Source of the DNA: Hoyosella sp. YIM 151337 | Lineage (GTDB): Bacteria > Actinomycetota > Actinomycetes > Mycobacteriales > Mycobacteriaceae | NCBI RefSeq assembly: GCF_026041215.1 | Contig: NZ_JAPEIQ010000039.1 | Span: forward strand, 248,001 to 312,000 | Direction: 5' to 3' | Length of the DNA stretch: 64,000 nucleotides | Shown: piece after piece, positions 1 through 64,000 of the stretch | Layout: each line of letters starts with the position of its first letter | Numbering within the stretch: position 1 is the first letter of the stretch | Made by a program: the position numbers and the translations under genes | Notes under the pieces: model-generated | Seen by the model: only the letters and a program-made list of their open reading frames with translations | What the model was told of the DNA's origin: nothing | Databases searched by the model: none

Positions 1-630
1 GAGATCGACTGATGCGGTGGAGACGGCGCCTCCGTCGAGATAGTCCCGGCCGGAGATCCGCACCGGCGGGAACCAGCCAGGGATTGCCCACGACGCGCAC
101 AGAGCGTCGCTCAGGGGCGCTTGCGGTGCGTGCGGAGAACCGAAAGCGACCCGTGCACCTGTGCTCACATCTGTCGCGACAAGCCACGTCGCGGGATGAT
201 TAACCCACTCGCATCCCTCGGTCAGCCTGTTTGTGAGTTTTTTCAGCCAGGACGCGTCTCCACGTCCGCGAGGCAGCAGGCCAGCCGGTCGCGCTAGGCC
301 GCTGCCGCGCAGCACGAGTGGCAACGCCGGAAAAGCAGGGGCAGGCAGCGGCGGGAAGCGGCCTGGTGCGGCAGCGAGGTGGTGGGCAAGTGCGGGGTGT
401 GCAGACGTGCCAAGTTGCATGGCGACGAGCTCATCGACGTCAACACCGCTGCCGAGCATAGTCACGAGCTCTGCGCCGGCGGAGGTGCCCATGAGCAGCT
501 GTGCATCCCGGGGATCCCAATCGAGCACGTCACGCACTGCCACGAGTGCGGCGACTGTCCAGGCGGCACCGAGAGTGCCACCGCAGCCGATTATCAGGCC
601 GCGACGCTGCGACCGTTCAGATACCGTCAT
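1..630 (-). CDS. Patatin-like phospholipase family protein (3' end cut by the window)
   Basis: The reading frame is open from an ATG at 630 to the left edge (210 codons), so the C-terminus is missing. Near the N-terminus is an oxyanion-hole segment, GCGGTLG (15-21), followed by the nucleophile elbow GTSAG with Ser50. A DGG motif with Asp199 lies at the cut end. This is the Ser-Asp dyad order of patatin-like lipid acyl hydrolases. There is no signal peptide, so it is probably cytosolic or membrane-peripheral. The substrate is unknown. It is divergent from the DUF418 gene across about 160 bp. The overlapping plus-strand frames here are GC-skew shadows. Family call is firm. Confidence 0.85.
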   Translation of the reverse strand, partial: MTVSERSQRRGLIIGCGGTLGAAWTVAALVAVRDVLDWDPRDAQLLMGTSAGAELVTMLGSGVDVDELVAMQLGTSAHPALAHHLAAAPGRFPPLPAPAFPALPLVLRGSGLARPAGLLPRGRGDASWLKKLTNRLTEGCEWVNHPATWLVATDVSTGARVAFGSPHAPQAPLSDALCASWAIPGWFPPVRISGRDYLDGGAVSTASVDL

Positions 631-788
631 AATTCGGAGACTATCGGTATCTGGAGGAGAACGAAAGTCCTACTTTTGGACGTCTCCTTCGTGCCCGCGC
701 GCTGGATATACTTCGGGCCGAATGGAACACCCCGTGACTAATTAGTCCCCGGGGTATACCCGGCAGGCTTGCAGTTACGGAGGAAACG

Positions 789-2000
789 ATGTCGCGTCAC
801 CTTGCCAGGGGGCCGGTAGGTGCCAGGGAGCGCGCCCTCGCGCCTGACCTGGCGCGTGGCTTTATGCTCCTGCTGATTGTGATCGCAAACACTCCCTGGT
901 ACCTGTGGGGCCGGGCGGGGGAACGTGTGTCTGCGCATCCGCCGTCGGAGTCGTTCATTGACCAACTGACGCAGGGGTTGATCATCACCACGATCGACCT
1001 GCGCGTCTACCCCATGTTCGCGTTCCTCTTCGGCTACGGCATCGTCCAGCTTTACCTCCGCCAACAAGCCGCGGGAACCGACGAACGCACCGCACGTAAC
1101 CTCCTTCAGCGCCGCAACTTCTGGCTGCTGATATTCGGTTTCGTCCACGCCGCCCTATTGTGGTTCGGCGATATTCTCGGTGCCTACGGTCTAGCCGGTC
1201 TGCTGCTCGTGTGGCTGTTCCTGCGGCGTCGTGACGGCACACTGCTCGTGTGGAGCGCGATCGGAGCGGGGGTGCTTGTTGCCCTCACACTGCTCACGTT
1301 TGCGGCGGTGTCGGCCACCCCTGAGGGCGAAGCCGAGGAGGCATTCAACCTCTATGGCGTCATCGAAGCCGCCAATGGCGAGCCGAACTACCTCGCGTCG
1401 ATGATCACCCGAATCTCGTTCTGGGCGTTCCTCATCGTCTTTCAGGGGCTACTCACTCTCGCGGTCCCGATCGCAATCCTGCTCGGTATCTGGGCTGCTC
1501 GGCGACGCATCCTCGAAGAGCCCGGCGCGCATCTGCCGCTGCTTCGCAGGGTCGCGGTAATCGGAATCGGCACCGCATGGATCGGTGGCGGCGTAACTGC
1601 GCTCGCGAAGCTCGGCGTATGGGATGTGCCCGAGGGGGCCGTCCAGGCTTTCGAGCTAGTACAGGTCACAACGGGGCTCGCTGGCGGTGTGGGATACGTC
1701 GCGCTCTTCGGCCTTGTCGGTCACCGGTTGCAGGGCCGGACTCTCGGCACCTTCGGCGCCGCGGTCAACGCGCTCGGCAAACGGTCACTTTCCGGCTACC
1801 TCGCGCAGTCGATCCTGTGTGCGCCCATCCTGGCGGCTTGGGGATTCGGCCTTGGTCAGCACATGGGCAGCGCGAACCTGTTCCTCTACGCAGTCGCAGT
1901 CTGGGTTCTCACAGTTATCGGTGCGTACATGCTCGAAAAGCGGAACCAGCGCGGTCCGGCTGAAGTCGTGTTGCGGCGGCTTACCTACGGCAAGCAGTGA
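789..2000 (+). CDS. DUF418 (YeiB-type) polytopic membrane protein
   Basis: 403 residues with many hydrophobic segments. The N-terminal APDLARGFMLLLIVIAN resembles the start of DUF418/YeiB proteins. The C-terminal third (about 220-385) holds the DUF418 region, including KRSLSGYLAQSI, and ends in a basic tail. The start ATG follows GGAGG at a good distance. The family is related to acyltransferase-3-like membrane proteins, but its biochemical role is unknown. The gene ends directly before a perfect hairpin (2002-2042), which could stop transcription. Confident in the family, not in any function. Confidence 0.88.
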   Translation: MSRHLARGPVGARERALAPDLARGFMLLLIVIANTPWYLWGRAGERVSAHPPSESFIDQLTQGLIITTIDLRVYPMFAFLFGYGIVQLYLRQQAAGTDERTARNLLQRRNFWLLIFGFVHAALLWFGDILGAYGLAGLLLVWLFLRRRDGTLLVWSAIGAGVLVALTLLTFAAVSATPEGEAEEAFNLYGVIEAANGEPNYLASMITRISFWAFLIVFQGLLTLAVPIAILLGIWAARRRILEEPGAHLPLLRRVAVIGIGTAWIGGGVTALAKLGVWDVPEGAVQAFELVQVTTGLAGGVGYVALFGLVGHRLQGRTLGTFGAAVNALGKRSLSGYLAQSILCAPILAAWGFGLGQHMGSANLFLYAVAVWVLTVIGAYMLEKRNQRGPAEVVLRRLTYGKQ

Positions 2001-2001
2001 C

Positions 2002-2042
2002 TGTGTCAATCTGCCTCCGCTTTCCGGAGGCAGATTGACACA
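2002..2042. repeat. Perfect 18-bp inverted repeat, left copy of a duplicated hairpin
   Basis: Arms 2002-2019 and 2025-2042 are perfectly complementary around the 5-nt loop CTTTC. The 40 nt from 2003 to 2042 recur exactly at 2956-2995, on the other side of the next gene. It lies 1 nt after the DUF418 stop codon. No T-run follows, so it is not a textbook intrinsic terminator, although so strong a stem could still halt polymerase. Confidence 0.9.
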
Positions 2043-2089
2043 CCGCGTGTCGGCGGAACCAACGGGCACCGGGCGCGTCTAACTCCGGT

Positions 2090-2956
2090 GTGATCCCTCG
2101 ACGAGTACACGCGATTATGGCCAGCCAGGACGGCGTAATCGCTTATGGGCAAGCGCTCGAAGCTGGCATGACGTCTCAGGCTGTGACGCGCCGGGTGCGT
2201 TCAGGTGAGTGGCGGCGTTTGTGCCGAAGTGTCTACCTGCGTGCTGACCGGACAATCACACCGGCGGTGCAGTTGCGCGCGGCGGTCTTCACGGCCGGGA
2301 CGTCGGCGCTTGCGCACGGCGTGAGTGCAGCATGGTGGTACGGGCTGATCGATCGCGCGCCAAAGCGGCATACAGTGACGGTCCCCAGAGTGCGCCGGGT
2401 GCGCGCGAGGGACTTCGACCTGCGCCGGCGGGACTTGTGCGCTGCTGACGTGTGCACGGTGCGCCGCCTCCGGCTCACCTGTATTCCGCTCACGGTTCTC
2501 GAAACCGCTGTCGCGCTGCCCAACGGTTCGGTGTTTCTGGACCGGGCGCTCCAGAAGCACACGTCGCTGCAGATTCTGTGGTCCATCCACGAACGCAATC
2601 GCGGGCGGGCCACCGCCAAAGCTGCGGAGAAACTGTTGCACGCCGCCGGTGAGGGAGGCGCTTCCGAGGCGGAGCGAATCTTGCACCGGCTGCTTCGTGC
2701 CGCGGGGCTGACGGGGTGGCGCACCCATGTCCCGAGTTGCGGCTTTGAAATCGATGTCGCGTTCGTTCGTGAGCGCGTTGCAATCGAGGTCGACGGCTGG
2801 GCCTGGCATCGGGACGCAGACCGATTCGCACACGACATGAAGCGACAGAACATTCTCGTCAACGACGGCTGGCGGGTCCTGAGGTTCAGTTGGCACCACC
2901 TCGTTCACGAACCAGACCGCGTGCTGCGCGAGATCCTCGCTGCCCTAGGGCGCTAG
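2090..2956 (+). CDS. AbiEi-like N-terminus fused to DUF559 (Vsr-like) nuclease-fold domain
   Basis: 288 residues. Residues 10-60 look like the winged-helix N-terminus of AbiEi-type antitoxins. Residues about 190-288 form a DUF559 domain of the PD-(D/E)XK/Vsr class: Glu194, then Asp222 and the Glu233-Val-Asp235 strand, then VLRFSWHHL. Many actinobacteria carry several such proteins. Their role (defence, repair or orphan antitoxin) is not settled, and no toxin gene is adjacent. The start is uncertain: GTG at 2090 or ATG at 2117, neither with a clear ribosome site. Identical 40-nt hairpins flank the gene, and the right one begins in its stop codon, suggesting that the segment moved or was duplicated as a cassette. 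Confidence 0.75.
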   Translation: MIPRRVHAIMASQDGVIAYGQALEAGMTSQAVTRRVRSGEWRRLCRSVYLRADRTITPAVQLRAAVFTAGTSALAHGVSAAWWYGLIDRAPKRHTVTVPRVRRVRARDFDLRRRDLCAADVCTVRRLRLTCIPLTVLETAVALPNGSVFLDRALQKHTSLQILWSIHERNRGRATAKAAEKLLHAAGEGGASEAERILHRLLRAAGLTGWRTHVPSCGFEIDVAFVRERVAIEVDGWAWHRDADRFAHDMKRQNILVNDGWRVLRFSWHHLVHEPDRVLREILAALGR

Positions 2957-2995
2957 TGTCAATCTGCCTCCGCTTTCCGGAGGCAGATTGACACA
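2956..2995. repeat. Right copy of the 40-nt hairpin
   Basis: Arms 2956-2972 and 2978-2994 (17 bp, perfect) around the same CTTTC loop. It is identical to 2003-2042. The first base is the last base of the preceding stop codon. It sits between two convergent genes (the thiolase stop is at 3001), where it could act as a two-way terminator. Confidence 0.9.
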
Positions 2996-3000
2996 GTGTC

Positions 3001-4173
3001 CTATGGGACCTTGATGATCAGCGCATCGCCCTGGCCGCCTCCGCCGCACAGGCCAGCCGCGCCCACCCCGCCGCCGCGGCGCTGAAGCTCCAGCGCCAGG
3101 TGCAGAACAATGCGTGCGCCGGACATCCCAAGCGGGTGGCCCATCGCAATCGCGCCGCCGTTAACGTTCACTTTCTCAGCGTCTGCCCCCAGTTCGCGGG
3201 TGGAGGCGATACCCACCGCGGCGAAGGCTTCGTTGATTTCGATGAGGTCCAGCGACTGTGGATCGAGGCCTTCGCGCGCACAGGCCTTCGCGATCGCCCG
3301 GGCAGGTTGTGATTGCAAGGTGGAATCCGGCCCTGCGACCACGCCGTGGGCGCCGACCTCGGCGATCCAATTGAGTCCTAGCTCTTCGGCTTTCGCTTTG
3401 CTCATCACGACGACTGCCGCAGCGCCATCGGAGATCTGCGAGGCAGAGCCAGCCGTGATCGTGCCGTCCTTGGCGAATGCGGGACGCAGGCGGCCCAGCG
3501 AGTCGGCGGTGGTGTCGGGACGGACGCCTTCGTCGGTACGGAAGACCGTGGTCTCGCCTTTGCGGCCCCGCATCGTGACCGGCACGACTTCGTCGTCGAA
3601 CAGGCCGTCTTTCCAGGCGCGTGCGGCGCGCTGATGGGACGCTGCTGCGTACGAGTCCTGTTCTGCCCGTGTGATATCTGTGTTTGCCGATTCAGTGAGA
3701 GCACCCATCGCCTGGTCGGTGAAAACGTCGTGCAGGCCGTCGTATGCCATGTGGTCGCGCAGCGTCACGTCACCGTATTTGAACCCGCTGCGGCTCTTCT
3801 CGAGCATATGCGGTGCCTGGCTCATGGATTCCTGGCCGCCTGCTACAACAATCTCGAACTCTCCGGCCCGGATGAGCTGATCGGCCAGGGCGATAGCGTT
3901 CAGTCCCGAGAGGCAGACCTTGTTGATCGTCAGGGCGGGAACCGACATGGGGACACCTGCGGCGTTCGCGGCCTGCCGGGCGGGGATTTGCCCGGCGCCC
4001 GCAGTCAGTACCTGGCCCATGATGACGTATTCGACGGCTTCCGGTGCGACACCAGCTCTGTCCAAAGCGCCTTTGATCGCGATGCCGCCCAGATCGGCGC
4101 CGGAGAAGTCCTTAAGCGAGCCGAGCAGTCGCCCCATGGGGGTACGGGCACCGGCAACGATCACAGAACTCAT
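3001..4173 (-). CDS. Acetyl-CoA acetyltransferase (thiolase)
   Basis: 390 residues, the usual thiolase length. The nucleophile Cys87 lies in NKVCLSG, the active-site His346 in GHPLG, and the second Cys376 in the C-terminal CGGGGQG. It interconverts two acetyl-CoA and acetoacetyl-CoA, or cleaves a similar 3-oxoacyl-CoA. Its ATG overlaps the stop of the upstream CoA-transferase B gene by 4 nt, so the three genes should be made together. The set fits acetoacetate (ketone-body) use: the transferase activates the oxoacid and the thiolase splits it. A beta-ketoadipate role (PcaF) is possible, but no other pca gene is present and the N-terminus is AtoB/PhaA-like. Confidence 0.9.
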
Positions 4174-4844
4174 GCTGCGACCTCCTGCTCCGTGAAGTTC
4201 ACCTGCAGTGTTGCGCCCGTGGCGGCGCGCACCTCGTCAACGGAGACCCCGGGAGCGAGTTCGCGCAGCACGAGCGCCGAACCGTCGGCGACATCGATGA
4301 CCGCGAGGTTTGTGATGATGCGGTTGACGACTCCCTGTCCGGTGAGCGGCAGTGTGCAGACGTCGACGATCTTCGGGTTGCCAGCGCGATCGGTGTGCTC
4401 CATAACCACAATGACGCGGTTCGCGCCGTGGACGAGGTCCATCGCGCCACCCATGCCTTTGACCATCTTGCCGGGCACCATCCAGTTGGCAAGGTCGCCG
4501 GTACGGGACACCTGCATGCCGCCCAGGATGGCGGTGTCGATGTGGCTGCCGCGGATCATCCCGAACGATGCGGCCGAGTCGAAGAAGGCAGCTCCGGGGT
4601 TGACGGTAACCGTCTCCTTGCCAGCGTTGATGAGGTCGGCATCAAGCTCGTCCTCGGTGGGGTAAGGCCCGGTGCCGAGGATGCCGTTTTCCGAGTGCAG
4701 GGTCACCCGGACGTCAGGGCTGAGGTAGCCGGGAATGAGTGTCGGCAGTCCAATACCGAGGTTGACGTACTCGCCATCGACGAGTTCCTTCGCTGCGCGC
4801 TCGGCCATCTGGTGCCGGTTCCAGCCTTGTGTTTCTGCCATCAT
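4170..4844 (-). CDS. scoB: 3-oxoacid CoA-transferase, subunit B
   Basis: 224 residues, normal for the B subunit. The catalytic glutamate is Glu52 in [10 protein letters not shown], which forms the glutamyl-CoA intermediate in family I CoA-transferases. [10 protein letters not shown] (32-41) is typical of the subunit. It should pair with subunit A encoded just upstream to move CoA from succinyl-CoA to acetoacetate or a related 3-oxoacid. Four-nt ATGA overlaps on both sides show translational coupling. Substrate choice between acetoacetate and 3-oxoadipate cannot be read with certainty; the thiolase partner favours acetoacetate. Confidence 0.88.
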
Positions 4845-5602
4845 GCCGCTCCTGCTGTGCGAACTGTACGCTTTTCGATTCGTTTGTCCTGCGCGCCCGT
4901 CTCGACGAGGCGCTGCACAAAAACACCAGGGAGATGAATCTGGCCGGGGTCAATTTCGCCGGCGTCGACGAGTTCTTCGACCTGCGCGATCGTGATCTTG
5001 CCCGCCATCGCGGCGAGAGGATTGAAGTTCATCGCGGTTTTCTCAAAGATGAGGTTGCCGGCGGTGTCGCCCTTAATTGCGTGGACGAGGGCGAAGTCGG
5101 CGCTGATGCCGCGCTCCATCACAAACCGTTTGCCCTCAAAGACTCGAATCTCCTTGGGGGGTGACGCCACGGCGATCTTTCCCTCAGCGTCGTAACGCCA
5201 CGGCAGCCCGCCGTCCGCGACGGGTGTTCCAACACCCGCTGGGGTGAAGAATGCCGGAATGCCCGTGCCGCCGGCCCGCATGCGTTCCGCGAGCGTGCCT
5301 TGCGGTGTGAGTTCCACCTCGAGTTCACCGGAGAGGTATTGCCGCGCGAACTCTTTGTTCTCGCCGACGTACGACGCGGTGACCCGGCGAACGCGGCCCT
5401 CGTTCAGCAGCAGGCCGAGACCGTGGTCGTCGACACCACAGTTGTTAGAGAAGACCTCGAGGTTGTCGACGCCTGAGTCGACGAGCGCCTGGATGAGTGC
5501 ATCAGGTATGCCGCAGAGCCCGAATCCGCCGACAGCGAGTGACGCCCCGCTGGTGATGTCAGCGACCGCGGCCGCAGGACTGCCGAACACGCGTGTTGCC
5601 AT
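4841..5602 (-). CDS. scoA: 3-oxoacid CoA-transferase, subunit A
   Basis: 253 residues, first gene of the three-gene operon. The glycine-rich CoA-binding segment [10 protein letters not shown] lies near residue 26, and the C-terminal half is standard for subunit A. GGAAGGA upstream of the ATG is a good ribosome site. It faces the IclR regulator across 187 bp holding candidate operators, so IclR probably controls it in answer to the substrate or a CoA ester. The catalytic glutamate is in subunit B. Confidence 0.88.
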
Positions 5603-5642
5603 GGTAATCCTTCCTTGGAACCGTGCGATTCACTGCGATGTT

Positions 5643-5770
5643 CGTTCAATGAACGTCACAGCGGAATGTAGATACTGAAGCTCAATCCGTGCTAGACGGT
5701 CAATAGTCGCGAACAACACTGACCAAAACCGGTCGGAAGACGAACAGTGTTCCATCATGCGTTCACTGAA
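5643..5770. promoter_or_regulatory. Candidate IclR operators in the divergent scoA/iclR promoter region
   Basis: CGTTCAATGAACG at 5643-5655 is a perfect 13-bp palindrome. GTTCACTGAA at 5761-5770, just before the regulator start, contains the same TTCA-N-TGAA core. IclR proteins often bind TTCA/TGAA-type palindromes. Between them, AACACT (5715-5720) and AGTGTT (5746-5751) form a wider inverted pair around GACC/GGTC. Each outer site lies near one gene start, fitting joint control of both. Binding is inferred, not shown. Confidence 0.5.
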
Positions 5771-5789
5771 TGGACGATAGAATAGGGCT

Positions 5790-6560
5790 ATGGATTCGGA
5801 ACCCAAAGCAGAGGTAGTCAGCCGGGCCAGTGCCCTGTTGCGCGCCCTGGCCGCAGGAAAGCAGGAAGGTTCCACCACGACGGATGCAGCCAGGCAGACT
5901 GGGTTGGCGCGACCCACAGCGCACCGGTTGCTCACGTCGCTCGCGCATGAAGGCCTCGTAGACCGTGACACCAGGACGGGCTTATGGTCGCTCGGCCCCG
6001 AGTTGTACCTGTTGGGCTCGGTCGCGGCGACACGCTACGACGTAACACCGAGAGCGCGGCCGGTGCTGCGCGAGATTGCCCGGGAGACGGGCGAGAGCGC
6101 GTTCCTCTCCGCGCGGCGCGGTGACGAAACGGTGTGCCTGGCGAGTGAGGAGGGCAGCTTCCCGCTGCGCTCACACGTCTTGCATGTCGGCCTGCGTATG
6201 CCGCTAGGTGTCGCGTCCGCTGGCATCGTCATCCTCGCCCACTTGTCAGACCGCGAGATAGCGGAATACCTGACACGGGCAAACCTCGCTCCAGAATGGG
6301 GGCAGCAGCACAGTGCCCACCTGATCCGGGAACGGCTCGAAGCGACCCGGCTCGAGGGGTACTCAGTGAATCCGGGGCTGCTGGTTGAAGGCAGTTGGGG
6401 AATGGGAGCCGCGGTATTCGACCAGCAGGGCACCCCGGCATGGGCGTTGAGCATCACTGGGGTCGAGAGCCGATTTCGTGAAGAGCGCCGCGAGGCACTC
6501 GGAAAGCTGCTGCTCGACCAGGCGCACCGACTGTCGCAGACGATAAGTGCGCGGCGGTGA
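5790..6560 (+). CDS. IclR-family transcriptional regulator
   Basis: 256 residues, standard length. The N-terminal winged helix (about 10-70) includes TDAARQTGLARPTAHRLL, and the C-terminal IclR effector-binding domain (about 80-250) includes FLSARRGDETVCL and a MGAAVFD segment. It is divergent from the CoA-transferase operon, with TTCA/TGAA palindromes between them, so it most likely senses the substrate of that operon. Whether it activates or represses cannot be told. ATG at 5790 follows AGGG. Confidence 0.9.
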   Translation: MDSEPKAEVVSRASALLRALAAGKQEGSTTTDAARQTGLARPTAHRLLTSLAHEGLVDRDTRTGLWSLGPELYLLGSVAATRYDVTPRARPVLREIARETGESAFLSARRGDETVCLASEEGSFPLRSHVLHVGLRMPLGVASAGIVILAHLSDREIAEYLTRANLAPEWGQQHSAHLIRERLEATRLEGYSVNPGLLVEGSWGMGAAVFDQQGTPAWALSITGVESRFREERREALGKLLLDQAHRLSQTISARR

Positions 6561-6672
6561 GGGCGCCCGCGCCCAACTACGTGCGGGTTACGTACGGAGC
6601 CGCGCCGGAGTAGACACCACAAGTAAGGTTGTTTTGCCGGGACTATTCAGGTTCCCAACCGAAGGACGGTTA

Positions 6673-6807
6673 ATGTCCGACAAGTCGCCACGTCAAACGA
6701 TGACGAAAAAGTCCGGAAAGTCTCTCAAGGAAAAGCGTGCGGAGAAGCGCGCGAAATCGGCTTCTCACGGCCCCACTGAGCCCAACGCGGCGCTCAAGCG
6801 GCGCTAA
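6673..6807 (+). CDS. Small basic hypothetical protein (44 aa)
   Basis: The longer open frame starts far upstream, but ATG at 6673 after GAAGGACGG is the sensible start. The product is very rich in Lys and Arg (KSLKEKRAEKRAKSA) and has no hydrophobic segment. Small basic proteins of this type are common in actinobacteria and may bind nucleic acid, but nothing specific can be claimed. The next small gene starts 3 nt after its stop, so the two are probably co-transcribed. Confidence 0.65.
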   Translation: MSDKSPRQTMTKKSGKSLKEKRAEKRAKSASHGPTEPNAALKRR

Positions 6808-6810
6808 TCC

Positions 6811-6999
6811 ATGGATACCAACTGGGCTAGCGACAGATCTGAATCCTCGATTATCGGCCGGCTCGATCCCGGTACGTACGCGAAAGCGCAGCGCGTCGTT
6901 GCTTCGCACAGCGACGGTTCTGAAGACTGCGCAGCTTTGCTCGCGATGCTGGGCATCGGCCAGCACCTGGCCGTTATCGATGGCGGGCGTTCGGCGTAA
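6811..6999 (+). CDS. Small hypothetical protein (62 aa)
   Basis: ATG 3 nt after the stop of the preceding 44-aa gene, suggesting translational coupling. It is a soluble, mixed-charge protein with no signal peptide, no membrane segment and only one cysteine. The second half (CAALLAMLGIGQHLAVIDG) looks like a short helical domain. I do not recognise the family. The tight spacing to its neighbour and the hairpin 80 bp downstream are the main support for a real gene. Confidence 0.55.
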   Translation: MDTNWASDRSESSIIGRLDPGTYAKAQRVVASHSDGSEDCAALLAMLGIGQHLAVIDGGRSA

Positions 7000-7078
7000 C
7001 ACGGCAGGTCATTGCGAATGTCCCTGTGGGGCGCGCGGCGCTGCCCAAGAAGTTGAACCGGGCATGCCGTACGGTGGT

Positions 7079-7107
7079 GGATAACGGCCGAGCGTTGGCC
7101 GTTATCC
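7079..7107 (+). terminator. Hairpin terminator candidate after the two small genes
   Basis: Perfect 11-bp arms 7079-7089 and 7097-7107 around a 7-nt loop. No T-run follows, as is usual for actinobacterial terminators. It separates the 44/62-aa gene pair from the next small gene at 7176. Confidence 0.6.
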
Positions 7108-7175
7108 TCCAGGCCTGAATCCGAGCTGGCAGCTCATGAATTCTCCCGGGCCCGGCAACACAAGGAGCACTACCT

Positions 7176-7316
7176 GTGAATGACTACCCGAAGTTTCTGG
7201 CAGCGCCAGCTGCGCCCGTCTCAGACCCTGAGCCGCGTGGTGACGAGGATGCTGCCAAAGCACCCGCCGCGGAACGGCTGCACGACTACACCGGACTCTT
7301 TTCTAACGCTAAATAG
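7176..7316 (+). CDS. Small hypothetical protein (46 aa)
   Basis: GTG at 7176 lies 7 nt after AAGGAG, one of the better ribosome sites in this region. The 46-residue product begins MNDYPKFLAAPAAPV, is acidic and Ala/Pro-rich in the middle, and ends in LHDYTGLFSNAK. There is no cysteine, signal peptide or membrane segment. It converges on the CitE-like gene with 20 nt between. I do not recognise it. A role as a small regulator, peptide precursor or subunit cannot be told apart. Confidence 0.5.
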   Translation: MNDYPKFLAAPAAPVSDPEPRGDEDAAKAPAAERLHDYTGLFSNAK

Positions 7317-7336
7317 GTAGCGAAGTACGGCGCAAC

Positions 7337-8170
7337 CTATGAAAACGCGGCAGCCAGCCTGCGGATCTTAAGGGCCCGCTCGAGTTGCGGCCGCTCGCTG
7401 CCGTACTTGACGTTGGTTCCCTCTTCACCGAGCTTTGCGATTGTGTCCTCTGCCCACGCGACGTCGGCAGCTGAGGGTGTGAGTTCGTCATTGATGAGCC
7501 GGGCATGCTTCTCCGATAAACACAATTTGCCCGTCATGCCGGCTGCGACGCCGATGTTGATGCCGTCGCGGTACTCGCGTACGCGGTCGGTCAACGTCGG
7601 TCCATCGATCGGCGCGTGAATTCGCTCGGCCCGGCTTGCGACCACGAGGCGTGAACGAGCATAGGCAAGCGAAACCGGATCAGCTGCTGCACCAATATCT
7701 TTGCGGAAATCGCCTGTTCCGAAAGCGAGCCGCACAACTCCAGGCGCACTCGCGATGCCGCGGGCCTCCTCGAGACCGAGTGCGCTCTCCACAAGTGCGA
7801 CAATCGGGGTCCCGGCGGGAAGGCGCTCGGCAGTCGCTGCGATTTGGTCGCGGTGCTCCGATTTTGCCAGCATCACACCGGCAACGTCGCGCGCGGCTGC
7901 CAGCATGTCGAGGTCATGGCTCCAATGGCTCGTGCTGACATCGTTGATGCGAACCCAGGCGGAATGCCCTTGATCCAGCCAGCGCCACACGTTCTCCCGC
8001 GCATAGTGCTTTTCCTGTTCAGCCACACTGTCCTCGAGGTCGAGGACAACCACGTCGGCACAGCTAGTCTCGGCCGCAACGATGTCGCTGTAGATTGCCG
8101 GGCCCCGCAACATCCACGACCGGGCAACCGACGTTTCCACGGAGTGTGGCGACAAGGTGGGTGTTGACAT
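7337..8170 (-). CDS. HpcH/HpaI aldolase family, CitE-like CoA-ester lyase
   Basis: 277 residues, normal for CitE-like proteins. The first strand carries RSWMLRGP. VVVLDLEDSVAEQEK holds the acidic Mg-binding region, LVESALGLEEARGI the conserved glutamate, and RLAFGTGDFRKDIG the next barrel segment. Family members cleave malyl-, citramalyl- or methylmalyl-CoA-type thioesters. No citrate lyase alpha or gamma subunit gene is adjacent, so it works alone, as in other actinobacterial CitE homologues. GAGGAG precedes the ATG. The 244 bp upstream (8171-8414) hold its leader; I see no other feature there. Exact substrate unknown. Confidence 0.8.
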   Translation of the reverse strand: MSTPTLSPHSVETSVARSWMLRGPAIYSDIVAAETSCADVVVLDLEDSVAEQEKHYARENVWRWLDQGHSAWVRINDVSTSHWSHDLDMLAAARDVAGVMLAKSEHRDQIAATAERLPAGTPIVALVESALGLEEARGIASAPGVVRLAFGTGDFRKDIGAAADPVSLAYARSRLVVASRAERIHAPIDGPTLTDRVREYRDGINIGVAAGMTGKLCLSEKHARLINDELTPSAADVAWAEDTIAKLGEEGTNVKYGSERPQLERALKIRRLAAAFS

Positions 8171-8414
8171 GCTGAAAGCTCCTCACGATGCGGTAGTGCT
8201 GTCTGCACGGGTGACGCGCTGAAGACACGGCCGACGGCTGTCCGCAGCGCTGGAACACGCAGTGCGATTACGCGGCCGGCAGTGGCAGCGAAAGAAAGTC
8301 AGCGGGAAAGTGTTCGCCGACGGCCTCGTCGGCTTGTCCCGGTATCGAGGATAGTGATCTGCACCCCGGCGAAGTGTGCTCAAGGGCGCAGATCACACGC
8401 GTTTCACATCACAG

Positions 8415-9872
8415 TCACTGGGTGAACGCGACGTATTTTGTGCTCAGGTACTCCTCAACGCCCTCGGTGCCGCCTTCGCTTCCCAAGCCGGACGCCTTGA
8501 CTCCGCCGAACGGCGCAGCGGGATCGGAGATCACGCCGCGATTCACTCCGACCATGCCCGCCTGCAACGCGCGTGCGACGCGGAAGGCCCGGTCCAGGTT
8601 CTGGGTGTAGAAGTACGATGCCAGCCCGTATTCTGTGTTGTTGGCGAGCGCAATCGCCTCTTCTTCGGTGTCGAAGCCGTAGATGGGAGCCACGGGGCCG
8701 AATATTTCTTCCCGTGTGATTCGCGCCGAGTCCGGAACATCTGTGAGAACTGTTGGCGCAAAGAAGAATCCGGGCCCATCGATGGGTGCCCCGCCCGTTT
8801 CCACTCTGGCTCCCGCGGCGACCGCGTCGGCAACGAGATCAGCAACGGCGTCGCGCTGTTTCGCGTTGATCAGCGGTCCGATATCGGTACTCGTCTCATA
8901 GCCAGGACCCACCTTCATCGCCGCGATACGCGCGGTCAGCCGGGCGGTGAATTCCGCACGCACGCTGTTGTGCACGAAAAGGCGGTTCGCTGCGGTGCAG
9001 GCTTCGCCGCCGTTGCGCATTTTCGCTGCCATCGCACCGTCGACTGCGGCATCGAGGTCGGCGTCGTCGAAGACGATGAACGGCGCGTTCCCGCCGAGCT
9101 CCATGGAGGTGCGCTGAACATGGGCCGCGGACTGACCGATAAGCACACTCCCTACCCGGGTGGAACCGGTGAACGTCACTTTGCGCAAACGCTGATCGCT
9201 GATCAATTCCCCGCTGAGCGCCGCTGAGCGGGACGTGGGCAGCACGGAGAGCACACCGGCAGGCAGACCTGCGTCCGCAAGAACCTGCGCGAGCAGCAAC
9301 ATGGTCAGCGGAGTGTCTTCGGAAGGCTTGACGATCATCGTGCATCCTGCGGCGAGTGCTGGCCCAATCTTTCGGGTACCCATGGCGAGTGGGAAGTTCC
9401 AGGGCGTAATCGCAAGACAAGGCCCGACAGGTTCCTTAGTGACGAGGATGCGGCCGGTGCCGTTTGGCGCGTCAGTGTAGCGGCCCTGAATGCGCACCGC
9501 TTCCTCGCTGAACCAGCGCAGAAACTCCGCACCATAATTCAGCTCGCCGCGGCTTTCGCCGAGCGCTTTGCCCATCTCCAGGGTCATGAGGAGAGCGAAG
9601 TCCTCCGTACGCTCGATGAGAATCTCCCAGGCGCGGTGCAGAATCTCAGAGCGCGCGCGAGGCGGAGTGGCCGCCCATTCAGCTTGTGCTGCGTGGGCAG
9701 AATCAAGTGCACGCAGGGCGTCTTTCGGGGCCGCGTCGGCGACTTCCGCAAGGACTGCACCGGTCGCAGGGTTGTACACGGGGAAGCTGCCGCCCTCGAG
9801 CGCAGTGGTCGATGTGCCGTCGATCCACAGCCCAGTGGGGACGGTGGCGAGGAAGTTGTTGATGTCGCTCAC
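8415..9872 (-). CDS. gabD: Succinate-semialdehyde dehydrogenase (NAD(P)+)
   Basis: 485 residues, an aldehyde dehydrogenase of the GabD group. Catalytic Cys292 is in GGEACTAANR, general base Glu258 in MELGGNAPF, and Lys182 in the cofactor region IVKPSEDTP. It oxidises succinate semialdehyde to succinate and acts after GabT, which lies upstream in the same operon with a 23-nt gap. Start is GTG at 9872 after AAAGGACC. Since a lysine/arginine-monooxygenase-type gene lies elsewhere in the window, glutarate semialdehyde (DavD activity) is a possible second substrate. Confidence 0.88.
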   Translation of the reverse strand: MSDINNFLATVPTGLWIDGTSTTALEGGSFPVYNPATGAVLAEVADAAPKDALRALDSAHAAQAEWAATPPRARSEILHRAWEILIERTEDFALLMTLEMGKALGESRGELNYGAEFLRWFSEEAVRIQGRYTDAPNGTGRILVTKEPVGPCLAITPWNFPLAMGTRKIGPALAAGCTMIVKPSEDTPLTMLLLAQVLADAGLPAGVLSVLPTSRSAALSGELISDQRLRKVTFTGSTRVGSVLIGQSAAHVQRTSMELGGNAPFIVFDDADLDAAVDGAMAAKMRNGGEACTAANRLFVHNSVRAEFTARLTARIAAMKVGPGYETSTDIGPLINAKQRDAVADLVADAVAAGARVETGGAPIDGPGFFFAPTVLTDVPDSARITREEIFGPVAPIYGFDTEEEAIALANNTEYGLASYFYTQNLDRAFRVARALQAGMVGVNRGVISDPAAPFGGVKASGLGSEGGTEGVEEYLSTKYVAFTQ

Positions 9873-9895
9873 GAAATGGTCCTTTGTCAGAAGAT

Positions 9896-11239
9896 TCAGA
9901 TGAGGGAACGGAGCGCTGCTTCAAGCACGTCGAGGCCGTCGCTAAGCAGTTCGTCACTGATCACCAATGGCGGCAGGAGCCGGATCACGTTTCCGTAGGA
10001 GCCACAGGTCAACAGAATGACTCCCTCTTCGAGTGCTTTCGCTGCAACCGCTTTGGCGAGCGCGGCGTCCGGTTCGGTGGTGCCCGGCGTCACGAACTCG
10101 ACGGCAATCATCGCGCCGCGCCCACGGACGTCACCGATTGCCGAGACGTCATGCTGGAGCGCACGCAGGCGGGAAAGCGCGGTGTCACCGATCGATGTAG
10201 CCCGGCCGGGCAGGTCATAGGCACGCATTGCCTCGATGGCCCCGAGTGCGCCCGCGCACGCGATGGGGTTGCCACCGTAAGTACCACCGAGTCCGCCAGG
10301 ATGAACTTGGTCGAGCAGGTCAGCGCGACCAGTGATCGCTGACAGCGGCAGTCCGCCGGCGATGCCTTTAGCCATGGTGATGATGTCGGGCACGACTTCT
10401 TCGTCGTTGCTGGCGAACCATTGACCGGTGCGCGCGAAACCGGTTTGCACCTCGTCGGCGATGAAAACCACTCCGTTTGCCTTTGCCCAGTCGACGAGGG
10501 TGGGGAGGAAGCCTTTCGCCGGAACGATGAAGCCGCCTTCCCCTTGGATCGGTTCGATGATGATGGCGGCGAGTTCATCGGCGCCGATCTGAACCTCGAT
10601 CTGACTGATGACTCGCTTCGCCGCTGTCACGCCGTCGAGGCCGTCACGGAAGGGGTAAGAGCCTGGCATGCGGTAGATCTCGGGCGCGAAAGGGCCCATG
10701 TGCTTCTTGTAGGGCAACGACTTGGCGGTCAGCGCCATCGTGAGATTGGTGCGTCCGTGGTACGCGTGGTCGAAGGCAACCACCGCATTCTTCCCGGTTG
10801 CGAGGCGAGCGACTTTCACAGCATTCTCGACCGCCTCCGCGCCGGAGTTGAAGAGCACCGTGCGCTTGTCATGGTCGCCGGGGGTAAGCGCCGCGAGTTC
10901 CTCGGCAACTCGTACGTAGCCCTCGTACGGCGTCACCATGAAACAGGTGTGCGTAAAGTGCCCCGCCTGCTCACGGACAGCGTCGACGACGTGCGGGTCA
11001 GACGCTCCGACGCTGGTGACGGCGATTCCGGAGCCCAGATCGATGAGTGAGTTGCCGTCAACGTCGACGATGACGCCGCCATCGGCGTCCGCGGCGAATA
11101 CGGGTACCGCGGAGCCCACACCGGCGGCGACAGCAGACCGCCGCCGCGCGGTCAGTGCCTGTGATTTGGGGCCAGGCAGTTCGGTGACAAGCGCACGCTT
11201 CTGCGGGAGGCGATATGCGGGAGCTGGCGAGACTGACAT
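9896..11239 (-). CDS. gabT: 4-aminobutyrate aminotransferase
   Basis: 447 residues from ATG 11239. A GTG 60 nt further upstream would add a poor arginine-rich leader and is rejected. It is a class III PLP aminotransferase: ADEVQTGFART with Asp262, and the PLP lysine Lys291 in TMAKGIAGG. It moves the amino group of GABA to 2-oxoglutarate, giving succinate semialdehyde and glutamate. It forms an operon with gabD and is divergent from a PucR regulator, the usual GABA-catabolic arrangement in actinobacteria. GABA could come from the arginine oxygenase genes at 25.8-30 kb, and the glutamate could be recycled by the dehydrogenase at 13-16 kb. Confidence 0.9.
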   Translation of the reverse strand: MSVSPAPAYRLPQKRALVTELPGPKSQALTARRRSAVAAGVGSAVPVFAADADGGVIVDVDGNSLIDLGSGIAVTSVGASDPHVVDAVREQAGHFTHTCFMVTPYEGYVRVAEELAALTPGDHDKRTVLFNSGAEAVENAVKVARLATGKNAVVAFDHAYHGRTNLTMALTAKSLPYKKHMGPFAPEIYRMPGSYPFRDGLDGVTAAKRVISQIEVQIGADELAAIIIEPIQGEGGFIVPAKGFLPTLVDWAKANGVVFIADEVQTGFARTGQWFASNDEEVVPDIITMAKGIAGGLPLSAITGRADLLDQVHPGGLGGTYGGNPIACAGALGAIEAMRAYDLPGRATSIGDTALSRLRALQHDVSAIGDVRGRGAMIAVEFVTPGTTEPDAALAKAVAAKALEEGVILLTCGSYGNVIRLLPPLVISDELLSDGLDVLEAALRSLI

Positions 11240-11372
11240 GTGGTTTCCTTTTCCGTCAGGCCGGTCGGCAGGGCCAGGGGAGCAGCGCCTGGCGGACACC
11301 CGGCGTCGGTGTCGTCATCAATGCACTCAGTGTGGGTGCGTTCACACCACCACGTCCCCTTACAGAATGTCG

Positions 11373-11399
11373 TTATGGATGAGAAGCGCCGTGCCATAA
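11373..11399. promoter_or_regulatory. Candidate regulator site between gabT and the PucR gene
   Basis: TTATGG at 11373-11378 and CCATAA at 11394-11399 form an inverted pair with 21-bp centre spacing, two helical turns, in the 196-bp divergent region. The right half overlaps a CATAAT hexamer (11395-11400) that could be the -10 of the regulator gene. This suggests autoregulation plus control of gabT. Short and therefore weak evidence. Confidence 0.3.
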
Positions 11400-11435
11400 T
11401 GTCTATTTCGTTGCTGTGTGGTTCGAAGGAGCGCC

Positions 11436-12956
11436 ATGGGTGTGCCAGTCAAATGGGTGCTGCAGCAACCCGACCTCGCGCTCGAACTCCGCGGTGGTGC
11501 GGCAGGTGTGGACAGATCCATATCGCTCGTGCTGACGACCGAACTGGAGGATCCGTTCCGCTGGCTTTCCGGTGGCGAACTCGTGCTGACAACGGGGATC
11601 ACGCTGCCACTGAGCGTCGCCGACCGCGCGGAATTCGTCCACCAGCTGCGTGACAAAGATGTGGCTGCACTAGGATTCGGCACCGGGCTCTCACACCCAC
11701 AGATCCCAGCAGGGCTGACTGATGCGGCTGACGAAGCGGGGCTTCCGCTGTTTGAGGTACCGCTGCCGACCCCGTTCGCCGCGATCCACAAAAAGGTGAT
11801 GACGCGGATCGCTGAACTTCAGTACGACTCGGTACTGCGCGCTTCTCGGGCACAGCCACGCATGACCCGCGCCGCCGTGCAGGGCGGCATCACGGCGACG
11901 TTGCGTGAGCTCGCCGCTGCGGTCGGCGGGACGGCGCTATTCCTCGATCCGTCTGGGCGCCTTTCGGACTCACAACCGCGCGCCGCCGCACGAGATGCGG
12001 TAGAGGAAGTAAGCCGCCTGGTTCATTCGGGAAAAGCAACAAGTCGCGTGTCTGTGCTCGCCAGTGGCGCATCGGTAGCGGTTCAGACGATCGCGGTGGG
12101 GAGCAGCATCCACGGGTACCTCGCGGTGGTGAGTCCCGTTCCGCTTGGCAATGTCGAGCAAATTTTGCTGGGTCATGCGAATTCGCTGCTCGCCCTGGAT
12201 TTCGAAAAGCCCGTGCGGCTGCGCGCAGCGCAGAACACCCTGAACAGCACCGCACTGGGCTTGCTCCTCACGGGGCACGCCGATAAAGAAGCCGCCCGCG
12301 TCCATGTGCGTGGTGCTGCCGACTCGCACGGGCACGTGCGGGCATTCACAATCACGTCCGCCGACGAGAATGTCATCGAATCAGCAGCAGCAGCTGTCGA
12401 CAAGCAGCTCACAGAGCAGGGCCGACCCGTCTACACACATCGCTCGAAGGGTCAGTTGCTTGTGGCCCTGCGCGGCACCGACACTGCCGAGTTCGCGCAA
12501 TCGCTGCTGCAGCCGCTGCGGTCTGAAGAGCGCAAAGCCACACGCTGCGGTCTCAGTTCGGAGGTCCCGGCAGATCGGCTGAGCGATGCGTCCAGCACCG
12601 CGGCCCTCGCCGCCTCCGCGGCTGAGTACGGCGGTACTCCACTAGAATTCGCGCAGCTCACCGGCCAGGCACTCCTCACGTTCCCACAGACCCGGGAGGT
12701 CCTCGCCGCGCTGGCGGATACGCTCATCCGGCCGCTCGCGGAGCACGACGCGCAGCAGGGCACGGAACTGCTGCCGTCCTTGCGGGCTTTCCTTGAAGCG
12801 AACGGGCACTGGGAATCCGCTGCCGCCACACTCGGGGTGCACCGGCACACGTTGCGCAACCGGATCGCGCGCACCGAAGCGATACTGCGATGCGATCTCA
12901 GTGTCGCCCGGGTGCGCGCGGAGTTGCTTCTCGGCTTGATAGTCAGGCAGTCATGA
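11436..12956 (+). CDS. PucR-family regulator, probable activator of gabTD
   Basis: 506 residues from ATG 11436, placed after GAAGGAGC; a GTG 18 nt upstream is less likely. The N-terminal PucR domain (about 1-125) includes GGELVLTTGITLPL. A GGDEF-like/CdaR middle region follows, and the C-terminal PucR helix-turn-helix (about 440-490) contains ANGHWESAAATLGVHRHTLRNR. Family members sense nitrogen compounds. Its position divergent from gabT makes it the likely GABA-responsive regulator, as described for actinobacterial GabR of this type. It converges on the glutamate dehydrogenase gene with only 2 nt between stop codons. Confidence 0.85.
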   Translation: MGVPVKWVLQQPDLALELRGGAAGVDRSISLVLTTELEDPFRWLSGGELVLTTGITLPLSVADRAEFVHQLRDKDVAALGFGTGLSHPQIPAGLTDAADEAGLPLFEVPLPTPFAAIHKKVMTRIAELQYDSVLRASRAQPRMTRAAVQGGITATLRELAAAVGGTALFLDPSGRLSDSQPRAAARDAVEEVSRLVHSGKATSRVSVLASGASVAVQTIAVGSSIHGYLAVVSPVPLGNVEQILLGHANSLLALDFEKPVRLRAAQNTLNSTALGLLLTGHADKEAARVHVRGAADSHGHVRAFTITSADENVIESAAAAVDKQLTEQGRPVYTHRSKGQLLVALRGTDTAEFAQSLLQPLRSEERKATRCGLSSEVPADRLSDASSTAALAASAAEYGGTPLEFAQLTGQALLTFPQTREVLAALADTLIRPLAEHDAQQGTELLPSLRAFLEANGHWESAAATLGVHRHTLRNRIARTEAILRCDLSVARVRAELLLGLIVRQS

Positions 12957-12958
12957 CG

Positions 12959-15900
12959 TCACCCAAACGCGGCTGTTAGCACGCATAGTCGTGCGGGTGT
13001 CACGCGGCCAGTTGACCGTACTTCCTTCACGAGTTCTCCGATTCGCTCACATTCGCGTGAACCGGCGAGCCATTTCGCCACTGCTGCTTGCGCATTCACA
13101 GCGGAGGGATCGGGGCGAGACTGTTCCATGATGCGGCGGACCGTGTCATGCCACCGATCGTGCAGTGCCGCAGTGAGGATTGTCGCTGCAAGCGCGTCCC
13201 AGTGATCGGTTTCGGGAGTGGCAGCTGCAGTGAGTTCCTCCGTCAGCCAATCGAAACCGAGGGCGCGGCCTAGTTCGGTGAACGCTTGTGCGACAACGCC
13301 CACGCGGCAGCCGGTTTGCCGGGCAGCCTCGGCGAACGCCAGCGCGTGTGAAAGTGTGCGCAGTGTGGTCAGGTCGGGCGCCAGCAGGCCGCGCAGCTGC
13401 GGCAATTCACCCTTTAGCTCCGAAACGTGCGGTGCGAACTCGGCCACCAGCTTGCTGGCGGGCACCCCTCGTTTGTGCCGCAATAGCCACGACGTCTCGG
13501 CTTCGATCAATGTTTGCACCGCATTGAGCAAGGTCATGCGCGTATGCGGTGGGATTTCGGCATCCACGAAGGCCGCCCAAAGCTCGTCGATGCCGAAGAC
13601 TTCGCGCACCACCCAGTACGCCACGGCGATCTGGCCACTTGTGACGCCGAACTGTTCCTCCAGCCGGCGCACGAAGCCCGGTCCCACCCGATTGATGAGT
13701 TCGCTTGTGACGGTGACGGATTTTATGTCACGAGCGAGTTGATGGTCGGTGATTTCACGAGACGCGGCAGCGCGAACGGCCGGCGGGAAGTAGTCGACTA
13801 CTGTATTGGCGAAAATGGGGTCATCGAGTTCAACGGAAGCCGCGAGTTCGCGCCGGACTAGATTCTTCGACTGTGCCAGCAGGATCGCAATCTCGGGCCG
13901 AACTAGTCCGGTGCCCGCAAGCTGCCGTGCACGGAACTCAGCTTCGGTGGGCAGCCCCTCGCTTTCGCGCGTGATTCCGGCAGCCGCCTCGAGATTTTCG
14001 ATCAGCCGCTCGTGTTTGCTGATGAGGAATCGAGAATGCGCCTCGGCAAGACTGATCGCGAGGGTTTGACGGTCCGCATCTGCCAGAACGTCAGCCGCGA
14101 CGTCACTTGTGGCTGCTGCGAGAATGCCGTCGCGTGCGTGTGTGCTGAGCGAACCCGCGGCAACGGCGGCGCCGAGTGCGATCTTGATATTCACTTCACG
14201 GTCGGACGTCGCGACTCCCGCCGCATTGTCGATGAAGTCGCCGTTGATTTTTCCGCCAGCCAGCGCGAATTCCACTCGGGCACGCTGGGTGAAGCCGAGA
14301 TTGCCGCCCTCGCCCACGGCACGGCAGCGTAAGCGGGCGGCGTCGACCCGAACTGAGTCATTTGCAGGATCTGCTGCAGCGCTGTCTGTTTCGTCGCTGG
14401 CTTTGATATATGTCCCGATTCCGCCGTTCCACAGCAAATCCACTTCAGCGGTGAGCATCGCTTTGATGAGTTCGCTGGGCGACAGTTGGGTCGCCGACAC
14501 ACCGAGCCGCTGTTGCGCCTGCGGTGAGAGCGGGATTGTTTTGGCGTTGCGGGACCACACACCGCCGCCGTCGGAGATCAGTGACCGGCGGTAGTCATGC
14601 CAGCTGCTGCGTGGCAGCGCAGCTAGGCGCTGGCGCTCGGCGAAAGATGCTTCCGGGTCGGGGTCCGGATCGAGGAAGATGTGGCGGTGGTCGAACGCGC
14701 CGACCAGCCGGATGGCGCGCGACAGCAGCATGCCGTTGCCAAACACGTCGCCCGACATGTCCCCGATACCTATAACGGTGAACGGATCGCTGGCCGCATT
14801 GATACCGAGTTCGCTGAGATGACGATGCACCGAGCACCAGGCACCTCGCGCGGTGATGCCCATAGCCTTATGGTCGTACCCAGCGGATCCTCCGGACGCG
14901 AACGCGTCGCCGAGCCAGAACCCGCGGTCGACCGCGATGGCGTTCGCGACGTCAGAGAACGCGGCGGTGCCTTTGTCTGCTGCGACAACGAGATACGGGT
15001 CGTCGCCGTCGTATGTCACTGTGCGTGCTGGACGGACAGTGTTACCGCCGACCAGGTTGTCTGTCACATCCAGCAGTGCGCCAACGAACTCCTCGTAGGC
15101 GGCGCGGACCGTGTCGTGCGTTGTCTTCTTTCCGCGAACAACGAATGCTCCCTTCGCGCCTACGGGAACGATCGGGGAGTTCTTCACCACCTGCGTCTTC
15201 AACAGGCCCAGCACCTCGGTCCGGAAGTCGTCAGGCCGGTCGGACCAGCGCAAACCACCGCGCGCGATGAGTCCGCCCCGAACGTGACTGCCTTCAACCG
15301 AGGGGGAGTGGACAAAGATTTCCCGGAACGGCGTGACGGGCGACGCAAGCGACAATTTCGACGGGTCTATTTTGAAGGCAACCGCACGCGGCGCCGGAAG
15401 CTGGAACCAGTTTGTTCGCAGTGTCGCGTGCAGGAACGAATGCAGGGCCCGAAGCACTTGGTCTTCGTCAAGTGTCGAGGTGACGGCGACCGAAGCGTTG
15501 ATGATCTCGCTGAGCGCCGACGGACTGAGTGAACTCGTTGCACCGCCCGGCTTACCTTGCCGGTCCGGATCGAAGCGGGCCTCAAACAGGGCAGTCCACG
15601 CGCGAAGGAAATCGGGATGACGTTTCAAGATTGCCACGATGCTGGACTCCGCGAGCATGAGACCGGCCTGGCGAAGGTAGCGGCAAGCCGCCCGCACCAG
15701 GATGATGTGTGTCCAGGCAATACGTGCGGAGCCAATCAACTGGGCATAGATATCCAGTTCGAAGCGGCCGCGTGCCGCGGCGGCGAGCGCATCCGCGAGG
15801 AGGGCAGCTGTTTCCTCCCCCCACTCGGGTTCAGTCGGGCAGAAGGTAAAACGGTGGCCGCCCCCAGCCTCTTCATGTTCGGCGACGCGCAATCCGACGT

Positions 15901-16045
15901 TCGCGAAGCTCTCGACAATGTCGGCAAGCGGCGGAACGCTATCGGGCCACGTGATGAGGGCAGTCGGGGTGCCGCCGCCGGAAACCGAGAGGGTGAACGC
16001 CGGTTCTGCCCGGTCCAAAGTTGCCAGGGTCGAAGTGTGGGTCAT
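12959..16045 (-). CDS. gdh: NAD-dependent glutamate dehydrogenase, short large-type (about 115 kDa class)
   Basis: 1028 residues. The core has RGGLRWSDRPDDFRTEVLG (about 260-280) and VVKNSPIVPVGAKGAF, the substrate-binding and catalytic-lysine region of the large NAD-GDH family, followed by the NAD domain and a long C-terminal helical region. Mycobacterial homologues are about 1600 residues; this one lacks most of the N-terminal ACT-like extension and matches the shorter 115-kDa class, so it looks complete rather than broken. It oxidises glutamate to 2-oxoglutarate and ammonium. Beside gabTD it would regenerate the amino acceptor for GabT. Start ATG 16045 has only a weak ribosome site. Confidence 0.88.
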   Translation of the reverse strand: MTHTSTLATLDRAEPAFTLSVSGGGTPTALITWPDSVPPLADIVESFANVGLRVAEHEEAGGGHRFTFCPTEPEWGEETAALLADALAAAARGRFELDIYAQLIGSARIAWTHIILVRAACRYLRQAGLMLAESSIVAILKRHPDFLRAWTALFEARFDPDRQGKPGGATSSLSPSALSEIINASVAVTSTLDEDQVLRALHSFLHATLRTNWFQLPAPRAVAFKIDPSKLSLASPVTPFREIFVHSPSVEGSHVRGGLIARGGLRWSDRPDDFRTEVLGLLKTQVVKNSPIVPVGAKGAFVVRGKKTTHDTVRAAYEEFVGALLDVTDNLVGGNTVRPARTVTYDGDDPYLVVAADKGTAAFSDVANAIAVDRGFWLGDAFASGGSAGYDHKAMGITARGAWCSVHRHLSELGINAASDPFTVIGIGDMSGDVFGNGMLLSRAIRLVGAFDHRHIFLDPDPDPEASFAERQRLAALPRSSWHDYRRSLISDGGGVWSRNAKTIPLSPQAQQRLGVSATQLSPSELIKAMLTAEVDLLWNGGIGTYIKASDETDSAAADPANDSVRVDAARLRCRAVGEGGNLGFTQRARVEFALAGGKINGDFIDNAAGVATSDREVNIKIALGAAVAAGSLSTHARDGILAAATSDVAADVLADADRQTLAISLAEAHSRFLISKHERLIENLEAAAGITRESEGLPTEAEFRARQLAGTGLVRPEIAILLAQSKNLVRRELAASVELDDPIFANTVVDYFPPAVRAAASREITDHQLARDIKSVTVTSELINRVGPGFVRRLEEQFGVTSGQIAVAYWVVREVFGIDELWAAFVDAEIPPHTRMTLLNAVQTLIEAETSWLLRHKRGVPASKLVAEFAPHVSELKGELPQLRGLLAPDLTTLRTLSHALAFAEAARQTGCRVGVVAQAFTELGRALGFDWLTEELTAAATPETDHWDALAATILTAALHDRWHDTVRRIMEQSRPDPSAVNAQAAVAKWLAGSRECERIGELVKEVRSTGRVTPARLCVLTAAFG

Positions 16046-16182
16046 GGCTGGTCTGCTTTCTGGTGCGCCGGTTGCCTACAGTCTCGCCTGGTGAGACTGG
16101 CGCCACAGTCACCGGAATGGTGTGGCTACGTGTACCCAGTGCGCCAAAGTGGTACTTGCCGGCCTTTGGGATCGTCACCTGC

Positions 16183-16560
16183 TCACGACTGGGCGTCGTA
16201 CGTCTGACGCGCGTCGAGCACCTTAGACAGATTCAGCTCCGACCAGCTCGCAAGCTCAGCCACGCGCCGCGCGGCTTCTAGTCCCAGCGGGGTAAGGGAG
16301 TACTCGACGCGCGGTGGTATCACTGGGTAGGCCTTGCGCAGCACGAGGCCATCGCGTTCGAGTGTCTGCAGCGTCTGCGCGAGCATCTTCTCGCTGACGC
16401 CGCCGATTCCCTTTCGGAGTTCGCTGAAACGCTGTGTGCCAGCCAGAAGAATTCCGAGAACCAGCACACCCCAGCGGCTCGTGATGTGTTCGAGGACGCT
16501 GCGTGACGGGCATCTCTGGTTGTACACATCCGCGTCTCTGACCACTTGTCTTACGTCCAT
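16183..16560 (-). CDS. HxlR-family transcriptional regulator
   Basis: 125 residues, a single winged-helix domain typical of HxlR (RFSELRKGIGGVSEKMLAQTL). A single cysteine near the N-terminus, Cys17 in NQRCPSR, is where redox-sensing HxlR proteins such as QorR and HypR carry their sensor thiol. It is divergent from a QorB/NmrA-like oxidoreductase, so it probably represses that gene and is released by quinones or electrophiles. The shared region holds a perfect palindrome (16586-16602). Confidence 0.88.
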   Translation of the reverse strand: MDVRQVVRDADVYNQRCPSRSVLEHITSRWGVLVLGILLAGTQRFSELRKGIGGVSEKMLAQTLQTLERDGLVLRKAYPVIPPRVEYSLTPLGLEAARRVAELASWSELNLSKVLDARQTYDAQS

Positions 16561-16585
16561 GCCTGTAACTTACTTCAAAGTTGGT

Positions 16586-16602
16586 ACTAACTTCTAGTTA
16601 GT
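16586..16602. promoter_or_regulatory. Palindromic operator candidate for the HxlR regulator
   Basis: ACTAACT, 3 nt, AGTTAGT: a perfect 7-bp inverted repeat in the 95-bp divergent region. A second, imperfect AACTT/AAGTT pair lies beside it (16567-16582). AT-rich GTTAGT-type palindromes in this place are usual for HxlR sites. Binding is inferred. Confidence 0.55.
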
Positions 16603-16655
16603 TGTTCGGGTAGCTTGCGATGTGACTATCACACGTCTTGCGAAAGGGCTGGTTC

Positions 16656-17510
16656 ATGAGCATCGTCGTCACAGGGGCAACCGGAAAACTCGGCACACTC
16701 GTCATAGCTGAGTTGCTTGAGAAGGTGCCATCGAGCGCCATCACGGCCGTGGCGCGAAGTGCAGAGAAAGCCGCGGCACTCACGGGCCGTGGTATCGAAG
16801 TGCGAACGGCAGATTACGGCGTGCCGGAGACGCTGGAAGCGGTGTTCAATGCAGGCGACACGGTCTTGCTGATTTCAGGAAGCGAAGTGGGACAACGTGT
16901 TCCACAGCACCGGGCAGTCATCGAAGCGGCCGTCAAGGCGGATGTGTCGCGGCTGGTGTACACAAGTGTTCTCGGCGGCCCGGCCGCAGACTTTCTGCTG
17001 GCAGAGGAGCACAAAGAGACCGAACAGATCCTCATCGAATCCGGGGTGCAATACACCCTGTTGCGCAACGGCTGGTACAGCGAAAATTACACCGAACAAA
17101 TCCCCGCGCAGCTGCAGTTTGGTGTTGCGGGCAGCGCGGGTGCAGGGCGGCTCGGTACAGCCTCGCGCGCCGATTACGCAGCGGCTGCTGCGGTAGTGCT
17201 CACGACTGAGGGCCATGAGAACGTCGCGTACGAACTCAGCGGCGACACCTCATTCACGCTCACGGACTACGCGGCCGAGCTTGCGCGCCAGACAGGCACA
17301 GATGTCACGTATACCGACTTGCCGCCAGCGGCCTTCGAGGAGGTACTTGCGAACGCCGGTGTTCCGGCGCCGCTGGCGCACATCCTCGCTGATGTGGACA
17401 TCGCCGTCAGTAAGGGTCTCCTGGAAGGTGGCAGCGGCGACCTGAGCCGCTTGATCGGGCGCCACACCACCCCGATTAGTGAGTCGATTGCGCTCGAGCT
17501 ATCCCGTTAG
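16656..17510 (+). CDS. NAD(P)H:quinone oxidoreductase-like NmrA/SDR protein (QorB type)
   Basis: 284 residues from ATG 16656 after GAAAGGGC; an upstream start in the same frame is rejected. The N-terminal Rossmann motif is VTGATGKLG (5-13). The rest follows the NmrA-like atypical SDR pattern of QorB/YtfG: LVYTSVLG, LLRNGWYSENY and YELSGD. Such proteins reduce quinones with NADPH, lack the usual YxxxK pair, and are often paired with a divergent HxlR regulator, exactly as here. Probably an inducible detoxification unit. Confidence 0.85.
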   Translation: MSIVVTGATGKLGTLVIAELLEKVPSSAITAVARSAEKAAALTGRGIEVRTADYGVPETLEAVFNAGDTVLLISGSEVGQRVPQHRAVIEAAVKADVSRLVYTSVLGGPAADFLLAEEHKETEQILIESGVQYTLLRNGWYSENYTEQIPAQLQFGVAGSAGAGRLGTASRADYAAAAAVVLTTEGHENVAYELSGDTSFTLTDYAAELARQTGTDVTYTDLPPAAFEEVLANAGVPAPLAHILADVDIAVSKGLLEGGSGDLSRLIGRHTTPISESIALELSR

Positions 17511-17544
17511 CGCAGCGGGCAACAGTTGCCGTATCATCGCAGCC

Positions 17545-17700
17545 AACAGCACCGATCCGGCCATCACCGGGGAGCTTCCGGAAGAACAGCACGCGCCTAG
17601 TAGAACCGGACGGGTGGGCCCGTTACCGCCTGCAGTTGAGTGGCGGCCTCTTTCACCGAAGCCGCAAGCGGGGTGGTACCGCGGCTTTTGTCGTCCCCGT
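17545..17700 (+). ncRNA. T-box riboswitch in the ileS leader (actinobacterial, translational type)
   Basis: The T-box core TGGTACC (17674-17680) sits in the bulge of a perfect stem, AAGCCGC (17659-17665) with GCGGCTT (17681-17687). Upstream, the short Stem I region CCGGCCATCACCGGGGAG (17558-17575) carries the isoleucine specifier ATC at 17563-17565. This matches the short Stem I T-boxes known before mycobacterial ileS. Uncharged tRNA-Ile should pair with the bulge and free the ribosome site GAGGAG (17726-17731), raising IleRS synthesis. Outer limits are approximate. Confidence 0.9.
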
Positions 17701-17738
17701 GCCGCAGCGAACAATGACGCAGCACGAGGAGTACTGAG

Positions 17739-20700
17739 GTGTCCGGCACCGCGACTACAGGCAAGTATCCGCTCGTCAGCTTCCCCGGAGCTGACCAGGC
17801 GTCTCCGCGCTTCCCTGACCTGGAGAAAGCAGTCCTCAAACAGTGGGACGCCGATGGCACCTTCCGGGAGAGCATCGCCCGTCGTGCGGATGCGCCCGAG
17901 TTCGTGTTCTATGACGGTCCGCCCTTCGCTAACGGGCTCCCGCATTACGGCCACTTGCTTACGGGATACGTGAAAGACCTGGTGCCGCGCTTCCAGACGA
18001 TGCTCGGCAAGAAGGTCGACCGACGATTCGGCTGGGACTGCCACGGCCTGCCAGCCGAGGTCGAAGCCGAAAAACAGCTCGGTATCACCCACAAGTCTGA
18101 GATCGACACGATGGGCATTGCCGAGTTCAACGACGCATGCCGCACGTCGGTGCTGCGCTACACCCACGAGTGGCAGGAATACGTCACTCGGCAGGCCCGG
18201 TGGGTTGACTTCGATAACGACTACAAGACCCTCGATACCGACTACATGGAGTCGGTGATGTGGGCGTTCAAGACGTTGTGGGACAAGGGCCTCGTCTACG
18301 AGGGTTTCCGGGTGCTCTGGTACTGCTGGCGCTGTGAAACTCCGCTCTCTGCGACGGAAACCAAGATGGACGATGTGTACCGGATGCGCCAGGATCCGGC
18401 CGTCACGGTGGGAATGTCGCTCAAAGGTGAACTGGCGGATACCCAAGCCCTGGTGTGGACGACCACGCCCTGGACTCTGCCCTCCAACCTCGCGATGGCA
18501 GTGCACTCAGAAGTCGAGTATGTCCAAGTGCAGGCGGAAAACGGAAGCAAGTACCTGCTCGCTGAAGCACGACTCGGTCACTACCAGCGTGAGCTCGGCA
18601 AAGAGCCGGAAATCCTCGCGCGCTTCACCGGTGCGCAGCTTGTCGGCACACAGTACACTCCGATCTTTCCGTTCTTCGAAGGACGTGAGAACGCACACCA
18701 GATACTGACTGCCGACTACGTAACAACCGGCGACGGCACGGGCATCGTCCACATCGCACCGGCCTTCGGTGAGGACGACAAAGCAGTTACTGACGCCGCC
18801 GGTATCGACGCCGTGGTACCGGTCGATTCTCGCGGTGAGTTCACCACCGAGGTACCGCCGTACGCCGGTCAGCAGGTATTCGATGCGAACAAAGCGATCA
18901 TCGCCGACCTCAAACAGGCCGGTGTGCTGCTTCGTCACGAAACCTACGATCACCCGTACCCGCATTGTTGGCGCTGCAACAACCCGCTCATCCAGCGGGC
19001 AGTGTCGTCCTGGTTCGTGGAGGTCACCGCCTTCCGCGACCGCATGGTCGAGCTGAACAAGCAGATCAATTGGGTGCCCGAGCACATCCGCGACGGCCAG
19101 TTCGGCAAATGGCTCGAAGGAGCCCGCGATTGGTCGATCAGCCGTAACCGATACTGGGGCAGCCCAATTCCGGTGTGGAAATCGGATGATCCCGCGTACC
19201 CCCGCGTGGACGTGTACGGCTCACTCGATGAGCTTGAACGCGACTTCGGCGTGCGCCCGAAAGATCTCCACCGGCCGTACATCGATGACTTGACCCGGCC
19301 GAACCCAGACGATCCAACTGGCACGTCAATGATGCGGCGCGTACCCGAGGTGCTGGACTGCTGGTTCGAATCGGGCTCGATGCCTTTCGCGCAAGTGCAC
19401 TACCCGTTCGACAACCGCGAGTGGTTCGACAGCCATTACCCGGGTGACTTCATCGTCGAATACAACGGGCAAACCCGCGGCTGGTTCTACACGCTGCACG
19501 TTCTCGCTACCGCGCTGTTCGACTGCCCGTCGTTCCGCACCGTCATCGCGCACGGCATCGTCCTCGGCGATGACGGTCTGAAGATGAGCAAGTCGAAAGG
19601 CAACTACCCGGACGTCAACGAAGTGTTCGAGCGTGACGGTTCGGACGCGATGCGGTGGTTCCTGATGGCGTCACCGGTGCTGCGCGGCGGCAACCTCATT
19701 GTCACCGAGCAAGGCATCCGTGAAGGCGTGCGCCAGGCGCTGTTGCCTATCTGGAACGCGTGGAGCTTCCTGCGGCTATACGCCGACCGCCAAGCCACGT
19801 GGCGCACCGATTCTGAGCATGTGCTCGACCGTTACATCCTCGCGAAGCTGCGTGAGTCCCGTGACATCATCACGGAGTCGCTGGAAAGCAATGACATCGC
19901 GACCGCGTGTGACACTCTTCGGCAGTTCAGTGATGCCCTGACGAACTGGTACGTGCGCCGCTCGCGTTCCCGGTTCTGGGCGGGCCAGGACACGCAGGCG
20001 GACGCCTTCGACACGCTCCACACGGTGCTGGAAGTGACGTGCCGCCTGGCGGCACCGCTACTGCCGCTGATGACTGAGGTGATCTGGCGCGGGCTGACGG
20101 GTGGGCGCTCAGTTCACCTCACTGATTGGCCTGCCGCGGAGGACATTCCCGCAGATTCCGGACTGGTTGGGGCAATGGACGAAGCACGGGCCGTGTGCTC
20201 CACAGTGCTGAGCCTGCGCAAGGCGCAGAAACTGCGTGTTCGGTTGCCGCTTGCGTCGCTGACCATAGCGGCGGCCGATGCGGAACGGCTGCGGCCCTTC
20301 ACTGACATCATCGCCGACGAGGTGAACGTCAAACACATCGACCTCACTACCGACGTGGACGTGCACGGCCGGTTCGAGCTCGCAGTCAACGCGCGTGTGG
20401 CAGGACCGCGGCTTGGCAAGGATGTCCAGACGGCGATCCGGGCGGTGAAATCGGGGGACTGGACGGCGAACGACGACGGTACGGTCACCGCTGCCGGGAT
20501 CACGCTTCTTCCAGAAGAGTTCACCCAGCGGCTCGTCGCTGCGGAACCGGAGTCCACGGCCGCGCTGCCCGGTGGGGCAGGCGTCGTCGTCATCGATCTG
20601 ACGATTACGGAGGAACTCGAGGCGGAAGGCTGGGCGAAAGACCGGATCCGGGAACTGCAGGAACTGCGCCGCACGCTCGGCCTGGACGTCTCTGATCGCA

Positions 20701-20870
20701 TCAAGGTGTCGCTCGTCGTGCCGGATGACTGCCGACAGTGGGCGCAGCGTCATGCCGATCTCATCGCGGGTGAAATTCTGGCGGTTGATTTCGCGGTTGC
20801 CGCCGGTGACTCCGACGCTGTGGGCCACGACCTGGGTGGAGGCATTCGTGCGGTGGTCGAAATAGCGTAG
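17739..20870 (+). CDS. ileS: Isoleucyl-tRNA synthetase (eukaryote-like IleS2 type)
   Basis: 1043 residues, class I synthetase. The HIGH-type motif is HYGH at 69-72 and the KMSKS motif is at 615-619; a CP1 editing domain lies between them and a long anticodon-binding C-terminus follows. Sequences such as [13 protein letters not shown] and [17 protein letters not shown] mark the eukaryote-like IleS2 branch found in actinobacteria, which is usually less sensitive to mupirocin. GTG start 7 nt after GAGGAG. A T-box controls it by isoleucine-tRNA charging. Housekeeping gene. Confidence 0.97.
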
Positions 20871-20941
20871 GTGCCGATCGCAACTCCTGTGGCCGGTACC
20901 ACATATTAAGAAGTGATTGTGGATGCGGCAGGTATCCGCAA

Positions 20942-20969
20942 TTGTTCGCTGGCAGGGCCGTACTATCTG
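20942..20969 (+). promoter_or_regulatory. Sigma-70-like promoter candidate before the MTB12-like lipoprotein
   Basis: TTGTTC (20942-20947), 16-bp spacer, TATCTG (20964-20969), about 70 bp before the GTG. The rest of the 169-bp gap after ileS shows nothing else clear. Sequence match only. Confidence 0.35.
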
Positions 20970-21039
20970 TGGGCAGAGACTGCTCGTGCCGATGTGGCCT
21001 GCCAGTGCGTCACATCGGCGTGATGAGAAGTAAAGGACT

Positions 21040-21555
21040 GTGTCGTTGAAACTTCGTAGCATGATGATCGCAGGCGTAGCGCTCCCGGCGCTTGCCCTGT
21101 CTGCGTGTGGTTCGGACGAAAACGGTGAGGCTCGGGATGACGCCGCCGGTACGACCGCGGCGCCCACCGCGGAGTGTGAGGTTCCCGCCGGTGACACTCC
21201 CACGAGGGACGAGCTGACGGCGATTCTCGATGATGCGCTTGACCCCACGCTGCCGGATGAAGAGAAGGCGAACCTCATCGAAGGCGGCGGGGATGACCCC
21301 GAGGTGTGGGCTCAGCTTGCGGAGCAAGCTGCGGCGAACCCGGATATCCAGTACGAGATCTCCGATGACGCGAACGCCATCTTCCCGCTTGATGAGTGCA
21401 CACTGACCGCGGACTTCACGCTCCAGATCGCGCCAGACCAGGAACCGAACACGGGAATCCTCACCTTCGTCGCCGAAGACGGCGAGTGGAAGCTGTCCCG
21501 CGAGGACGCGTGTGGTATCGCGACTTCGTTCGGCATCGAAACGGAACTCTGCTGA
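21040..21555 (+). CDS. Lipoprotein with MTB12-like domain
   Basis: 171 codons, GTG start after AAAGGA. The signal sequence ends in a lipobox, ALSAC, with Cys23 as the lipidated residue; an acidic linker follows. The C-terminal domain (about 45-170) resembles the low-molecular-weight antigen MTB12/CFP2 family of mycobacteria: DELTAILDDALDPTLP, an EGGGDDPEVW segment and a LTADFTL strand. It should sit on the outer face of the cytoplasmic membrane. Function is unknown, and such domains are scaffold-like NTF2-type folds. It ends before a strong shared terminator. Confidence 0.78.
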   Translation: MSLKLRSMMIAGVALPALALSACGSDENGEARDDAAGTTAAPTAECEVPAGDTPTRDELTAILDDALDPTLPDEEKANLIEGGGDDPEVWAQLAEQAAANPDIQYEISDDANAIFPLDECTLTADFTLQIAPDQEPNTGILTFVAEDGEWKLSREDACGIATSFGIETELC

Positions 21556-21576
21556 ACCGCTGCTAGCTAGGCTCAC

Positions 21577-21613
21577 AACACGCTGACAGACCCTCATGGT
21601 CTGTCAGCGTGTT
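21577..21613. terminator. Bidirectional terminator between convergent lipoprotein genes
   Basis: Perfect 16-bp arms 21577-21592 and 21598-21613 around a 5-nt loop, lying 22 nt after one stop and 7 nt before the other. The AACAC/GTGTT ends give weak A/T tails on both strands, fitting two-way termination. Confidence 0.85.
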
Positions 21614-21619
21614 TGTCTG

Positions 21620-22615
21620 TCAGGGCGCGGACCAGCCAGTCGTCATCGACACCCGCTGACGGGCCGTGTAGCCGGTGTCGGGGTCCGAGTACAGCTGAGT
21701 GCCTCGCACACTGGTGCTGCCTTCGGCGGGCAGTGGCCGCTCGAGGTCAACCGTCAGTGCGCCACCGCCGCTAACGTCGAACTCGTCAACAGATATCCGG
21801 CCCTCATCGGGGACTTCCAGATAGGGGAGACGCGGCTGCTGCTCTATCTCGAGGTCCAGTAGCGCGGCCGTGCCCGAAACTTCTCGCAATGTGACGGTGG
21901 TGCGCTGCACGATCTCCATGCCGCTCTGGGCGACGGGCTGCTCGATCGTCCAGCGCGCGCCAGCGCCGACCGGCTCTTGCGGAAACACGACCATGCCGTA
22001 CACCGCTTGGAACAGGGCTTGCTCAATGGTGCTGCGCGCGACGTCGTCAGCCTCAGCATTGGGTGTGATCCGCAGCTCGGGGACCGACCCATCCGACATG
22101 ATCGACAGGCCAGCGACACTTCCCTCGGCGGCACCGAGAGAGTAATTCACGATCGCGTCCCGGCTCTCGGCCCGCCCGATTGTGAACGTGACCGTCCACT
22201 CGCCGCCTTCGGCCGCGACGACCTCGCTGTCGAGCGGAACCGTGACCGCGGGCCGCGACAAGTCGGCTTCAGGCTCGTCGCCCAGCTGCTGGAACACCTC
22301 AGAAGTCACGGTGAGGACCGTGCTGTGCCGCGCGCCTTCGCTGAGATCAGGAGCCAAAATCTGCCGGGGCTCCGCTCCAGGTTCCTCCACAGTCACCGTG
22401 ACGGGCGGCACGGGAATAGCGAACTCCTGTGCAGTCTCCTCTGCGGCCCCGGGCTCATCTGCAGGCTCCGAGCCGATCGTGCACCCGGTTGCGAGCGTGA
22501 AAACGAGGAGACCGGCAGCTGTGCCGCGCGCACCGGCAGTGCCACGGTGCCGAGCCCTGTTGGACCGGGGAAGAAAGACAGGAAAGATCACAGGTGCGAG
22601 GGTAATGCACGCCAC
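21620..22615 (-). CDS. Putative lipoprotein of unknown function
   Basis: 331 residues if GTG 22615 is used; GTG 22591 would give a shorter leader. A lipobox FTLATGC places the lipidated cysteine at residue 45. After an acidic linker the mature part is mostly beta-strand, with no catalytic motif I recognise; it resembles DUF6263-like secreted proteins only loosely. It is divergent from lspA, the enzyme that would cut its own signal peptide, with an inverted repeat between the two starts. Expected outside the membrane. Confidence 0.7.
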   Translation of the reverse strand: MACITLAPVIFPVFLPRSNRARHRGTAGARGTAAGLLVFTLATGCTIGSEPADEPGAAEETAQEFAIPVPPVTVTVEEPGAEPRQILAPDLSEGARHSTVLTVTSEVFQQLGDEPEADLSRPAVTVPLDSEVVAAEGGEWTVTFTIGRAESRDAIVNYSLGAAEGSVAGLSIMSDGSVPELRITPNAEADDVARSTIEQALFQAVYGMVVFPQEPVGAGARWTIEQPVAQSGMEIVQRTTVTLREVSGTAALLDLEIEQQPRLPYLEVPDEGRISVDEFDVSGGGALTVDLERPLPAEGSTSVRGTQLYSDPDTGYTARQRVSMTTGWSAP

Positions 22616-22617
22616 GC

Positions 22618-22641
22618 ACGGACAGGCTGAGGACTGTCCGT
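22618..22641. promoter_or_regulatory. Inverted repeat between the lipoprotein gene and lspA
   Basis: ACGGACAG (22618-22625) and CTGTCCGT (22634-22641) are perfect 8-bp arms with an 8-bp gap, 27 bp before the lspA start. It could be an operator or an mRNA hairpin. No regulator is recognisable from it. Confidence 0.35.
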
Positions 22642-22667
22642 AACCCGAGATAAGGGATGATGGCAGT

Positions 22668-23231
22668 GTGAGTCACGACGAGACGGAAACCGATAACCAA
22701 CAGCCTCGCCGCTTGCGCCTGCTCTTTTCTGTGGCAGCGATTGTGCTCGCGCTCGATGTTGCTACCAAGATCATTGCGGTGGCTGCCCTGGAAGACAGGG
22801 AGCCAGTGCGGTTGCTCGGAGGCGCCGTGTACTTGGCGCTGTACCGCAACCCCGGCGCTGCCTTTTCCATGGCTACCGGTATGACATGGCTATTGACCAT
22901 CGTCGCGATCACAGTGGTCGTCGTCATCATCAGGCTAAGCCGCAACCTTCGGTCCTTGCCGTGGGCGCTCGGCCTCGGACTGGTTCTCGGTGGTGCCCTG
23001 GGAAACCTCATTGACCGCTTGTTCCGCGCGCCAGGCCCGATGCGGGGGCACGTCGTCGATTTCGTTTCGCTGTTCGCGCCCGATGGCAGCGTCTGGCCGG
23101 TGTTCAACGTCGCCGATCCGGCCATCGTTGGTGGTGCAGCTTTCCTCGTGGTGCTGACATTTCTCGGCTACGACCCCGACGGCCAGCGGCATTCGAAGAA
23201 GGAGAACGCGGACAACGAGGGCAAGCGATGA
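22668..23231 (+). CDS. lspA: Prolipoprotein signal peptidase II
   Basis: 187 residues with four membrane segments. Catalytic aspartates are Asp116 in GNLIDRL and Asp150 in FNVAD, and [11 protein letters not shown] is the conserved first loop. It cuts signal peptides before the lipidated cysteine of lipoproteins such as the two encoded just upstream. The GTG start is fixed by a stop in the neighbouring frame. Its last codons overlap the pseudouridine synthase start by 4 nt. Confidence 0.95.
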
Positions 23232-24169
23232 TGGCGCATTCGTCGACGACGACGCGGTCGATGCCGGTGCCAGACGGGCTGGAAGGAATGCGTGTCGATA
23301 CGGGCCTCGCGCGGCTGCTCGGTCTGTCCCGGACAGTTGTGGCGTCTTTGACAGACAGTGGTGCAGTGCACGTTGACGGCGCTGTCGCAGGCAAATCCGA
23401 TCGACTGCATGCGGGCTCTTGGCTTGAAGTTGAACTTCCGGAACCGAAGCGTGAGCCGGTGAACCGGCCAGAGCCTGTTGAAGGCATGACAATCTTGTAC
23501 GCCGATAGCGACGTTGTGGCCGTCGACAAGCCTGCGGGCGTGGCGGCACACGCCAGCGTGGGCTGGACCGGGCCGACCGTCCTTGGCGGTCTCGCTGCTG
23601 CCGGGTATCGCATTTCGACGTCGGGCCCGCCGGAACGGCAGGGGATTGTTCATCGTCTGGATGTCGGTACATCTGGCGTGATGGCCGTGGCGGTCTCGGA
23701 ACGCGCGTACAGCATCATGAAACGCGCGTTCAAGCAGCGCACTGTCAAAAAGCAGTACCACACGCTGGTGCAGGGGCATCCGGATCCCAGCAGCGGCACG
23801 ATCGAGGCGCCAATAGGGCGGCACGGCAGTAATGACTGGAAGTTCGCGGTGCGCCCAGACGGTAAACACAGCGTCACGCATTACGACACTCTCGAGGCCT
23901 TCCAGGCGGCGAGTCTGCTCAGCGTGGATCTTGAGACTGGCCGCACCCATCAGATCCGAGTGCATTTCTCCGCGCTGAAACATCCTTGCTGCGGCGACTT
24001 GACGTACGGCGCGGACCCACGCCTCGCGCAGCGCCTCGGATTAGAGCGGCAATGGCTGCACGCCTGCTCGCTCGCCTTTGCGCACCCGGCGGATGGGCGC
24101 TGGCTAGAAATCACCAGCGAGTACCCGGACGACTTGCAGCGCGCACTCGGCGTGCTGCGGGCCCACTGA
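23228..24169 (+). CDS. RluA-family pseudouridine synthase (RluD-like)
   Basis: 313 residues. An N-terminal S4 RNA-binding domain (about 17-75) is followed by the catalytic domain with Asp145 in [21 protein letters not shown] (about 236-247) is the second family motif. It isomerises uridines in 23S rRNA; RluD-like sites are likely but the exact target is not readable. Coupling to lspA by a 4-nt overlap is common in bacteria. Confidence 0.92.
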
Positions 24170-24184
24170 GGGCCAGCCACCAGC

Positions 24185-24808
24185 ATGCTGACTCGCTCGT
24201 GGCGACATTGGTGGTGGACGATGGCCGCAGCCTTCACAATGTTCCTGGTCATCGTGGTTGTCATCGGTATGATGACACCGCCGCGAAACAGCGACAACGT
24301 GCGCACCGACCGGCTTGGCCCGATGAGCGGTGAATCGGCAGGGGAGTACGCGGCCCGAGCCGCAGCGGCTCTCGACCAAGCAGGCGCACTGGATCACTGG
24401 GGGCTTGTGACGTTCGATCCGCCCGCTTCTCCTGCTGTCGTCATCAGTGCGGTGGGTGACGTGCGGATCTCGCGAGTCGTCGTCGACGGAAGTTCGGGAG
24501 CGCGGGCAGAGGACGAAGCGTATCGGACCCTTCCGGATATGCCGATCGATCTGCCCGCACCAGTCGAAGGCCGGAATACGCCGGGCGATGCGCTGGAAAC
24601 TGCAGTGGCTGCCGCATTGTCACGGATCCGGACCTTCCGCGGAGCGTTTGACGACGGGGTGACCCCGGACTGCGCATGCATCGTCGGTGTGGTGGTCCGC
24701 GGGGACGGGGACACACTCCGGGCGGCGGCCCGGCAGGACGCTGTCGCGACGGTGGAACCGTTGGCTGGTGACGCGGTGTGGGGTCACTTCGCGGTCCGCG
24801 CCCGTTAA
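24185..24808 (+). CDS. Hypothetical membrane-anchored protein
   Basis: 207 residues, ATG 15 nt after the synthase gene. One membrane segment (about 12-30, FTMFLVIVVVIGMM) is followed by an Ala/Asp-rich domain predicted to face outside. Cysteines occur as a CAC pair near residue 160. No family recognised. It probably belongs to the lspA operon, but nothing in the sequence points to a function. Confidence 0.6.
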   Translation: MLTRSWRHWWWTMAAAFTMFLVIVVVIGMMTPPRNSDNVRTDRLGPMSGESAGEYAARAAAALDQAGALDHWGLVTFDPPASPAVVISAVGDVRISRVVVDGSSGARAEDEAYRTLPDMPIDLPAPVEGRNTPGDALETAVAAALSRIRTFRGAFDDGVTPDCACIVGVVVRGDGDTLRAAARQDAVATVEPLAGDAVWGHFAVRAR

Positions 24809-24824
24809 TGAGATATTTCTTCGG

Positions 24825-25745
24825 GTGAAGCGCTCCCGGTTTGCCCCCGCTGACGGCGTTGCGTTTGGTGCGGGCGCCTATGCGTGCTGGGGCATGTTTC
24901 CGGCGTTCTTCGGGCTCTTGGCCGCTTCTGCACCGTTGGAGATTCTTGCCCACCGCATCGTGTGGACCGCGGTGCTCATGGTGCTCGTGGTCGCAATGTT
25001 TGGCCGGATACGCCCGTTTTTCGCGATGGGTGGACGGTCCTGGGGATTGGTGGCCGCGGCGTCGCTGTTCATCACCATCAACTGGGGTGTTTACATCTTC
25101 GGCGTGGTGACGGGCCGCGTGGTTGAGACAGCGCTCGGTTACTTCATCAACCCGCTTGTCAGTGTCGTGTTCGGAGTGCTTCTCTTCCGGGAGCGGCTCA
25201 GCCGGGCGCAACTCGTGGCGGTGGTCATCGCGGTCACCGCCGTTGTGGTCCTCACACTCGATTACGGGCGCCCGCCGGTCATCGCGCTGTGTCTCGCGTT
25301 CAGCTTCGCGATGTACGGCGTAGTGAAGAAGGTAATGCCACTGGACCCCCGGTTGAGCGTCGCCGGTGAGGCACTCATTGCCGCCCCCTTCGCGCTGGGT
25401 TTTCTCATTGTGCTTGGTGTGGCCGGTTCGGCCACTTTTGTGAGCGAAGGCCCGGCCCATGCCGCGCTGCTGATCGCCGCGGGGCCCGTTACCGCGGTGC
25501 CGCTGTTGCTGTTCGCGGTAGCCGTGCAGCGGGTGCCGCTCGTGACGATGGGGATTCTGCAGTACCTCACTCCCGCCCTTCAGATGGCGTGGGGCATCCT
25601 CGTGCTCCGAGAGGACATGCCAGCGTCACGATGGTTAGGTTTCGCGCTGATCTGGTGTGCGCTCGCAGTTTTCACCGCTGATTCAGTGCGACGGGCCCGG
25701 CGGCGCGCGACGGCGCGCGCGGTTGTGCCCCAGGGTGCGCCCTGA
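24825..25745 (+). CDS. rarD: EamA-family transporter, RarD-like
   Basis: 306 residues from GTG 24825; the longer frame overlaps the preceding gene by far too much. About ten membrane segments make two EamA repeats. FGAGAYACWGMFPAFFGLL, a LAHRIVW segment and NWGVYIFGV are typical of RarD (the chloramphenicol-sensitive protein group) within the drug/metabolite transporter superfamily. Substrate unknown. No strong ribosome site, so it may rely on coupling to the gene before it. Confidence 0.82.
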   Translation: MKRSRFAPADGVAFGAGAYACWGMFPAFFGLLAASAPLEILAHRIVWTAVLMVLVVAMFGRIRPFFAMGGRSWGLVAAASLFITINWGVYIFGVVTGRVVETALGYFINPLVSVVFGVLLFRERLSRAQLVAVVIAVTAVVVLTLDYGRPPVIALCLAFSFAMYGVVKKVMPLDPRLSVAGEALIAAPFALGFLIVLGVAGSATFVSEGPAHAALLIAAGPVTAVPLLLFAVAVQRVPLVTMGILQYLTPALQMAWGILVLREDMPASRWLGFALIWCALAVFTADSVRRARRRATARAVVPQGAP

Positions 25746-25764
25746 CATTATCCGTCAGTGCTTC

Positions 25765-26757
25765 TCATACTGGGCCGTTAGCGGCGAGGACCGAGAGGAG
25801 TTCGTAGGCAACATGCGCGGCAGCGATGCCTGTGATTTCTGCGTGGTCGTACACAGGAGCAACTTCAACGATGTCCGCACCCACGACGTTCATTCCGGTG
25901 AGCCCGCGCAGCGTCTGGAGAAGTTCCCTTGACGTGAGTCCGCCGGCCTCGGGCGTGCCCGTGCCGGGAGCATGCGCGGGATCTAGAACGTCGATGTCGA
26001 TTGATACGTACACGGGACCGCCCGCGAGCCGCCTGCGCATTCGATCGATGATGCTCGTGACTCCGTCGGTCTGAAAGTCGTCTGACCGCACGATCTGGAA
26101 CCCCAGCACCGAATCATCTTCCAAGTCCCTTTTGCTGTACAGGGGGCCGCGGATACCGATGTGCTGTGACCGTTCCATGTCGATGAGGCCTTCCTCGCTC
26201 GCCCGGCGGAACGGCGTGCCGTGCGTGTAATGGGCTCCGAAGTAGGTATCCCACGTGTCAAGGTGGGCATCGAAATGCAGGACGGCGACCTTGCCATGGT
26301 CTCGGTGCAGAGCGCGCAGGATGGGCAGCGCAAGAGTGTGGTCGCCACCCAGCGTGAGCACAGTAGATCCCTCCTGCCGAAGTGCGGTGATTGCGGTTTC
26401 CACCGTACGAAGCGCCTCATCGATACTGAAGGGGTTGACACCAAGGTCGCCCGCATCCGCAACTTGCTGCGCAGCGAATGGGTGGACGTCAAGTGCGGGG
26501 TGATACGGGCGCAGCAGCTTCGACGACGCGCGGATATGTGACGGTCCGAAGCGGGCGCCGGGCCGATAGCTCACGCCCGCGTCGAACGGGACGCCCAGAA
26601 TGGCGACGTCAGCTCGTGAGACCTCGTCGAGTCGCGGCAGGCGGGCGAACGTGGCTGGCTCAGCGAAGCGCGGCACGCGAGTGGCGTCGACTTGACCGAC
26701 GGTCTCTTCAGCCCCGTTGGGGCTGGTGATCCGCGGCAGATCAAAAGGAGCGCTCAT
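25765..26757 (-). CDS. Ureohydrolase, agmatinase/guanidinobutyrase type
   Basis: 330 residues from ATG 26757, which follows GGAGGAG closely; an upstream start at 26817 overlaps the promoter and is rejected. The Mn-binding ureohydrolase signature is complete: His140 in GGDHT; Asp163, His165 and Asp167 in DAHLD; and DIDVLDP later. It hydrolyses a guanidino group to urea plus an amine. It faces an amidase and an amino-acid monooxygenase gene, so 4-guanidinobutyrate (giving GABA and urea) is a more likely substrate than agmatine; this is an inference from context. Confidence 0.88.
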
Positions 26758-26811
26758 TTCTCCTCCGACAAAGCTAGGAATAAAACGTATGGTTTCCCAG
26801 CCGGAGCATGC

Positions 26812-26849
26812 TGTCAACCCTTGTTTCCTGGCAGGAGAGGTGTATATAT
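26812..26849. promoter_or_regulatory. Back-to-back promoters of the ureohydrolase and XRE-cupin genes
   Basis: Plus strand: TTGTTT (26821-26826), 17-bp spacer, TATATT (26844-26849). Minus strand: a perfect TTGACA -35 lies at 26817-26812, with a weaker -10 near 26793. The two -35 boxes are 3 bp apart. One bound protein here could block or serve both directions. Confidence 0.6.
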
Positions 26850-26856
26850 TCTGGAC

Positions 26857-27513
26857 GTGCCGGACATTAGTGAGGGCGGGAGCGGCAAACGAGCCCCCGA
26901 CGCGGCACGCATAATCGGGGCTCGTCTCAAAGCGGCGCGCCAGGCTCAGCGGCTTACGCTCGATGATCTCGCCGCCACCTGCGGTCTCACCAAGGGCTAC
27001 TTGTCGAAAATCGAGCGCGGCAACTCGAGCGCCTCCGTGGCAACCCTTATCCGCATCTGTGGCGCCCTAGAGTTACCCGTTGGCTCGTTGTTCGAGGCTG
27101 CGCCGGTCGGCGATGTCGTGCGCGCCGGGGCGTATCCACCAATCGCATTCGGTGGCGAGCGAATGGCTGAGTATCTGCTATCCCCACGCAGTGAGCGGCG
27201 ACTGCAGGTTCTTCTCAGTGAAATCGAGCCGGGCGGTGGCAGTGGGACCGAGGCCTACGCGCTTCCTGTGGACGTCGAGTTCGTGCTTGTACTCGACGGG
27301 GAACTGCGGATCGAGGTTTCTCCGGCCGGAGATTCTCACACGCCAATTCAGGACGCCGGACCAGCGGCACCGACCGCTGGCTCCATTGACCTCGGAGCAG
27401 GAGATGCATTGACCTTCACACCGAGTCGGCAGCATGCATTCACCGCGATCGGGCCGGCGGGTGCGCGTGTGCTGTGGGTGCTCGCCCCGGCGCTTCCTGA
27501 AGGCGGCCGCTGA
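26857..27513 (+). CDS. XRE-family regulator with C-terminal cupin domain
   Basis: 218 residues. A helix-turn-helix spans about 20-75 ([22 protein letters not shown]) and a cupin sensor domain about 115-215. GTG 26857 lies 8 nt past a TATATT -10 box, so the mRNA may be leaderless; AGGAGAGG is 16 nt away, too far for normal use, though CTG 26851 would suit it. XRE-cupin proteins such as PuuR control amine and amino-acid breakdown. This one is divergent from the ureohydrolase and directly before the amidase, so it likely senses an arginine- or polyamine-derived compound. Confidence 0.85.
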
Positions 27514-27514
27514 C

Positions 27515-28300
27515 GTGACCGTGGTTCGAGCAGCGCTCTTTCAGGGGCCGGCGCAGCCGGGTTCGATCGCCAGCAACCTCAACGCTATCGGCCGCGCGGC
27601 TCATTCCGCCGCAGCGGCAGGCGCGGATATCCTCGTCACGCCGGAGCTATCCAGCACCGGATATAACGTTGGCCAGCGGATGATTGAGTTTGCGCAGCCG
27701 AGCACCGGGGAGACGTGCCGCCGCGTGTGCGAGATGGCTCGCGAGCACGGCATCGCGATCGGGTGCGGATACCCGGAGAGCGACGCAGGCGCCGTGTTTA
27801 ACAGCACTATGATCGCGGGCGCAGATGGCCACTCTCTCGCGCACTACCGCAAGACTCATCTGTACGGCGACTATGAACGATCGGTATTCGCGCCTGGGCA
27901 GGACTTGGTTGCCCAGTTCGATTTCCATGGGGTTCGCTGCGGCGTGATCACCTGCTATGACGTGGAATTTCCCGAGACGGTCAGGGCGCATGCGGACGCT
28001 GGTACCCAGTGGCTGCTCGTACCCACTGGCCTGATGCGCCCATTCGAGCACGTTGCACTGCATATCGTCCCTGCCCGCGCGTACGAGAGCCAGTTATTCA
28101 TTACCTACGTGAATCGGTGCGGGAGTGAACACGGACTCGAGTTTTGTGGCCTCAGTTGTGCGATCGCTCCGGACGGGGGCGAACTGGTGCGCGCGGGCGC
28201 GCACGAGGACCTCCTCATAGCGGACATCGACACCACCGTTCTTGACAGGTCTCGCGCGGTAAACACCCACCTCAGTGACCGGCGGCGGGATCTTTACTGA
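27515..28300 (+). CDS. Nitrilase-superfamily amidase (DavA-like)
   Basis: 261 residues from GTG 27515, one nt after the regulator stop. The catalytic triad is complete: Glu44 in VTPELSSTGYN, Lys113 in YRKTHLYGD, and Cys147 in CYDVEFPE. Overall it resembles Pseudomonas DavA, the 5-aminovaleramidase. Next to a DavB-like monooxygenase and a ureohydrolase, the best guess is hydrolysis of 4-guanidinobutanamide to 4-guanidinobutyrate in arginine breakdown. 5-Aminovaleramide (lysine route) is the alternative. Confidence 0.85.
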   Translation: MTVVRAALFQGPAQPGSIASNLNAIGRAAHSAAAAGADILVTPELSSTGYNVGQRMIEFAQPSTGETCRRVCEMAREHGIAIGCGYPESDAGAVFNSTMIAGADGHSLAHYRKTHLYGDYERSVFAPGQDLVAQFDFHGVRCGVITCYDVEFPETVRAHADAGTQWLLVPTGLMRPFEHVALHIVPARAYESQLFITYVNRCGSEHGLEFCGLSCAIAPDGGELVRAGAHEDLLIADIDTTVLDRSRAVNTHLSDRRRDLY

Positions 28301-28327
28301 CACACGAACAGGCAGGAGGTCTTCACC

Positions 28328-30025
28328 ATGACGATTCCGGTGACGCATGACAGCACCGCTGTTGATACCGATATCCGGCCCCTCACGATGTTCGGTCCTG
28401 ATTTCCCTTTTCCGTACGACGACTACGTCGCGCACCCCGCCGGGCTTGGCTCGATTCCGCGGGAGCGCTACGGCGCAGAAGTCGCGATAATCGGTGGCGG
28501 TCTCGCGGGCATGGTCACGGCTTACGAACTTATGAAGATGGGACTGAGGCCGATTGTCTACGAATCGGATCAGATCGGAGGCCGCATGCGTTCCGTGAGT
28601 TTTCCGCAAGCCCCAGGCGTGGTAGCGGAAATGGGTGCGATGCGGTTCCCGCCATCGTCGACCACGCTTTTCCACTACTTCAATCAGCTCGGCCTGCGGA
28701 CGTTTCCGTTCCCCAATCCGCTCGCGGAGGCGACGCCGAGCACCGTCATCGACCTTAAGGGCGAAACGTATTATGCCCGCACGCTTGACGATCTGCCCGA
28801 GGTCTTCCGGGACGTTGCTGACGCCTGGCACAAGACCCTAGAAGACTATGCAGGGGTCGGACCGTTACAGGACGCCATCAGACGGCGCGACACCACGACG
28901 CTCAAACGGCTCTGGAATGAGTTGGTTATCCGTCTCGATGACCAAACCTTTTACGGATTCCTCGCGGCGTCGAAACACTTTGGCTCGTTCCGGCTGCGTG
29001 AGATCTTCGGTCAAATCGGGTTCGGCACCGGCGGCTGGGATACCGACTATCCGAATTCGATACTGGAGATTCTTCGCGTCGTCTGTACTGCCGCGGACGA
29101 CCATCACCGCGGTGTAGTGGGCGGATGCCAGCAACTCCCGATGGGATTGTGGGAACGCGCGCCCGCGTCGCACGAGGGCATGGCGCATTGGCCTGCGGGA
29201 ACCAGCGTGAGCGTGCTCAACGGTGGACGGCCGCGGCCGCGCGTCACCGAGCTGCGCCGAACCGCCCCGCGCAACTACACAGTGACTGACGCTAGCGGTG
29301 AAATCCGCACCTATTCGGCGGTCGTTTTCACCGCGCAGAGCTGGATGCTTCTCGGTGGCGTACGGTGTGACGACGATCTGTTCCCGATCGATCACTGGAC
29401 GGCGATCGAGCGGACGCATTACATGGGTTCGACTAAGGTGTTCGCGCTAGTGGACCGGCCATTCTGGAAGCAGCGAGACCCCGCGACCGGCCGGGAACGG
29501 CTCAGCATGACGCTTACCGACCGCATGAGCCGAGGAACCTATCTGCTGGATCACGGTGATGACGCACCAGCGATGATGTGCCTGTCGTATACATGGGCCG
29601 ATGATTCGCTCAAGCTGCTCCCGCTGAATGCGGCTGAGCGAATGGATCTCACGCTGAAATCACTGCGTGAGATCTATCCCGCGGTCGATATCCGCAGGCA
29701 CGTGATCGCGACGCCGGTCACGCTGACGTGGGAGACCGAGCGAGACTTCATGGGCGCTTTCAAAGCGAACCTGCCTGGTCACTACCGGTACCAAGAGCGA
29801 CTGTTCAGTCACTTCATGCAGGAGGAGCTGGCTCCGCGGCACCGGGGAATCTTCCTTGCTGGTGATGATATTTCGTGGACTGCGGGCTGGGCGGAAGGTG
29901 CCATTCAGACGGCGCTGAACGCGGTGTGGGGCGTCATGCGTGACTTCGGCGGTGGCACCGAGGTGGACAACCCGGGTCCCGGGGACCGGTTCGCGGAGCT
30001 CGCCCCGCTTCGGCTCAGGGACTGA
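28328..30025 (+). CDS. FAD-dependent L-amino-acid 2-monooxygenase (arginine or lysine)
   Basis: 565 residues. An unusual N-terminal arm (LTMFGPDFPFPYDDYV, 19-34) precedes the FAD motif IIGGGLAGM (54-62). The arm and much of the body closely follow lysine 2-monooxygenase DavB, including FGQIGFGTGGWDTDYPNS, a GHYRYQERLFSHFM segment and GIFLAGDDISWT near the end. Such enzymes decarboxylate the amino acid with O2 to an amide. The ureohydrolase in the cluster favours arginine, giving 4-guanidinobutanamide. AGGAGG precedes the ATG. Confidence 0.87.
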   Translation: MTIPVTHDSTAVDTDIRPLTMFGPDFPFPYDDYVAHPAGLGSIPRERYGAEVAIIGGGLAGMVTAYELMKMGLRPIVYESDQIGGRMRSVSFPQAPGVVAEMGAMRFPPSSTTLFHYFNQLGLRTFPFPNPLAEATPSTVIDLKGETYYARTLDDLPEVFRDVADAWHKTLEDYAGVGPLQDAIRRRDTTTLKRLWNELVIRLDDQTFYGFLAASKHFGSFRLREIFGQIGFGTGGWDTDYPNSILEILRVVCTAADDHHRGVVGGCQQLPMGLWERAPASHEGMAHWPAGTSVSVLNGGRPRPRVTELRRTAPRNYTVTDASGEIRTYSAVVFTAQSWMLLGGVRCDDDLFPIDHWTAIERTHYMGSTKVFALVDRPFWKQRDPATGRERLSMTLTDRMSRGTYLLDHGDDAPAMMCLSYTWADDSLKLLPLNAAERMDLTLKSLREIYPAVDIRRHVIATPVTLTWETERDFMGAFKANLPGHYRYQERLFSHFMQEELAPRHRGIFLAGDDISWTAGWAEGAIQTALNAVWGVMRDFGGGTEVDNPGPGDRFAELAPLRLRD

Positions 30026-30136
30026 CTGCAGCGGCTGGGCGGAAAATTGTCAGAGGGTGCGCCTAGCATGAGTGAGCCGTGGTAGTCGTTAGGCTTGGGC
30101 GACGCGGCAGGTTCGCTGGAGCGGGAGAGGGTGCGC

Positions 30137-33100
30137 GTGACTGATTCGGGGTCGTTTGTCCATCTGCACAACCACACCGAGTACTCGATGCTCGATGGTG
30201 CCGCGAAAGTCAAGCCGCTGTTTGCGGAGGCGAAGCGTCTCGGCATGAAGGCCGTGGGCATGACCGACCACGGCAATATGTTCGGTGCTAGCGACTTCTA
30301 TAAAGCGGCTGTCAGTGCGGATATCAAGCCGATCATTGGTATCGAGGCGTACGTCGCGCCAGAGTCGCGGTTCAACCAGAAACGTGTCCGCTGGGGTGAC
30401 CCCTCGCAGAAATCCGACGATGTTTCCGGCAGTGGTGCATACACCCACATGACAATGGTCGCGGCGAACGCGACGGGCCTGCGGAATCTGTTCAAGCTGT
30501 CGTCATTGGCATCCATCGAGGGCCAGCTCGGCAAGTGGCCGCGAATGGATGCTGAGCTGATCGCCCAGTACTCGGAAGGCATTATCGCCACGACTGGCTG
30601 CCCCTCCGGCGAAGTGCAGACGAGACTCCGCCTTGGGCATGAGCGTGAGGCACTCGAGGCGGCTGCCAAGTGGCGTGAGATCTTCGGTCCGGAGAACTTT
30701 TTCCTCGAGCTGATGGACCACGGAATCTCCATCGAGCGCCGCGTTCGTGAAGGTCTGTTGGAGGTGGGGCGGAAAGCAGGAATTCCCCCTATCGTCACGA
30801 ATGACTGTCACTACGTGACGGTGGATCAAGCCCGGAGCCATGAGGCACTCCTGTGCGTGCAAACCGGAAAGACGCTGAGCGATCCGACACGCTTCAAATT
30901 CGATGGCGACGGCTATTACCTGAAATCTGCAACCGAGATGCGTGCGATCTGGGATGAAGAAGTACCCGGTGCGTGCGACAACACATTACTCATCGCCGAC
31001 CGCGTCGAATCGTATGAAGATGTGTGGACCCACCGGGACCGGATGCCGGTCTTCCCGGTCCCGGGAGGCGAGACCCAGGCGACCTATCTGCAGCAGCAAG
31101 TGCATGCCGGCCTGCAACGTAGGTTTCCAGATGGCGTGCCTCCGGAGTACACAAAGCGTGCGGACTACGAGCTTGACGTCATCAACCAGATGGGCTTTCC
31201 CGCATACTTCCTCGTAGTCGGGGATCTCGTTTGGCATGCCCGGGAGGTGGGAATCAGGGTCGGCCCCGGTCGTGGTTCCGCGGCCGGGTCACTGGTGGCG
31301 TTCGCTCTCGGAATCACCAACATCGACCCAATTCCCCATGGGCTGCTGTTCGAGCGGTTCCTCAACCCCGAGCGTGTCTCGATGCCGGATATCGATATCG
31401 ACTTCGACGACCGCCGGCGCGGCGAAATGGTGCGGTACGCGACCGAGCGGTGGGGAAGTGATCGGGTCGCACAGGTGATCACGTTCGGCACCATTAAGAC
31501 GAAAGCGGCGATCAAAGACTCTGCCCGCGTCCTGTTCGGGCAACCAGGGTTCGCGATTGCTGACCGGATCAGTAAGGCGCTGCCGCCACCGATCATGGCT
31601 AAGGACATCCCGCTGCACGGGATCATGAATCCAGACCATGAACGCTATAAAGAAGCCGTCGAGGTTCGGTCACTCATCGAGACCGATCCGGATGTTCGCA
31701 AAATCTACGAGACCGCCCTTGGCCTCGAGGGCCTCATTCGTAATGCCGGTGTGCATGCCTGCGCAGTGATCATGTCATCCGAACCGCTGATGGACGCGAT
31801 TCCACTGTGGAAACGGCAGCAGGACGGCGCGATCATCACGGGATGGGACTACCCATCATGTGAAGATATTGGCCTGCTCAAAATGGACTTCCTCGGTTTG
31901 CGCAACCTCACTGTGATTGGTGACGCAATCGAGAACCTCAAAGCCAACCGTGGCATCGATATCGACCTCGACACCCTCGCGCTCGACGATCCGAAAGCGT
32001 ATGAGCTACTCGCCCGCGGTGACACACTCGGCGTGTTCCAGCTCGACGGCTCGGCGATGCGTGACTTGCTGCGCCGCATGCAGCCCACCGGCTTCGAAGA
32101 CATCGTGGCGGTCCTCGCGCTGTACCGGCCTGGCCCCATGGGCATGAACGCCCACAACGACTACGCAGACCGCAAAAACGGTCGTCAGGAAGTCCGGCCA
32201 ATCCACCCTGAGCTCGAGGTGCCGCTCAAGGAGATCCTTGCTGAGACTTATGGCCTGATCGTTTACCAAGAGCAGATCATGCAGATCGCTCAGAAGGTCG
32301 CAGGGTACTCACTCGGGCGCGCAGACATTCTGCGCCGCGCGATGGGTAAGAAGAAGGCCGAAGTCCTCGCCGCGGAGTTCGATGGCTTCCAGGAAGGCAT
32401 GCGCGCCAACGGCTTCGGTGACGATGCAATTAAGGCGCTGTGGGATACGATCCTCCCGTTCGCTGGATATGCATTCAACAAGTCGCACGCAGCCGGTTAC
32501 GGGCTCGTGTCGTACTGGACGGCCTACCTGAAGGCGAACTACCCGGCCGAATACATGGCGGGCCTCCTCACATCGGTCGGCGACGACAAAGACAAGGCGG
32601 CGATCTACCTTTCCGACTGCCGCAAGATCGGCGTGACTGTGCTGCCGCCAGACGTCAACGAATCTGAACACAACTTCACGTCGGTGGGGGATGACATTCG
32701 GTTCGGCCTTGGCGCCGTCCGCAACGTCGGTGCCAACGTCGTGCAGGCGATTATCAAGGCACGCAATGAGAAAGGCCATTTCGGCTCCTTCTCGGATTAC
32801 CTCAACAAGGTCGACGCCTCCGCTTGCGGAAAGAAAGCGATCGAATCGCTTATCAAGGCCGGAGCTTTCGACTCACTCGAGCATCCACGGAAGGGACTCG
32901 TTCTCGTCCACTCCGATGCTGTCGATTCCGTGATGAGTACGAAGAAAGCCGAAGCGATGGGTCAGTTCGACCTTTTCGGCGGTGGCGGTGCGGACGACGA
33001 AATCGCCAGCGTATTCGAAGTCAAAGTCCCTGACGAAGAATGGGACACCAAACACAAACTCGCGCTCGAACGGGAAATGCTCGGTCTTTACGTATCTGGC

Positions 33101-33676
33101 CACCCCCTCAACGGAATCGAGCACCTGATAGCTGCGCAGACCGATACGCAGATCACCGCCATCCTCGAAGGTTCGGTCAAAGACGGCACCCAAGTCACTG
33201 TGGGAGGCATCTTCGCGTCCGTCACCCGGCGCGTGAACAAGAACGGCCAGCCCTGGGCTGCCGCCCAACTAGAAGACCTCGAAGCTGGAATCGAGGTGAT
33301 GTTCTTCCCGCAGGCGTACTCGTTGTTCGGGATGGAAGTGGCGGAGGACGCCATCGTCCTGGTGCGTGGCCGTCTCAAGGTGCAAGACGACCGGATATCG
33401 ATAATCGCGAACGACCTCGTCGTGCCTGACCTCTCGGAAATAGGTGTCGCGCAGCCCATCTCAGTCAGCATGCACACTCGGATGTGCACGCCCGACAAAG
33501 TGGGCGCGCTCAAACAGGTCCTCACCCGGCACCCAGGGCAAGCGGACGTGCATGTTCGCCTGATCACTGGCAGCCGCACGACAACGCTGAAGCTCGATGA
33601 CGGCTACCGCGTTACGCCATCATCGGCGCTCATGGGCGATCTCAAAGCGCTGCTTGGCCCGGGTTGTTTAGGGTGA
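30137..33676 (+). CDS. dnaE1: DNA polymerase III alpha subunit
   Basis: 1179 residues from GTG 30137, preceded by GGGAGAGG; the TTG 42 nt upstream is less likely. An N-terminal PHP domain opens with [16 protein letters not shown], with intact metal-binding residues as in mycobacterial DnaE1, whose PHP domain proofreads. The palm carries [10 protein letters not shown] (catalytic Asp pair). A helix-hairpin-helix and OB fold follow, ending in [14 protein letters not shown]. It is the main replicative polymerase. High similarity to mycobacterial DnaE1 along its length. Confidence 0.97.
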
Positions 33677-33710
33677 GACGAGGGAGTTGACGAGAAGGGA
33701 GAGTGCTGAC

Positions 33711-35012
33711 GTGATAGTTCGTAGAGCAATGACCCTGGGCGCCTGCGCTGCGCTAGTGCTCGCCACGGCGTGCGCCACCGAACCCGAGGCAACCAACAAC
33801 GGCACGATCACGCAGCCTGAGGCAACCGCCAACGGCGAGACCACTCCACCCGATGCAGCTGACCCGCTCGTGACAGGCCTTTACGATTTCGCCGAACGCT
33901 TCGGCCAGTCAGTTCTGACCGAGGGGGAAAACTCGGTGTACTCGCCCCTTAGCATCGCCTACGCTTTCGCAATGCTGCGTGCCGGTGCAGATGGCGAAAC
34001 CGCCAGTCAGCTCGACGACGTGTTCGGCTTTCCCGCAGATGGACTCGCGGAAGCAGCGCGCACACTCGCTCAACAAACAGTGACGATCGACGACGCCCCA
34101 CCGCGGACTGAGCCCGGGGAAGCCCGCGGACCAGATGACGAGCCGCAAGACCCAATCGTCGCCATCGCAAATGGGCTCTTTGTTCAAGACGGGCTCACGC
34201 TCGAGCCAGAGTTCACCGAAACCCTGGCCGAGTACTACGGCGCTCGGCCCATTGATGTCGACTTCGCCAGCCCAGAGGCTATCCAGACGATCGACGAATG
34301 GGTGGACGAGCAGACTGCTGGACGCATCGACCGCCTTTTCGACGAACTCGACCCAGAGACCGTCGCGGTGCTCGCAAACGCGATCTACATGAAAGCCGAA
34401 TGGGAACATCAATTTACCGAAACTGCAACGGAAGACAGTGAATTCACATTAGGCGACGGTTCCACTGTCACTGTGCCGATGATGAGCAAGGACTCACTCT
34501 CACTGCGCTACTTGACTGGGGGTGGCGACGCTGAAGGCTGGAGCGCCATCGAGTTGCCCTATGCCGGAGGTGAGCTTTCCATGTGGCTCGTGCTGGCTGA
34601 CCCGTCGGGTGAGACCGGCACGCCAGCCGCACCGAATCTCAGCGCGAGTCTGCTCGAACAATTGCACCAAGGCGGAGAGACTGTTTCCGTGGATGTTGCC
34701 CTGCCCCGATGGGACTTCGGAACCACGATCGAACTCTTGGGTCAGCTTCGTGAACTTGGGCTCACCGACCTCACCGACCTTGACGGGATAACACCTCAAT
34801 TCGCGGTGAACGATGCGATACACCGCGCGAACATCACCGTCGATGAGCAAGGCACGGAAGCTGCCGCCGTTACCGGAGTAGCCGGAGTGACCAGCCTCCC
34901 GCCGGATGCTGAGATCCAGTTCAGAGCTGACCGCCCCTTCAGCTTCGTCGTCATGCACACGCCCACCGGCGCCCCACTTTTCGCCGGAGCAGTGGAAAAC
35001 CCACTGCAATGA
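33711..35012 (+). CDS. Serpin-family protease inhibitor, predicted lipoprotein
   Basis: 433 residues from GTG 33711 after GGGAGAG. A short signal sequence ends in the lipobox LATAC with Cys21, so it should be tethered outside the cell. After a linker the serpin fold begins with FGQSVLTEGENSVYSPLSIA, and LANAIYMKAEWEHQF is the usual strand region. The hinge of the reactive loop reads EQGTEAAAVTGVAG, the pattern of inhibitory serpins, and the C-terminus FSFVVMHTPTGAPLFAGAV is canonical. P1 falls around Thr-Ser-Leu, suggesting chymotrypsin-, elastase- or subtilisin-like targets (inference). Serpins are rare in actinomycetes. Confidence 0.9.
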   Translation: MIVRRAMTLGACAALVLATACATEPEATNNGTITQPEATANGETTPPDAADPLVTGLYDFAERFGQSVLTEGENSVYSPLSIAYAFAMLRAGADGETASQLDDVFGFPADGLAEAARTLAQQTVTIDDAPPRTEPGEARGPDDEPQDPIVAIANGLFVQDGLTLEPEFTETLAEYYGARPIDVDFASPEAIQTIDEWVDEQTAGRIDRLFDELDPETVAVLANAIYMKAEWEHQFTETATEDSEFTLGDGSTVTVPMMSKDSLSLRYLTGGGDAEGWSAIELPYAGGELSMWLVLADPSGETGTPAAPNLSASLLEQLHQGGETVSVDVALPRWDFGTTIELLGQLRELGLTDLTDLDGITPQFAVNDAIHRANITVDEQGTEAAAVTGVAGVTSLPPDAEIQFRADRPFSFVVMHTPTGAPLFAGAVENPLQ

Positions 35013-35038
35013 ATCGCTAGTTGATGTTGACTGTAACT

Positions 35039-35476
35039 ATGCCTCTCCATGGTGAGTACGAACCCAGTCCTGCGGACTACGTCCGCGAACAAGTTGAAAC
35101 CTACGAGCGCACACACGGCGAAGAGGCCAACACGATGGGCGGCAAACCAGTCGTCATCGTTACCACCCTGGGCGCGAAAAGCGGCAAGCTGCGCAAGGCC
35201 CCGCTCATGCGGGTTGAACATGGCGGCAACTACGCAATCGTCGCGTCAATGGGTGGCGCGCCTACGCATCCCGTCTGGTACCACAACGTGCGCGCCAACC
35301 CGCTGGTCGAGCTTCAAGATGGCGGCGTGAAGAAGGACTACATCGCGCACGAGTCCACTGGCGAGGAACGTCAACTCTGGTGGGAACGCGCCACGGACGT
35401 GTGGCCGGACTACAACGAATACCAGAAGAAGACTACCCGCGAAATTCCCGTAATCGTGCTCGAACCCGCTGGTTAA
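35039..35476 (+). CDS. Deazaflavin (F420)-dependent nitroreductase-family protein
   Basis: 145 residues from ATG 35039; [11 protein letters not shown] is the family's usual N-terminus, so the longer frame is rejected. It is a split beta-barrel of the Ddn/FDOR family, with [20 protein letters not shown] (the F420 phosphate region) and [11 protein letters not shown]. Relatives reduce quinones and nitroimidazoles with F420H2 near the membrane. In mycobacteria a close homologue also sits directly before ilvA, as here. Confidence 0.9.
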
Positions 35477-35594
35477 ACGCCTTCATACGCCCCTGGTTTG
35501 TTACGAGCTGTCACAAGCGCCTTCGTAACCAATGCATATCAGGCGGGGCAAAGTGAGTGTGTATCCGCGCCCGATTAATGGCAGCATAGGTCGG

Positions 35595-36953
35595 GTGTCT
35601 ACAGTTCCCCGCGTTGAAGCTGCGACCACCCCGATCAGCCGTGCCACGCTGACCGCTGCCGACATTGATGCAGCGGCCGAGCGTATTAACGGCATTGCGT
35701 CGCAGACCCCTCTCGAGAAGTGTGAACGCTTGTCGCAGGCAACCGGTGCGAACATTTACCTCAAGCGCGAAGATCAGCAACGTGTCCGCTCGTACAAGCT
35801 CCGTGGCGCCTACAACCTCATGGTCCAGCTCAGCGACGATGAGCGTGCGGCCGGTGTGGTGTGCGCGAGCGCCGGCAACCACGCGCAGGGAGTGGCTTTC
35901 GCGTGCCGTGAGCTCGGGATACAGGGGCGTATCTATCTGCCGTCCAACACACCGCGCCAGAAGCGTGACCGTATCCGCGCCCACGGTGGACCATACGTCG
36001 CCTTAAAGGTGACCGGGCCAACCTACGATGAGGCAGCTGCAGCGGCGCTGCGTGACTGTGAAGCCTCCGGAGCGACACTAGTGCCCCCGTTCGATGACCC
36101 GCGGACGGCCGCCGGGCAAGGCACCGTTGCAAAGGAGATCACGGCTCAGCTCGACGAGCAGGTTGATGTCGTCGTCGTGCCTGTCGGCGGTGGCGGACTC
36201 ATCGCCGGAATGACAGCGTACCTGCACGAGCGCTCACCATCGACGACGATCGTCGGTGCTGAGCCTGCTGGCGCGGCATCGATGATCGCTGCCCTCGCCG
36301 CGCGCGGCCCGGTAACCCTGCGCGACATCGATCCCTTCGTCGATGGCGCAGCAGTGCGGCGGATAGGCGACTTCCCGTACGCGGTGCTCTCCGCGGCAGG
36401 TGCGACGGCAGTCACGCACGCCTCGTTGCCGCTCGTCGCATCAGTGCCTTCGCCGCGGCATCCCGGTGACATATCGCTGCTCAAAGTCGACGAGGGTGCT
36501 GTCTGTACAGAAATGCTGGACCTCTACCAGAACGAAGGTGTGATCGCTGAACCTGCTGGTGCGCTCGCCGTGGCCGCGCTCAGGCAAATGAAGTTCGAGC
36601 CGCACCAAAACGTGGTATGTGTGATCTCCGGCGGCAATAACGACGTTTCCCGCTACGGCGAGATCGTTGAACGGTCGCTCGTGCACATGGGGCTCAAGCA
36701 CTACTTCCTGGTGAACTTCCCGCAAGAGCCCGGTGCGCTGCGCCGATTCCTCGATAAGGTTCTGGGGCCGGACGATGACATCACGCTCTTCGAGTACGTC
36801 AAGCGCAACAACCGCGAGACCGGCGGGGCGCTCGTCGGAATCGAACTTGGCAGCGCCGACGGCCTTGAGCCATTGATGCAGCGGATCAGGAAGTCAAGTA
36901 TGGAGGTAGAGCACCTCGCGCCCGGCAGCCCCGCATTCCGTTACCTGATTTAG
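35595..36953 (+). CDS. ilvA: Threonine ammonia-lyase (threonine dehydratase), biosynthetic
   Basis: 452 residues from GTG 35595; the frame is open 63 nt further but that part is not conserved-looking. The PLP lysine is Lys68 in SYKLRGAYN, the phosphate loop is VPVGGGGLIAG, and SGGNNDVSRYGEI follows. The C-terminal ACT-like regulatory domain (about 350-452) suggests isoleucine feedback control. It makes 2-oxobutyrate for isoleucine synthesis. Its TAG overlaps the stop of the convergent TetR gene. Confidence 0.93.
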   Translation: MSTVPRVEAATTPISRATLTAADIDAAAERINGIASQTPLEKCERLSQATGANIYLKREDQQRVRSYKLRGAYNLMVQLSDDERAAGVVCASAGNHAQGVAFACRELGIQGRIYLPSNTPRQKRDRIRAHGGPYVALKVTGPTYDEAAAAALRDCEASGATLVPPFDDPRTAAGQGTVAKEITAQLDEQVDVVVVPVGGGGLIAGMTAYLHERSPSTTIVGAEPAGAASMIAALAARGPVTLRDIDPFVDGAAVRRIGDFPYAVLSAAGATAVTHASLPLVASVPSPRHPGDISLLKVDEGAVCTEMLDLYQNEGVIAEPAGALAVAALRQMKFEPHQNVVCVISGGNNDVSRYGEIVERSLVHMGLKHYFLVNFPQEPGALRRFLDKVLGPDDDITLFEYVKRNNRETGGALVGIELGSADGLEPLMQRIRKSSMEVEHLAPGSPAFRYLI

Positions 36954-37486
36954 CGATCGCCGGATTGTGCCAGTCGTTCGACGACTCGCCGGTGCAGTTC
37001 AGGATCCGGGGGCGGCATTCCGAGCATTGCCCCGAAGTAGATACCGTCGCCGGCGAGTCGCACTATCTCAGCGAGGACGGGGTCCTCGATCTCGTTTTGC
37101 AGATGCTCGTCCCAGCCTCGGAGCACGGCAATGACAGCGTCGCGGAGCGCGTGGTTCTGGCCATCGACGCTGTGCAGGGCTGCTAACAGTGAACGGTAAA
37201 CCTGCAGGTCCGCCTCAGCCGCAGCATCAGGGCTCTGTAGATAGAATTCAGTGATCGAACTCCCAGCCGAGACCGCATCGTCCAGTTGCTTGTCCGCACG
37301 CTCGCCGAGACGGGAGACAAGTCCTAACAGAAGGGCATCTTTGCTCGGGAAGTGGTACAGCAGGCCGCCCTTGGAAACGCCCGCTTCAGCAGCGACGGCG
37401 TCAAGTGTCACTTGAGCAGACCCGGTAGCAAGCAGTAGCTGTTCGAGTGCGTCGAGAATGCGATCCCGAGTTGAGCCATTTGTCAC
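36950..37486 (-). CDS. TetR-family transcriptional regulator
   Basis: 178 residues. The N-terminal helix-turn-helix (about 8-53) includes VTLDAVAAEAGVSKGGLLYHF, and the ligand-binding part has the TetR_C-like pattern seen in actinobacterial regulators of small efflux or oxidoreductase genes. It converges on ilvA with overlapping stops and is divergent from the DUF6918-like gene across about 150 bp. Ligand and target unknown. Confidence 0.88.
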   Translation of the reverse strand: MTNGSTRDRILDALEQLLLATGSAQVTLDAVAAEAGVSKGGLLYHFPSKDALLLGLVSRLGERADKQLDDAVSAGSSITEFYLQSPDAAAEADLQVYRSLLAALHSVDGQNHALRDAVIAVLRGWDEHLQNEIEDPVLAEIVRLAGDGIYFGAMLGMPPPDPELHRRVVERLAQSGDR

Positions 37487-37639
37487 GCTTCCGACTATAC
37501 CGGCTGGACGGTTTTGCCCCGTCGGTGCACGTTTAACCGCTCACGGAAGGTCAGCGGGTATCCGCGTACAAATGGTCACGGCGTGCGGTAAATTCTTCTG
37601 GTCCGCGTTGTGCGGCGGCGCTGGATACGGAGGACATCA

Positions 37640-38098
37640 ATGACGAAATCGCTGCGGGATGTCTTGATCTCGGACGAGGAAAGCCGCGAAGCGTTCGTCG
37701 TTCAGGCGCGCGCTGTGCTCGACGACGAAGTTCGGTCGAAGCGCGGGCCCACCGGCGTGATGCTGAAAGGTGCCTACAAGACCGTCAACGCTGTCCATGC
37801 GACGTTCGTCAATGGAGTGATACGCGTTCTGCTGCCTGACTTCCTTGATCGGATGCAGCCGCACTGGGATGCGTTTGCCTCATCGGGGCAGCCAGATTTC
37901 GGACAGTTCCTGGCGGGCCAGGGGGACGAGGCGGCGGACGCACTGCTCGCGGTTGTAGATGCACGCGCCGAGGCGTCGTCGTATCGCAGCGTTGCGAAGC
38001 TCTACGGGCAACTGCGTGGGCAGGGACACAAGCATGTCGTGTTAGCCCTCCCGGCAGTGGGCGCGTTGATTCAGCGGGAAATGCGTAAATCTGTCTAA
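37640..38098 (+). CDS. DUF6918-like hypothetical protein
   Basis: 152 residues from ATG 37640, which follows CGGAGG. All-helical, soluble. The segments LDDEVRSKRGPTGVMLKGAYKTVNAV and LYGQLRGQGHKHVVLALPAVGALI match the pattern I recall for actinobacterial DUF6918 proteins. No catalytic residues stand out. Its stop overlaps the stop of the TreY-like gene on the other strand by 3 nt. Confidence 0.65.
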   Translation: MTKSLRDVLISDEESREAFVVQARAVLDDEVRSKRGPTGVMLKGAYKTVNAVHATFVNGVIRVLLPDFLDRMQPHWDAFASSGQPDFGQFLAGQGDEAADALLAVVDARAEASSYRSVAKLYGQLRGQGHKHVVLALPAVGALIQREMRKSV

Positions 38099-39777
38099 GT
38101 TGCCGGGGGTGCCTCCGCGTCCTCGCCGCCAGAATAGTCCTTTTCACGGGCGGTGAGTGGAACAGGCATGCGCGGCGTCTCGCTCCCCCGCACCAACAAT
38201 GCGACTGGGAGGTCTGCAAAAAGCTGAGCGGCGGCGGCCGCGCGGTGGTGCCGTCTGCCCGTCAGTACGTCGCGCCACCAGCCCTCTGGGAGTGGCAGCG
38301 CGGTATCGCCCCAGTCCGGACGGCCGTCAGATTGAGGTAATGACTCGGGCAGCCGCGTCACGGCAACAACTAACTCGGGAAGCGAGTGCTCGCGCGCCCG
38401 CTCGAATGCGATGACGTGGGTTTGCGCAGCGCCAATGGGAGCGATCGCTTCGTAATCACCGCCGACGAAGAGATCTGGCCGCTCTTCCCGCAACCGCAGT
38501 GCGGAGCGAAAGAGGAAAAACCGGGCGAGATCTGTCGTGTATTCGGCCCTCTCGAGCACCGGGTCGTCCGATTCCGCCGCGCCAAGTTCGACGGCGAGTT
38601 CGCGGCAACGGGCGAGGAGCGTCACGAGGCTATCTGTTTTCTTCCAAAGCTCGCTGCCTGCGGTAACAACCGGCAGGCCGGGACCCATGATGTGCAATAG
38701 GGATGCCGCGACGTTGGTGGTCTGCTGCGCGGGCATCGCGTTGGGTGGTCCAGGTTCCGGCGGCACGGGTACCCCTGAAAGACTGCGGGGCCAATATCGT
38801 GCGACGTCCGCCAGGTAGAGGTGAAGCTCGGAGCGAGGTACGTATCGCTCGGCAGCGGTTGCGCTGGAGGCCGATTTTCGGTGGAACACCCCAGCAATCT
38901 CACGTGTGATGCTCGCTCCGTTGGCGCCGTCGACAGACAGCTCCGCATCGAGCACCTGGGGCTGCCATTCCATCTGGTCGACGACCAGCAAACGGTCTGA
39001 CCCTACGGCCGCGCGCAGCCACTGTAGGTAGCCGCGCGGGTCACCGAGATCCTCGAGTCCGCGAACACACAACCCGTCGAGAATCCCATCTGCCACGAGC
39101 GCACGCAGCTGCGCATGCGTACGGTCAAAGACAGCCGGATCTTCCTGGCGCAGCGCCGCAAACAACGCTGAACCGCGGGCGATGCGATAGTTCGGATGCT
39201 CTTTTTCTGAAACCAATCTGTAAGGCTGGTGGCGAAGCATCTGGTCGACGGGCAAGTGCGAGGTCCCGGCTGCGAGCGGGAACTCAAGGGGGGAACCAGC
39301 GAGTAGCAACCGATCCCCTGAACTGACGACAGGCGTGCTCGCTGCATTGTCCAAATAGGGGAGTCGCAGCTGGTGATACGGATCTGCGTCGAAATCTGCG
39401 TCGACGACGCCGGCGTAGGGGGAGTGTCGTCCGCGAGACAGGACGTCCCACCACCAGGCATTGTCGGCGGGACGCGACACATCCGTGCACGACGGAGTGA
39501 TGTCGATGACCAGCCCGATGTCTCGGGAATGAGCTGCGGTCGCGAGACTGGAGAAATCGTCGAGATCGTACTGCGCCGGTATCACCCCAGTGGCCGCTGT
39601 AGCGGCACTCCCGGAAGGAGCGGCCAGCCACAAATGGGAAATCCCCATCCCAGCGAGATAGGTAAAGAACTCATGCCGGACGCTGACGGGCAGCCAGTTG
39701 CCGCCCCCGTCAAGATTGACCCGGTAAAGCGACACGAGTGGACGCTGCTGGTTGCGCAGCGGTCGTCGGACGGTCAC
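38095..39777 (-). CDS. TreY-like GH13 protein without active-site residues
   Basis: 560 residues against about 760-830 for true TreY. Family landmarks remain: LAGMGISHLWLA (41-52), RHQPYRL (182-188), an NYR motif, and LVADGILDGLC. But the GH13 motifs are ruined. Region I DIVPNH reads DITPSCT (92-98). Region II GLRIDHPDG reads GLCVRGLED (235-243), so both the arginine and the nucleophile Asp are gone. Region III VVEKI reads VVDQM. It cannot be a working trehalose synthase of this type; a binding or scaffold role, or slow decay, remain possible. In mycobacteria the treXYZ genes lie near here; treX and treZ are absent. GTG start. Confidence 0.75.
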   Translation of the reverse strand: MTVRRPLRNQQRPLVSLYRVNLDGGGNWLPVSVRHEFFTYLAGMGISHLWLAAPSGSAATAATGVIPAQYDLDDFSSLATAAHSRDIGLVIDITPSCTDVSRPADNAWWWDVLSRGRHSPYAGVVDADFDADPYHQLRLPYLDNAASTPVVSSGDRLLLAGSPLEFPLAAGTSHLPVDQMLRHQPYRLVSEKEHPNYRIARGSALFAALRQEDPAVFDRTHAQLRALVADGILDGLCVRGLEDLGDPRGYLQWLRAAVGSDRLLVVDQMEWQPQVLDAELSVDGANGASITREIAGVFHRKSASSATAAERYVPRSELHLYLADVARYWPRSLSGVPVPPEPGPPNAMPAQQTTNVAASLLHIMGPGLPVVTAGSELWKKTDSLVTLLARCRELAVELGAAESDDPVLERAEYTTDLARFFLFRSALRLREERPDLFVGGDYEAIAPIGAAQTHVIAFERAREHSLPELVVAVTRLPESLPQSDGRPDWGDTALPLPEGWWRDVLTGRRHHRAAAAAQLFADLPVALLVRGSETPRMPVPLTAREKDYSGGEDAEAPPAT

Positions 39778-40071
39778 TGAACCATCTTGTCACTAACGCA
39801 CGGGCTTCGACCTGCATGACGCGATTTCGTGCTGCATCGTTGCGGAGCCCGAGGGCCAGGCAACCGGCAAGCGCTCGAAGTCCGACTGCGATCAGTGTGC
39901 CTCGTCAGGCAAAACAATGTGCTTGATATTTCAATTCGCTGGGCGGGATATTGAAATTGCAACTTTCAAAATATAAACGACGCTTTGGTGCGAATACGGT
40001 ATTTAAGTTGCAGTGAAGAATCGATAGAATAGCACCGTTACATTTGGACTCAATCTCTCTTGGAGGCTGCA
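39778..40071. other. AT-rich gap with imperfect inverted repeat
   Basis: About 290 bp without a gene between the divergent TreY-like gene and the secreted-peptide gene. From about 39,915 to 40,045 it is clearly poorer in G and C than the rest of the window. TTGATATTTCAAT (39923-39935) and ATTGAAATTGCAA (39950-39962) are inverted with two mismatches and could be a regulator site. TAGAAT at 40025-40030 could be a -10 box for the peptide gene. No RNA gene recognised. Confidence 0.5.
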
Positions 40072-40275
40072 ATGGCCGTCAAACAAAGAATTGGCCGAGT
40101 CCTGGTTGTGGGTGCTCTCGCAGCAGGCGCGACACTCGGGGCGCCCGCTGTCGCAAACGCGGCGCCAGAAATGTGGCCACACCCGCACATCTGTGCGTAT
40201 CCGGGCGGCTTCGGGACTCAGTGGGAGGTGTCGTTTTTCTACGTGACTCTCTTCACGACACCCTGCTTCCCTTGA
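40072..40275 (+). CDS. Small secreted two-cysteine peptide
   Basis: 67 residues from ATG 40072 after TTGGAGG. A clear Sec signal peptide (KQRIGRVLVVGALAAGA...) ends in a likely AVANAA cleavage site. This leaves a mature peptide of roughly 35 residues, aromatic and proline-rich (EMWPHPHICAYPGGFG, ending in FTTPCFP) with two cysteines that could form one disulfide. No family recognised. It has a gene-like start, its own AT-rich upstream region, and stops 16 nt before the convergent lipase stop. It might be a structural cell-envelope peptide, a toxin or a signal; none can be chosen from sequence. Confidence 0.65.
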   Translation: MAVKQRIGRVLVVGALAAGATLGAPAVANAAPEMWPHPHICAYPGGFGTQWEVSFFYVTLFTTPCFP

Positions 40276-40291
40276 TGTCAGGGAACAAGCG

Positions 40292-41410
40292 TTACCGCAT
40301 CAGGCGCGCCAGGAAAGGGGTGGTATCTCCGAGTGACGCGGCCATCGTGCTGTCGTGATTGTCATTGGGGTAGTAACGGACGGCCGCGGGCTGGCCTGTC
40401 GCGCGCAGTTGTGCAGCCAGCAGTTCCGTTAACGGCGCCCAGACCACCACGTCCACCCCTCCCTGTGCGATGAAGAAAGGTCTTTCGTATCCGGATACCG
40501 GGACTTCCATCGCGTCTCGGATTGCTGTGAAGAACGGTGCATCGGTGAGCTGGCGCGAGAACAGTGATCCGATACCGATCCCGCGCACTCTAGCGTGCTG
40601 TTCCCAATAACAGAGGTGCTCGGCATCCGCGATTACGCTGCGGCCCAGCGGCGACAAGTACGAGTCGATGTGCGCTTCGGGATATGCGGCACGCAAGCTC
40701 GCGATGATGTACGAGACGAAGACTGTCAGGCCGGGCTGACCGATATCCGGCAGCCAAGGGCCTGTGGCCGAGATGAGGTACTCCAGATGGGACGGAACGC
40801 CCGTGCCGACTCCACCCCGAAAATCGAGATCCGGAGCGTAACTGGGCGCAAGCCGGGTCGTGAAGAGGGTCGCGTGTCCGCCCTGGGACTGGCCGATCAC
40901 GGCCCACTTTCGTGACAGCGCGGGATCTGCAGCGACGGCGGCGCGCACCATGTCGATAACGCTGTACGCGGTCGGCTCCCCTATGAGGTAGGGGTGGAGG
41001 CCGGGCGCTCCCAGGCCCAGATAATCACTGGCGACGATTACGTAGCCTTGACTGAGCCAATGCGCCAGATATTCGATGTCACGGGCGGAGCGCCCCGCAG
41101 TCGACGGCGCGCAGTCATCTCCCAGTCCGACTGTGCCGTGCGCCCAGGAGAGGATCGGCCATCCGCCGGGTGGCGGGTTTCCTTCGGGAACGAAGATCGC
41201 TCCCGTGACCGGAACAGGTTCATCACGCAGACCGGTGGACCAATAGTGCACGTGGTGGGCGCGCGCGGTTCCAGGTAGCCACAACTGTGCAGGCAACGGC
41301 GAGACAGAGATCAGGGAGCCCGGCAGCGTCGCAGCGGACGCCGCCGGTGGAACACTTAGTGCGACGACGAGGAGTACGAGCAGGGGGAGCATGCGCACGC
41401 GACCCGGCAT
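40292..41410 (-). CDS. Secretory lipase (LIP) family alpha/beta hydrolase
   Basis: 372 residues, ATG 41410 after GTGAGGAC. A Sec signal peptide runs to about residue 27 (VPPAASA). Nucleophile Ser175 sits in GQSQGG, a probable Asp in QGGVDVVVW, and the His in NDNHDST near the C-terminus. ILSWAHGTVGLGDDCAPS is typical of the LIP family of secreted lipases/esterases known from fungi and actinobacteria (mycobacterial LipY-unrelated). Acts outside the cell on acylglycerols or esters. Confidence 0.85.
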   Translation of the reverse strand: MPGRVRMLPLLVLLVVALSVPPAASAATLPGSLISVSPLPAQLWLPGTARAHHVHYWSTGLRDEPVPVTGAIFVPEGNPPPGGWPILSWAHGTVGLGDDCAPSTAGRSARDIEYLAHWLSQGYVIVASDYLGLGAPGLHPYLIGEPTAYSVIDMVRAAVAADPALSRKWAVIGQSQGGHATLFTTRLAPSYAPDLDFRGGVGTGVPSHLEYLISATGPWLPDIGQPGLTVFVSYIIASLRAAYPEAHIDSYLSPLGRSVIADAEHLCYWEQHARVRGIGIGSLFSRQLTDAPFFTAIRDAMEVPVSGYERPFFIAQGGVDVVVWAPLTELLAAQLRATGQPAAVRYYPNDNHDSTMAASLGDTTPFLARLMR

Positions 41411-41479
41411 GTCCTCACTGTATTCGGGTCTAGCGCCGTTCGCCGGCGGAACCGGTGAACGGCGGTCATCCGTAGCGGG

Positions 41480-43642
41480 TCACTCACCCCACCAGCCGGT
41501 GGCTGCGCCGAGCTGTCGGCGCAACTCAGGCACCGTCGTCCGCACGTACGTTGCGCTGAGGTGATTGAAATCTCGGTAGACCAGGATGTTTCCCTGGGCG
41601 GCCCGGCACGTATCGACATCGCAAATTGCATCGCTGAGGTCCAGGGAGCGAAACCCTGGGATCTCGTCCTCGAGAGTGTCAGCAGGATTGGTCGGGCTGA
41701 GTACTTCAGAACGGGTGATGCCGCAGTCTTCGGGGCTGCCACCGGATGCGAGGCAGTCCGCGGGCTCTGGGAAGTGAGGCAGCCACGGTGAGTCGCGCAA
41801 ACCGAGCACACTGATTCCGTTGTCCGACAGGTGCTCGAAAGCCTCCCGGTAATGGTCTGGCAGAAAATCGCCGGGGGAGCCGTGTAATGGGCGAGTGCTT
41901 GTTGTCATAAGGTAGTCCGGCTGTGCGTCAATAACCGCAGCGAGCACTTGCTGGTTCCACTCCCAGCATTGCGGGTAGGGGAAGCCGTCAAAGTGGGTGG
42001 GCTCTGGATTGCTCGACAGCGGGCACGCCATTTTCAGGTAGGTGACGACCCTGAATCCTTCGGCCAGCCCGATTTCGTGCAGCGCCGTGATCCATTGCTC
42101 TGCGTGGGAACCGCCAGCGAGGACGATGGTGCGATCGGCGGTTACATCACCGTATTCACAACTGAGCAGATCAGTTGTGTCGTTGTCGGCGATGCAGCCA
42201 TCGAAAGCAGTCGGCGGATGGTCGTGCCAGGCGTCCAGTGGTGCTGGACGGACCGGTCGTGGCACGGCACGCGCTCCCTCAGTGAGTTCCGTGGCGCCGG
42301 GATATGCGGCAGGATCCAGCGCCTCTCCGAGTCGGTCGGTCCGGTCGTTGAGGTAAATGCGCCAGCCTGCGGCCGCGACAAGGAGGCTCAGCGCCGCAAG
42401 CGCCAGTGCCAGTGCAGGGTACGTTGAACGGTGCCGCCACCGCGCTCGGGACGCCGCCGGGGCAGGATTCTTGTGTGAATAGCGCAGGGGAATCTCGACG
42501 AACTTCAGCGTCAGCCACGCGAATAGCAGCGATGCAGCGACAACGCCAATGCCTTCGACGATCGAAACGGTGGGCGACCCGGTGGCCGCCAGATAGAAGA
42601 TAAGGACCGGCCAGTGCCAGAGGTAAAAGGAGTACGCGAGGGAGCCAAGCCAAACCAGCGGCGGCAGCGCCAGAAAGCGCAGCACCATTGTTGGGTTCGC
42701 GTCCCCACTGGTGGGCCCAGGCGCGCCAGCGAAGATGACAGCGAGTGTGGCGAGCACAGGAACGAGCGCCCACGGACCCGGGAAAAGACGTCCGTCGACG
42801 AGGATGCCGCACAGCAGGATTGCGCCCAGTCCTGTTACTGCGAGCAGTGGACGAAGGGCTGCCGGGATGCGCAGCAGCGGCAGGAACGCCGCCGCGAGCC
42901 CGCCGGCCAGAAGTTCCCATCCACGGGCGAACGAGTCGTAGTAGGCAGTGGCAGGATCGTTCTGAATTGCGATGGCGGCGTACACGAACGAAGCCGCCGC
43001 ACATGCGACGAGCACCGTAATCGCAGCTCGCGCCGCCCAGGTGCCGGCGTCGGGCCGTTTCCCTAGTGTGCGGCGCGTCAGCCATGCCGTGACGTACACA
43101 AGGGCCAGCGTCGCGATAAAGAACTGGCCTTGTACCGACATTGACCACAGATGCTGTAGCGGACTCGTCGTGGGGTCGGCGGCAAGGTAGTCGCCCGCGG
43201 TACGTGCGAGTTGCCAGTTCTGGAAATAGAAAAGGCTGGCGACGATTTGTCCGGTGACCGTGGCCCACTGGGTGGTGGGCAGCAGGAAGAAACCGGCAAT
43301 TCCGACACCAGTGAGAATGGTGACGAGCGCGGGGAGGAGCCGCCGTGCGAGGCGCTTGAGCATGGGCCATGGCGAGAGATCGGACCCGTAGCGCGCGTTA
43401 CGCAGCAGCATACCGACGAAAAAGAACCCGGACAGCGTGAGGAAGACGTCAACGCCCCCGGAAATGCCGAGCGCCCATACGTGATAGATGACAACGAGCG
43501 CGATCGCGAGCCCGCGCAGGCCGTCAAGGTCGTAGCGGTACGGCGCGCGGGGCGGTCGGCGCGCTGCGCTGCGGGGCGGCGCGCTTTCCGGAATTTCCGC
43601 CGATTCCAGGTGTGAATCGGGACTCGAGCTCTTATTCGCCAT
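41480..43642 (-). CDS. OafA/YrhL-type acyltransferase with C-terminal SGNH domain
   Basis: 720 residues. The N-terminal acyltransferase-3 domain (about 30-400, ten or so membrane segments) starts with DLDGLRGLAIALVVIYHV, the usual His-bearing first helix. The C-terminal SGNH hydrolase-like domain (about 480-720) carries AGGSHAEQW (Ser block) and RDFNHLSATY (Asp-x-x-His). Such proteins move acyl groups across the membrane onto cell-wall sugars or lipids. A membrane acyltransferase of this type lies between the tre genes and bioA in mycobacteria too, so this is a syntenic family member. Confidence 0.9.
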   Translation of the reverse strand: MANKSSSPDSHLESAEIPESAPPRSAARRPPRAPYRYDLDGLRGLAIALVVIYHVWALGISGGVDVFLTLSGFFFVGMLLRNARYGSDLSPWPMLKRLARRLLPALVTILTGVGIAGFFLLPTTQWATVTGQIVASLFYFQNWQLARTAGDYLAADPTTSPLQHLWSMSVQGQFFIATLALVYVTAWLTRRTLGKRPDAGTWAARAAITVLVACAAASFVYAAIAIQNDPATAYYDSFARGWELLAGGLAAAFLPLLRIPAALRPLLAVTGLGAILLCGILVDGRLFPGPWALVPVLATLAVIFAGAPGPTSGDANPTMVLRFLALPPLVWLGSLAYSFYLWHWPVLIFYLAATGSPTVSIVEGIGVVAASLLFAWLTLKFVEIPLRYSHKNPAPAASRARWRHRSTYPALALALAALSLLVAAAGWRIYLNDRTDRLGEALDPAAYPGATELTEGARAVPRPVRPAPLDAWHDHPPTAFDGCIADNDTTDLLSCEYGDVTADRTIVLAGGSHAEQWITALHEIGLAEGFRVVTYLKMACPLSSNPEPTHFDGFPYPQCWEWNQQVLAAVIDAQPDYLMTTSTRPLHGSPGDFLPDHYREAFEHLSDNGISVLGLRDSPWLPHFPEPADCLASGGSPEDCGITRSEVLSPTNPADTLEDEIPGFRSLDLSDAICDVDTCRAAQGNILVYRDFNHLSATYVRTTVPELRRQLGAATGWWGE

Positions 43643-43803
43643 ACGAATTGGGGACTATAGCCGCTTGTCGTGAAGTAAAGGAATCATCAAAATTTCCGTC
43701 GTACCGATAAAGGGTATGTGATCGTTTCGTTAATGTCGCGCGCAACCTTCGGTTTTCGCTGCTCTGCCGCGCGTGTCGGCGTTGCTGGGCGTAGGGTCAG
43801 AAC

Positions 43804-44841
43804 ATGACCAACGTCATACCGGATCGGGCTTCGCATGGTGTTCGCCAGCCGTCGGAAGACGACTTCGGCACTCTGTTTGCACCGCTGCGCCCGGAGATCA
43901 TGGCGCACTGCTATCGCATGCTGGGGTCGGCGCACGACGCGGATGATGCCGTTCAAGAGACGTATCTTCGCGCGTGGCGCGCCTTCAGCGATTTCGAGGG
44001 CCGCTCTTCGGTGCGGACTTGGCTATACCGCATCGCGACGAACGTGTGTCTCACCGCTATCGAGGTACGCGGCCGCCGGGCCATGCCGTCAGGGCTCGGG
44101 CAGGAACCGAGTGATCCACGAGGCACACTCGAACAACGCCACGAGATCCCCTGGCTCGAACCGATTCCCGACGCATGGATGCCGCGCGACGACGACCCGG
44201 CGGCGGTAACCACAGGCAGGTCAAGCGTTCGGCTTGCGCTGATCGCCGCGCTGCAGCACCTGCCGCCCCGGCAGCGCGCAGCCCTTCTGATGAAAGAGGT
44301 ACTGCAGTGGCAGTCCAGCGAGATCGCTGACGCGCTCGGTGCGAGCACCGCCTCGGTCAACAGCAGCTTGCAGCGGGCGCGGGCGCAGCTCGACAAGATC
44401 TCGCCACGCGAGGACGACATCACGGAGCCTGCGGAATCGGACAAGCGGGTGTTGCTCGACAGGTTCGCCAGTGCGCTTGAAAGCAAAAACATTCCGGAGA
44501 TCGTCCAGTTGTTCACCAGCGATGCTGTGTGGGAAATGCCACCGTTCATCGGCTGGTATCGGGGGCCAGCGGATATTGGCGCGCTAATCGACACGCAGTG
44601 CCCGGCAGGGCCTGGGGAGCTAGCGGTTGTGCCGATTTCGGGCAACGGCCAGCCTGGCTTTGGCGTGTACATCTGGAGCGGGGGCGGACTGTGGGAAGCG
44701 TTCCAGCTGCAGGTTCTCGACGTCAGTGCGCAGGGAATCCGGCACGCGGCTGTCTTCTTCGACCTCGAGTTGTTCCGGGCGTTTGGGCTGTCTCACACAC
44801 TTTCGGTTCACGAGCTTGCCGAGTTGCGATCACGCGCCTGA
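43804..44841 (+). CDS. sigG: ECF sigma factor, SigG-like with SnoaL-like C-terminal domain
   Basis: 345 residues. Sigma region 2 (about 25-95) includes LRPEIMAHCYRMLGSAHDADD and RTWLYRIATNVCLTA. Region 4 (about 140-195) includes LPPRQRAALLMKEVLQW. A C-terminal SnoaL-like domain (about 215-330) includes VWEMPPFIGWYRG. This layout is that of mycobacterial SigG and related ECF factors whose fused domain tunes activity in place of an anti-sigma factor. Target promoters unknown. It ends 78 bp before bioA. Confidence 0.87.
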   Translation: MTNVIPDRASHGVRQPSEDDFGTLFAPLRPEIMAHCYRMLGSAHDADDAVQETYLRAWRAFSDFEGRSSVRTWLYRIATNVCLTAIEVRGRRAMPSGLGQEPSDPRGTLEQRHEIPWLEPIPDAWMPRDDDPAAVTTGRSSVRLALIAALQHLPPRQRAALLMKEVLQWQSSEIADALGASTASVNSSLQRARAQLDKISPREDDITEPAESDKRVLLDRFASALESKNIPEIVQLFTSDAVWEMPPFIGWYRGPADIGALIDTQCPAGPGELAVVPISGNGQPGFGVYIWSGGGLWEAFQLQVLDVSAQGIRHAAVFFDLELFRAFGLSHTLSVHELAELRSRA

Positions 44842-44919
44842 CACTGTCGGTTCTAACCCCGGCCGGTCGACGAACGCAGATCCGGGACCGCATTCGTAGT
44901 CTGGTGCGGGCACCGGATA

Positions 44920-46233
44920 GTGTCGGTTGTCGTGGTGTCGCAAGAACTGAACGAGCCAGACATTGCTGCGCTGGATGCGAAGCATGTGTGGCACCCGTAC
45001 GGAGCGTTCCCGCCCTCCACCGCGCCGCTGGTAGTCGAGAGCGCGTCGGGCGTCAGGCTGCGCTTGAGCGGCGGCATCGAGCTCGTCGATGGGATGAGTT
45101 CCTGGTGGGCGGCTATCCACGGCTACCGGCACCCCGTGCTCGACGGAGCAGCGAAGCAGCAGCTCGCGCGAATGTCTCATGTGATGTTCGGCGGGCTTAC
45201 TCACGAGCCGGCTGTGCGGCTAGCGCGCACCCTCGTCCAGATGACTCCGGACCCTCTGCAGAAGGTGTTCTTCGCTGACTCCGGGTCTGTCTCCGTGGAA
45301 GTCGCGGTGAAGATGTGCCTGCAGTATTGGCGCAGCCGGGGGCGCCGGGAAAAGCACCGGTTGCTGACGTGGCGCGGCGGCTATCACGGTGACACGTTTA
45401 CGCCGATGAGTGTGTGCGACCCGGACGGTGGCATGCACACCCTGTGGACGGACATCCTCGCGCAACAAGTCTTCGCGCCCAAGCCGCCCGCGGCGTATGA
45501 CCCGGCGTACGTCGAGACACTTGCGGGTCTCATGAGGGAACACGCCGATGAACTCGCAGCGGTGATCGTCGAACCCATTGTTCAGGGGGCTGGCGGGATG
45601 CGCTTTCATGACGCGCGGTATCTGGCTGAGCTTCGCCGACTGTGCGACGAGAACGACGTGTTGCTGATCTTTGACGAGATTGCCACGGGCTTCGGCCGCA
45701 CTGGCGAGATGTTTGCCGCTGATCACGCCGGTGTGAGTCCGGACGTGTTGTGTCTCGGCAAAGCTCTCACCGGTGGATATCTCACCCTCGCTGCGGTGCT
45801 CTGCACCGAGGGGGTCGCGGAGACAATCACCGCTGGTGAGGCGGGTGGACTGATGCACGGACCGACGTTCATGGCGAATCCGCTTGCCTGCGCGATCGCT
45901 GAGGCATCAATCGAACTGCTGGTGTCGCGTGACTGGCGCGCCGAAGTCTCCGGTATTGAGGCGGTGCTGCGGGAGCGCCTCGCTCCCGCCGAGGCGCTCC
46001 CAGGAGTGCGTGAGGTGCGGGTTAAGGGCGCGATTGGGGTCATTGAGTTAGCAGCACCCGTGCCGATGCAGCGTGCCACAGACACTGCTGTGAGCCACGG
46101 CGTGTGGCTGCGGCCGTTCCGTAACCTCATCTACGCGATGCCGCCGTTCATCTGCTCACGTGCTGATGCCGCCCACATCGCGGATGCGATGGTCGCAGTC
46201 GCTGAGGTATCGGTGCCGGGGGTGACGCGTTGA
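44920..46233 (+). CDS. bioA: Adenosylmethionine-8-amino-7-oxononanoate aminotransferase
   Basis: 437 residues. [10 protein letters not shown] near the N-terminus is the BioA signature, Asp252 lies in [12 protein letters not shown], and the PLP lysine Lys281 in [14 protein letters not shown]. It transfers the amino group of S-adenosylmethionine to KAPA, giving DAPA. First gene of the biotin operon; its stop overlaps bioF by 4 nt. The GTG at 44920 is one of several nearby GTGs, so the first few residues are uncertain. Confidence 0.95.
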
Positions 46234-47366
46234 CGGGACCTGATCCATTCGCGTGGCTCGATGGTGCGGCCGAGCGGCGCAGGTCCGCTGGACTGCACCG
46301 GGACCTTTTTGTGCGGCGCACGGGGGACACCTACGTCGACCTGGCATCGAACGATTACCTTGGCTTGTCCCGGCACCCTGACGTAATCACTGGTGCTGAG
46401 TCAGCGCTGCGCCGATGGGGGGCAGGCGCGACGGGCTCGCGGCTGGTTACGGGAACCACGGAAGAACATGGACAGCTTGAAAGCGAGCTGGCGGACTTCA
46501 CAGCATTCCCGAGTGCGCTTGTGTTCTCTTCCGGATACATGGCGAACATCGCCGCGGTCACTGCCCTCAGTGACTCAGACACCTTGATCGTGTCGGATGC
46601 GGCGAGTCATGCATCGCTGGTCGATGCGTGCAGACTTGCCCGGGGTCGCGTTGTCATTGCGCAGCATTGTGACGTGACGTCGGTGCGCTCAGCGCTCGAA
46701 GAACGCGACGAAGAGCACGCTCTGGTAGTGACGGATTCCGTCTTCAGTGCGGATGGCGATCTCGCTCCGTTGCGCGGACTGCACGCGGTGTGCCGGGAAA
46801 ACGATGCGGTGCTCGTGGTTGACGAGGCGCACGGTATTGGTGTTCGGGGTGCGGGCGGACGCGGTCTCGTGCATGAGGTGGGCCTCGCCGGGGAACCTGA
46901 CATCGTCGTGACGATGACGCTGTCGAAGGCGCTGGCCAGTCAGGGCGGGGCCGTTATCGCGGATGACCGGATTCGGGAGCATCTGATAAACAGCGCTCGT
47001 ACCTTCATTTTCGACACCGGTCTCAGCCCGGCAGCGGTCGGTGCCGCCCGGGCAGCGCTGCAGGTGCTGCGCAGTGAGCCTGAGCGGGCCAAGGCGGTGC
47101 TCACCCATGCCGCGGTCCTTGCGCAGGCTGCGGATGTCGCTGAGGTGCCGGAGTCAGCTGTCGTGTCCGTCGTTCTCGGTGCCGCGGAGACCGCGGTCGC
47201 GGCGGCTCAGCGGTGTTTAGCGGCGGGGGTGCGCGTAGGCTGCTTCCGGCCACCCTCTGTCCCGCCCGGGACGTCGCGCCTGCGGCTGACCGCGCGAGCT
47301 GATCTCACCGCACAGGAACTGGAGTTCGTGTCAGATGTGCTGCGCCGTGTAGCAGGGGAGGCGTAA
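46230..47366 (+). CDS. bioF: 8-amino-7-oxononanoate synthase
   Basis: 378 residues, PLP-dependent. Conserved [13 protein letters not shown] (38-50), [11 protein letters not shown] and the PLP lysine Lys233 in [10 protein letters not shown]. It joins pimeloyl-ACP or -CoA with alanine to make KAPA, the substrate of BioA. The start lies inside the bioA stop and the gene ends directly before bioD, so all three are translated together. Confidence 0.95.
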
Positions 47367-48080
47367 ATGGCTGTTCTCGCGGTAACAGGCACCTCCACCG
47401 GTGTTGGTAAGACCGTCGTCACTGCCGCGCTGGTGGTGCTCGCCCAGTCCGCGGGCTTGCGAGTGGCGGTGTGCAAGCCCGCACAGACCGGTATCGGCGC
47501 TGGAGAACCAGGTGACCTGGCCGATGTGCGGCGACTGGCGGGGCCAGTTGAAGTCAGTGAACTCGCTCGTTATCCCGAGCCGCTCGCGCCGCTGACAGCG
47601 GCGCGGCGCAGCGAACAGCCGTTGTTGACGATCGACAGCGTGGTCACGGAGATACGCAGGCTCGATGCTGCCTGCGATCTGGTGATCATCGAAGGCGCCG
47701 GAGGCGTGCTTGTTGAACTCGGCGCCGATGGTTTTACGCTGCGGGACGTCGCGGCGGCCGTCGATGCGGGCGTACTAGTTGTCGTCGCGGCCGCTCTCGG
47801 TACACTGAACCACACAGCACTCACTGTCGAGGCACTGGAACGCAGCGGCGTGCGCTGCACTGGAATTGTGGTCGGTGCCTACCCATCCGAACCTGACCTC
47901 GCGATGCGGTGCAATCTCGATGACCTTCCCCGCGTAGCCAGGAGCCCATTGGTGGGCGTCCTGCCTCAGGGCTGCGGGCAGTTGACGCATACCTCGTTCG
48001 CGGCCCAAGCCCGGTCATGGTTCACGCCCGGATTCGCAGAGCGGCTTCCGTTATTGAATCGGGAGCCCAGTTCACAATGA
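47367..48080 (+). CDS. bioD: Dethiobiotin synthetase
   Basis: 237 residues. The P-loop GTSTGVGKT (8-16) and the acidic [10 protein letters not shown] segment mark the BioD family. It forms the ureido ring of dethiobiotin from DAPA, CO2 and ATP. The ATG follows the bioF stop with no gap. bioB follows after 58 nt. Confidence 0.95.
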
Positions 48081-48138
48081 AGACTGCCGGTAAGGCACAC
48101 TGACTAGCGTTGCGCAAGAAATACGAGGAGAGATCTTA

Positions 48139-49170
48139 GTGACTCAAGCACCCGTACAGTCTGCTCAGATCAGTACAACTGACATTCTCGCCGTTGCCCG
48201 TGAGCAGGTGCTTGAGCGTGGCGAACCGCTCGGTGAAGCTCAGGTACTTGAAGTGCTGCAGCTGCCGGAAGAGCGGCTTGAAGAACTACTGCAGCTCGCA
48301 CACGACGTGCGGATGAGGTGGTGCGGACCCGAGGTCGAGGTCGAGGGCATCATCAGCCTGAAAACAGGCGGCTGTCCGGAGGATTGTCACTTCTGCTCCC
48401 AGTCCGGCCTATTCCAGTCACCAGTGCGGTCCGCGTGGATCGACATTCCCAGCCTGGTTGAGGCCGCCAAGCAGACCGCGAAAACCGGCGCGACGGAATT
48501 CTGCATCGTCGCTGCTGTGCGCGGTCCGGATGCGCGGCTCATGTCGCAGGTCAAAGCGGGCATCGAGGCGATCCGCAACGAGGTCGAAATCCACATTGCG
48601 TGTTCGCTCGGCATGCTCACGCAGGAACAAGTTGACGAACTCGCGGACATGGGTGTACATCGTTACAACCACAACCTCGAGACCGCCAAGTCGCATTTCC
48701 CGAACGTCGTGACGACGCACAGCTGGGAGGAGCGATGGGACACCCTTCGGATGGTTCGCGAGGCGGGCATGGAGGTCTGCTGTGGCGGAATCCTGGGCAT
48801 GGGAGAGAGCCTCGAACAGCGCGCTGAGTTCGCCGCCCAGCTCGCGGTGCTGGAGCCCGACGAGGTTCCCCTGAACTTCCTCAACCCGCGGCCGGGTACG
48901 CCATTCAGTGACCTCGAGGTACTTTCGCCGACTGAGGCGCTGAAGTCCATCGCCGCTTTCCGCTTGGCGCTGCCGCGCACGATCCTGCGTTTCGCCGGCG
49001 GGCGGGAAATTACACTGGGGGATCTTGGAGCTAAGCAGGGCATGCTCGGCGGCATCAACGCCGTTATCGTGGGCAACTACCTGACCACCCTTGGGCGCCC
49101 AGCGGAGTCGGACATCGATTTGCTCGGCGAGCTGGAAATGCCGATCAAGGCGCTCAACGCCACCATCTAG
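48139..49170 (+). CDS. bioB: Biotin synthase
   Basis: 343 residues, radical SAM enzyme. Cys79, Cys83 and Cys86 in [14 protein letters not shown] bind the [4Fe-4S] cluster. [15 protein letters not shown] and the C-terminal GGREITLG are typical. It inserts sulfur into dethiobiotin. GTG start after GAGGAGAG. The bsaP gene follows 10 nt later; mycobacterial BioB proteins depend on that auxiliary protein, and the same is likely here. Confidence 0.96.
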
Positions 49171-49180
49171 GAGCGGGGGC

Positions 49181-49474
49181 GTGGTTAGCGCAAAGGTACC
49201 GGACCGGTCCCGCGGCTCGCGGGAAGTCCCCCAGCGGGACGGCGGCCCGCTGGGGGAGACCCAAACGTACAATCTCTACACGGGAAAGCTCCTCGCTGAA
49301 GGTGCGGAAATGCCGACCGCGGCCCAGTTAGGTCTCGAACCGCCGAGGTTCTGCGGCCAATGCGGGCGCCGCATGGTGGTGCAGGTGGATCCTGTCGGCT
49401 GGTGGGCGCAATGTTCTCGGCATGGCCGGGTTAACAGCGGCGCGCTGGGGTACCCCGACCAAGATCGTCGATAA
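49181..49474 (+). CDS. bsaP: Biotin synthase auxiliary protein BsaP
   Basis: 97 residues from GTG 49181, 10 nt after the bioB stop, after GGAGCGGGGG. The signature is [10 protein letters not shown] (29-38), then [18 protein letters not shown] with Cys58 and Cys61, then CSRHG with Cys78 and His81. This matches the mycobacterial protein encoded after bioB that binds an iron-sulfur cluster and is needed for BioB turnover. The four residues C-x2-C...C-x2-H could ligate the cluster. Earlier annotations call it hypothetical. Confidence 0.88.
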
Positions 49475-49573
49475 GCCGGAGCCGGGGCCGTGCCCCGCTC
49501 GGCGGGTATAGTTGAATGCGCAATGTAGGCTCAATAGCGGGCATGCTCGAAACAACCCTGGTTGGGGGAGATA

Positions 49574-50017
49574 GTGACTGCAGCAGATAGTAACGATGCT
49601 CAACGTGGAGCGTCGGTTCGAGTCGCTGTTCGGGCGGACTTGGAGTACCTGCATATTTTTCGCGGGGTAGCGGAGTTGGTGTCGACCGCGGCCGGCTTCG
49701 ATTTCGACGCGACCGATGATTTGCGTCTCGCGGTTGATGAAATCGCCGCGACGCTCATAGAAATATCGGAAAAAGGCGCTGACGTGGAGTGCGAATTCAC
49801 CGAAAACGGTGAGTACCTCCATATTGAGCTACGCGCGCACGACGCGGTTGGACAGCTGCCGAAATCGACGAATTTCCGCTGGCATATCGTCAAAACGCTG
49901 GCGGACGATTTGAGCTGGGACGAGGTTCCGGTCGTTCCCGCGGCCGATTCTGGGGCGCACTCATACAAGACCGTGGTACGCATCGCGAAGCGGAAGGCGA
50001 CCACCACCGGTGGATGA
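49574..50017 (+). CDS. rsbW: Anti-sigma factor of the RsbW/UsfX type
   Basis: 147 residues from GTG 49574 after GGGGGAGA. A single histidine-kinase-like ATPase domain carries the N-box LRLAVDEIAATLIE. The later glycine-rich motifs are reduced, as in actinobacterial SigF anti-sigma factors. It should hold SigF inactive until an unphosphorylated anti-anti-sigma protein draws it away. It overlaps sigF by 8 nt, which keeps the two proteins at similar levels. The STAS protein at 56.6 kb is a possible partner. Confidence 0.88.
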   Translation: MTAADSNDAQRGASVRVAVRADLEYLHIFRGVAELVSTAAGFDFDATDDLRLAVDEIAATLIEISEKGADVECEFTENGEYLHIELRAHDAVGQLPKSTNFRWHIVKTLADDLSWDEVPVVPAADSGAHSYKTVVRIAKRKATTTGG

Positions 50018-50774
50018 GCCCAATTACAAAGAAGTACCCCATCTCATTGCCAAGCTTCGAAAACTCGGTGACAGCCGTGACGAGGCGGAAGAGTTGCGGC
50101 ACCAGATTATTCAGCAATGTATGCCGCTCTCCGAGCACATCTCTCGGCGGTTCGCTGGCCGCGGCGAGTCACTCGACGACCTTCGCCAAGTCGCGATGGT
50201 TGGCTTGATTCACGCGATCGACCGGTTCAACCCTGAAGTGGGCGACGACTTTCTGGCGTTCGCGGTACCTACCATCATGGGCGAGGTACGGCGGCATTTT
50301 CGGGACACGCGCTGGGCTGTCCGAGTGCCGCGCAGGCTGCAAGAGGTGCATCTCGCGATCGGCGACAGCACCGCGCATCTGACCCAGCGCCTCGGGCGGG
50401 AACCCACGTCCGAAGAACTCGCCGCCGAGCTTGGCATAACGGTTGCTCAGCTCGATCAGGGCCGTTTGGCGGGCAGTGCGTTCAGTGCGCAGTCTGTCGA
50501 CGCGGCGCGCGGGCATGGTGAAGATTCGCAGCCGCTCATGGATGTCGTGGGAGAACCAGATATCCAGTTTGAACAGTTCGAGAATCACGAAGCTTTGCGT
50601 GCCGCCCTTGACTCCCTTCCCGCCCGTGAACGCACCATCATTGTCATGCGGTTTTTCGGAAACAAGACGCAAGCGCAAATTGCTGAGCATCTCAATATTT
50701 CGCAAATGCACGTCTCTCGGTTGCTCGCGAAAACGCTCACCCAGCTGCGCGGGCGGGTCGACGGAGAGCTCTGA
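50010..50774 (+). CDS. sigF: RNA polymerase sigma factor SigF (sigma-B/F/G group)
   Basis: 254 residues. Region 2 (about 35-105) has DDLRQVAMVGLIHAIDRFNP, region 3 (about 115-175) RVPRRLQEVHLAIG, and region 4 (about 195-250) LPARERTIIVMRFFGNKTQ with helix ISQMHVSRLLAKTL. This is the alternative general-stress or stationary-phase sigma factor of actinobacteria. GTG start within rsbW. A SigF-type promoter (GTTT-N15-GGGTAG) follows about 30 bp after its end, before the ATP-grasp gene. Confidence 0.93.
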   Translation: MDEPNYKEVPHLIAKLRKLGDSRDEAEELRHQIIQQCMPLSEHISRRFAGRGESLDDLRQVAMVGLIHAIDRFNPEVGDDFLAFAVPTIMGEVRRHFRDTRWAVRVPRRLQEVHLAIGDSTAHLTQRLGREPTSEELAAELGITVAQLDQGRLAGSAFSAQSVDAARGHGEDSQPLMDVVGEPDIQFEQFENHEALRAALDSLPARERTIIVMRFFGNKTQAQIAEHLNISQMHVSRLLAKTLTQLRGRVDGEL

Positions 50775-50804
50775 CCGCGTCGTGCACAGGTGGGCGCACT
50801 CAGT

Positions 50805-50829
50805 GTTTGCCGGTGGCTCGTCCGGGTAG
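50805..50829 (+). promoter_or_regulatory. SigF-type promoter before the ATP-grasp/CocE pair
   Basis: GTTT (50805-50808), 15-bp spacer, GGGTAG (50824-50829). This fits the actinobacterial SigF consensus GTTT-N15 to 17-GGGTAT with one mismatch. It is placed about 95 bp before the ATG at 50925, so a leader of around 90 nt is predicted. It was the only motif in the window's gene-upstream regions where I found both halves at proper spacing. Confidence 0.6.
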
Positions 50830-50924
50830 TCACGCCTCATCAGTAACTGTGCGGCTGCGTAAGTCCGGTGAACGCCACAGAATCCCGGATGCCGGTAGTC
50901 GCGTGCGACACGGAGAGGCGCAAC

Positions 50925-52274
50925 ATGTCCTTTACTGTGCTGGTACCGGGAATGACAGAGAAACAGCACCGTCTGCTCCAGCAGGTGGAGCAGACGCGCG
51001 ATGTGCAGTTTCGGCCATTGCTTGATTACGAGCGGCTTGTTGCGGTCGAGGAGATAGACTTCGGCCGGCTGCTCGACGCCGCGCGCGAGGAGATTGCCGC
51101 ATTTGACGGCAGGATCGACGCGATCATCCCGCACTGGGACTTTCCGACGAGCGTGCTCGCACCGATCCTCGCGGCTGATCTGAACTTGCGGGCGCCCACT
51201 CTTGAGAGTGTCCTTAAGTGCGAGCACAAGTACTGGAGCCGCGCGCAGCAGCGCGACAGTGTGCCCGCGTGCGCCCCTGAATTTGAGCTCATCGATCCTT
51301 TCGATGCCGAAGCCGCGGAGAAGGCGCAGATTAGCTACCCGTTCTGGCTCAAGCCGGTGAAGTCGCATTCCTCTCAGATGGGCTTCCGTGTCGGCGATCG
51401 TGACGAATTGCGTGCCGCGCTGGAAGCCGTCAAGGAAAGCATCTCTGACATCGGAGATGCTTTCGCGGTGGTTCTCGACCAAGTGAGGCTGCCAGATTCG
51501 ATCCATGAGGCATCCGCGCGCAAGTGTATCGCTGAGGAGCTTCTCACCGGCATCGAGTTCGCGATCGAGGGATGGGCGGTGCAAGGCGAAATCGGCGTGC
51601 ACGGCGTGATCGATATGACGATCGAAGCGGACTCGCATGCGATCGATTCCTTTATCTATCCCGCTACCCGCATCCCTCGAGACGTACAGGAACGGGCCAT
51701 CGCGGCCGCGAAGAAGTTCCTTTTGCACATCGAGTACATGGACGGCTGCTTCAATGCGGAGTTCATCTGGGATGAGGAGCGTGACTTGCTGCGCGTTGTC
51801 GAGTTCAACACGCGCATTTCCCAGTCGCACACCGAAATGTTCATCAACGTTGATGGCGCGCCCAATCACCTTGTTGCTCTCGATGTCGCGCAAGGCCGTG
51901 TCCCTGAGTTCCCGTACAGGCAGGGCAAGTTTGGTGTTGCGGCGCATTGCTACCTGACAACGACTGCGAAGGGAGTTGTCACCAAAGTTCCGACGTCCGG
52001 GGAGATCTACGCGGTCGCTGAGACGCTTCCCGGGACATCGGTGGATCTGGAAGTGGAGCAAGGCCAGGAATTGTCCGCAATAGCCCACCAGGATGCGTAT
52101 CGGTCGAGGCTGGCGAAGTTGAACATCGCCGCGGACGGTCCGGAGCAACTCAAACGCGTCTATGAGGCGTGCCGGTCACAGTTGCTCTTCGAAATCAAGC
52201 GCCCAGACGCGGAGGAGAAGACGGATGGAGACCATCACGAATTTCCCGTACGCGATCGAATCGACGGAGAATGA
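50925..52274 (+). CDS. ATP-grasp domain protein
   Basis: 449 residues from ATG 50925 after GGAGAGG; the longer frame is rejected. The ATP-grasp fold spans about 100-320, with FWLKPVKSHSSQMGF (nucleotide-binding strands) and FNAEFIWDEERDLLRVVEFNTR (Mg-binding acidic cluster, E and N). Such enzymes join a carboxylate to an amine or thiol through an acyl phosphate. Neither substrate can be read. The gene overlaps the CocE/NonD hydrolase by 50 nt, so the ligase and hydrolase are made together. A SigF-type promoter precedes it. Confidence 0.83.
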   Translation: MSFTVLVPGMTEKQHRLLQQVEQTRDVQFRPLLDYERLVAVEEIDFGRLLDAAREEIAAFDGRIDAIIPHWDFPTSVLAPILAADLNLRAPTLESVLKCEHKYWSRAQQRDSVPACAPEFELIDPFDAEAAEKAQISYPFWLKPVKSHSSQMGFRVGDRDELRAALEAVKESISDIGDAFAVVLDQVRLPDSIHEASARKCIAEELLTGIEFAIEGWAVQGEIGVHGVIDMTIEADSHAIDSFIYPATRIPRDVQERAIAAAKKFLLHIEYMDGCFNAEFIWDEERDLLRVVEFNTRISQSHTEMFINVDGAPNHLVALDVAQGRVPEFPYRQGKFGVAAHCYLTTTAKGVVTKVPTSGEIYAVAETLPGTSVDLEVEQGQELSAIAHQDAYRSRLAKLNIAADGPEQLKRVYEACRSQLLFEIKRPDAEEKTDGDHHEFPVRDRIDGE

Positions 52275-54282
52275 GTTCATTCCGGTGCGCGATGGCGCGC
52301 ATCTCGCGGCGCGGATCTGGAAACCCATCGACGCCGGGGACAACCCGGTCCCCGCTGTCCTCGAGTACATCCCGTACCGTAAGCGCGATGTGACCCGCGC
52401 GCGTGACGCGCTGAATCACCCTTACATCGCTGGACATGGGTACGCATGCGTTCGGGTTGACTTGCGCGGCGGCGGTGACTCTGACGGTGTTCTCCAGGAC
52501 GAGTACCTGGAGACCGAGCACAACGACGCGATCGACGCGATCGCGTGGATCGCGAAACAGCCCTGGTGCGACGGCAATGTGGGGATGATGGGCATCTCAT
52601 GGGGCGGTTTCAACAGCCTTCAGGTCGCGTCGAAACAGCCTCCCGAACTGAAAGCCATCATCAGCGCATCCGCCACGGAAGATCTGTACGTCGACAACAT
52701 GCACTATATGGGCGGCTGCCTCCTTTCCGACAACCTGTCCGAAGCGACGGTGATGTTCGCGTTCAACAGCCTGCCCCCCGACCCGGCGATAGTTGGGGAC
52801 CGTTGGCGTGACATGTGGCGGGAACGTTTGGAAGACAGCGGTTTATGGATCGACACGTGGTTGCGCCATCAGCACCGCGACGACTACTGGCGCCGCGCGT
52901 CCGTCAACGAAGACTACGGTGCCATCACCTGTCCGGTATTCGCGGTTGGTGGCTGGGCTGATGGATACACCAACGCTATTTTTCGTCTTCTGGAGCACCT
53001 CGAGGTGCCCTGTAAGGCGCTGATCGGACCGTGGGGACATAAGTATCCCCACACGGGCGTGCCCGGACCGGCGATCGGTTTTCTCGATGAGGTCGTCCGC
53101 TGGTGGGATTTTTGGCTGAAAGGCATCGACAACGGCCTCGACAAAGAGCCCGCGATGCGAGTGTGGATGCAAGAAGCTGTTCCCCCGCGCTCCGCGTACG
53201 AGGAACGCCCCGGTCGCTGGGTGGCTGAGGACGCATGGCCCGCTGATCGCATCACCACGGCACGGTTCGAACTGAGCGACGGCGCACTACTCGGTATGGA
53301 CGGCTGCACCGAATCGGCTGGCCGCCGCGCCCATGTTGCGCGCCACCACGTGAAGTCTCCGCTCAGCGTGGGTATGTTCGCCGGCAAATGGGCCTCATAC
53401 TCGGCACCCCCCGATTTGCCGTCCGACCAGCGTGAGGAAGACGGCGGAGCGCTGGTCTACGAAACGGGAGTGCTCACAGAACAGGTGGAAATCCTCGGGC
53501 TGCCGAAGCTGCGCCTCTCCGTGTGCTCAGACAAGCCCGTCGCAATGGTGGCGGTGCGCTTGTCGGATGTGGCGCCGAGTGGGGAGGCCACGCGGGTAAC
53601 CTACGGTCTGCTCAATCTCACGCACCGAGACGGTAGTGCCGCCCCGCAGCCGCTGGAACCGGGACGCTTGTACCACGTCGAAGTGCCGTTGAATGGTGTG
53701 GCCCAGACCTTTCCTGCCGGACATAAGATTCGGCTGGCGATCTCGAGTTCGTATTGGCCGCTCGCCTGGCCATCACCTGAGTCCGCGACGCTGTCGATCG
53801 AGCCAGCGACAAGTGAACTCACTTTGCCAGTACGGCCGCCATCGCCGCGTGATGAGACGCTGCGCCAGTTTGGGCCACCGGCGGCAGCGCCGGAACTTGA
53901 GATCACACGGCTCGAACCCCCCGAGCATCACTGGAAACTCATCCGCGACCTCGCCTCCGGTCAATCTACTCTCGAAATCGTCAACGATCAGGGCGAGTTC
54001 CGCATCGATGAAACTGACACCGTGGTTCGGCGCGCGACTACCGAGTGGTTCAGCTTCACGCACAACGACGTGGAGTCGGTGCGGGGCGAGACGCAAACTG
54101 TCCGGCGGATCTCCCGGGGCACGTGGAAAATCGAGGTCAACACTCGGACCGTGATGACATCGACCGCAGCAGACTTCTGGCTGACGGCCCAGCTAGACGC
54201 CTGGGAATTCGATAGCACGCAGGGTGACCGGCGGGTGTTTTCGAAGAATTGGGATTCGCGAATTCCACGTGATCTTGTGTAG
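52225..54282 (+). CDS. CocE/NonD family hydrolase (peptidase S15-like)
   Basis: 685 residues from ATG 52225 after GGAGGAG, starting inside the ATP-grasp gene. The alpha/beta hydrolase triad is Ser125 in MMGISWGGFN, Asp246 in GGWADGYT and His272 in GPWGHKYPH. The C-terminal jelly-roll domain (about 430-560) is that of X-Pro dipeptidyl peptidase/cocaine esterase. A further 110-residue tail is longer than in many relatives. It cleaves an ester or amide, and the link to an ATP-grasp ligase suggests the bond is one the partner forms, or that both act on one metabolite. No signal peptide. Confidence 0.88.
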   Translation: METITNFPYAIESTENEFIPVRDGAHLAARIWKPIDAGDNPVPAVLEYIPYRKRDVTRARDALNHPYIAGHGYACVRVDLRGGGDSDGVLQDEYLETEHNDAIDAIAWIAKQPWCDGNVGMMGISWGGFNSLQVASKQPPELKAIISASATEDLYVDNMHYMGGCLLSDNLSEATVMFAFNSLPPDPAIVGDRWRDMWRERLEDSGLWIDTWLRHQHRDDYWRRASVNEDYGAITCPVFAVGGWADGYTNAIFRLLEHLEVPCKALIGPWGHKYPHTGVPGPAIGFLDEVVRWWDFWLKGIDNGLDKEPAMRVWMQEAVPPRSAYEERPGRWVAEDAWPADRITTARFELSDGALLGMDGCTESAGRRAHVARHHVKSPLSVGMFAGKWASYSAPPDLPSDQREEDGGALVYETGVLTEQVEILGLPKLRLSVCSDKPVAMVAVRLSDVAPSGEATRVTYGLLNLTHRDGSAAPQPLEPGRLYHVEVPLNGVAQTFPAGHKIRLAISSSYWPLAWPSPESATLSIEPATSELTLPVRPPSPRDETLRQFGPPAAAPELEITRLEPPEHHWKLIRDLASGQSTLEIVNDQGEFRIDETDTVVRRATTEWFSFTHNDVESVRGETQTVRRISRGTWKIEVNTRTVMTSTAADFWLTAQLDAWEFDSTQGDRRVFSKNWDSRIPRDLV

Positions 54283-54361
54283 GGGGTTTCCCCGAGACCG
54301 CGAGGGGTACTCCGCGCACAGTCCACCGTCCCAGCTCGGGCGACTATGCGGAGGTGCCAGC

Positions 54362-55075
54362 GTGACCCTAGATATTGCGCGTGAGAACGCTGCTGCCGTA
54401 CCGGAGCCGCCCGGCCTGCCGGTGCGGCCGCGAGTATTCCGGCTGCCGGGTGTTTACCGGCCGCAGGAGGACAGTGTGATGCTCGCCCGCGAGTACCTGC
54501 GCAGTGGTCTCGCAGGTCGGGGATCCGTCCTCGAATTATGCTGCGGGACTGGGTATCTATCGCTAATTGCCGCCCGCAGCGGGGTGCATGCGGTGACTGC
54601 CGTCGATCTCTCCTGGCGTGCAGTGGTATCCGCTCGCGTGAATGCTGGCATGTTGCGGGCGCCCGTGCGCGTCCGGCGAGGAGACTTCGCACGCATGGAC
54701 GGCATCAGCCCGGCAAGCGTCGTGCTCGCGAACCCGCCTTACGTGCCGTGGTTCGGCAGCGATGGGTCGCGACCGTGCGCGAAATGGGACGCGGGGGCAG
54801 ACGGGCGCGCAGTGATCGACGAGTTGTGCGCGGCGGCACCGCGATTGGTGGCCTCTGGTGGATCACTGCTCATGGTGCATTCGGCCATCAGCGACACGGC
54901 ACAGTCACTCCTCGCGCTGAGTGGGTCCGGCTTCGCTCCGCGTGTCGTTGCGCGAGAGCACATCCCGTTCGGTCCGGTCATGCGGAGCCGCGCGCAGCAA
55001 CTCGCCGCGGCCGGTTACATCGAGCCCGGCCAGGACCTCGAAGAGTTAGTGGTGATCCGTGCCGACAAACTCTGA
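54362..55075 (+). CDS. HemK2/PrmC-like SAM-dependent methyltransferase
   Basis: 237 residues from GTG 54362 after GGAGGTG. SAM motif I is LELCCGTGYLSL (57-68), and NPPY at 124-127 is the catalytic motif of N-methyltransferases acting on glutamine or adenine. It is close to the HemK2/MTQ2 group, which methylates glutamine in release factors; a true prmC is expected elsewhere in the genome. It overlaps the CDGSH gene by 17 nt, hinting at a joint function. Target unknown. Confidence 0.82.
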   Translation: MTLDIARENAAAVPEPPGLPVRPRVFRLPGVYRPQEDSVMLAREYLRSGLAGRGSVLELCCGTGYLSLIAARSGVHAVTAVDLSWRAVVSARVNAGMLRAPVRVRRGDFARMDGISPASVVLANPPYVPWFGSDGSRPCAKWDAGADGRAVIDELCAAAPRLVASGGSLLMVHSAISDTAQSLLALSGSGFAPRVVAREHIPFGPVMRSRAQQLAAAGYIEPGQDLEELVVIRADKL

Positions 55076-55289
55076 CGCCGTATGCCACCTTCGCTACACC
55101 GACGATGGACCGCTGCTCGTGCCAGGGCCAGTGCGAATCGAGCTCCCAGACGGACGGATCGTGGAATCAGATCGCGTACTGGTGGCGCTGTGTCTCTGTA
55201 AACGCAGCCGGATTTATCCGCTGTGCGACACCAGCCACCGGCGCAAAGCCCGGGCCAGGCGGAGCAACAGCGCGGATAACGCAGACTGA
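55059..55289 (+). CDS. CDGSH iron-sulfur domain protein
   Basis: 76 residues from GTG 55059, overlapping the methyltransferase by 17 nt. The cluster motif is Cys45-x-Cys47-x2-Ser50-x3-Pro54-x-Cys56-Asp57-Thr58-Ser59-His60. It is a complete CDGSH pattern except that the usual glycine is threonine. Three Cys and one His hold a [2Fe-2S] cluster (mitoNEET/NEET type) for electron or cluster transfer. It converges on the haem-oxygenase-like protein 15 nt away, a plausible electron-transfer partner. Confidence 0.88.
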   Translation: MPTNSDAVCHLRYTDDGPLLVPGPVRIELPDGRIVESDRVLVALCLCKRSRIYPLCDTSHRRKARARRSNSADNAD

Positions 55290-55304
55290 GCGGTGTGCGC
55301 CTCG

Positions 55305-56381
55305 TCAGGAGGCCACCGACAGCAGGCTCGACGAGCCACGGTGCCAGTGCTGCAGCAATCTGGATGCGAAGCGGTCTTCGAGGTATTCGCTGGCGTGGAT
55401 CCCGAAGCTCACGTCCTCGGTGAGTTCCGGCTCGAAACGAAGCAGCGCGCCGACGACGTCCTTGCGCATGAGTTGTTCGTGCACGGCGTCAGCCTCGATG
55501 TGCTCGCGATAAAACTCAACGCATGCCTCAGGGGCTTCTAGCCTAGAGAGCGCATCGACCATCACTTTCGCGGACGGGCCGGTAGTGATCTCAGCTGCCG
55601 CGAACATTCCCACCAGGGCACCGCGGTGCGCTCGATGCAGGCCGCACAGCGACATAAGGTTCACGGTGGCGAGCGTCTCCGCAGGTACTGCGTCGAGGTA
55701 GGCGAGGTAACGGGGATTGAGCCCCGCTGCATCCATCAGGTCACGGTACAGCTGCGAGTGCATACGCGCGGCTCTGCCCCCGCCATACTCGTCGAACTCG
55801 ACAGCGACAAGCGCTGCCTTCACTTGCCCGGTCAGTCGCGGAATCACAAAGGCGTGGGGGTCCGCTTCCTTGAGGTGGTAAATCGAGCGGTGGATGAAGA
55901 ACTCGCGCAGCTGGTCCCAGGTTCCCTGGTCACGCAGATGCTGTGGCACGCCTTCGGCGTCGGTGTCAGGAGTCGTGCACAGATCCTCAAGCGTATCGAC
56001 GGGGTCGCGCTGCGGGATGCGCGTACGCAGTGAGGTGACGAACCGCTCTTCGAGCGCGGCGCGGAGCCATAGCAGTTCCGGATACCACTCCCAGCGCTGA
56101 TCAAGCTCAGCGAAGCCGCGATAATGGAGTTCGTAGCAGATAGTCAGCGCTAGCTGTACATCGTCGCCGAAGGGGTCGGACGACATTGCCTGGTCAGCGA
56201 GCGACCGCAAGTCATTGTCGCTGCGGTGGATGTTGCCGCGCGCGAACACGTCGAGCAGACCGCTGGTCACGGGTCCGCGGGCCCTGGGCAGGCGCGCGGG
56301 GGCGACGTTGAATCGATCAGGAGCACCATCCTCGACGATGCCACGCAGGGCGGCAGTGCGGTCATTCATGGGAGAGAACAT
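55305..56381 (-). CDS. Iron-containing redox enzyme (haem-oxygenase-like diiron family)
   Basis: 358 residues, all-helical. Carboxylate and histidine clusters on three helices, in KEADPHAF, AVEFDEYGGGRAARMH and REHIEADAVHEQ, are in the pattern of haem-oxygenase-like diiron oxidases. Relatives oxidise or cleave small substrates with O2. The substrate here is unknown. An internal ATG at 56369 is an alternative start. It faces the methyltransferase-CDGSH pair; I recall these three families neighbouring each other in other actinobacteria. Confidence 0.82.
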   Translation of the reverse strand: MFSPMNDRTAALRGIVEDGAPDRFNVAPARLPRARGPVTSGLLDVFARGNIHRSDNDLRSLADQAMSSDPFGDDVQLALTICYELHYRGFAELDQRWEWYPELLWLRAALEERFVTSLRTRIPQRDPVDTLEDLCTTPDTDAEGVPQHLRDQGTWDQLREFFIHRSIYHLKEADPHAFVIPRLTGQVKAALVAVEFDEYGGGRAARMHSQLYRDLMDAAGLNPRYLAYLDAVPAETLATVNLMSLCGLHRAHRGALVGMFAAAEITTGPSAKVMVDALSRLEAPEACVEFYREHIEADAVHEQLMRKDVVGALLRFEPELTEDVSFGIHASEYLEDRFASRLLQHWHRGSSSLLSVAS

Positions 56382-56588
56382 TCCCCGCTGGCCGCAAGAT
56401 TAAACCGTGCCGAGCAGCCGGTTTGCCAGGATGGGCGCCGCTGGCATAATTTCTTGCTGGGGGTTGAGCCAGCAGCCCGTATGGAGTAGAAGCGCCAGCG
56501 CGCGGCGGAGAGACCTAACCTGACAGCAGTATGCGACAGGTTCCGGTGCGCATCGTGGGCTTCTCTGCTAGCTGTTTAGGAGCTCGAC

Positions 56589-56939
56589 ATGGTCTCGCCC
56601 GCGCGTCGCTGGGGTTCAGCGTGGAGTTTGACGATTTACCCAACGGACGGGGTGCAGCCCGCTAAGACTGCGCGCGGCACATCTCTGTATGTGATCGAGC
56701 TGCGTGGCGACCTCGATGCGGCGTCCAGACAAGAGCTGGGTGTGCAGTTGCGCCGCTTACTCGATTTCGGTGTGGCCATGACTCTTGACCTGTCGTCACT
56801 GGACTTCTGCGGAGTGGCGGCGATCGAAGAGATCGCGAGCATTGCCGCCGACGCACGAGCCCGCGAGATCGAGCTAGTGATTGTCGCGCCGGAGAACATC
56901 TCCCAGTATCTGGAGCTGCGTCGGCCGACAGGAGACTGA
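56589..56939 (+). CDS. STAS-domain anti-anti-sigma factor
   Basis: 116 residues, ATG after TTAGGAGC. The STAS core starts at about 33 (LYVIELRGDLDAAS) and ends in LDLSSLDFCGVAAIEEI, where a serine in the SSLDF region is the usual phosphorylation site. The N-terminal 30 residues are poorly conserved-looking. It probably binds an RsbW-type anti-sigma factor when unphosphorylated. The rsbW-sigF pair 6 kb upstream is the nearest candidate partner. Confidence 0.82.
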   Translation: MVSPARRWGSAWSLTIYPTDGVQPAKTARGTSLYVIELRGDLDAASRQELGVQLRRLLDFGVAMTLDLSSLDFCGVAAIEEIASIAADARAREIELVIVAPENISQYLELRRPTGD

Positions 56940-57007
56940 GCACCGCAAGCTCGCGACGCGATATTGTCGTGCAGTGGGGCGGGTATGGTGGAGACGTGGA
57001 CCAGGAC

Positions 57008-57730
57008 ATGTCTGATTCGCGCGATATACATTTGCGGCTTGCTGATCTGGCGCGCGATATGCACGGGGGGTCAAGCGCCGATTTGGATGCGGTGCTCGCA
57101 CAAACAACGGAGGCTGCGCTGCGATTGGTGCCGGGCGCAGACCACGTCGGAATCACCCTGATCACCGGCCGTCGTGAAATCCAATCGATGGCCCCCACCG
57201 ACGGCGACGCTAGTCTGCTCGATGCGATACAGCGGCGCCACGGCGAGGGCCCGTGCCTGTCTTCTGCCTGGAAGCAACACATGATTCGCTGTGATGACTA
57301 TTCGGTTGAGGAGCGCTGGCCTATATTCACCGCTACGGCCATGAGGGAGACACCCGTTCGCTCGTCCCTGTGCTTTCAGCTGTTCACGCAGAATCAGCTG
57401 CTTGGCGCGCTCAACGTGCACTCGGACGAGCCAGATGTATTCAGCGATGACTCGGAGGAAATCGGGCTCATCCTGGCGACGCACGCGGCGATTGCGCTCG
57501 GGACCGCCCGACGAGACAAACAGTTTCGCAGTGCGCTTGCCACGCGTGACGTCATCGGCCAGGCCAAAGGCATCCTCATGGAGCGGTACAAGATCAGTGC
57601 CACGGAAGCGTTTAATCTGCTCGTGAAACTGTCGCAAGAGACGAACACGCAGGTTTCGGCGGTCGCTGAGGAATTCGTCGCCAGTAATGTTGCGCAGCCC
57701 TCCAGTGTCGCGGCCGTCGAACTTGACTAA
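57008..57730 (+). CDS. GAF and ANTAR domain protein (RNA-binding antiterminator type)
   Basis: 240 residues from ATG 57008; GTG 56996 or 56969 would add 4 or 13 residues. The GAF domain spans about 25-165 and the C-terminal ANTAR domain about 170-228: ATRDVIGQAKGILMERYKISATEAFNLL. ANTAR domains bind paired hexaloop RNA hairpins and stop transcription termination. GAF suggests control by a small ligand or by redox state. GGGTAT at 56981-56986 could be a -10 element read by SigF, but the -35 is poor. Confidence 0.88.
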   Translation: MSDSRDIHLRLADLARDMHGGSSADLDAVLAQTTEAALRLVPGADHVGITLITGRREIQSMAPTDGDASLLDAIQRRHGEGPCLSSAWKQHMIRCDDYSVEERWPIFTATAMRETPVRSSLCFQLFTQNQLLGALNVHSDEPDVFSDDSEEIGLILATHAAIALGTARRDKQFRSALATRDVIGQAKGILMERYKISATEAFNLLVKLSQETNTQVSAVAEEFVASNVAQPSSVAAVELD

Positions 57731-57815
57731 CGCGCACACCGAACGCGGTACCGGGATTACTCAGAGCTGATGAGGGTACCTGGCCCATCAGAGCCGATTC
57801 AGGAGGTCCGCCGCA

Positions 57816-58424
57816 GTGTCACAGTTGAAAGCCGTCGCGCTCGTATGCACCCTGAAGCCCAGCCCAGCTGAGTCGAGCAGTCAGCTGCTCGCGGAGCAGA
57901 TTCTGCAAGCGTTGGAGGAACACGACGTAGCAGGCCAGTGCATCAGAGTTGCGGATCGTTCAATTCCGCCTGGCGTGGAACACAGGGTCAACGACAGCGA
58001 TGAATGGCCCGAGATCCGCGCGGAGGTGCTGGAGTCCGACATTGTTGCCATCTGCACCCCAATCTGGCTCGGCCACCCCTCGAGCCTGGCGCAACGGGTA
58101 TTGGAACGCCTGAACGCTGACCTGTCTGAGACTCAAACCGATGGTCGTCCAATCATGTGGGACAAGATTGGCCTGGCGGGAGTAGTGGGTAACGAGGACG
58201 GGGCACACAAAGTGATATCCGACCTGTTCCAGGGGATGAACGACCTTGGTTTCACGACTCCCGCGTATGGCGGCGTCTACTGGGTGGGTGAGGCTCGGGG
58301 CGGCACGGATTATCTGGAACTCAGTTCCATTCCGGAGTCTGTCGCCGGGACGCTGGGCAACATGACGCGAAATGCGGTGCATCTCGCACGCCTGTTGCGA
58401 AGCGCCGGGTATCCAGGCGATTAA
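57816..58424 (+). CDS. Flavodoxin-like NAD(P)H-dependent FMN reductase family protein
   Basis: 202 residues, GTG start after AGGAGG. The flavodoxin fold opens with KAVALVCTLKPSPAESSSQLLAE (phosphate loop), and the segment CTPIWLGHPSSLAQRVLERL is the FMN-contact loop of NADPH-dependent FMN reductases. GVVGNEDGAHKV follows. It probably moves electrons from NAD(P)H to a quinone, nitro compound or other acceptor. A strong terminator follows. Confidence 0.85.
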   Translation: MSQLKAVALVCTLKPSPAESSSQLLAEQILQALEEHDVAGQCIRVADRSIPPGVEHRVNDSDEWPEIRAEVLESDIVAICTPIWLGHPSSLAQRVLERLNADLSETQTDGRPIMWDKIGLAGVVGNEDGAHKVISDLFQGMNDLGFTTPAYGGVYWVGEARGGTDYLELSSIPESVAGTLGNMTRNAVHLARLLRSAGYPGD

Positions 58425-58449
58425 CGCGGAAGCAAGCCAGCCTTAACCG

Positions 58450-58480
58450 GTGGAAGCCCCGCTGCGAAAGGGGCTTCCAC
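58450..58480. terminator. Terminator between the flavodoxin-like gene and the membrane-protein gene
   Basis: Perfect 11-bp GC-rich arms 58450-58460 and 58470-58480 with a 9-nt loop, in the 71-bp gap between convergent genes. It can serve both strands. Confidence 0.8.
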
Positions 58481-58495
58481 GCCTAATCAGCGGGC

Positions 58496-58795
58496 TCAGA
58501 TGTCCAGCGGGCCTTTGCCTTCAGCTGAGACTTGGCGGTCACTTGTCTTTTCTGGATGTGTGGCAAGCTTGCGATTCGCCTGCCAGCGCCACAAAATGCC
58601 ACCAGCGACGAGGAAAACAACGACACAAACACCAGCGATCACAGCCAGCGTCGTTTCGCCGGATGCAGCGGCGATAAGCCCAAGTGGCAGCGCCACGACT
58701 GCGAAGCCGATGAGTAAATAGGCCAGGCGGGCCATGCCACGGCCCACCGAGGTGTGGAATGCTTCCTCACGGCCGGCGTATTCGGGTTCCTTCAT
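58496..58795 (-). CDS. Small two-segment membrane protein of unknown function
   Basis: 99 residues from ATG 58795 after GTGGAGGAA; the longer frame is rejected. There are two membrane segments, about 22-45 (LAYLLIGFAVVALPLGLIAA) and 52-72 (LAVIAGVCVVVFLVAGGIL), with charged ends. No family recognised. It lies 26 bp after the heptose operon's last gene, but its own ribosome site leaves open whether it belongs to that operon. Confidence 0.65.
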   Translation of the reverse strand: MKEPEYAGREEAFHTSVGRGMARLAYLLIGFAVVALPLGLIAAASGETTLAVIAGVCVVVFLVAGGILWRWQANRKLATHPEKTSDRQVSAEGKGPLDI

Positions 58796-58821
58796 GGTCT
58801 TCCTCCACAACGTCGGACTGC

Positions 58822-59829
58822 TTAAGGGTTCCCAGTCAGGGCGATATCCAAACCTCGGGCAATCGTGTGGCGCTGTCCGAGCTGGTTCTCGACGGCCTCG
58901 ATCACGGCGGTCACTGAGATCGCGAGCAGCCCAGGGTCAGTGGTCGCGCCGTGGGGATCGCCGCGGCGTCCGGCCCAGAGGACGCGGTGGCGGGGCAATC
59001 GGGGCGGGCCCCACTCTGCGGGCGAGGTTGGGCCAAAAAGCGTGACTGACGGTGTCGTGAAGGCGGTCGCCAGATGCGAGACTCCGGTGTCTCCACAGAC
59101 GACTAGTCGTGCGCCCGCTACGAGTGTGCAGAGCCCCGTCATCTGCGTCCGTCCAGCGAGGACCCGGCTCTCGGGCAATCCTGCCGCGTGCGCAACCGTC
59201 AGTGCGCGCGACCGCTCCGCCACGGAGCCAGTCAGGATGACGTGTTCACCGCGCCCATGGAGCCAGCGGACAACCTCAGCGAAGCGGCCCGCCGGCCACC
59301 GCCGAGCTTCCGCTGCCGCGCCAGGGTGGATGAGTACGCAGTCCGCTGCCGGTGAACGCTGAGCCGGGGCCCGCAGGCACAAATCCTGCGGGTCAGTATC
59401 AATGCCGTATCCGGCCAGCAGTCCGCACCACCGGACCACCTCATGCTGGCCCGCACACCACGGCACGCCACCTAGTTCGGGGAAGGCCGGGTGGTGATGC
59501 GTGATGACCTTGCGTGGTGCCGCAAGTAACAGGTCGCGGTGGCTTTCTGGACCGGAGCCGTGGAGATTGACGGCGACGTCGACAGGCTCCGCAGCCCAGC
59601 GGAGACCGCCAAGCCCAGGAGTCGGCATAACAGCGTCCACCGCGCCAGTGCGTAACGCCAGCGGCCGCAGCGGTGCGGGGCAGGCCAAAATGATCTTGTG
59701 CGAACGGTATTGTCGCCGCAGCGCGCGCAGCGCGGGAACCGCGGTGAGGAGGTCACCGAGGCCGAGGGCGCGCAGCACCAGCACGACAGGCCGGGCATCC
59801 GCAATGCCGGCGGTACCGGTCACGGCCAT
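58822..59829 (-). CDS. Glycosyltransferase family 9 (heptosyltransferase-like)
   Basis: 335 residues. The N-terminal VLVLRALGLGDLLTAVPALR (16-35) is the GT9 signature of ADP-heptose transferases. The C-terminal domain has VLIHPGAAAEARRWP and CGDTGVSHLATAF, the nucleotide-sugar site. It should move heptose from an ADP-heptose donor to a glycan or lipid acceptor at the inner membrane face. Last gene of the operon, overlapping the SDR by 10 nt. The acceptor in a Gram-positive is unknown. Confidence 0.88.
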   Translation of the reverse strand: MAVTGTAGIADARPVVLVLRALGLGDLLTAVPALRALRRQYRSHKIILACPAPLRPLALRTGAVDAVMPTPGLGGLRWAAEPVDVAVNLHGSGPESHRDLLLAAPRKVITHHHPAFPELGGVPWCAGQHEVVRWCGLLAGYGIDTDPQDLCLRAPAQRSPAADCVLIHPGAAAEARRWPAGRFAEVVRWLHGRGEHVILTGSVAERSRALTVAHAAGLPESRVLAGRTQMTGLCTLVAGARLVVCGDTGVSHLATAFTTPSVTLFGPTSPAEWGPPRLPRHRVLWAGRRGDPHGATTDPGLLAISVTAVIEAVENQLGQRHTIARGLDIALTGNP

Positions 59830-60548
59830 GAGCCCTCAGTGGAACTACATACCAGCAGTTCCCGAACCTCGCAGCCGGGCGGCTGGCGCAGTGCGAAAAG
59901 CACCGCCTTCGCAACATCGGCAGGTTTGTTCAGCATCGCGTCCGGCGGCGGCTTGTACTGCTCGTCCCGGCCGTCGAAGAAAGCGGTCTCCATGCCACCG
60001 GGGACCAGCAGGGTCACACCGACCCGCCCGGCGGTTTCCGCAGCGAGCGCGCGGGTGAATCCCACGACAGCGAACTTCGAGGCGCAGTAGGCGGTCGCGT
60101 CGCTCACCGCACGCAAGCCCAGTGTGGACGCGCACGTAACCACCCGGCCGGCGTTCCGTTCCAGATACGGAAGTGCCGCCCGTACCACCGACACAGTCCC
60201 CAGCAGGTTGACGTGGATCACCCGCTCCCATTCTTTGCGGGGAACCTTGTGCAGTGGCCCACACGAATCCACCCCCGCTGCGGTGAACACCGCATCGATA
60301 CCACCCGCGCGTTCGGCGAGCGCGTCCACAGCGGACTCCGCGGCTTCGCTGTCCCCAATATCTGCCTGAATGAAATGGACTATGTCCGGATGGGGCGCGA
60401 CCTGGTCGATCACCAGCGGAGTACCGCCAGCCGCGCGTACCGCTTCGGCAACAGCAGCCCCAAGGCCGGATGCCCCACCGGTGATGAGCACATTACCTAG
60501 CGTTTCTTGCGTTGCTTCTGGACCCTGTTGAGTAATGGATTCGGTCAC
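59820..60548 (-). CDS. Classical short-chain dehydrogenase/reductase
   Basis: 242 residues, GTG start. The cofactor motif is TGGASGLG (23-30) and the catalytic set Ser141, Tyr154 and Lys158 is intact in YCASK. It is a classical SDR, not the extended type of the heptose epimerase HldD, so it likely oxidises or reduces a hydroxyl on the heptose-derived product or a related sugar. Its place between hldE-like and GT9 genes, with a 10-nt overlap to the latter, supports a role in the same pathway. Substrate unknown. Confidence 0.85.
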   Translation of the reverse strand: MTESITQQGPEATQETLGNVLITGGASGLGAAVAEAVRAAGGTPLVIDQVAPHPDIVHFIQADIGDSEAAESAVDALAERAGGIDAVFTAAGVDSCGPLHKVPRKEWERVIHVNLLGTVSVVRAALPYLERNAGRVVTCASTLGLRAVSDATAYCASKFAVVGFTRALAAETAGRVGVTLLVPGGMETAFFDGRDEQYKPPPDAMLNKPADVAKAVLFALRQPPGCEVRELLVCSSTEGSWP

Positions 60549-60569
60549 AACCGCTTCCTTCCGTTGCGT

Positions 60570-61970
60570 TCAGGACGAATGTCGCGCGCCGTCCGCCTGC
60601 AGGCGGCGAAGCAGCGACGTCGTCGAGTAGCCCCCGACAGTGGGAACGATGACGATGTCGCCGCCATAGCGGCGAATCACATCAGCCTCCGGGAGATCAA
60701 TGGGTTCATAATCTCCGCCCTTCACCCAGACGTCGGGGCGGAGCTGTTGCAGAACCTCGCGGGGATCGTCCTCGTCGAAGATCACCACAGCGTCGACAGT
60801 TGCGAGTTCGCGCAGTGTTTGTGCCCGATCAGCCTCGCTGAGGACGGGGCGGGTGGCGCCTTTTAGCCGCCGGACCGACGCGTCGGAATTCAGACACACA
60901 ACGAGCGCGTCGCCGAGTGCACGGGCTGCACGCAGCAAACTGAGATGTCCGCGGTGGAGGAGATCGAAGCAGCCCCCGGTGGCGACGATTCGCCGTCCGT
61001 TCGCCCGCAATGTTTGGACAATCGCGTATGGGTCGCTATCGAGGCCAGCCCGCGAAGGCCGGTTGCGCGCGGTGACGTCCACCGATAGTCGGCTTGCGCC
61101 GCCCCGGAGAACATACTGCGTCGCCGCGTGCACCGCTTCGGTCACTGCTCCCGCGCTGTCAGCGCCTGCTGCCAGATGGGCGGCAGCGGTGGCAGAAAAA
61201 CAATCTCCCGCTCCGCACACGTCGAGTCCTTCCGTAAACGTGGCGCAGCGGGGTGCTTTGACATGCGTGGTGCGGTGCCCGTCATTGACGTAAGCGCCCT
61301 CATCGGATGCGGTGACCGCAACCGCAGCGGCGCACCATGTCCGTCGCAGGACCGTGGCGTGTTCAGCAGCGCCACTGGCACTGCCGCTGAACGTGCGTGC
61401 TTCCGCGAGGTTCGGGGTGACAAGTGCGCAGCCCGGGATTGGTGTTGCACCGCGGGGATGGGGATCCCATACGATCGGGATCGAGCTGGCGAGGGCAGTG
61501 AGGGCATCACGCAGGGCGGGATGCCGCGTCACGTCGCGGCCATAGTCTGCAACCAGAATCGCGCTGGCGCCCGCAAGAGCGTCTAGTACTGTGCGACCAA
61601 ACGGCGCTGCGATATCAGCGCGACAGTCACCGTCGTCCATTCTCGCGACGGTTCGGCCTTCGACCTGCACCCGGGTTTTCGTAGTCGTACGTCCGGTCGC
61701 TGGCAGTGGGCACAGTGTCACATGCGGGGCGAGCAGCTGCTGGAGCCGTTGTGCCTCATCATCGTCACTCATCGCGGTAACCAAGATGACGCGGTGCTCC
61801 GCACGCGCGGCGATCAGCGCGGCCAGGCCCGCGCCACCGGGACGTTCCGACCGCTGCGTCACGTCGATGGCGGGCGCGGAGGGTGAGTCGGGGCAACGCC
61901 GGGTGCTCACACCGTTGATGTCACGGTCGAGCAACACGTCGCCGAGCACTACAAGCGGTGCTTGGCTCAT
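60570..61970 (-). CDS. hldE: Bifunctional heptose-7-phosphate kinase / heptose-1-phosphate adenylyltransferase
   Basis: 466 residues from ATG 61970, close to E. coli HldE length. The N-terminal PfkB/ribokinase domain (about 1-300) has the anion hole and base in VCGAGDCFSA (Asp256). The C-terminal cytidylyltransferase-like domain (about 325-466) has GGCFDLLHRGHLSLL with the HxGH-type motif and VWVKGGDYEP. It would phosphorylate D-glycero-D-manno-heptose 7-phosphate at C1, then, after GmhB, join the 1-phosphate to AMP. It overlaps gmhA by 4 nt. This points to beta-anomer ADP-heptose, not the GDP-heptose route of mycobacteria. Confidence 0.88.
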   Translation of the reverse strand: MSQAPLVVLGDVLLDRDINGVSTRRCPDSPSAPAIDVTQRSERPGGAGLAALIAARAEHRVILVTAMSDDDEAQRLQQLLAPHVTLCPLPATGRTTTKTRVQVEGRTVARMDDGDCRADIAAPFGRTVLDALAGASAILVADYGRDVTRHPALRDALTALASSIPIVWDPHPRGATPIPGCALVTPNLAEARTFSGSASGAAEHATVLRRTWCAAAVAVTASDEGAYVNDGHRTTHVKAPRCATFTEGLDVCGAGDCFSATAAAHLAAGADSAGAVTEAVHAATQYVLRGGASRLSVDVTARNRPSRAGLDSDPYAIVQTLRANGRRIVATGGCFDLLHRGHLSLLRAARALGDALVVCLNSDASVRRLKGATRPVLSEADRAQTLRELATVDAVVIFDEDDPREVLQQLRPDVWVKGGDYEPIDLPEADVIRRYGGDIVIVPTVGGYSTTSLLRRLQADGARHSS

Positions 61971-62548
61971 CCGGGCACTCCCAATTGCTCGTCCAGCGCC
62001 GCACACAGCACGTGTACCAGCGCTAAGTGCACCTCCTGGATGGTTGCTACGGATGTGGCGTCAACGGGAATCGCATCATCGGCCATGGTGGCCAGCGGAT
62101 TCGGCGCCGGTCCCGTCAGCGCCCAGACTTTGACGCCAGCCTCCTGCGCTGTCTTAGCAGCGGCGAGTACGTTGCGGCTCGTACCGCTCGTGGAGAGTGC
62201 GATCAGAGTGTCACCCTCGCGGGCGTGCGCTCGCACTTGCCGGGAAAACAGTTGCTCTTCGCCGTAGTCGTTGACAATCGCCGTGCCGGCGGACGTGTCG
62301 GCGTGCAGCGCTATAGCGGACAGCGGTGCGCGTTCGGAATGAAACCGGCCCACAAGTTCGCCGCTGAGATGCTGCGCTTCCGCCGCACTGCCGCCATTAC
62401 CGCACGTCAGCAAGCGTCCGCCCGCGGCGTACATGGCCGCGAGTTCGGCCGCCCAGCGGGCCACCGTGTCCGCATGGGCGGCGGTAGCGTCGAGGGCCTT
62501 CTGTAAATCAGCGAAATGAGCGTGCACGCTGTTCGGGAGTGCGGTCAT
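61967..62548 (-). CDS. gmhA: Sedoheptulose-7-phosphate isomerase
   Basis: 193 residues from ATG 62548; a longer frame is rejected because the ATGA overlap fits. The SIS domain carries CGNGGSAAEAQHLSGELVGR (49-68), STSGTS, and TIQEVHLALVH, which hold the zinc-binding and catalytic residues of GmhA. It turns sedoheptulose 7-phosphate into D-glycero-D-manno-heptose 7-phosphate, the first step of ADP-heptose synthesis. Coupled by 4-nt overlaps on both sides. Confidence 0.9.
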   Translation of the reverse strand: MTALPNSVHAHFADLQKALDATAAHADTVARWAAELAAMYAAGGRLLTCGNGGSAAEAQHLSGELVGRFHSERAPLSAIALHADTSAGTAIVNDYGEEQLFSRQVRAHAREGDTLIALSTSGTSRNVLAAAKTAQEAGVKVWALTGPAPNPLATMADDAIPVDATSVATIQEVHLALVHVLCAALDEQLGVPG

Positions 62549-63582
62549 GGCACGAGTTCTCCAATCTGAGTCGTGCGGTACAGCCGCGCAACGGCCGACA
62601 AGACGTCCTCCGGAGGGATGGAATCCAGACAGGGATGCCCAGGAATGGGGCAGACCCGTGCGCGACTGTTTCGGCAAGGTGCCGACTGATCACCGAGGAT
62701 GACCAGTTTGTGAGCCGGCGGCGCCCATTGGCTGGCCGGCACTACCGGTGCAAACAAGCTGATGACGGGCGCTCCTACCGCCGCTGCAAGATGCGCGGGC
62801 CCGGTGTTTGGGACGATGACCGCTGCTGCCCGGCTGAGCACCGCGGCGAGTGATTCGAGCGATGTCTTACCAGCAAGGTTCCGGACGCCCAACGTGCTGC
62901 CTATTGCGTCGGCAGCGAACTCCGCCTCCCCAGGTCCGCCCGTAACTACCACGGAGTAGCCGCTCTCCCGCAGCGCTGCGAGGACGGTGCGGTACCACTG
63001 GGCGGAAGGCCGTCGCGCAGACACCGATGCTCCCGGATGCACGACGAGATAGTCGCCGGATTCGGTGAACGCCTGCTGACTGGCGGGCCTCGTTATCCGA
63101 AGCTCTCCCGCATCACTGCTGGGCAGCGTGAATCCCGCTGCGGCGGCCAGCGAAAGTGCGCGCTGCACTTCGGGAATCGCGGGCGGACTGTGGTGACGCA
63201 AATCGAGCAGCGACCCGGGGTAGTCGTCGCTGTGCGCGCCGATCCACGGCACCGCCGCCATCCGCAAGAGCAGCGCCAGCGGCAGTGACGATTGATGAAA
63301 CGACGTGAAAATCAGCGCCCGGCTGAACGCACCGGCAGCAAGCTCACCAACAATCGCGGTGATATCACTGGCCGCTACGGGCGGCGGGTGGAAACCAACC
63401 CAGGGCGCATCCCACGTTAGCACCTGATCAACGCCGGGAAGTAACCGGGCTGCACCAGCTCCCTGGGGACCAGCGAGGAACGTCACTGGGCCCGTTTTCG
63501 CGGCCACCGCACGAACGGCGGGGCCGGTAAGGAGGACATCACCCATGTTGTCGAGGCGGCAGATCAGCGTCTTCCCACTCAT
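62545..63582 (-). CDS. Glycosyltransferase family 9 (heptosyltransferase-like), second copy
   Basis: 345 residues from ATG 63582, overlapping the GmhB-like gene by 4 nt. The N-terminal ICRLDNMGDVLLTGPAVRAV is the GT9 opening, and VVHPGASVSARRPSAQWY and VPNTGPAHLAAAVG form the donor site. CRNSRARVCPIPGHPCLD near the end carries three cysteines, a feature of several heptosyltransferases. With the other GT9 of the operon it could add two heptoses in turn. Acceptor unknown. Confidence 0.88.
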   Translation of the reverse strand: MSGKTLICRLDNMGDVLLTGPAVRAVAAKTGPVTFLAGPQGAGAARLLPGVDQVLTWDAPWVGFHPPPVAASDITAIVGELAAGAFSRALIFTSFHQSSLPLALLLRMAAVPWIGAHSDDYPGSLLDLRHHSPPAIPEVQRALSLAAAAGFTLPSSDAGELRITRPASQQAFTESGDYLVVHPGASVSARRPSAQWYRTVLAALRESGYSVVVTGGPGEAEFAADAIGSTLGVRNLAGKTSLESLAAVLSRAAAVIVPNTGPAHLAAAVGAPVISLFAPVVPASQWAPPAHKLVILGDQSAPCRNSRARVCPIPGHPCLDSIPPEDVLSAVARLYRTTQIGELVP

Positions 63583-64000
63583 CGCGCACCACTCTGGATC
63601 GCCATGGACACGGCCATTCCGAGGTCTTCCGCCACGAGCGCCTGTTCTTGCGCGGCCTCGATCTCGGGTTGCAACGTCCGTCGTGTTGGTACGAGGATCG
63701 CTCTGGCACCGGCCCGCAGCGCAGCGTCGACGTCCGCCCCGGTGTCCCCGATCATGACGCAGCTTTCCACCGGCACCCCGAGCTCGCGTGCCGCGTTCCG
63801 GATCATCGCAGGGCACGGCTTACGGCACCCGCAACCGTCGTCCTCGCCATGCACACATATCTGCCAGGTATCGAAGCGGCCAAATTCGGCATTGACGCGC
63901 TCGTTGACGGCCAGGAGTTGCCTGATGGTGATCAGGCCGCGCGCGACGCCGGACTGATTAGAGACGACACCAACCCGTAACCCCGCCTGGCGGGCGCGCT
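63579..64000 (-). CDS. gmhB: HAD phosphatase, GmhB-like (5' end cut by the window)
   Basis: The frame is open to the right edge, so the N-terminus with the DxD motif is missing. What remains starts GLRVGVVSNQSGVARGL, then CVHGEDDGCGCRKP with the C-x-H ... C-x-C zinc pattern of GmhB, then MIGDTGADVDAALRAGA, the HAD motif III/IV. It would remove the 7-phosphate from heptose 1,7-bisphosphate between the two HldE steps. A histidinol-phosphatase-type activity is possible, but the operon makes GmhB the better call. Confidence 0.85.
   Translation of the reverse strand, partial: RARQAGLRVGVVSNQSGVARGLITIRQLLAVNERVNAEFGRFDTWQICVHGEDDGCGCRKPCPAMIRNAARELGVPVESCVMIGDTGADVDAALRAGARAILVPTRRTLQPEIEAAQEQALVAEDLGMAVSMAIQSGAR

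Follow-up and report, generated by a model that had tools for sequence, protein, structure and literature searches.

A conserved ATP-grasp ligase and S15-type hydrolase pair behind a predicted SigF promoter: a possible cycle that makes and breaks a small amino-acid amide

Cyanophycin is a polymer of Asp and Arg, the ligase for the osmolyte N-acetylglutaminylglutamine amide (NAGGN) is of the ATP-grasp type, and BacD makes a signalling or antibiotic-like dipeptide in bacilysin synthesis; RizA we take to be an arginine dipeptide ligase. As described in the available part of PMC8070244, the NAGGN operon consists of genes for an asparagine synthase, a GNAT-family protein and a glutamyl aminopeptidase. 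The partial text of PMC10206079 names a weak homologue of cocaine esterase, located in a cyanophycin cluster, as possibly being an isoaspartyl dipeptidase, and the mycobacterial SigF consensus is given as GGWWT-N16-17-GGGTAY in the accessible part of PMC7693655. Our literature search, whose coverage left out most subscription journals, found no paper describing the gene pair reported here, and none on an operon of ATP-grasp and peptidase S15 genes, on a NonD hydrolase with an ATP-grasp protein, or on an ATP-grasp protein in a SigF regulon.

The pair was found in a stretch of 64,000 nucleotides from Hoyosella sp. YIM 151337 (the window), where the following features were assigned:

49562..50017, + strand: RsbW-like anti-sigma factor gene; start uncertain, overlaps sigF
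50010..50774, + strand: sigF, SigB/SigF/SigG-type sigma factor (TIGR02980 and sigma regions 2, 3 and 4)
50805..50829, + strand: putative SigF-type promoter, GTTT-N15-GGGTAG (motif search; kept in five relatives, spacer diverged)
50912..50918, + strand: ligase ribosome binding site, GGAGAGG (read from the sequence)
50925..52274 including the stop, + strand: ATP-grasp ligase gene, 449 aa, L-amino-acid-ligase-like (ATP-grasp_4; AlphaFold2 model; PDB match 3vot)
52211..52219, + strand: hydrolase ribosome binding site, GGAGGAGAA, within the ligase gene (read from the sequence)
52225..54282, + strand: CocE/NonD (peptidase S15-type) hydrolase gene, 685 aa (domains; triad Ser125-Asp246-His272)
54286..54310, + strand: second SigF-type motif, GTTT-N15-GGGTAC, upstream of the methyltransferase gene (motif search)
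54362..55075, + strand: HemK-related methyltransferase gene (MTS domain; homologue downstream in L119, L120, L121 and L122)

The first-pass annotation had described two genes overlapping by 50 nt, each with its own ribosome site, and this layout was recovered: the hydrolase frame begins at 52225 and the ligase frame ends at 52274, and the two sites listed stand ahead of the respective ATGs. The hydrolase start is backed by an M1 that is invariant in 15 aligned homologues. The sigF product matched TIGR02980 with 275 bits (cut-off 234). The product of the gene before it gave a HATPase_c_2 match slightly below the cut-off (7.3e-6, 26.4 bits against 27.4), and the RsbW models matched weakly, every one below its cut-off; an RsbW-like gene also precedes sigF in L119 to L122. 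In these same four loci the second motif has a counterpart at the corresponding site with a methyltransferase gene behind it, and the methyltransferase gene of the window is a candidate for the next stress transcription unit.

With regard to the promoter, GTTT-N15-GGGTA is present at 50805–50828, between sigF and the ligase gene as previously claimed, and is followed by a G at 50829. Compared with the mycobacterial consensus in the accessible part of PMC7693655, the site differs at two positions, the initial G and the final Y. The pattern GTTTN15-17GGGTA has two matches in the 64-kb window against 0.22 expected, a number reached in 3 of 100 shuffles, and when six intergenic regions were each shuffled the motif arose in 0.04–0.12% of 5000 shuffles. 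All six fetched genomes with the ligase gene behind sigF (the window included) carry it, and in the five relatives conservation of the otherwise diverged intergenic region lies mainly in the blocks GTTTG and CGGGTA. Genome-wide the number of matches is near chance (36 versus 31 for a reversed-pattern control), and the promoter was therefore judged only by conservation and clustering. As to the latter, 11 of the 36 matches fall within 43 kb beginning at this locus, clustered around sigF in an island that includes a long catalase, a GCS2-type ligase and others; the Poisson value of 5e-14 is purely descriptive, because the choice of the island followed inspection of the list. A chance match was considered and is countered by the conservation in relatives together with this clustering. 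The site at 50805 is thus very probably the SigF promoter of the pair, as first proposed, with a dependence on SigF that we infer from sequence. In other actinobacteria a loose SigF motif was found within 300 nt upstream of the pair in one of 24 loci (L109), and a separate scan gave a weaker GGGAA form upstream in L124; SigF control is accordingly indicated only for the sigF-linked group.

The ligase was recognised by ATP-grasp_4 (37.4 bits, cut-off 27), whereas no NCBIfam model matched above its own cut-off, the top match being urea carboxylase with 31 bits against 1304. Residues K143, E204, E279, E293, N295 and R297 are invariant in 41 homologues and presumably represent the ATP-grasp lysine and the metal-binding Glu, Asn and Arg. 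The AlphaFold2 model (pLDDT 91) predicts an ATP-grasp fold of three domains whose nearest known counterparts are dipeptide ligases: it superimposed on the L-amino acid ligase 3vot with a VIA Z of 30.9 (rmsd 3.1 over 384 residues) against 27.9 for the next-best entry, 3vot and RizA (4wd3) came first and second in the Foldseek ranking, and BacD (3vmm) reached Z 27.4. It should be noted that this match is compatible with other ATP-grasp families too, as PurK, PurT, GAR synthetase and biotin carboxylase have the same fold (Z 24–28), and a different acyl acceptor is therefore possible. The bond formed is probably a peptide or amide bond.

The hydrolase scored well above the cut-offs of Peptidase_S15 (235 bits, cut-off 23), PepX_C (160 bits, cut-off 22.5) and TIGR00976 CocE_NonD (254 bits, cut-off 66.3). 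Its triad S125, D246 and H272 is invariant among homologues and aligns with the cocaine esterase motifs; in the structural comparison the catalytic serine of cocaine esterase is Ser117, and we take D246 and H272 to match the Asp and His of that triad. The quality of its structure model is medium (pLDDT 74.8).

Among 345 genomes of the window's class, in which the best few candidates were scored (at most three hydrolase and five ligase candidates per genome), all 31 hydrolase matches of at least 1095 bits adjoin a ligase match. In the 90 fetched loci the hydrolase gene lies directly downstream of the ligase gene in 74, that is, in 66 plus 8 found when the ligase query was shortened (L032, L043, L045, L059, L089, L104, L123 and L128); the commonest spacing is a 4-nt overlap (16 of 66). 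Elsewhere the hydrolase lies 4–5 kb upstream (L088, L093), on the opposite strand (L091, L099), or upstream in a locus scored as contig end in the adjacency count (L097), and 11 of the 90 loci have a ligase without any hydrolase on the locus DNA examined. The earlier proposal that ligase and hydrolase are coupled is supported. Lack of the pair in relatives, named there as a ground for refutation, was checked and did not refute it: no fewer than five phyla contain the pair, though in one other species of the window's genus the ligase occurs alone. Both protein trees separate the window's actinobacterial group, the Halomonadaceae groups and the sulfate reducers in similar ways, and the pair splits into subfamily I, which includes the window, and subfamily II. 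We are highly confident that ligase and hydrolase are functionally coupled, and because of the adjacency in all 31 top-scoring hydrolases and the spread over phyla the pair is, on sequence grounds, old. That the two merely share a promoter and are functionally unrelated is hardly credible: the SigF island does contain many unrelated stress genes, but the idea is contradicted by conservation across phyla and in differing gene neighbourhoods, and by trees that divide the major groups similarly. Halomonadaceae, as salt-linked carriers, make up 38 of the best 80 loci, and many carriers are suggested to be salt-loving. Salt- and drought-prone members also occur among the phyla that carry the pair.

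Our main reading, to which we give a probability of about 45%, is that the pair runs a make-and-break cycle under SigF control, its compound being a small dipeptide or amino-acid amide that may be a stress solute. SigF would transcribe both genes from 50805 as a general-stress operon, a step that is strongly indicated. The ligase, judging from its fold and family, would use ATP to activate a carboxylate and join it to an amine, most likely giving a dipeptide or amino-acid amide, and the S15/CocE-type serine hydrolase from the overlapping gene would cleave that same compound. Together the enzymes could let the cell build up a small amide during stress and reclaim the components later. A stress solute seems the most likely role for the product, at somewhat less than even odds, because N-acetylglutaminylglutamine amide is likewise encoded beside a peptidase. 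We put forward only tentatively the broader proposal that the two genes are a hitherto undescribed pathway to a solute inside the cell, a dipeptide or an amino-acid amide, present in at least five phyla, SigF-switched in the window's lineage and, in subfamily II, forming a missing soluble branch of cyanophycin metabolism. Against the main reading stand the fold shared with PurK, PurT, GAR synthetase and biotin carboxylase, the near-chance genome-wide motif count, the hydrolase-free loci and close relative, the lack of a constant third gene in the neighbour census, and part of the transporter data below.

Alternatively, the pair could serve a nitrogen store, the ligase building and the hydrolase dismantling an Asp/Arg compound that feeds or drains cyanophycin, with cyanophycin-free lineages storing the soluble product. 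In the Halomonadaceae-type family (that of G499), scanned like the window's class with the best few candidates scored per genome, all 44 genomes with cyanophycin synthetase also carry the ligase; the synthetase occurs in 44 of 76 ligase carriers versus none of 75 others (Fisher p 1e-17, without a kinship correction), and the two genes are divergent neighbours in 20 of the 44. Varying sets of synthetase, cyanophycinase and IaaA-like genes lie near the ligase in six loci (L084, L088, L093, L095, L097 and L099). The close structural match to RizA is in line with this alternative, as is the cocaine-esterase homologue that the partial text of PMC10206079 places in a cyanophycin cluster. However, the link is confined to subfamily II, and the cyanophycin loci already hold other dipeptidase candidates (an asparaginase-2/IaaA-like gene, or an amidohydrolase read as IadA). 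A cyanophycin role in the window's class was rejected: among its 345 genomes the 27 with the ligase and the 33 with the synthetase do not overlap, and a full synthetase is missing from the window genome (best TIGR02068 match 112.6 bits, cut-off 850). A nitrogen store is unlikely. The initial suggestion that the metabolite is a peptide-like amide or serves for storage agrees with the dipeptide-ligase-like structure and with the subfamily II link, but the storage link is absent from the window's class. Under the main reading, too, the tie of subfamily II to cyanophycin in Halomonadaceae, sulfate reducers and Gemmatimonadota suggests closely related amino-acid chemistry, and in Halomonadaceae it yields Asp, Arg, beta-Asp-Arg and dipeptides as candidate substrates.

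Less probable still is salvage or repair, in which the hydrolase would free amino acids from peptides or esters that are imported or arise under stress. The ligase would then load these amino acids onto something unrelated, for instance a lipid or a component of the cell wall. Importers do lie beside ligase-free hydrolases, most of which adjoin peptide or betaine-type transporters, and the peptide transporters also favour the main reading: in the window's class a POT-type peptide symporter is directly upstream in five of the eight loci read and a peptide/nickel-type ABC transporter is beside two, while L138, also one of the eight, has no adjoining transporter. In Halomonadaceae the neighbours can be BCCT (L154, L156) or glycine-betaine-type (L157) rather than peptide transporters, which together with L138 counts against the amide cycle. 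Hydrolase paralogues in two Halomonadaceae loci adjoin a D-Ala-D-Ala-ligase-like gene instead, which favours the amide cycle. Solitary ligases in L072 and L063 overlap or abut a PLD-type, cardiolipin-synthase-like gene, confirmed in L072 but below the curated cut-off for cardiolipin synthase TIGR04265. Yet neither importer nor acceptor enzyme is constant beside the pair. In a census of 158 neighbour proteins from 31 subfamily I loci, with genes called mechanically, proteins over 700 aa excluded and 42 omitted for alignment size, no constant third gene appeared, the top Pfam family occurring in at most 4 of the 116 proteins used (29 loci).

A ligase product that acts as a signalling or antibiotic-like dipeptide, and that the hydrolase clears for self-protection, is improbable. 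The structural match to BacD would fit, but tailoring, resistance and export families do not recur in the census, and the spread across phyla and the stress regulation fit housekeeping better.

The make-and-break cycle remains our preferred reading; so widely conserved a ligase-hydrolase pair points to a new small molecule of stress physiology, whose regulation can be read from the promoter in the window's lineage. Among known systems, the NAGGN operon, as far as the available part of PMC8070244 describes it, resembles the locus in that a single stress operon joins an enzyme that makes a dipeptide with a peptidase gene. The window pair differs in having neither acetyltransferase domain nor asparagine synthase, an S15-type hydrolase in place of the NAGGN peptidase, and a SigF promoter. 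Membership in the NAGGN system was rejected, since the ligase gave no NCBIfam match to TIGR03103 (NAGGN acetyltransferase/ATP-grasp synthetase) at E values up to 1 and the neighbours are sigF, the hydrolase and a methyltransferase. The subfamily II pair lies in or beside cyanophycin clusters (cphA, cphB, iaaA or iadA), whereas subfamily I lies outside them. The L-amino acid ligases BL00235 (3vot), RizA and BacD are among the top structural matches of the window ligase, which shares 15–17% identity with them and, unlike them, is hydrolase-paired and conserved across phyla. Cocaine esterase, alpha-amino acid ester hydrolase and X-Pro dipeptidyl peptidase show the same domain order, triad and fold as the hydrolase (22–24% identical to cocaine esterase when the structures are aligned), but the window enzyme continues for about 155 residues past its PepX_C match and has a constant ligase partner.

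The operon behind sigF is laid out as follows:

50010–50774: sigF
50805–50829: SigF-type motif GTTT-N15-GGGTAG, between sigF and the ligase gene
50925–52274: ATP-grasp ligase gene (449 aa)
52225–54282: CocE/NonD, peptidase S15-type hydrolase gene (685 aa)

The first-pass annotation had described this motif right after sigF, followed by two genes overlapping by 50 nt with a ribosome site each, and these features are indeed present: the ORF coordinates share 52225–52274, and a purine-rich site lies a few bases 5' of each ATG. The hydrolase start codon is also conserved, M1 being invariant in 15 homologues.

The ligase gene likewise stands behind sigF (66–85% identity, tblastn) in five fetched relatives (loci L119–L123), where the motif ends 66–73 nt before the ligase ATG, the spacing in the window being 96 nt. 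When the six regions were aligned, the main conserved blocks were GTTTG and CGGGTA, together with a short TCA, the remainder having diverged. According to the accessible part of PMC7693655, mycobacterial SigF sites take the form GGWWT-N16-17-GGGTAY, and GTTT-N17-GGGTAA is named there as a SigF site. The genome-wide count of GTTTN15-17GGGTA barely exceeds the control (36 vs 31). Eleven of the 36 matches fall in a 43-kb stretch starting at the ligase–hydrolase operon (C33:298805–341091), and eight of these lie, by position, within about 120 nt 5' of a co-directional gene start, two such starts being re-read starts of over-long ORFs. The stretch holds genes for a GCS2-type ligase, a HAD hydrolase, a zinc-binding dehydrogenase and a short-chain dehydrogenase, among others, and a long catalase gene directly behind a motif. 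The retention of the motif amid a diverged spacer and the clustering of matches from this point on both bear out the SigF-type promoter proposed earlier, and SigF control of the window operon is, judged from these sequence features, very likely. Since one loose match was found among 24 other actinobacterial pair loci, the regulator of the pair seems to change with lineage.

The stretch from 50805 to about 29 kb past the window end (contig C33 of the window genome, G000; loci L162 and L163) represents a candidate SigF regulon island, which also contains glycosyltransferase genes. A second motif, at 54286, lies 5' of a HemK-related methyltransferase gene, and the two are found together again in L119, L120, L121 and L122. 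In the segment behind the pair (54362–56381), this methyltransferase is accompanied by a short ORF read as CDGSH-type iron-sulfur and, on the opposite strand, by a gene for a haem-oxygenase-like iron protein, an arrangement that recurs in L121 and L122; L128 likewise has methyltransferase and haem-oxygenase-like homologues close to the pair, as do L119 and L120 close to the ligase.

A search of genome contigs gave 433 confirmed ligase matches, the best 80 of which belong to Pseudomonadota (43), Actinomycetota (24), Thermodesulfobacteriota (8), Gemmatimonadota (3), Balneolota (1, with no hydrolase on its contig) and Planctomycetota (1). The first-pass annotation named a lack of conservation in relatives as a refutation; the pair is conserved in most loci, although one close relative lacks the hydrolase. 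The hydrolase lies directly 3' of the ligase on the same strand in 74 of 90 loci tested (66 with a spacing of -120 to +250 nt, and eight more from a re-check), the commonest spacing being a 4-nt overlap (16/66). It lies elsewhere in the locus in 4/90, no hydrolase was found on the locus DNA examined in 11/90, and one locus (L097) was scored as a contig end, yet has its hydrolase upstream. A profile scan of the window's class (up to five candidates scored per genome) found 32 ligase matches in 27 of 345 genomes. Hydrolase scores in the same 345 genomes (up to three candidates per genome) gave 31 matches of at least 1095 bits, followed by a gap down to 810 bits, and all 31 adjoin a ligase; one ligase of this class is solitary (G168:C12). 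The close relative without the pair is G002, of the same genus as the window: its ligase gene still stands behind sigF, but the genome contains no hydrolase of this kind. Where the hydrolase would be expected, two solitary subfamily I ligases (L072:7001–9507, L063:3–2134) are directly followed by a PLD-type cardiolipin-synthase-like gene, a possible hint that the acceptor is a lipid. On a Balneolales contig (L087:3370–6118), two tandem ligase paralogues stand behind an alpha-amylase-family gene, and no hydrolase lies anywhere on that contig.

The ligase model (AlphaFold2, pLDDT 91) had two L-amino acid ligases, 3vot and 4wd3, as its top Foldseek hits. VIA-align placed 3vot first (Z 30.9, rmsd 3.1 over 384 residues), with the next entry at 27.9, BacD at 27.4 and RizA at 26.0; 3vot was also the best PDB sequence match (E 9e-5), and no curated NCBIfam model scored over its cut-off. 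PurK, PurT, GAR synthetase and biotin carboxylase scored Z 24–28, so the fold is common to several enzymes; the lead of 3 Z units is clear, yet it does not prove dipeptide synthesis.

The hydrolase (model pLDDT 74.8) has an invariant triad, S125-D246-H272, in alignment with that of cocaine esterase; this esterase is one of its structural relatives, the others being an archaeal aminopeptidase, alpha-amino acid ester hydrolases and X-Pro dipeptidyl peptidase. The tree includes 18 ligase-free homologues, 14 of which group in a single clade (SH-aLRT 97). Of eight ligase-free loci read in the window's class, five carry, immediately 5' of the hydrolase, a gene for a POT-type oligopeptide symporter (L129, L130, L132 and L137 by TIGR00924, L135 by Pfam), two have a peptide/nickel-type ABC transporter (L133, where one ATPase subunit scored above the dipeptide-transporter cut-off, and L134, assigned from its binding protein) and one has no transporter beside the hydrolase (L138). 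In Halomonadaceae, ligase-free hydrolases adjoin transporter genes of the BCCT (L154, L156) or glycine-betaine type (L157) or, read by eye, an ABC transporter (L153). Each of two further Halomonadaceae loci (L151:7344–12546, L152:6435–11747) holds two divergent hydrolase paralogues which, in place of the pair's ligase, adjoin a D-Ala-D-Ala-ligase-like gene of 341–346 aa; the hydrolase family has apparently acquired another type of ATP-grasp partner as well. These transporter and ligase-like neighbours point to substrates that are peptides or small zwitterions resembling them.

The ligase tree splits into two subfamilies (SH-aLRT 99), the window lying in subfamily I, and all ten cyanophycin-linked members lie in subfamily II (L084, L088, L093, L095, L097, L146–L149, and L099, counted by its IaaA-like neighbour only). 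A full cyanophycin synthetase lies near the ligase in L088, L093, L095 and L084. Cyanophycinase was confirmed by TIGR02069 in L088, L084 and L095, its place is taken by a peptidase S51 gene in L093, and L097 has one read by eye; L088 and L099 carry an asparaginase-2/IaaA-like gene, and L095 and L084 showed no hydrolase on the locus DNA examined. Among the 151 genomes of the G499 family (Halomonadaceae, judging from the title of L060), 76 carry the ligase and 44 the synthetase above cut-off, all 44 with the ligase (44/76 carriers vs 0/75 others; Fisher p 1.4e-17, uncorrected for kinship); in two ligase-free genomes the only synthetase matches lay below cut-off. The two genes are divergent across a 1.18–1.23 kb gap in 20 of the 44, and in the four such loci that were read (L146–L149) the gap contains a homologue of cyanophycinase. 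The synthetase also occurs in 22 of 50 ligase-bearing genomes picked from the best 80 loci. In the window's class it occurs in none of the 27 ligase genomes, though in 33/345 overall, and the window genome has none. Being limited to subfamily II, the link shows chemistry that the ligase family can serve, not its function in the window. For one cyanophycin cluster, the accessible part of PMC10206079 mentions a weak homologue of cocaine esterase that might act as an isoaspartyl dipeptidase; the term 'ligase' is absent from the main text of that paper. Upstream of subfamily II pairs (L096:2748–6240, L077:942–4383), two uncharacterised genes of Halomonas, one of 435 aa and one of about 690 aa, are found repeatedly; the scanned copy of each had no Pfam/NCBIfam match at the thresholds used.

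Within subfamily I, Billgrantia and Chromohalobacter loci have LigD and Ku genes close to the pair and, in several cases, a DUF892 gene, and other loci have Mn-catalase or alpha-amylase genes nearby; there is no constant partner, as no family exceeds 4 of 116 neighbour proteins. Halomonadaceae account for 38 of the best 80 of 433 loci, and seven of the 80 carry the tag CSSed, which we take to mean soda-lake sediment. These raw shares, in a list ordered by similarity, lean towards salt or drying stress as a possible setting of the pair.

In the proposed reading, a stress sigma factor would turn on an operon whose products may both form and cleave the amide linkage of a small carboxylate with an amine, the simplest such amide being a dipeptide. 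A full-text search, with most subscription journals outside its coverage, found no literature on the ligase–hydrolase pair. The nearest comparison is the operon for N-acetylglutaminylglutamine amide (NAGGN). The window operon was rejected as a member, since it has no match to the synthetase model, no adjacent asparagine synthase and a different type of peptidase. The likeness lies in the logic proposed for the window operon: according to the accessible part of PMC8070244, the NAGGN operon directs synthesis of a dipeptide osmolyte and includes a peptidase gene.
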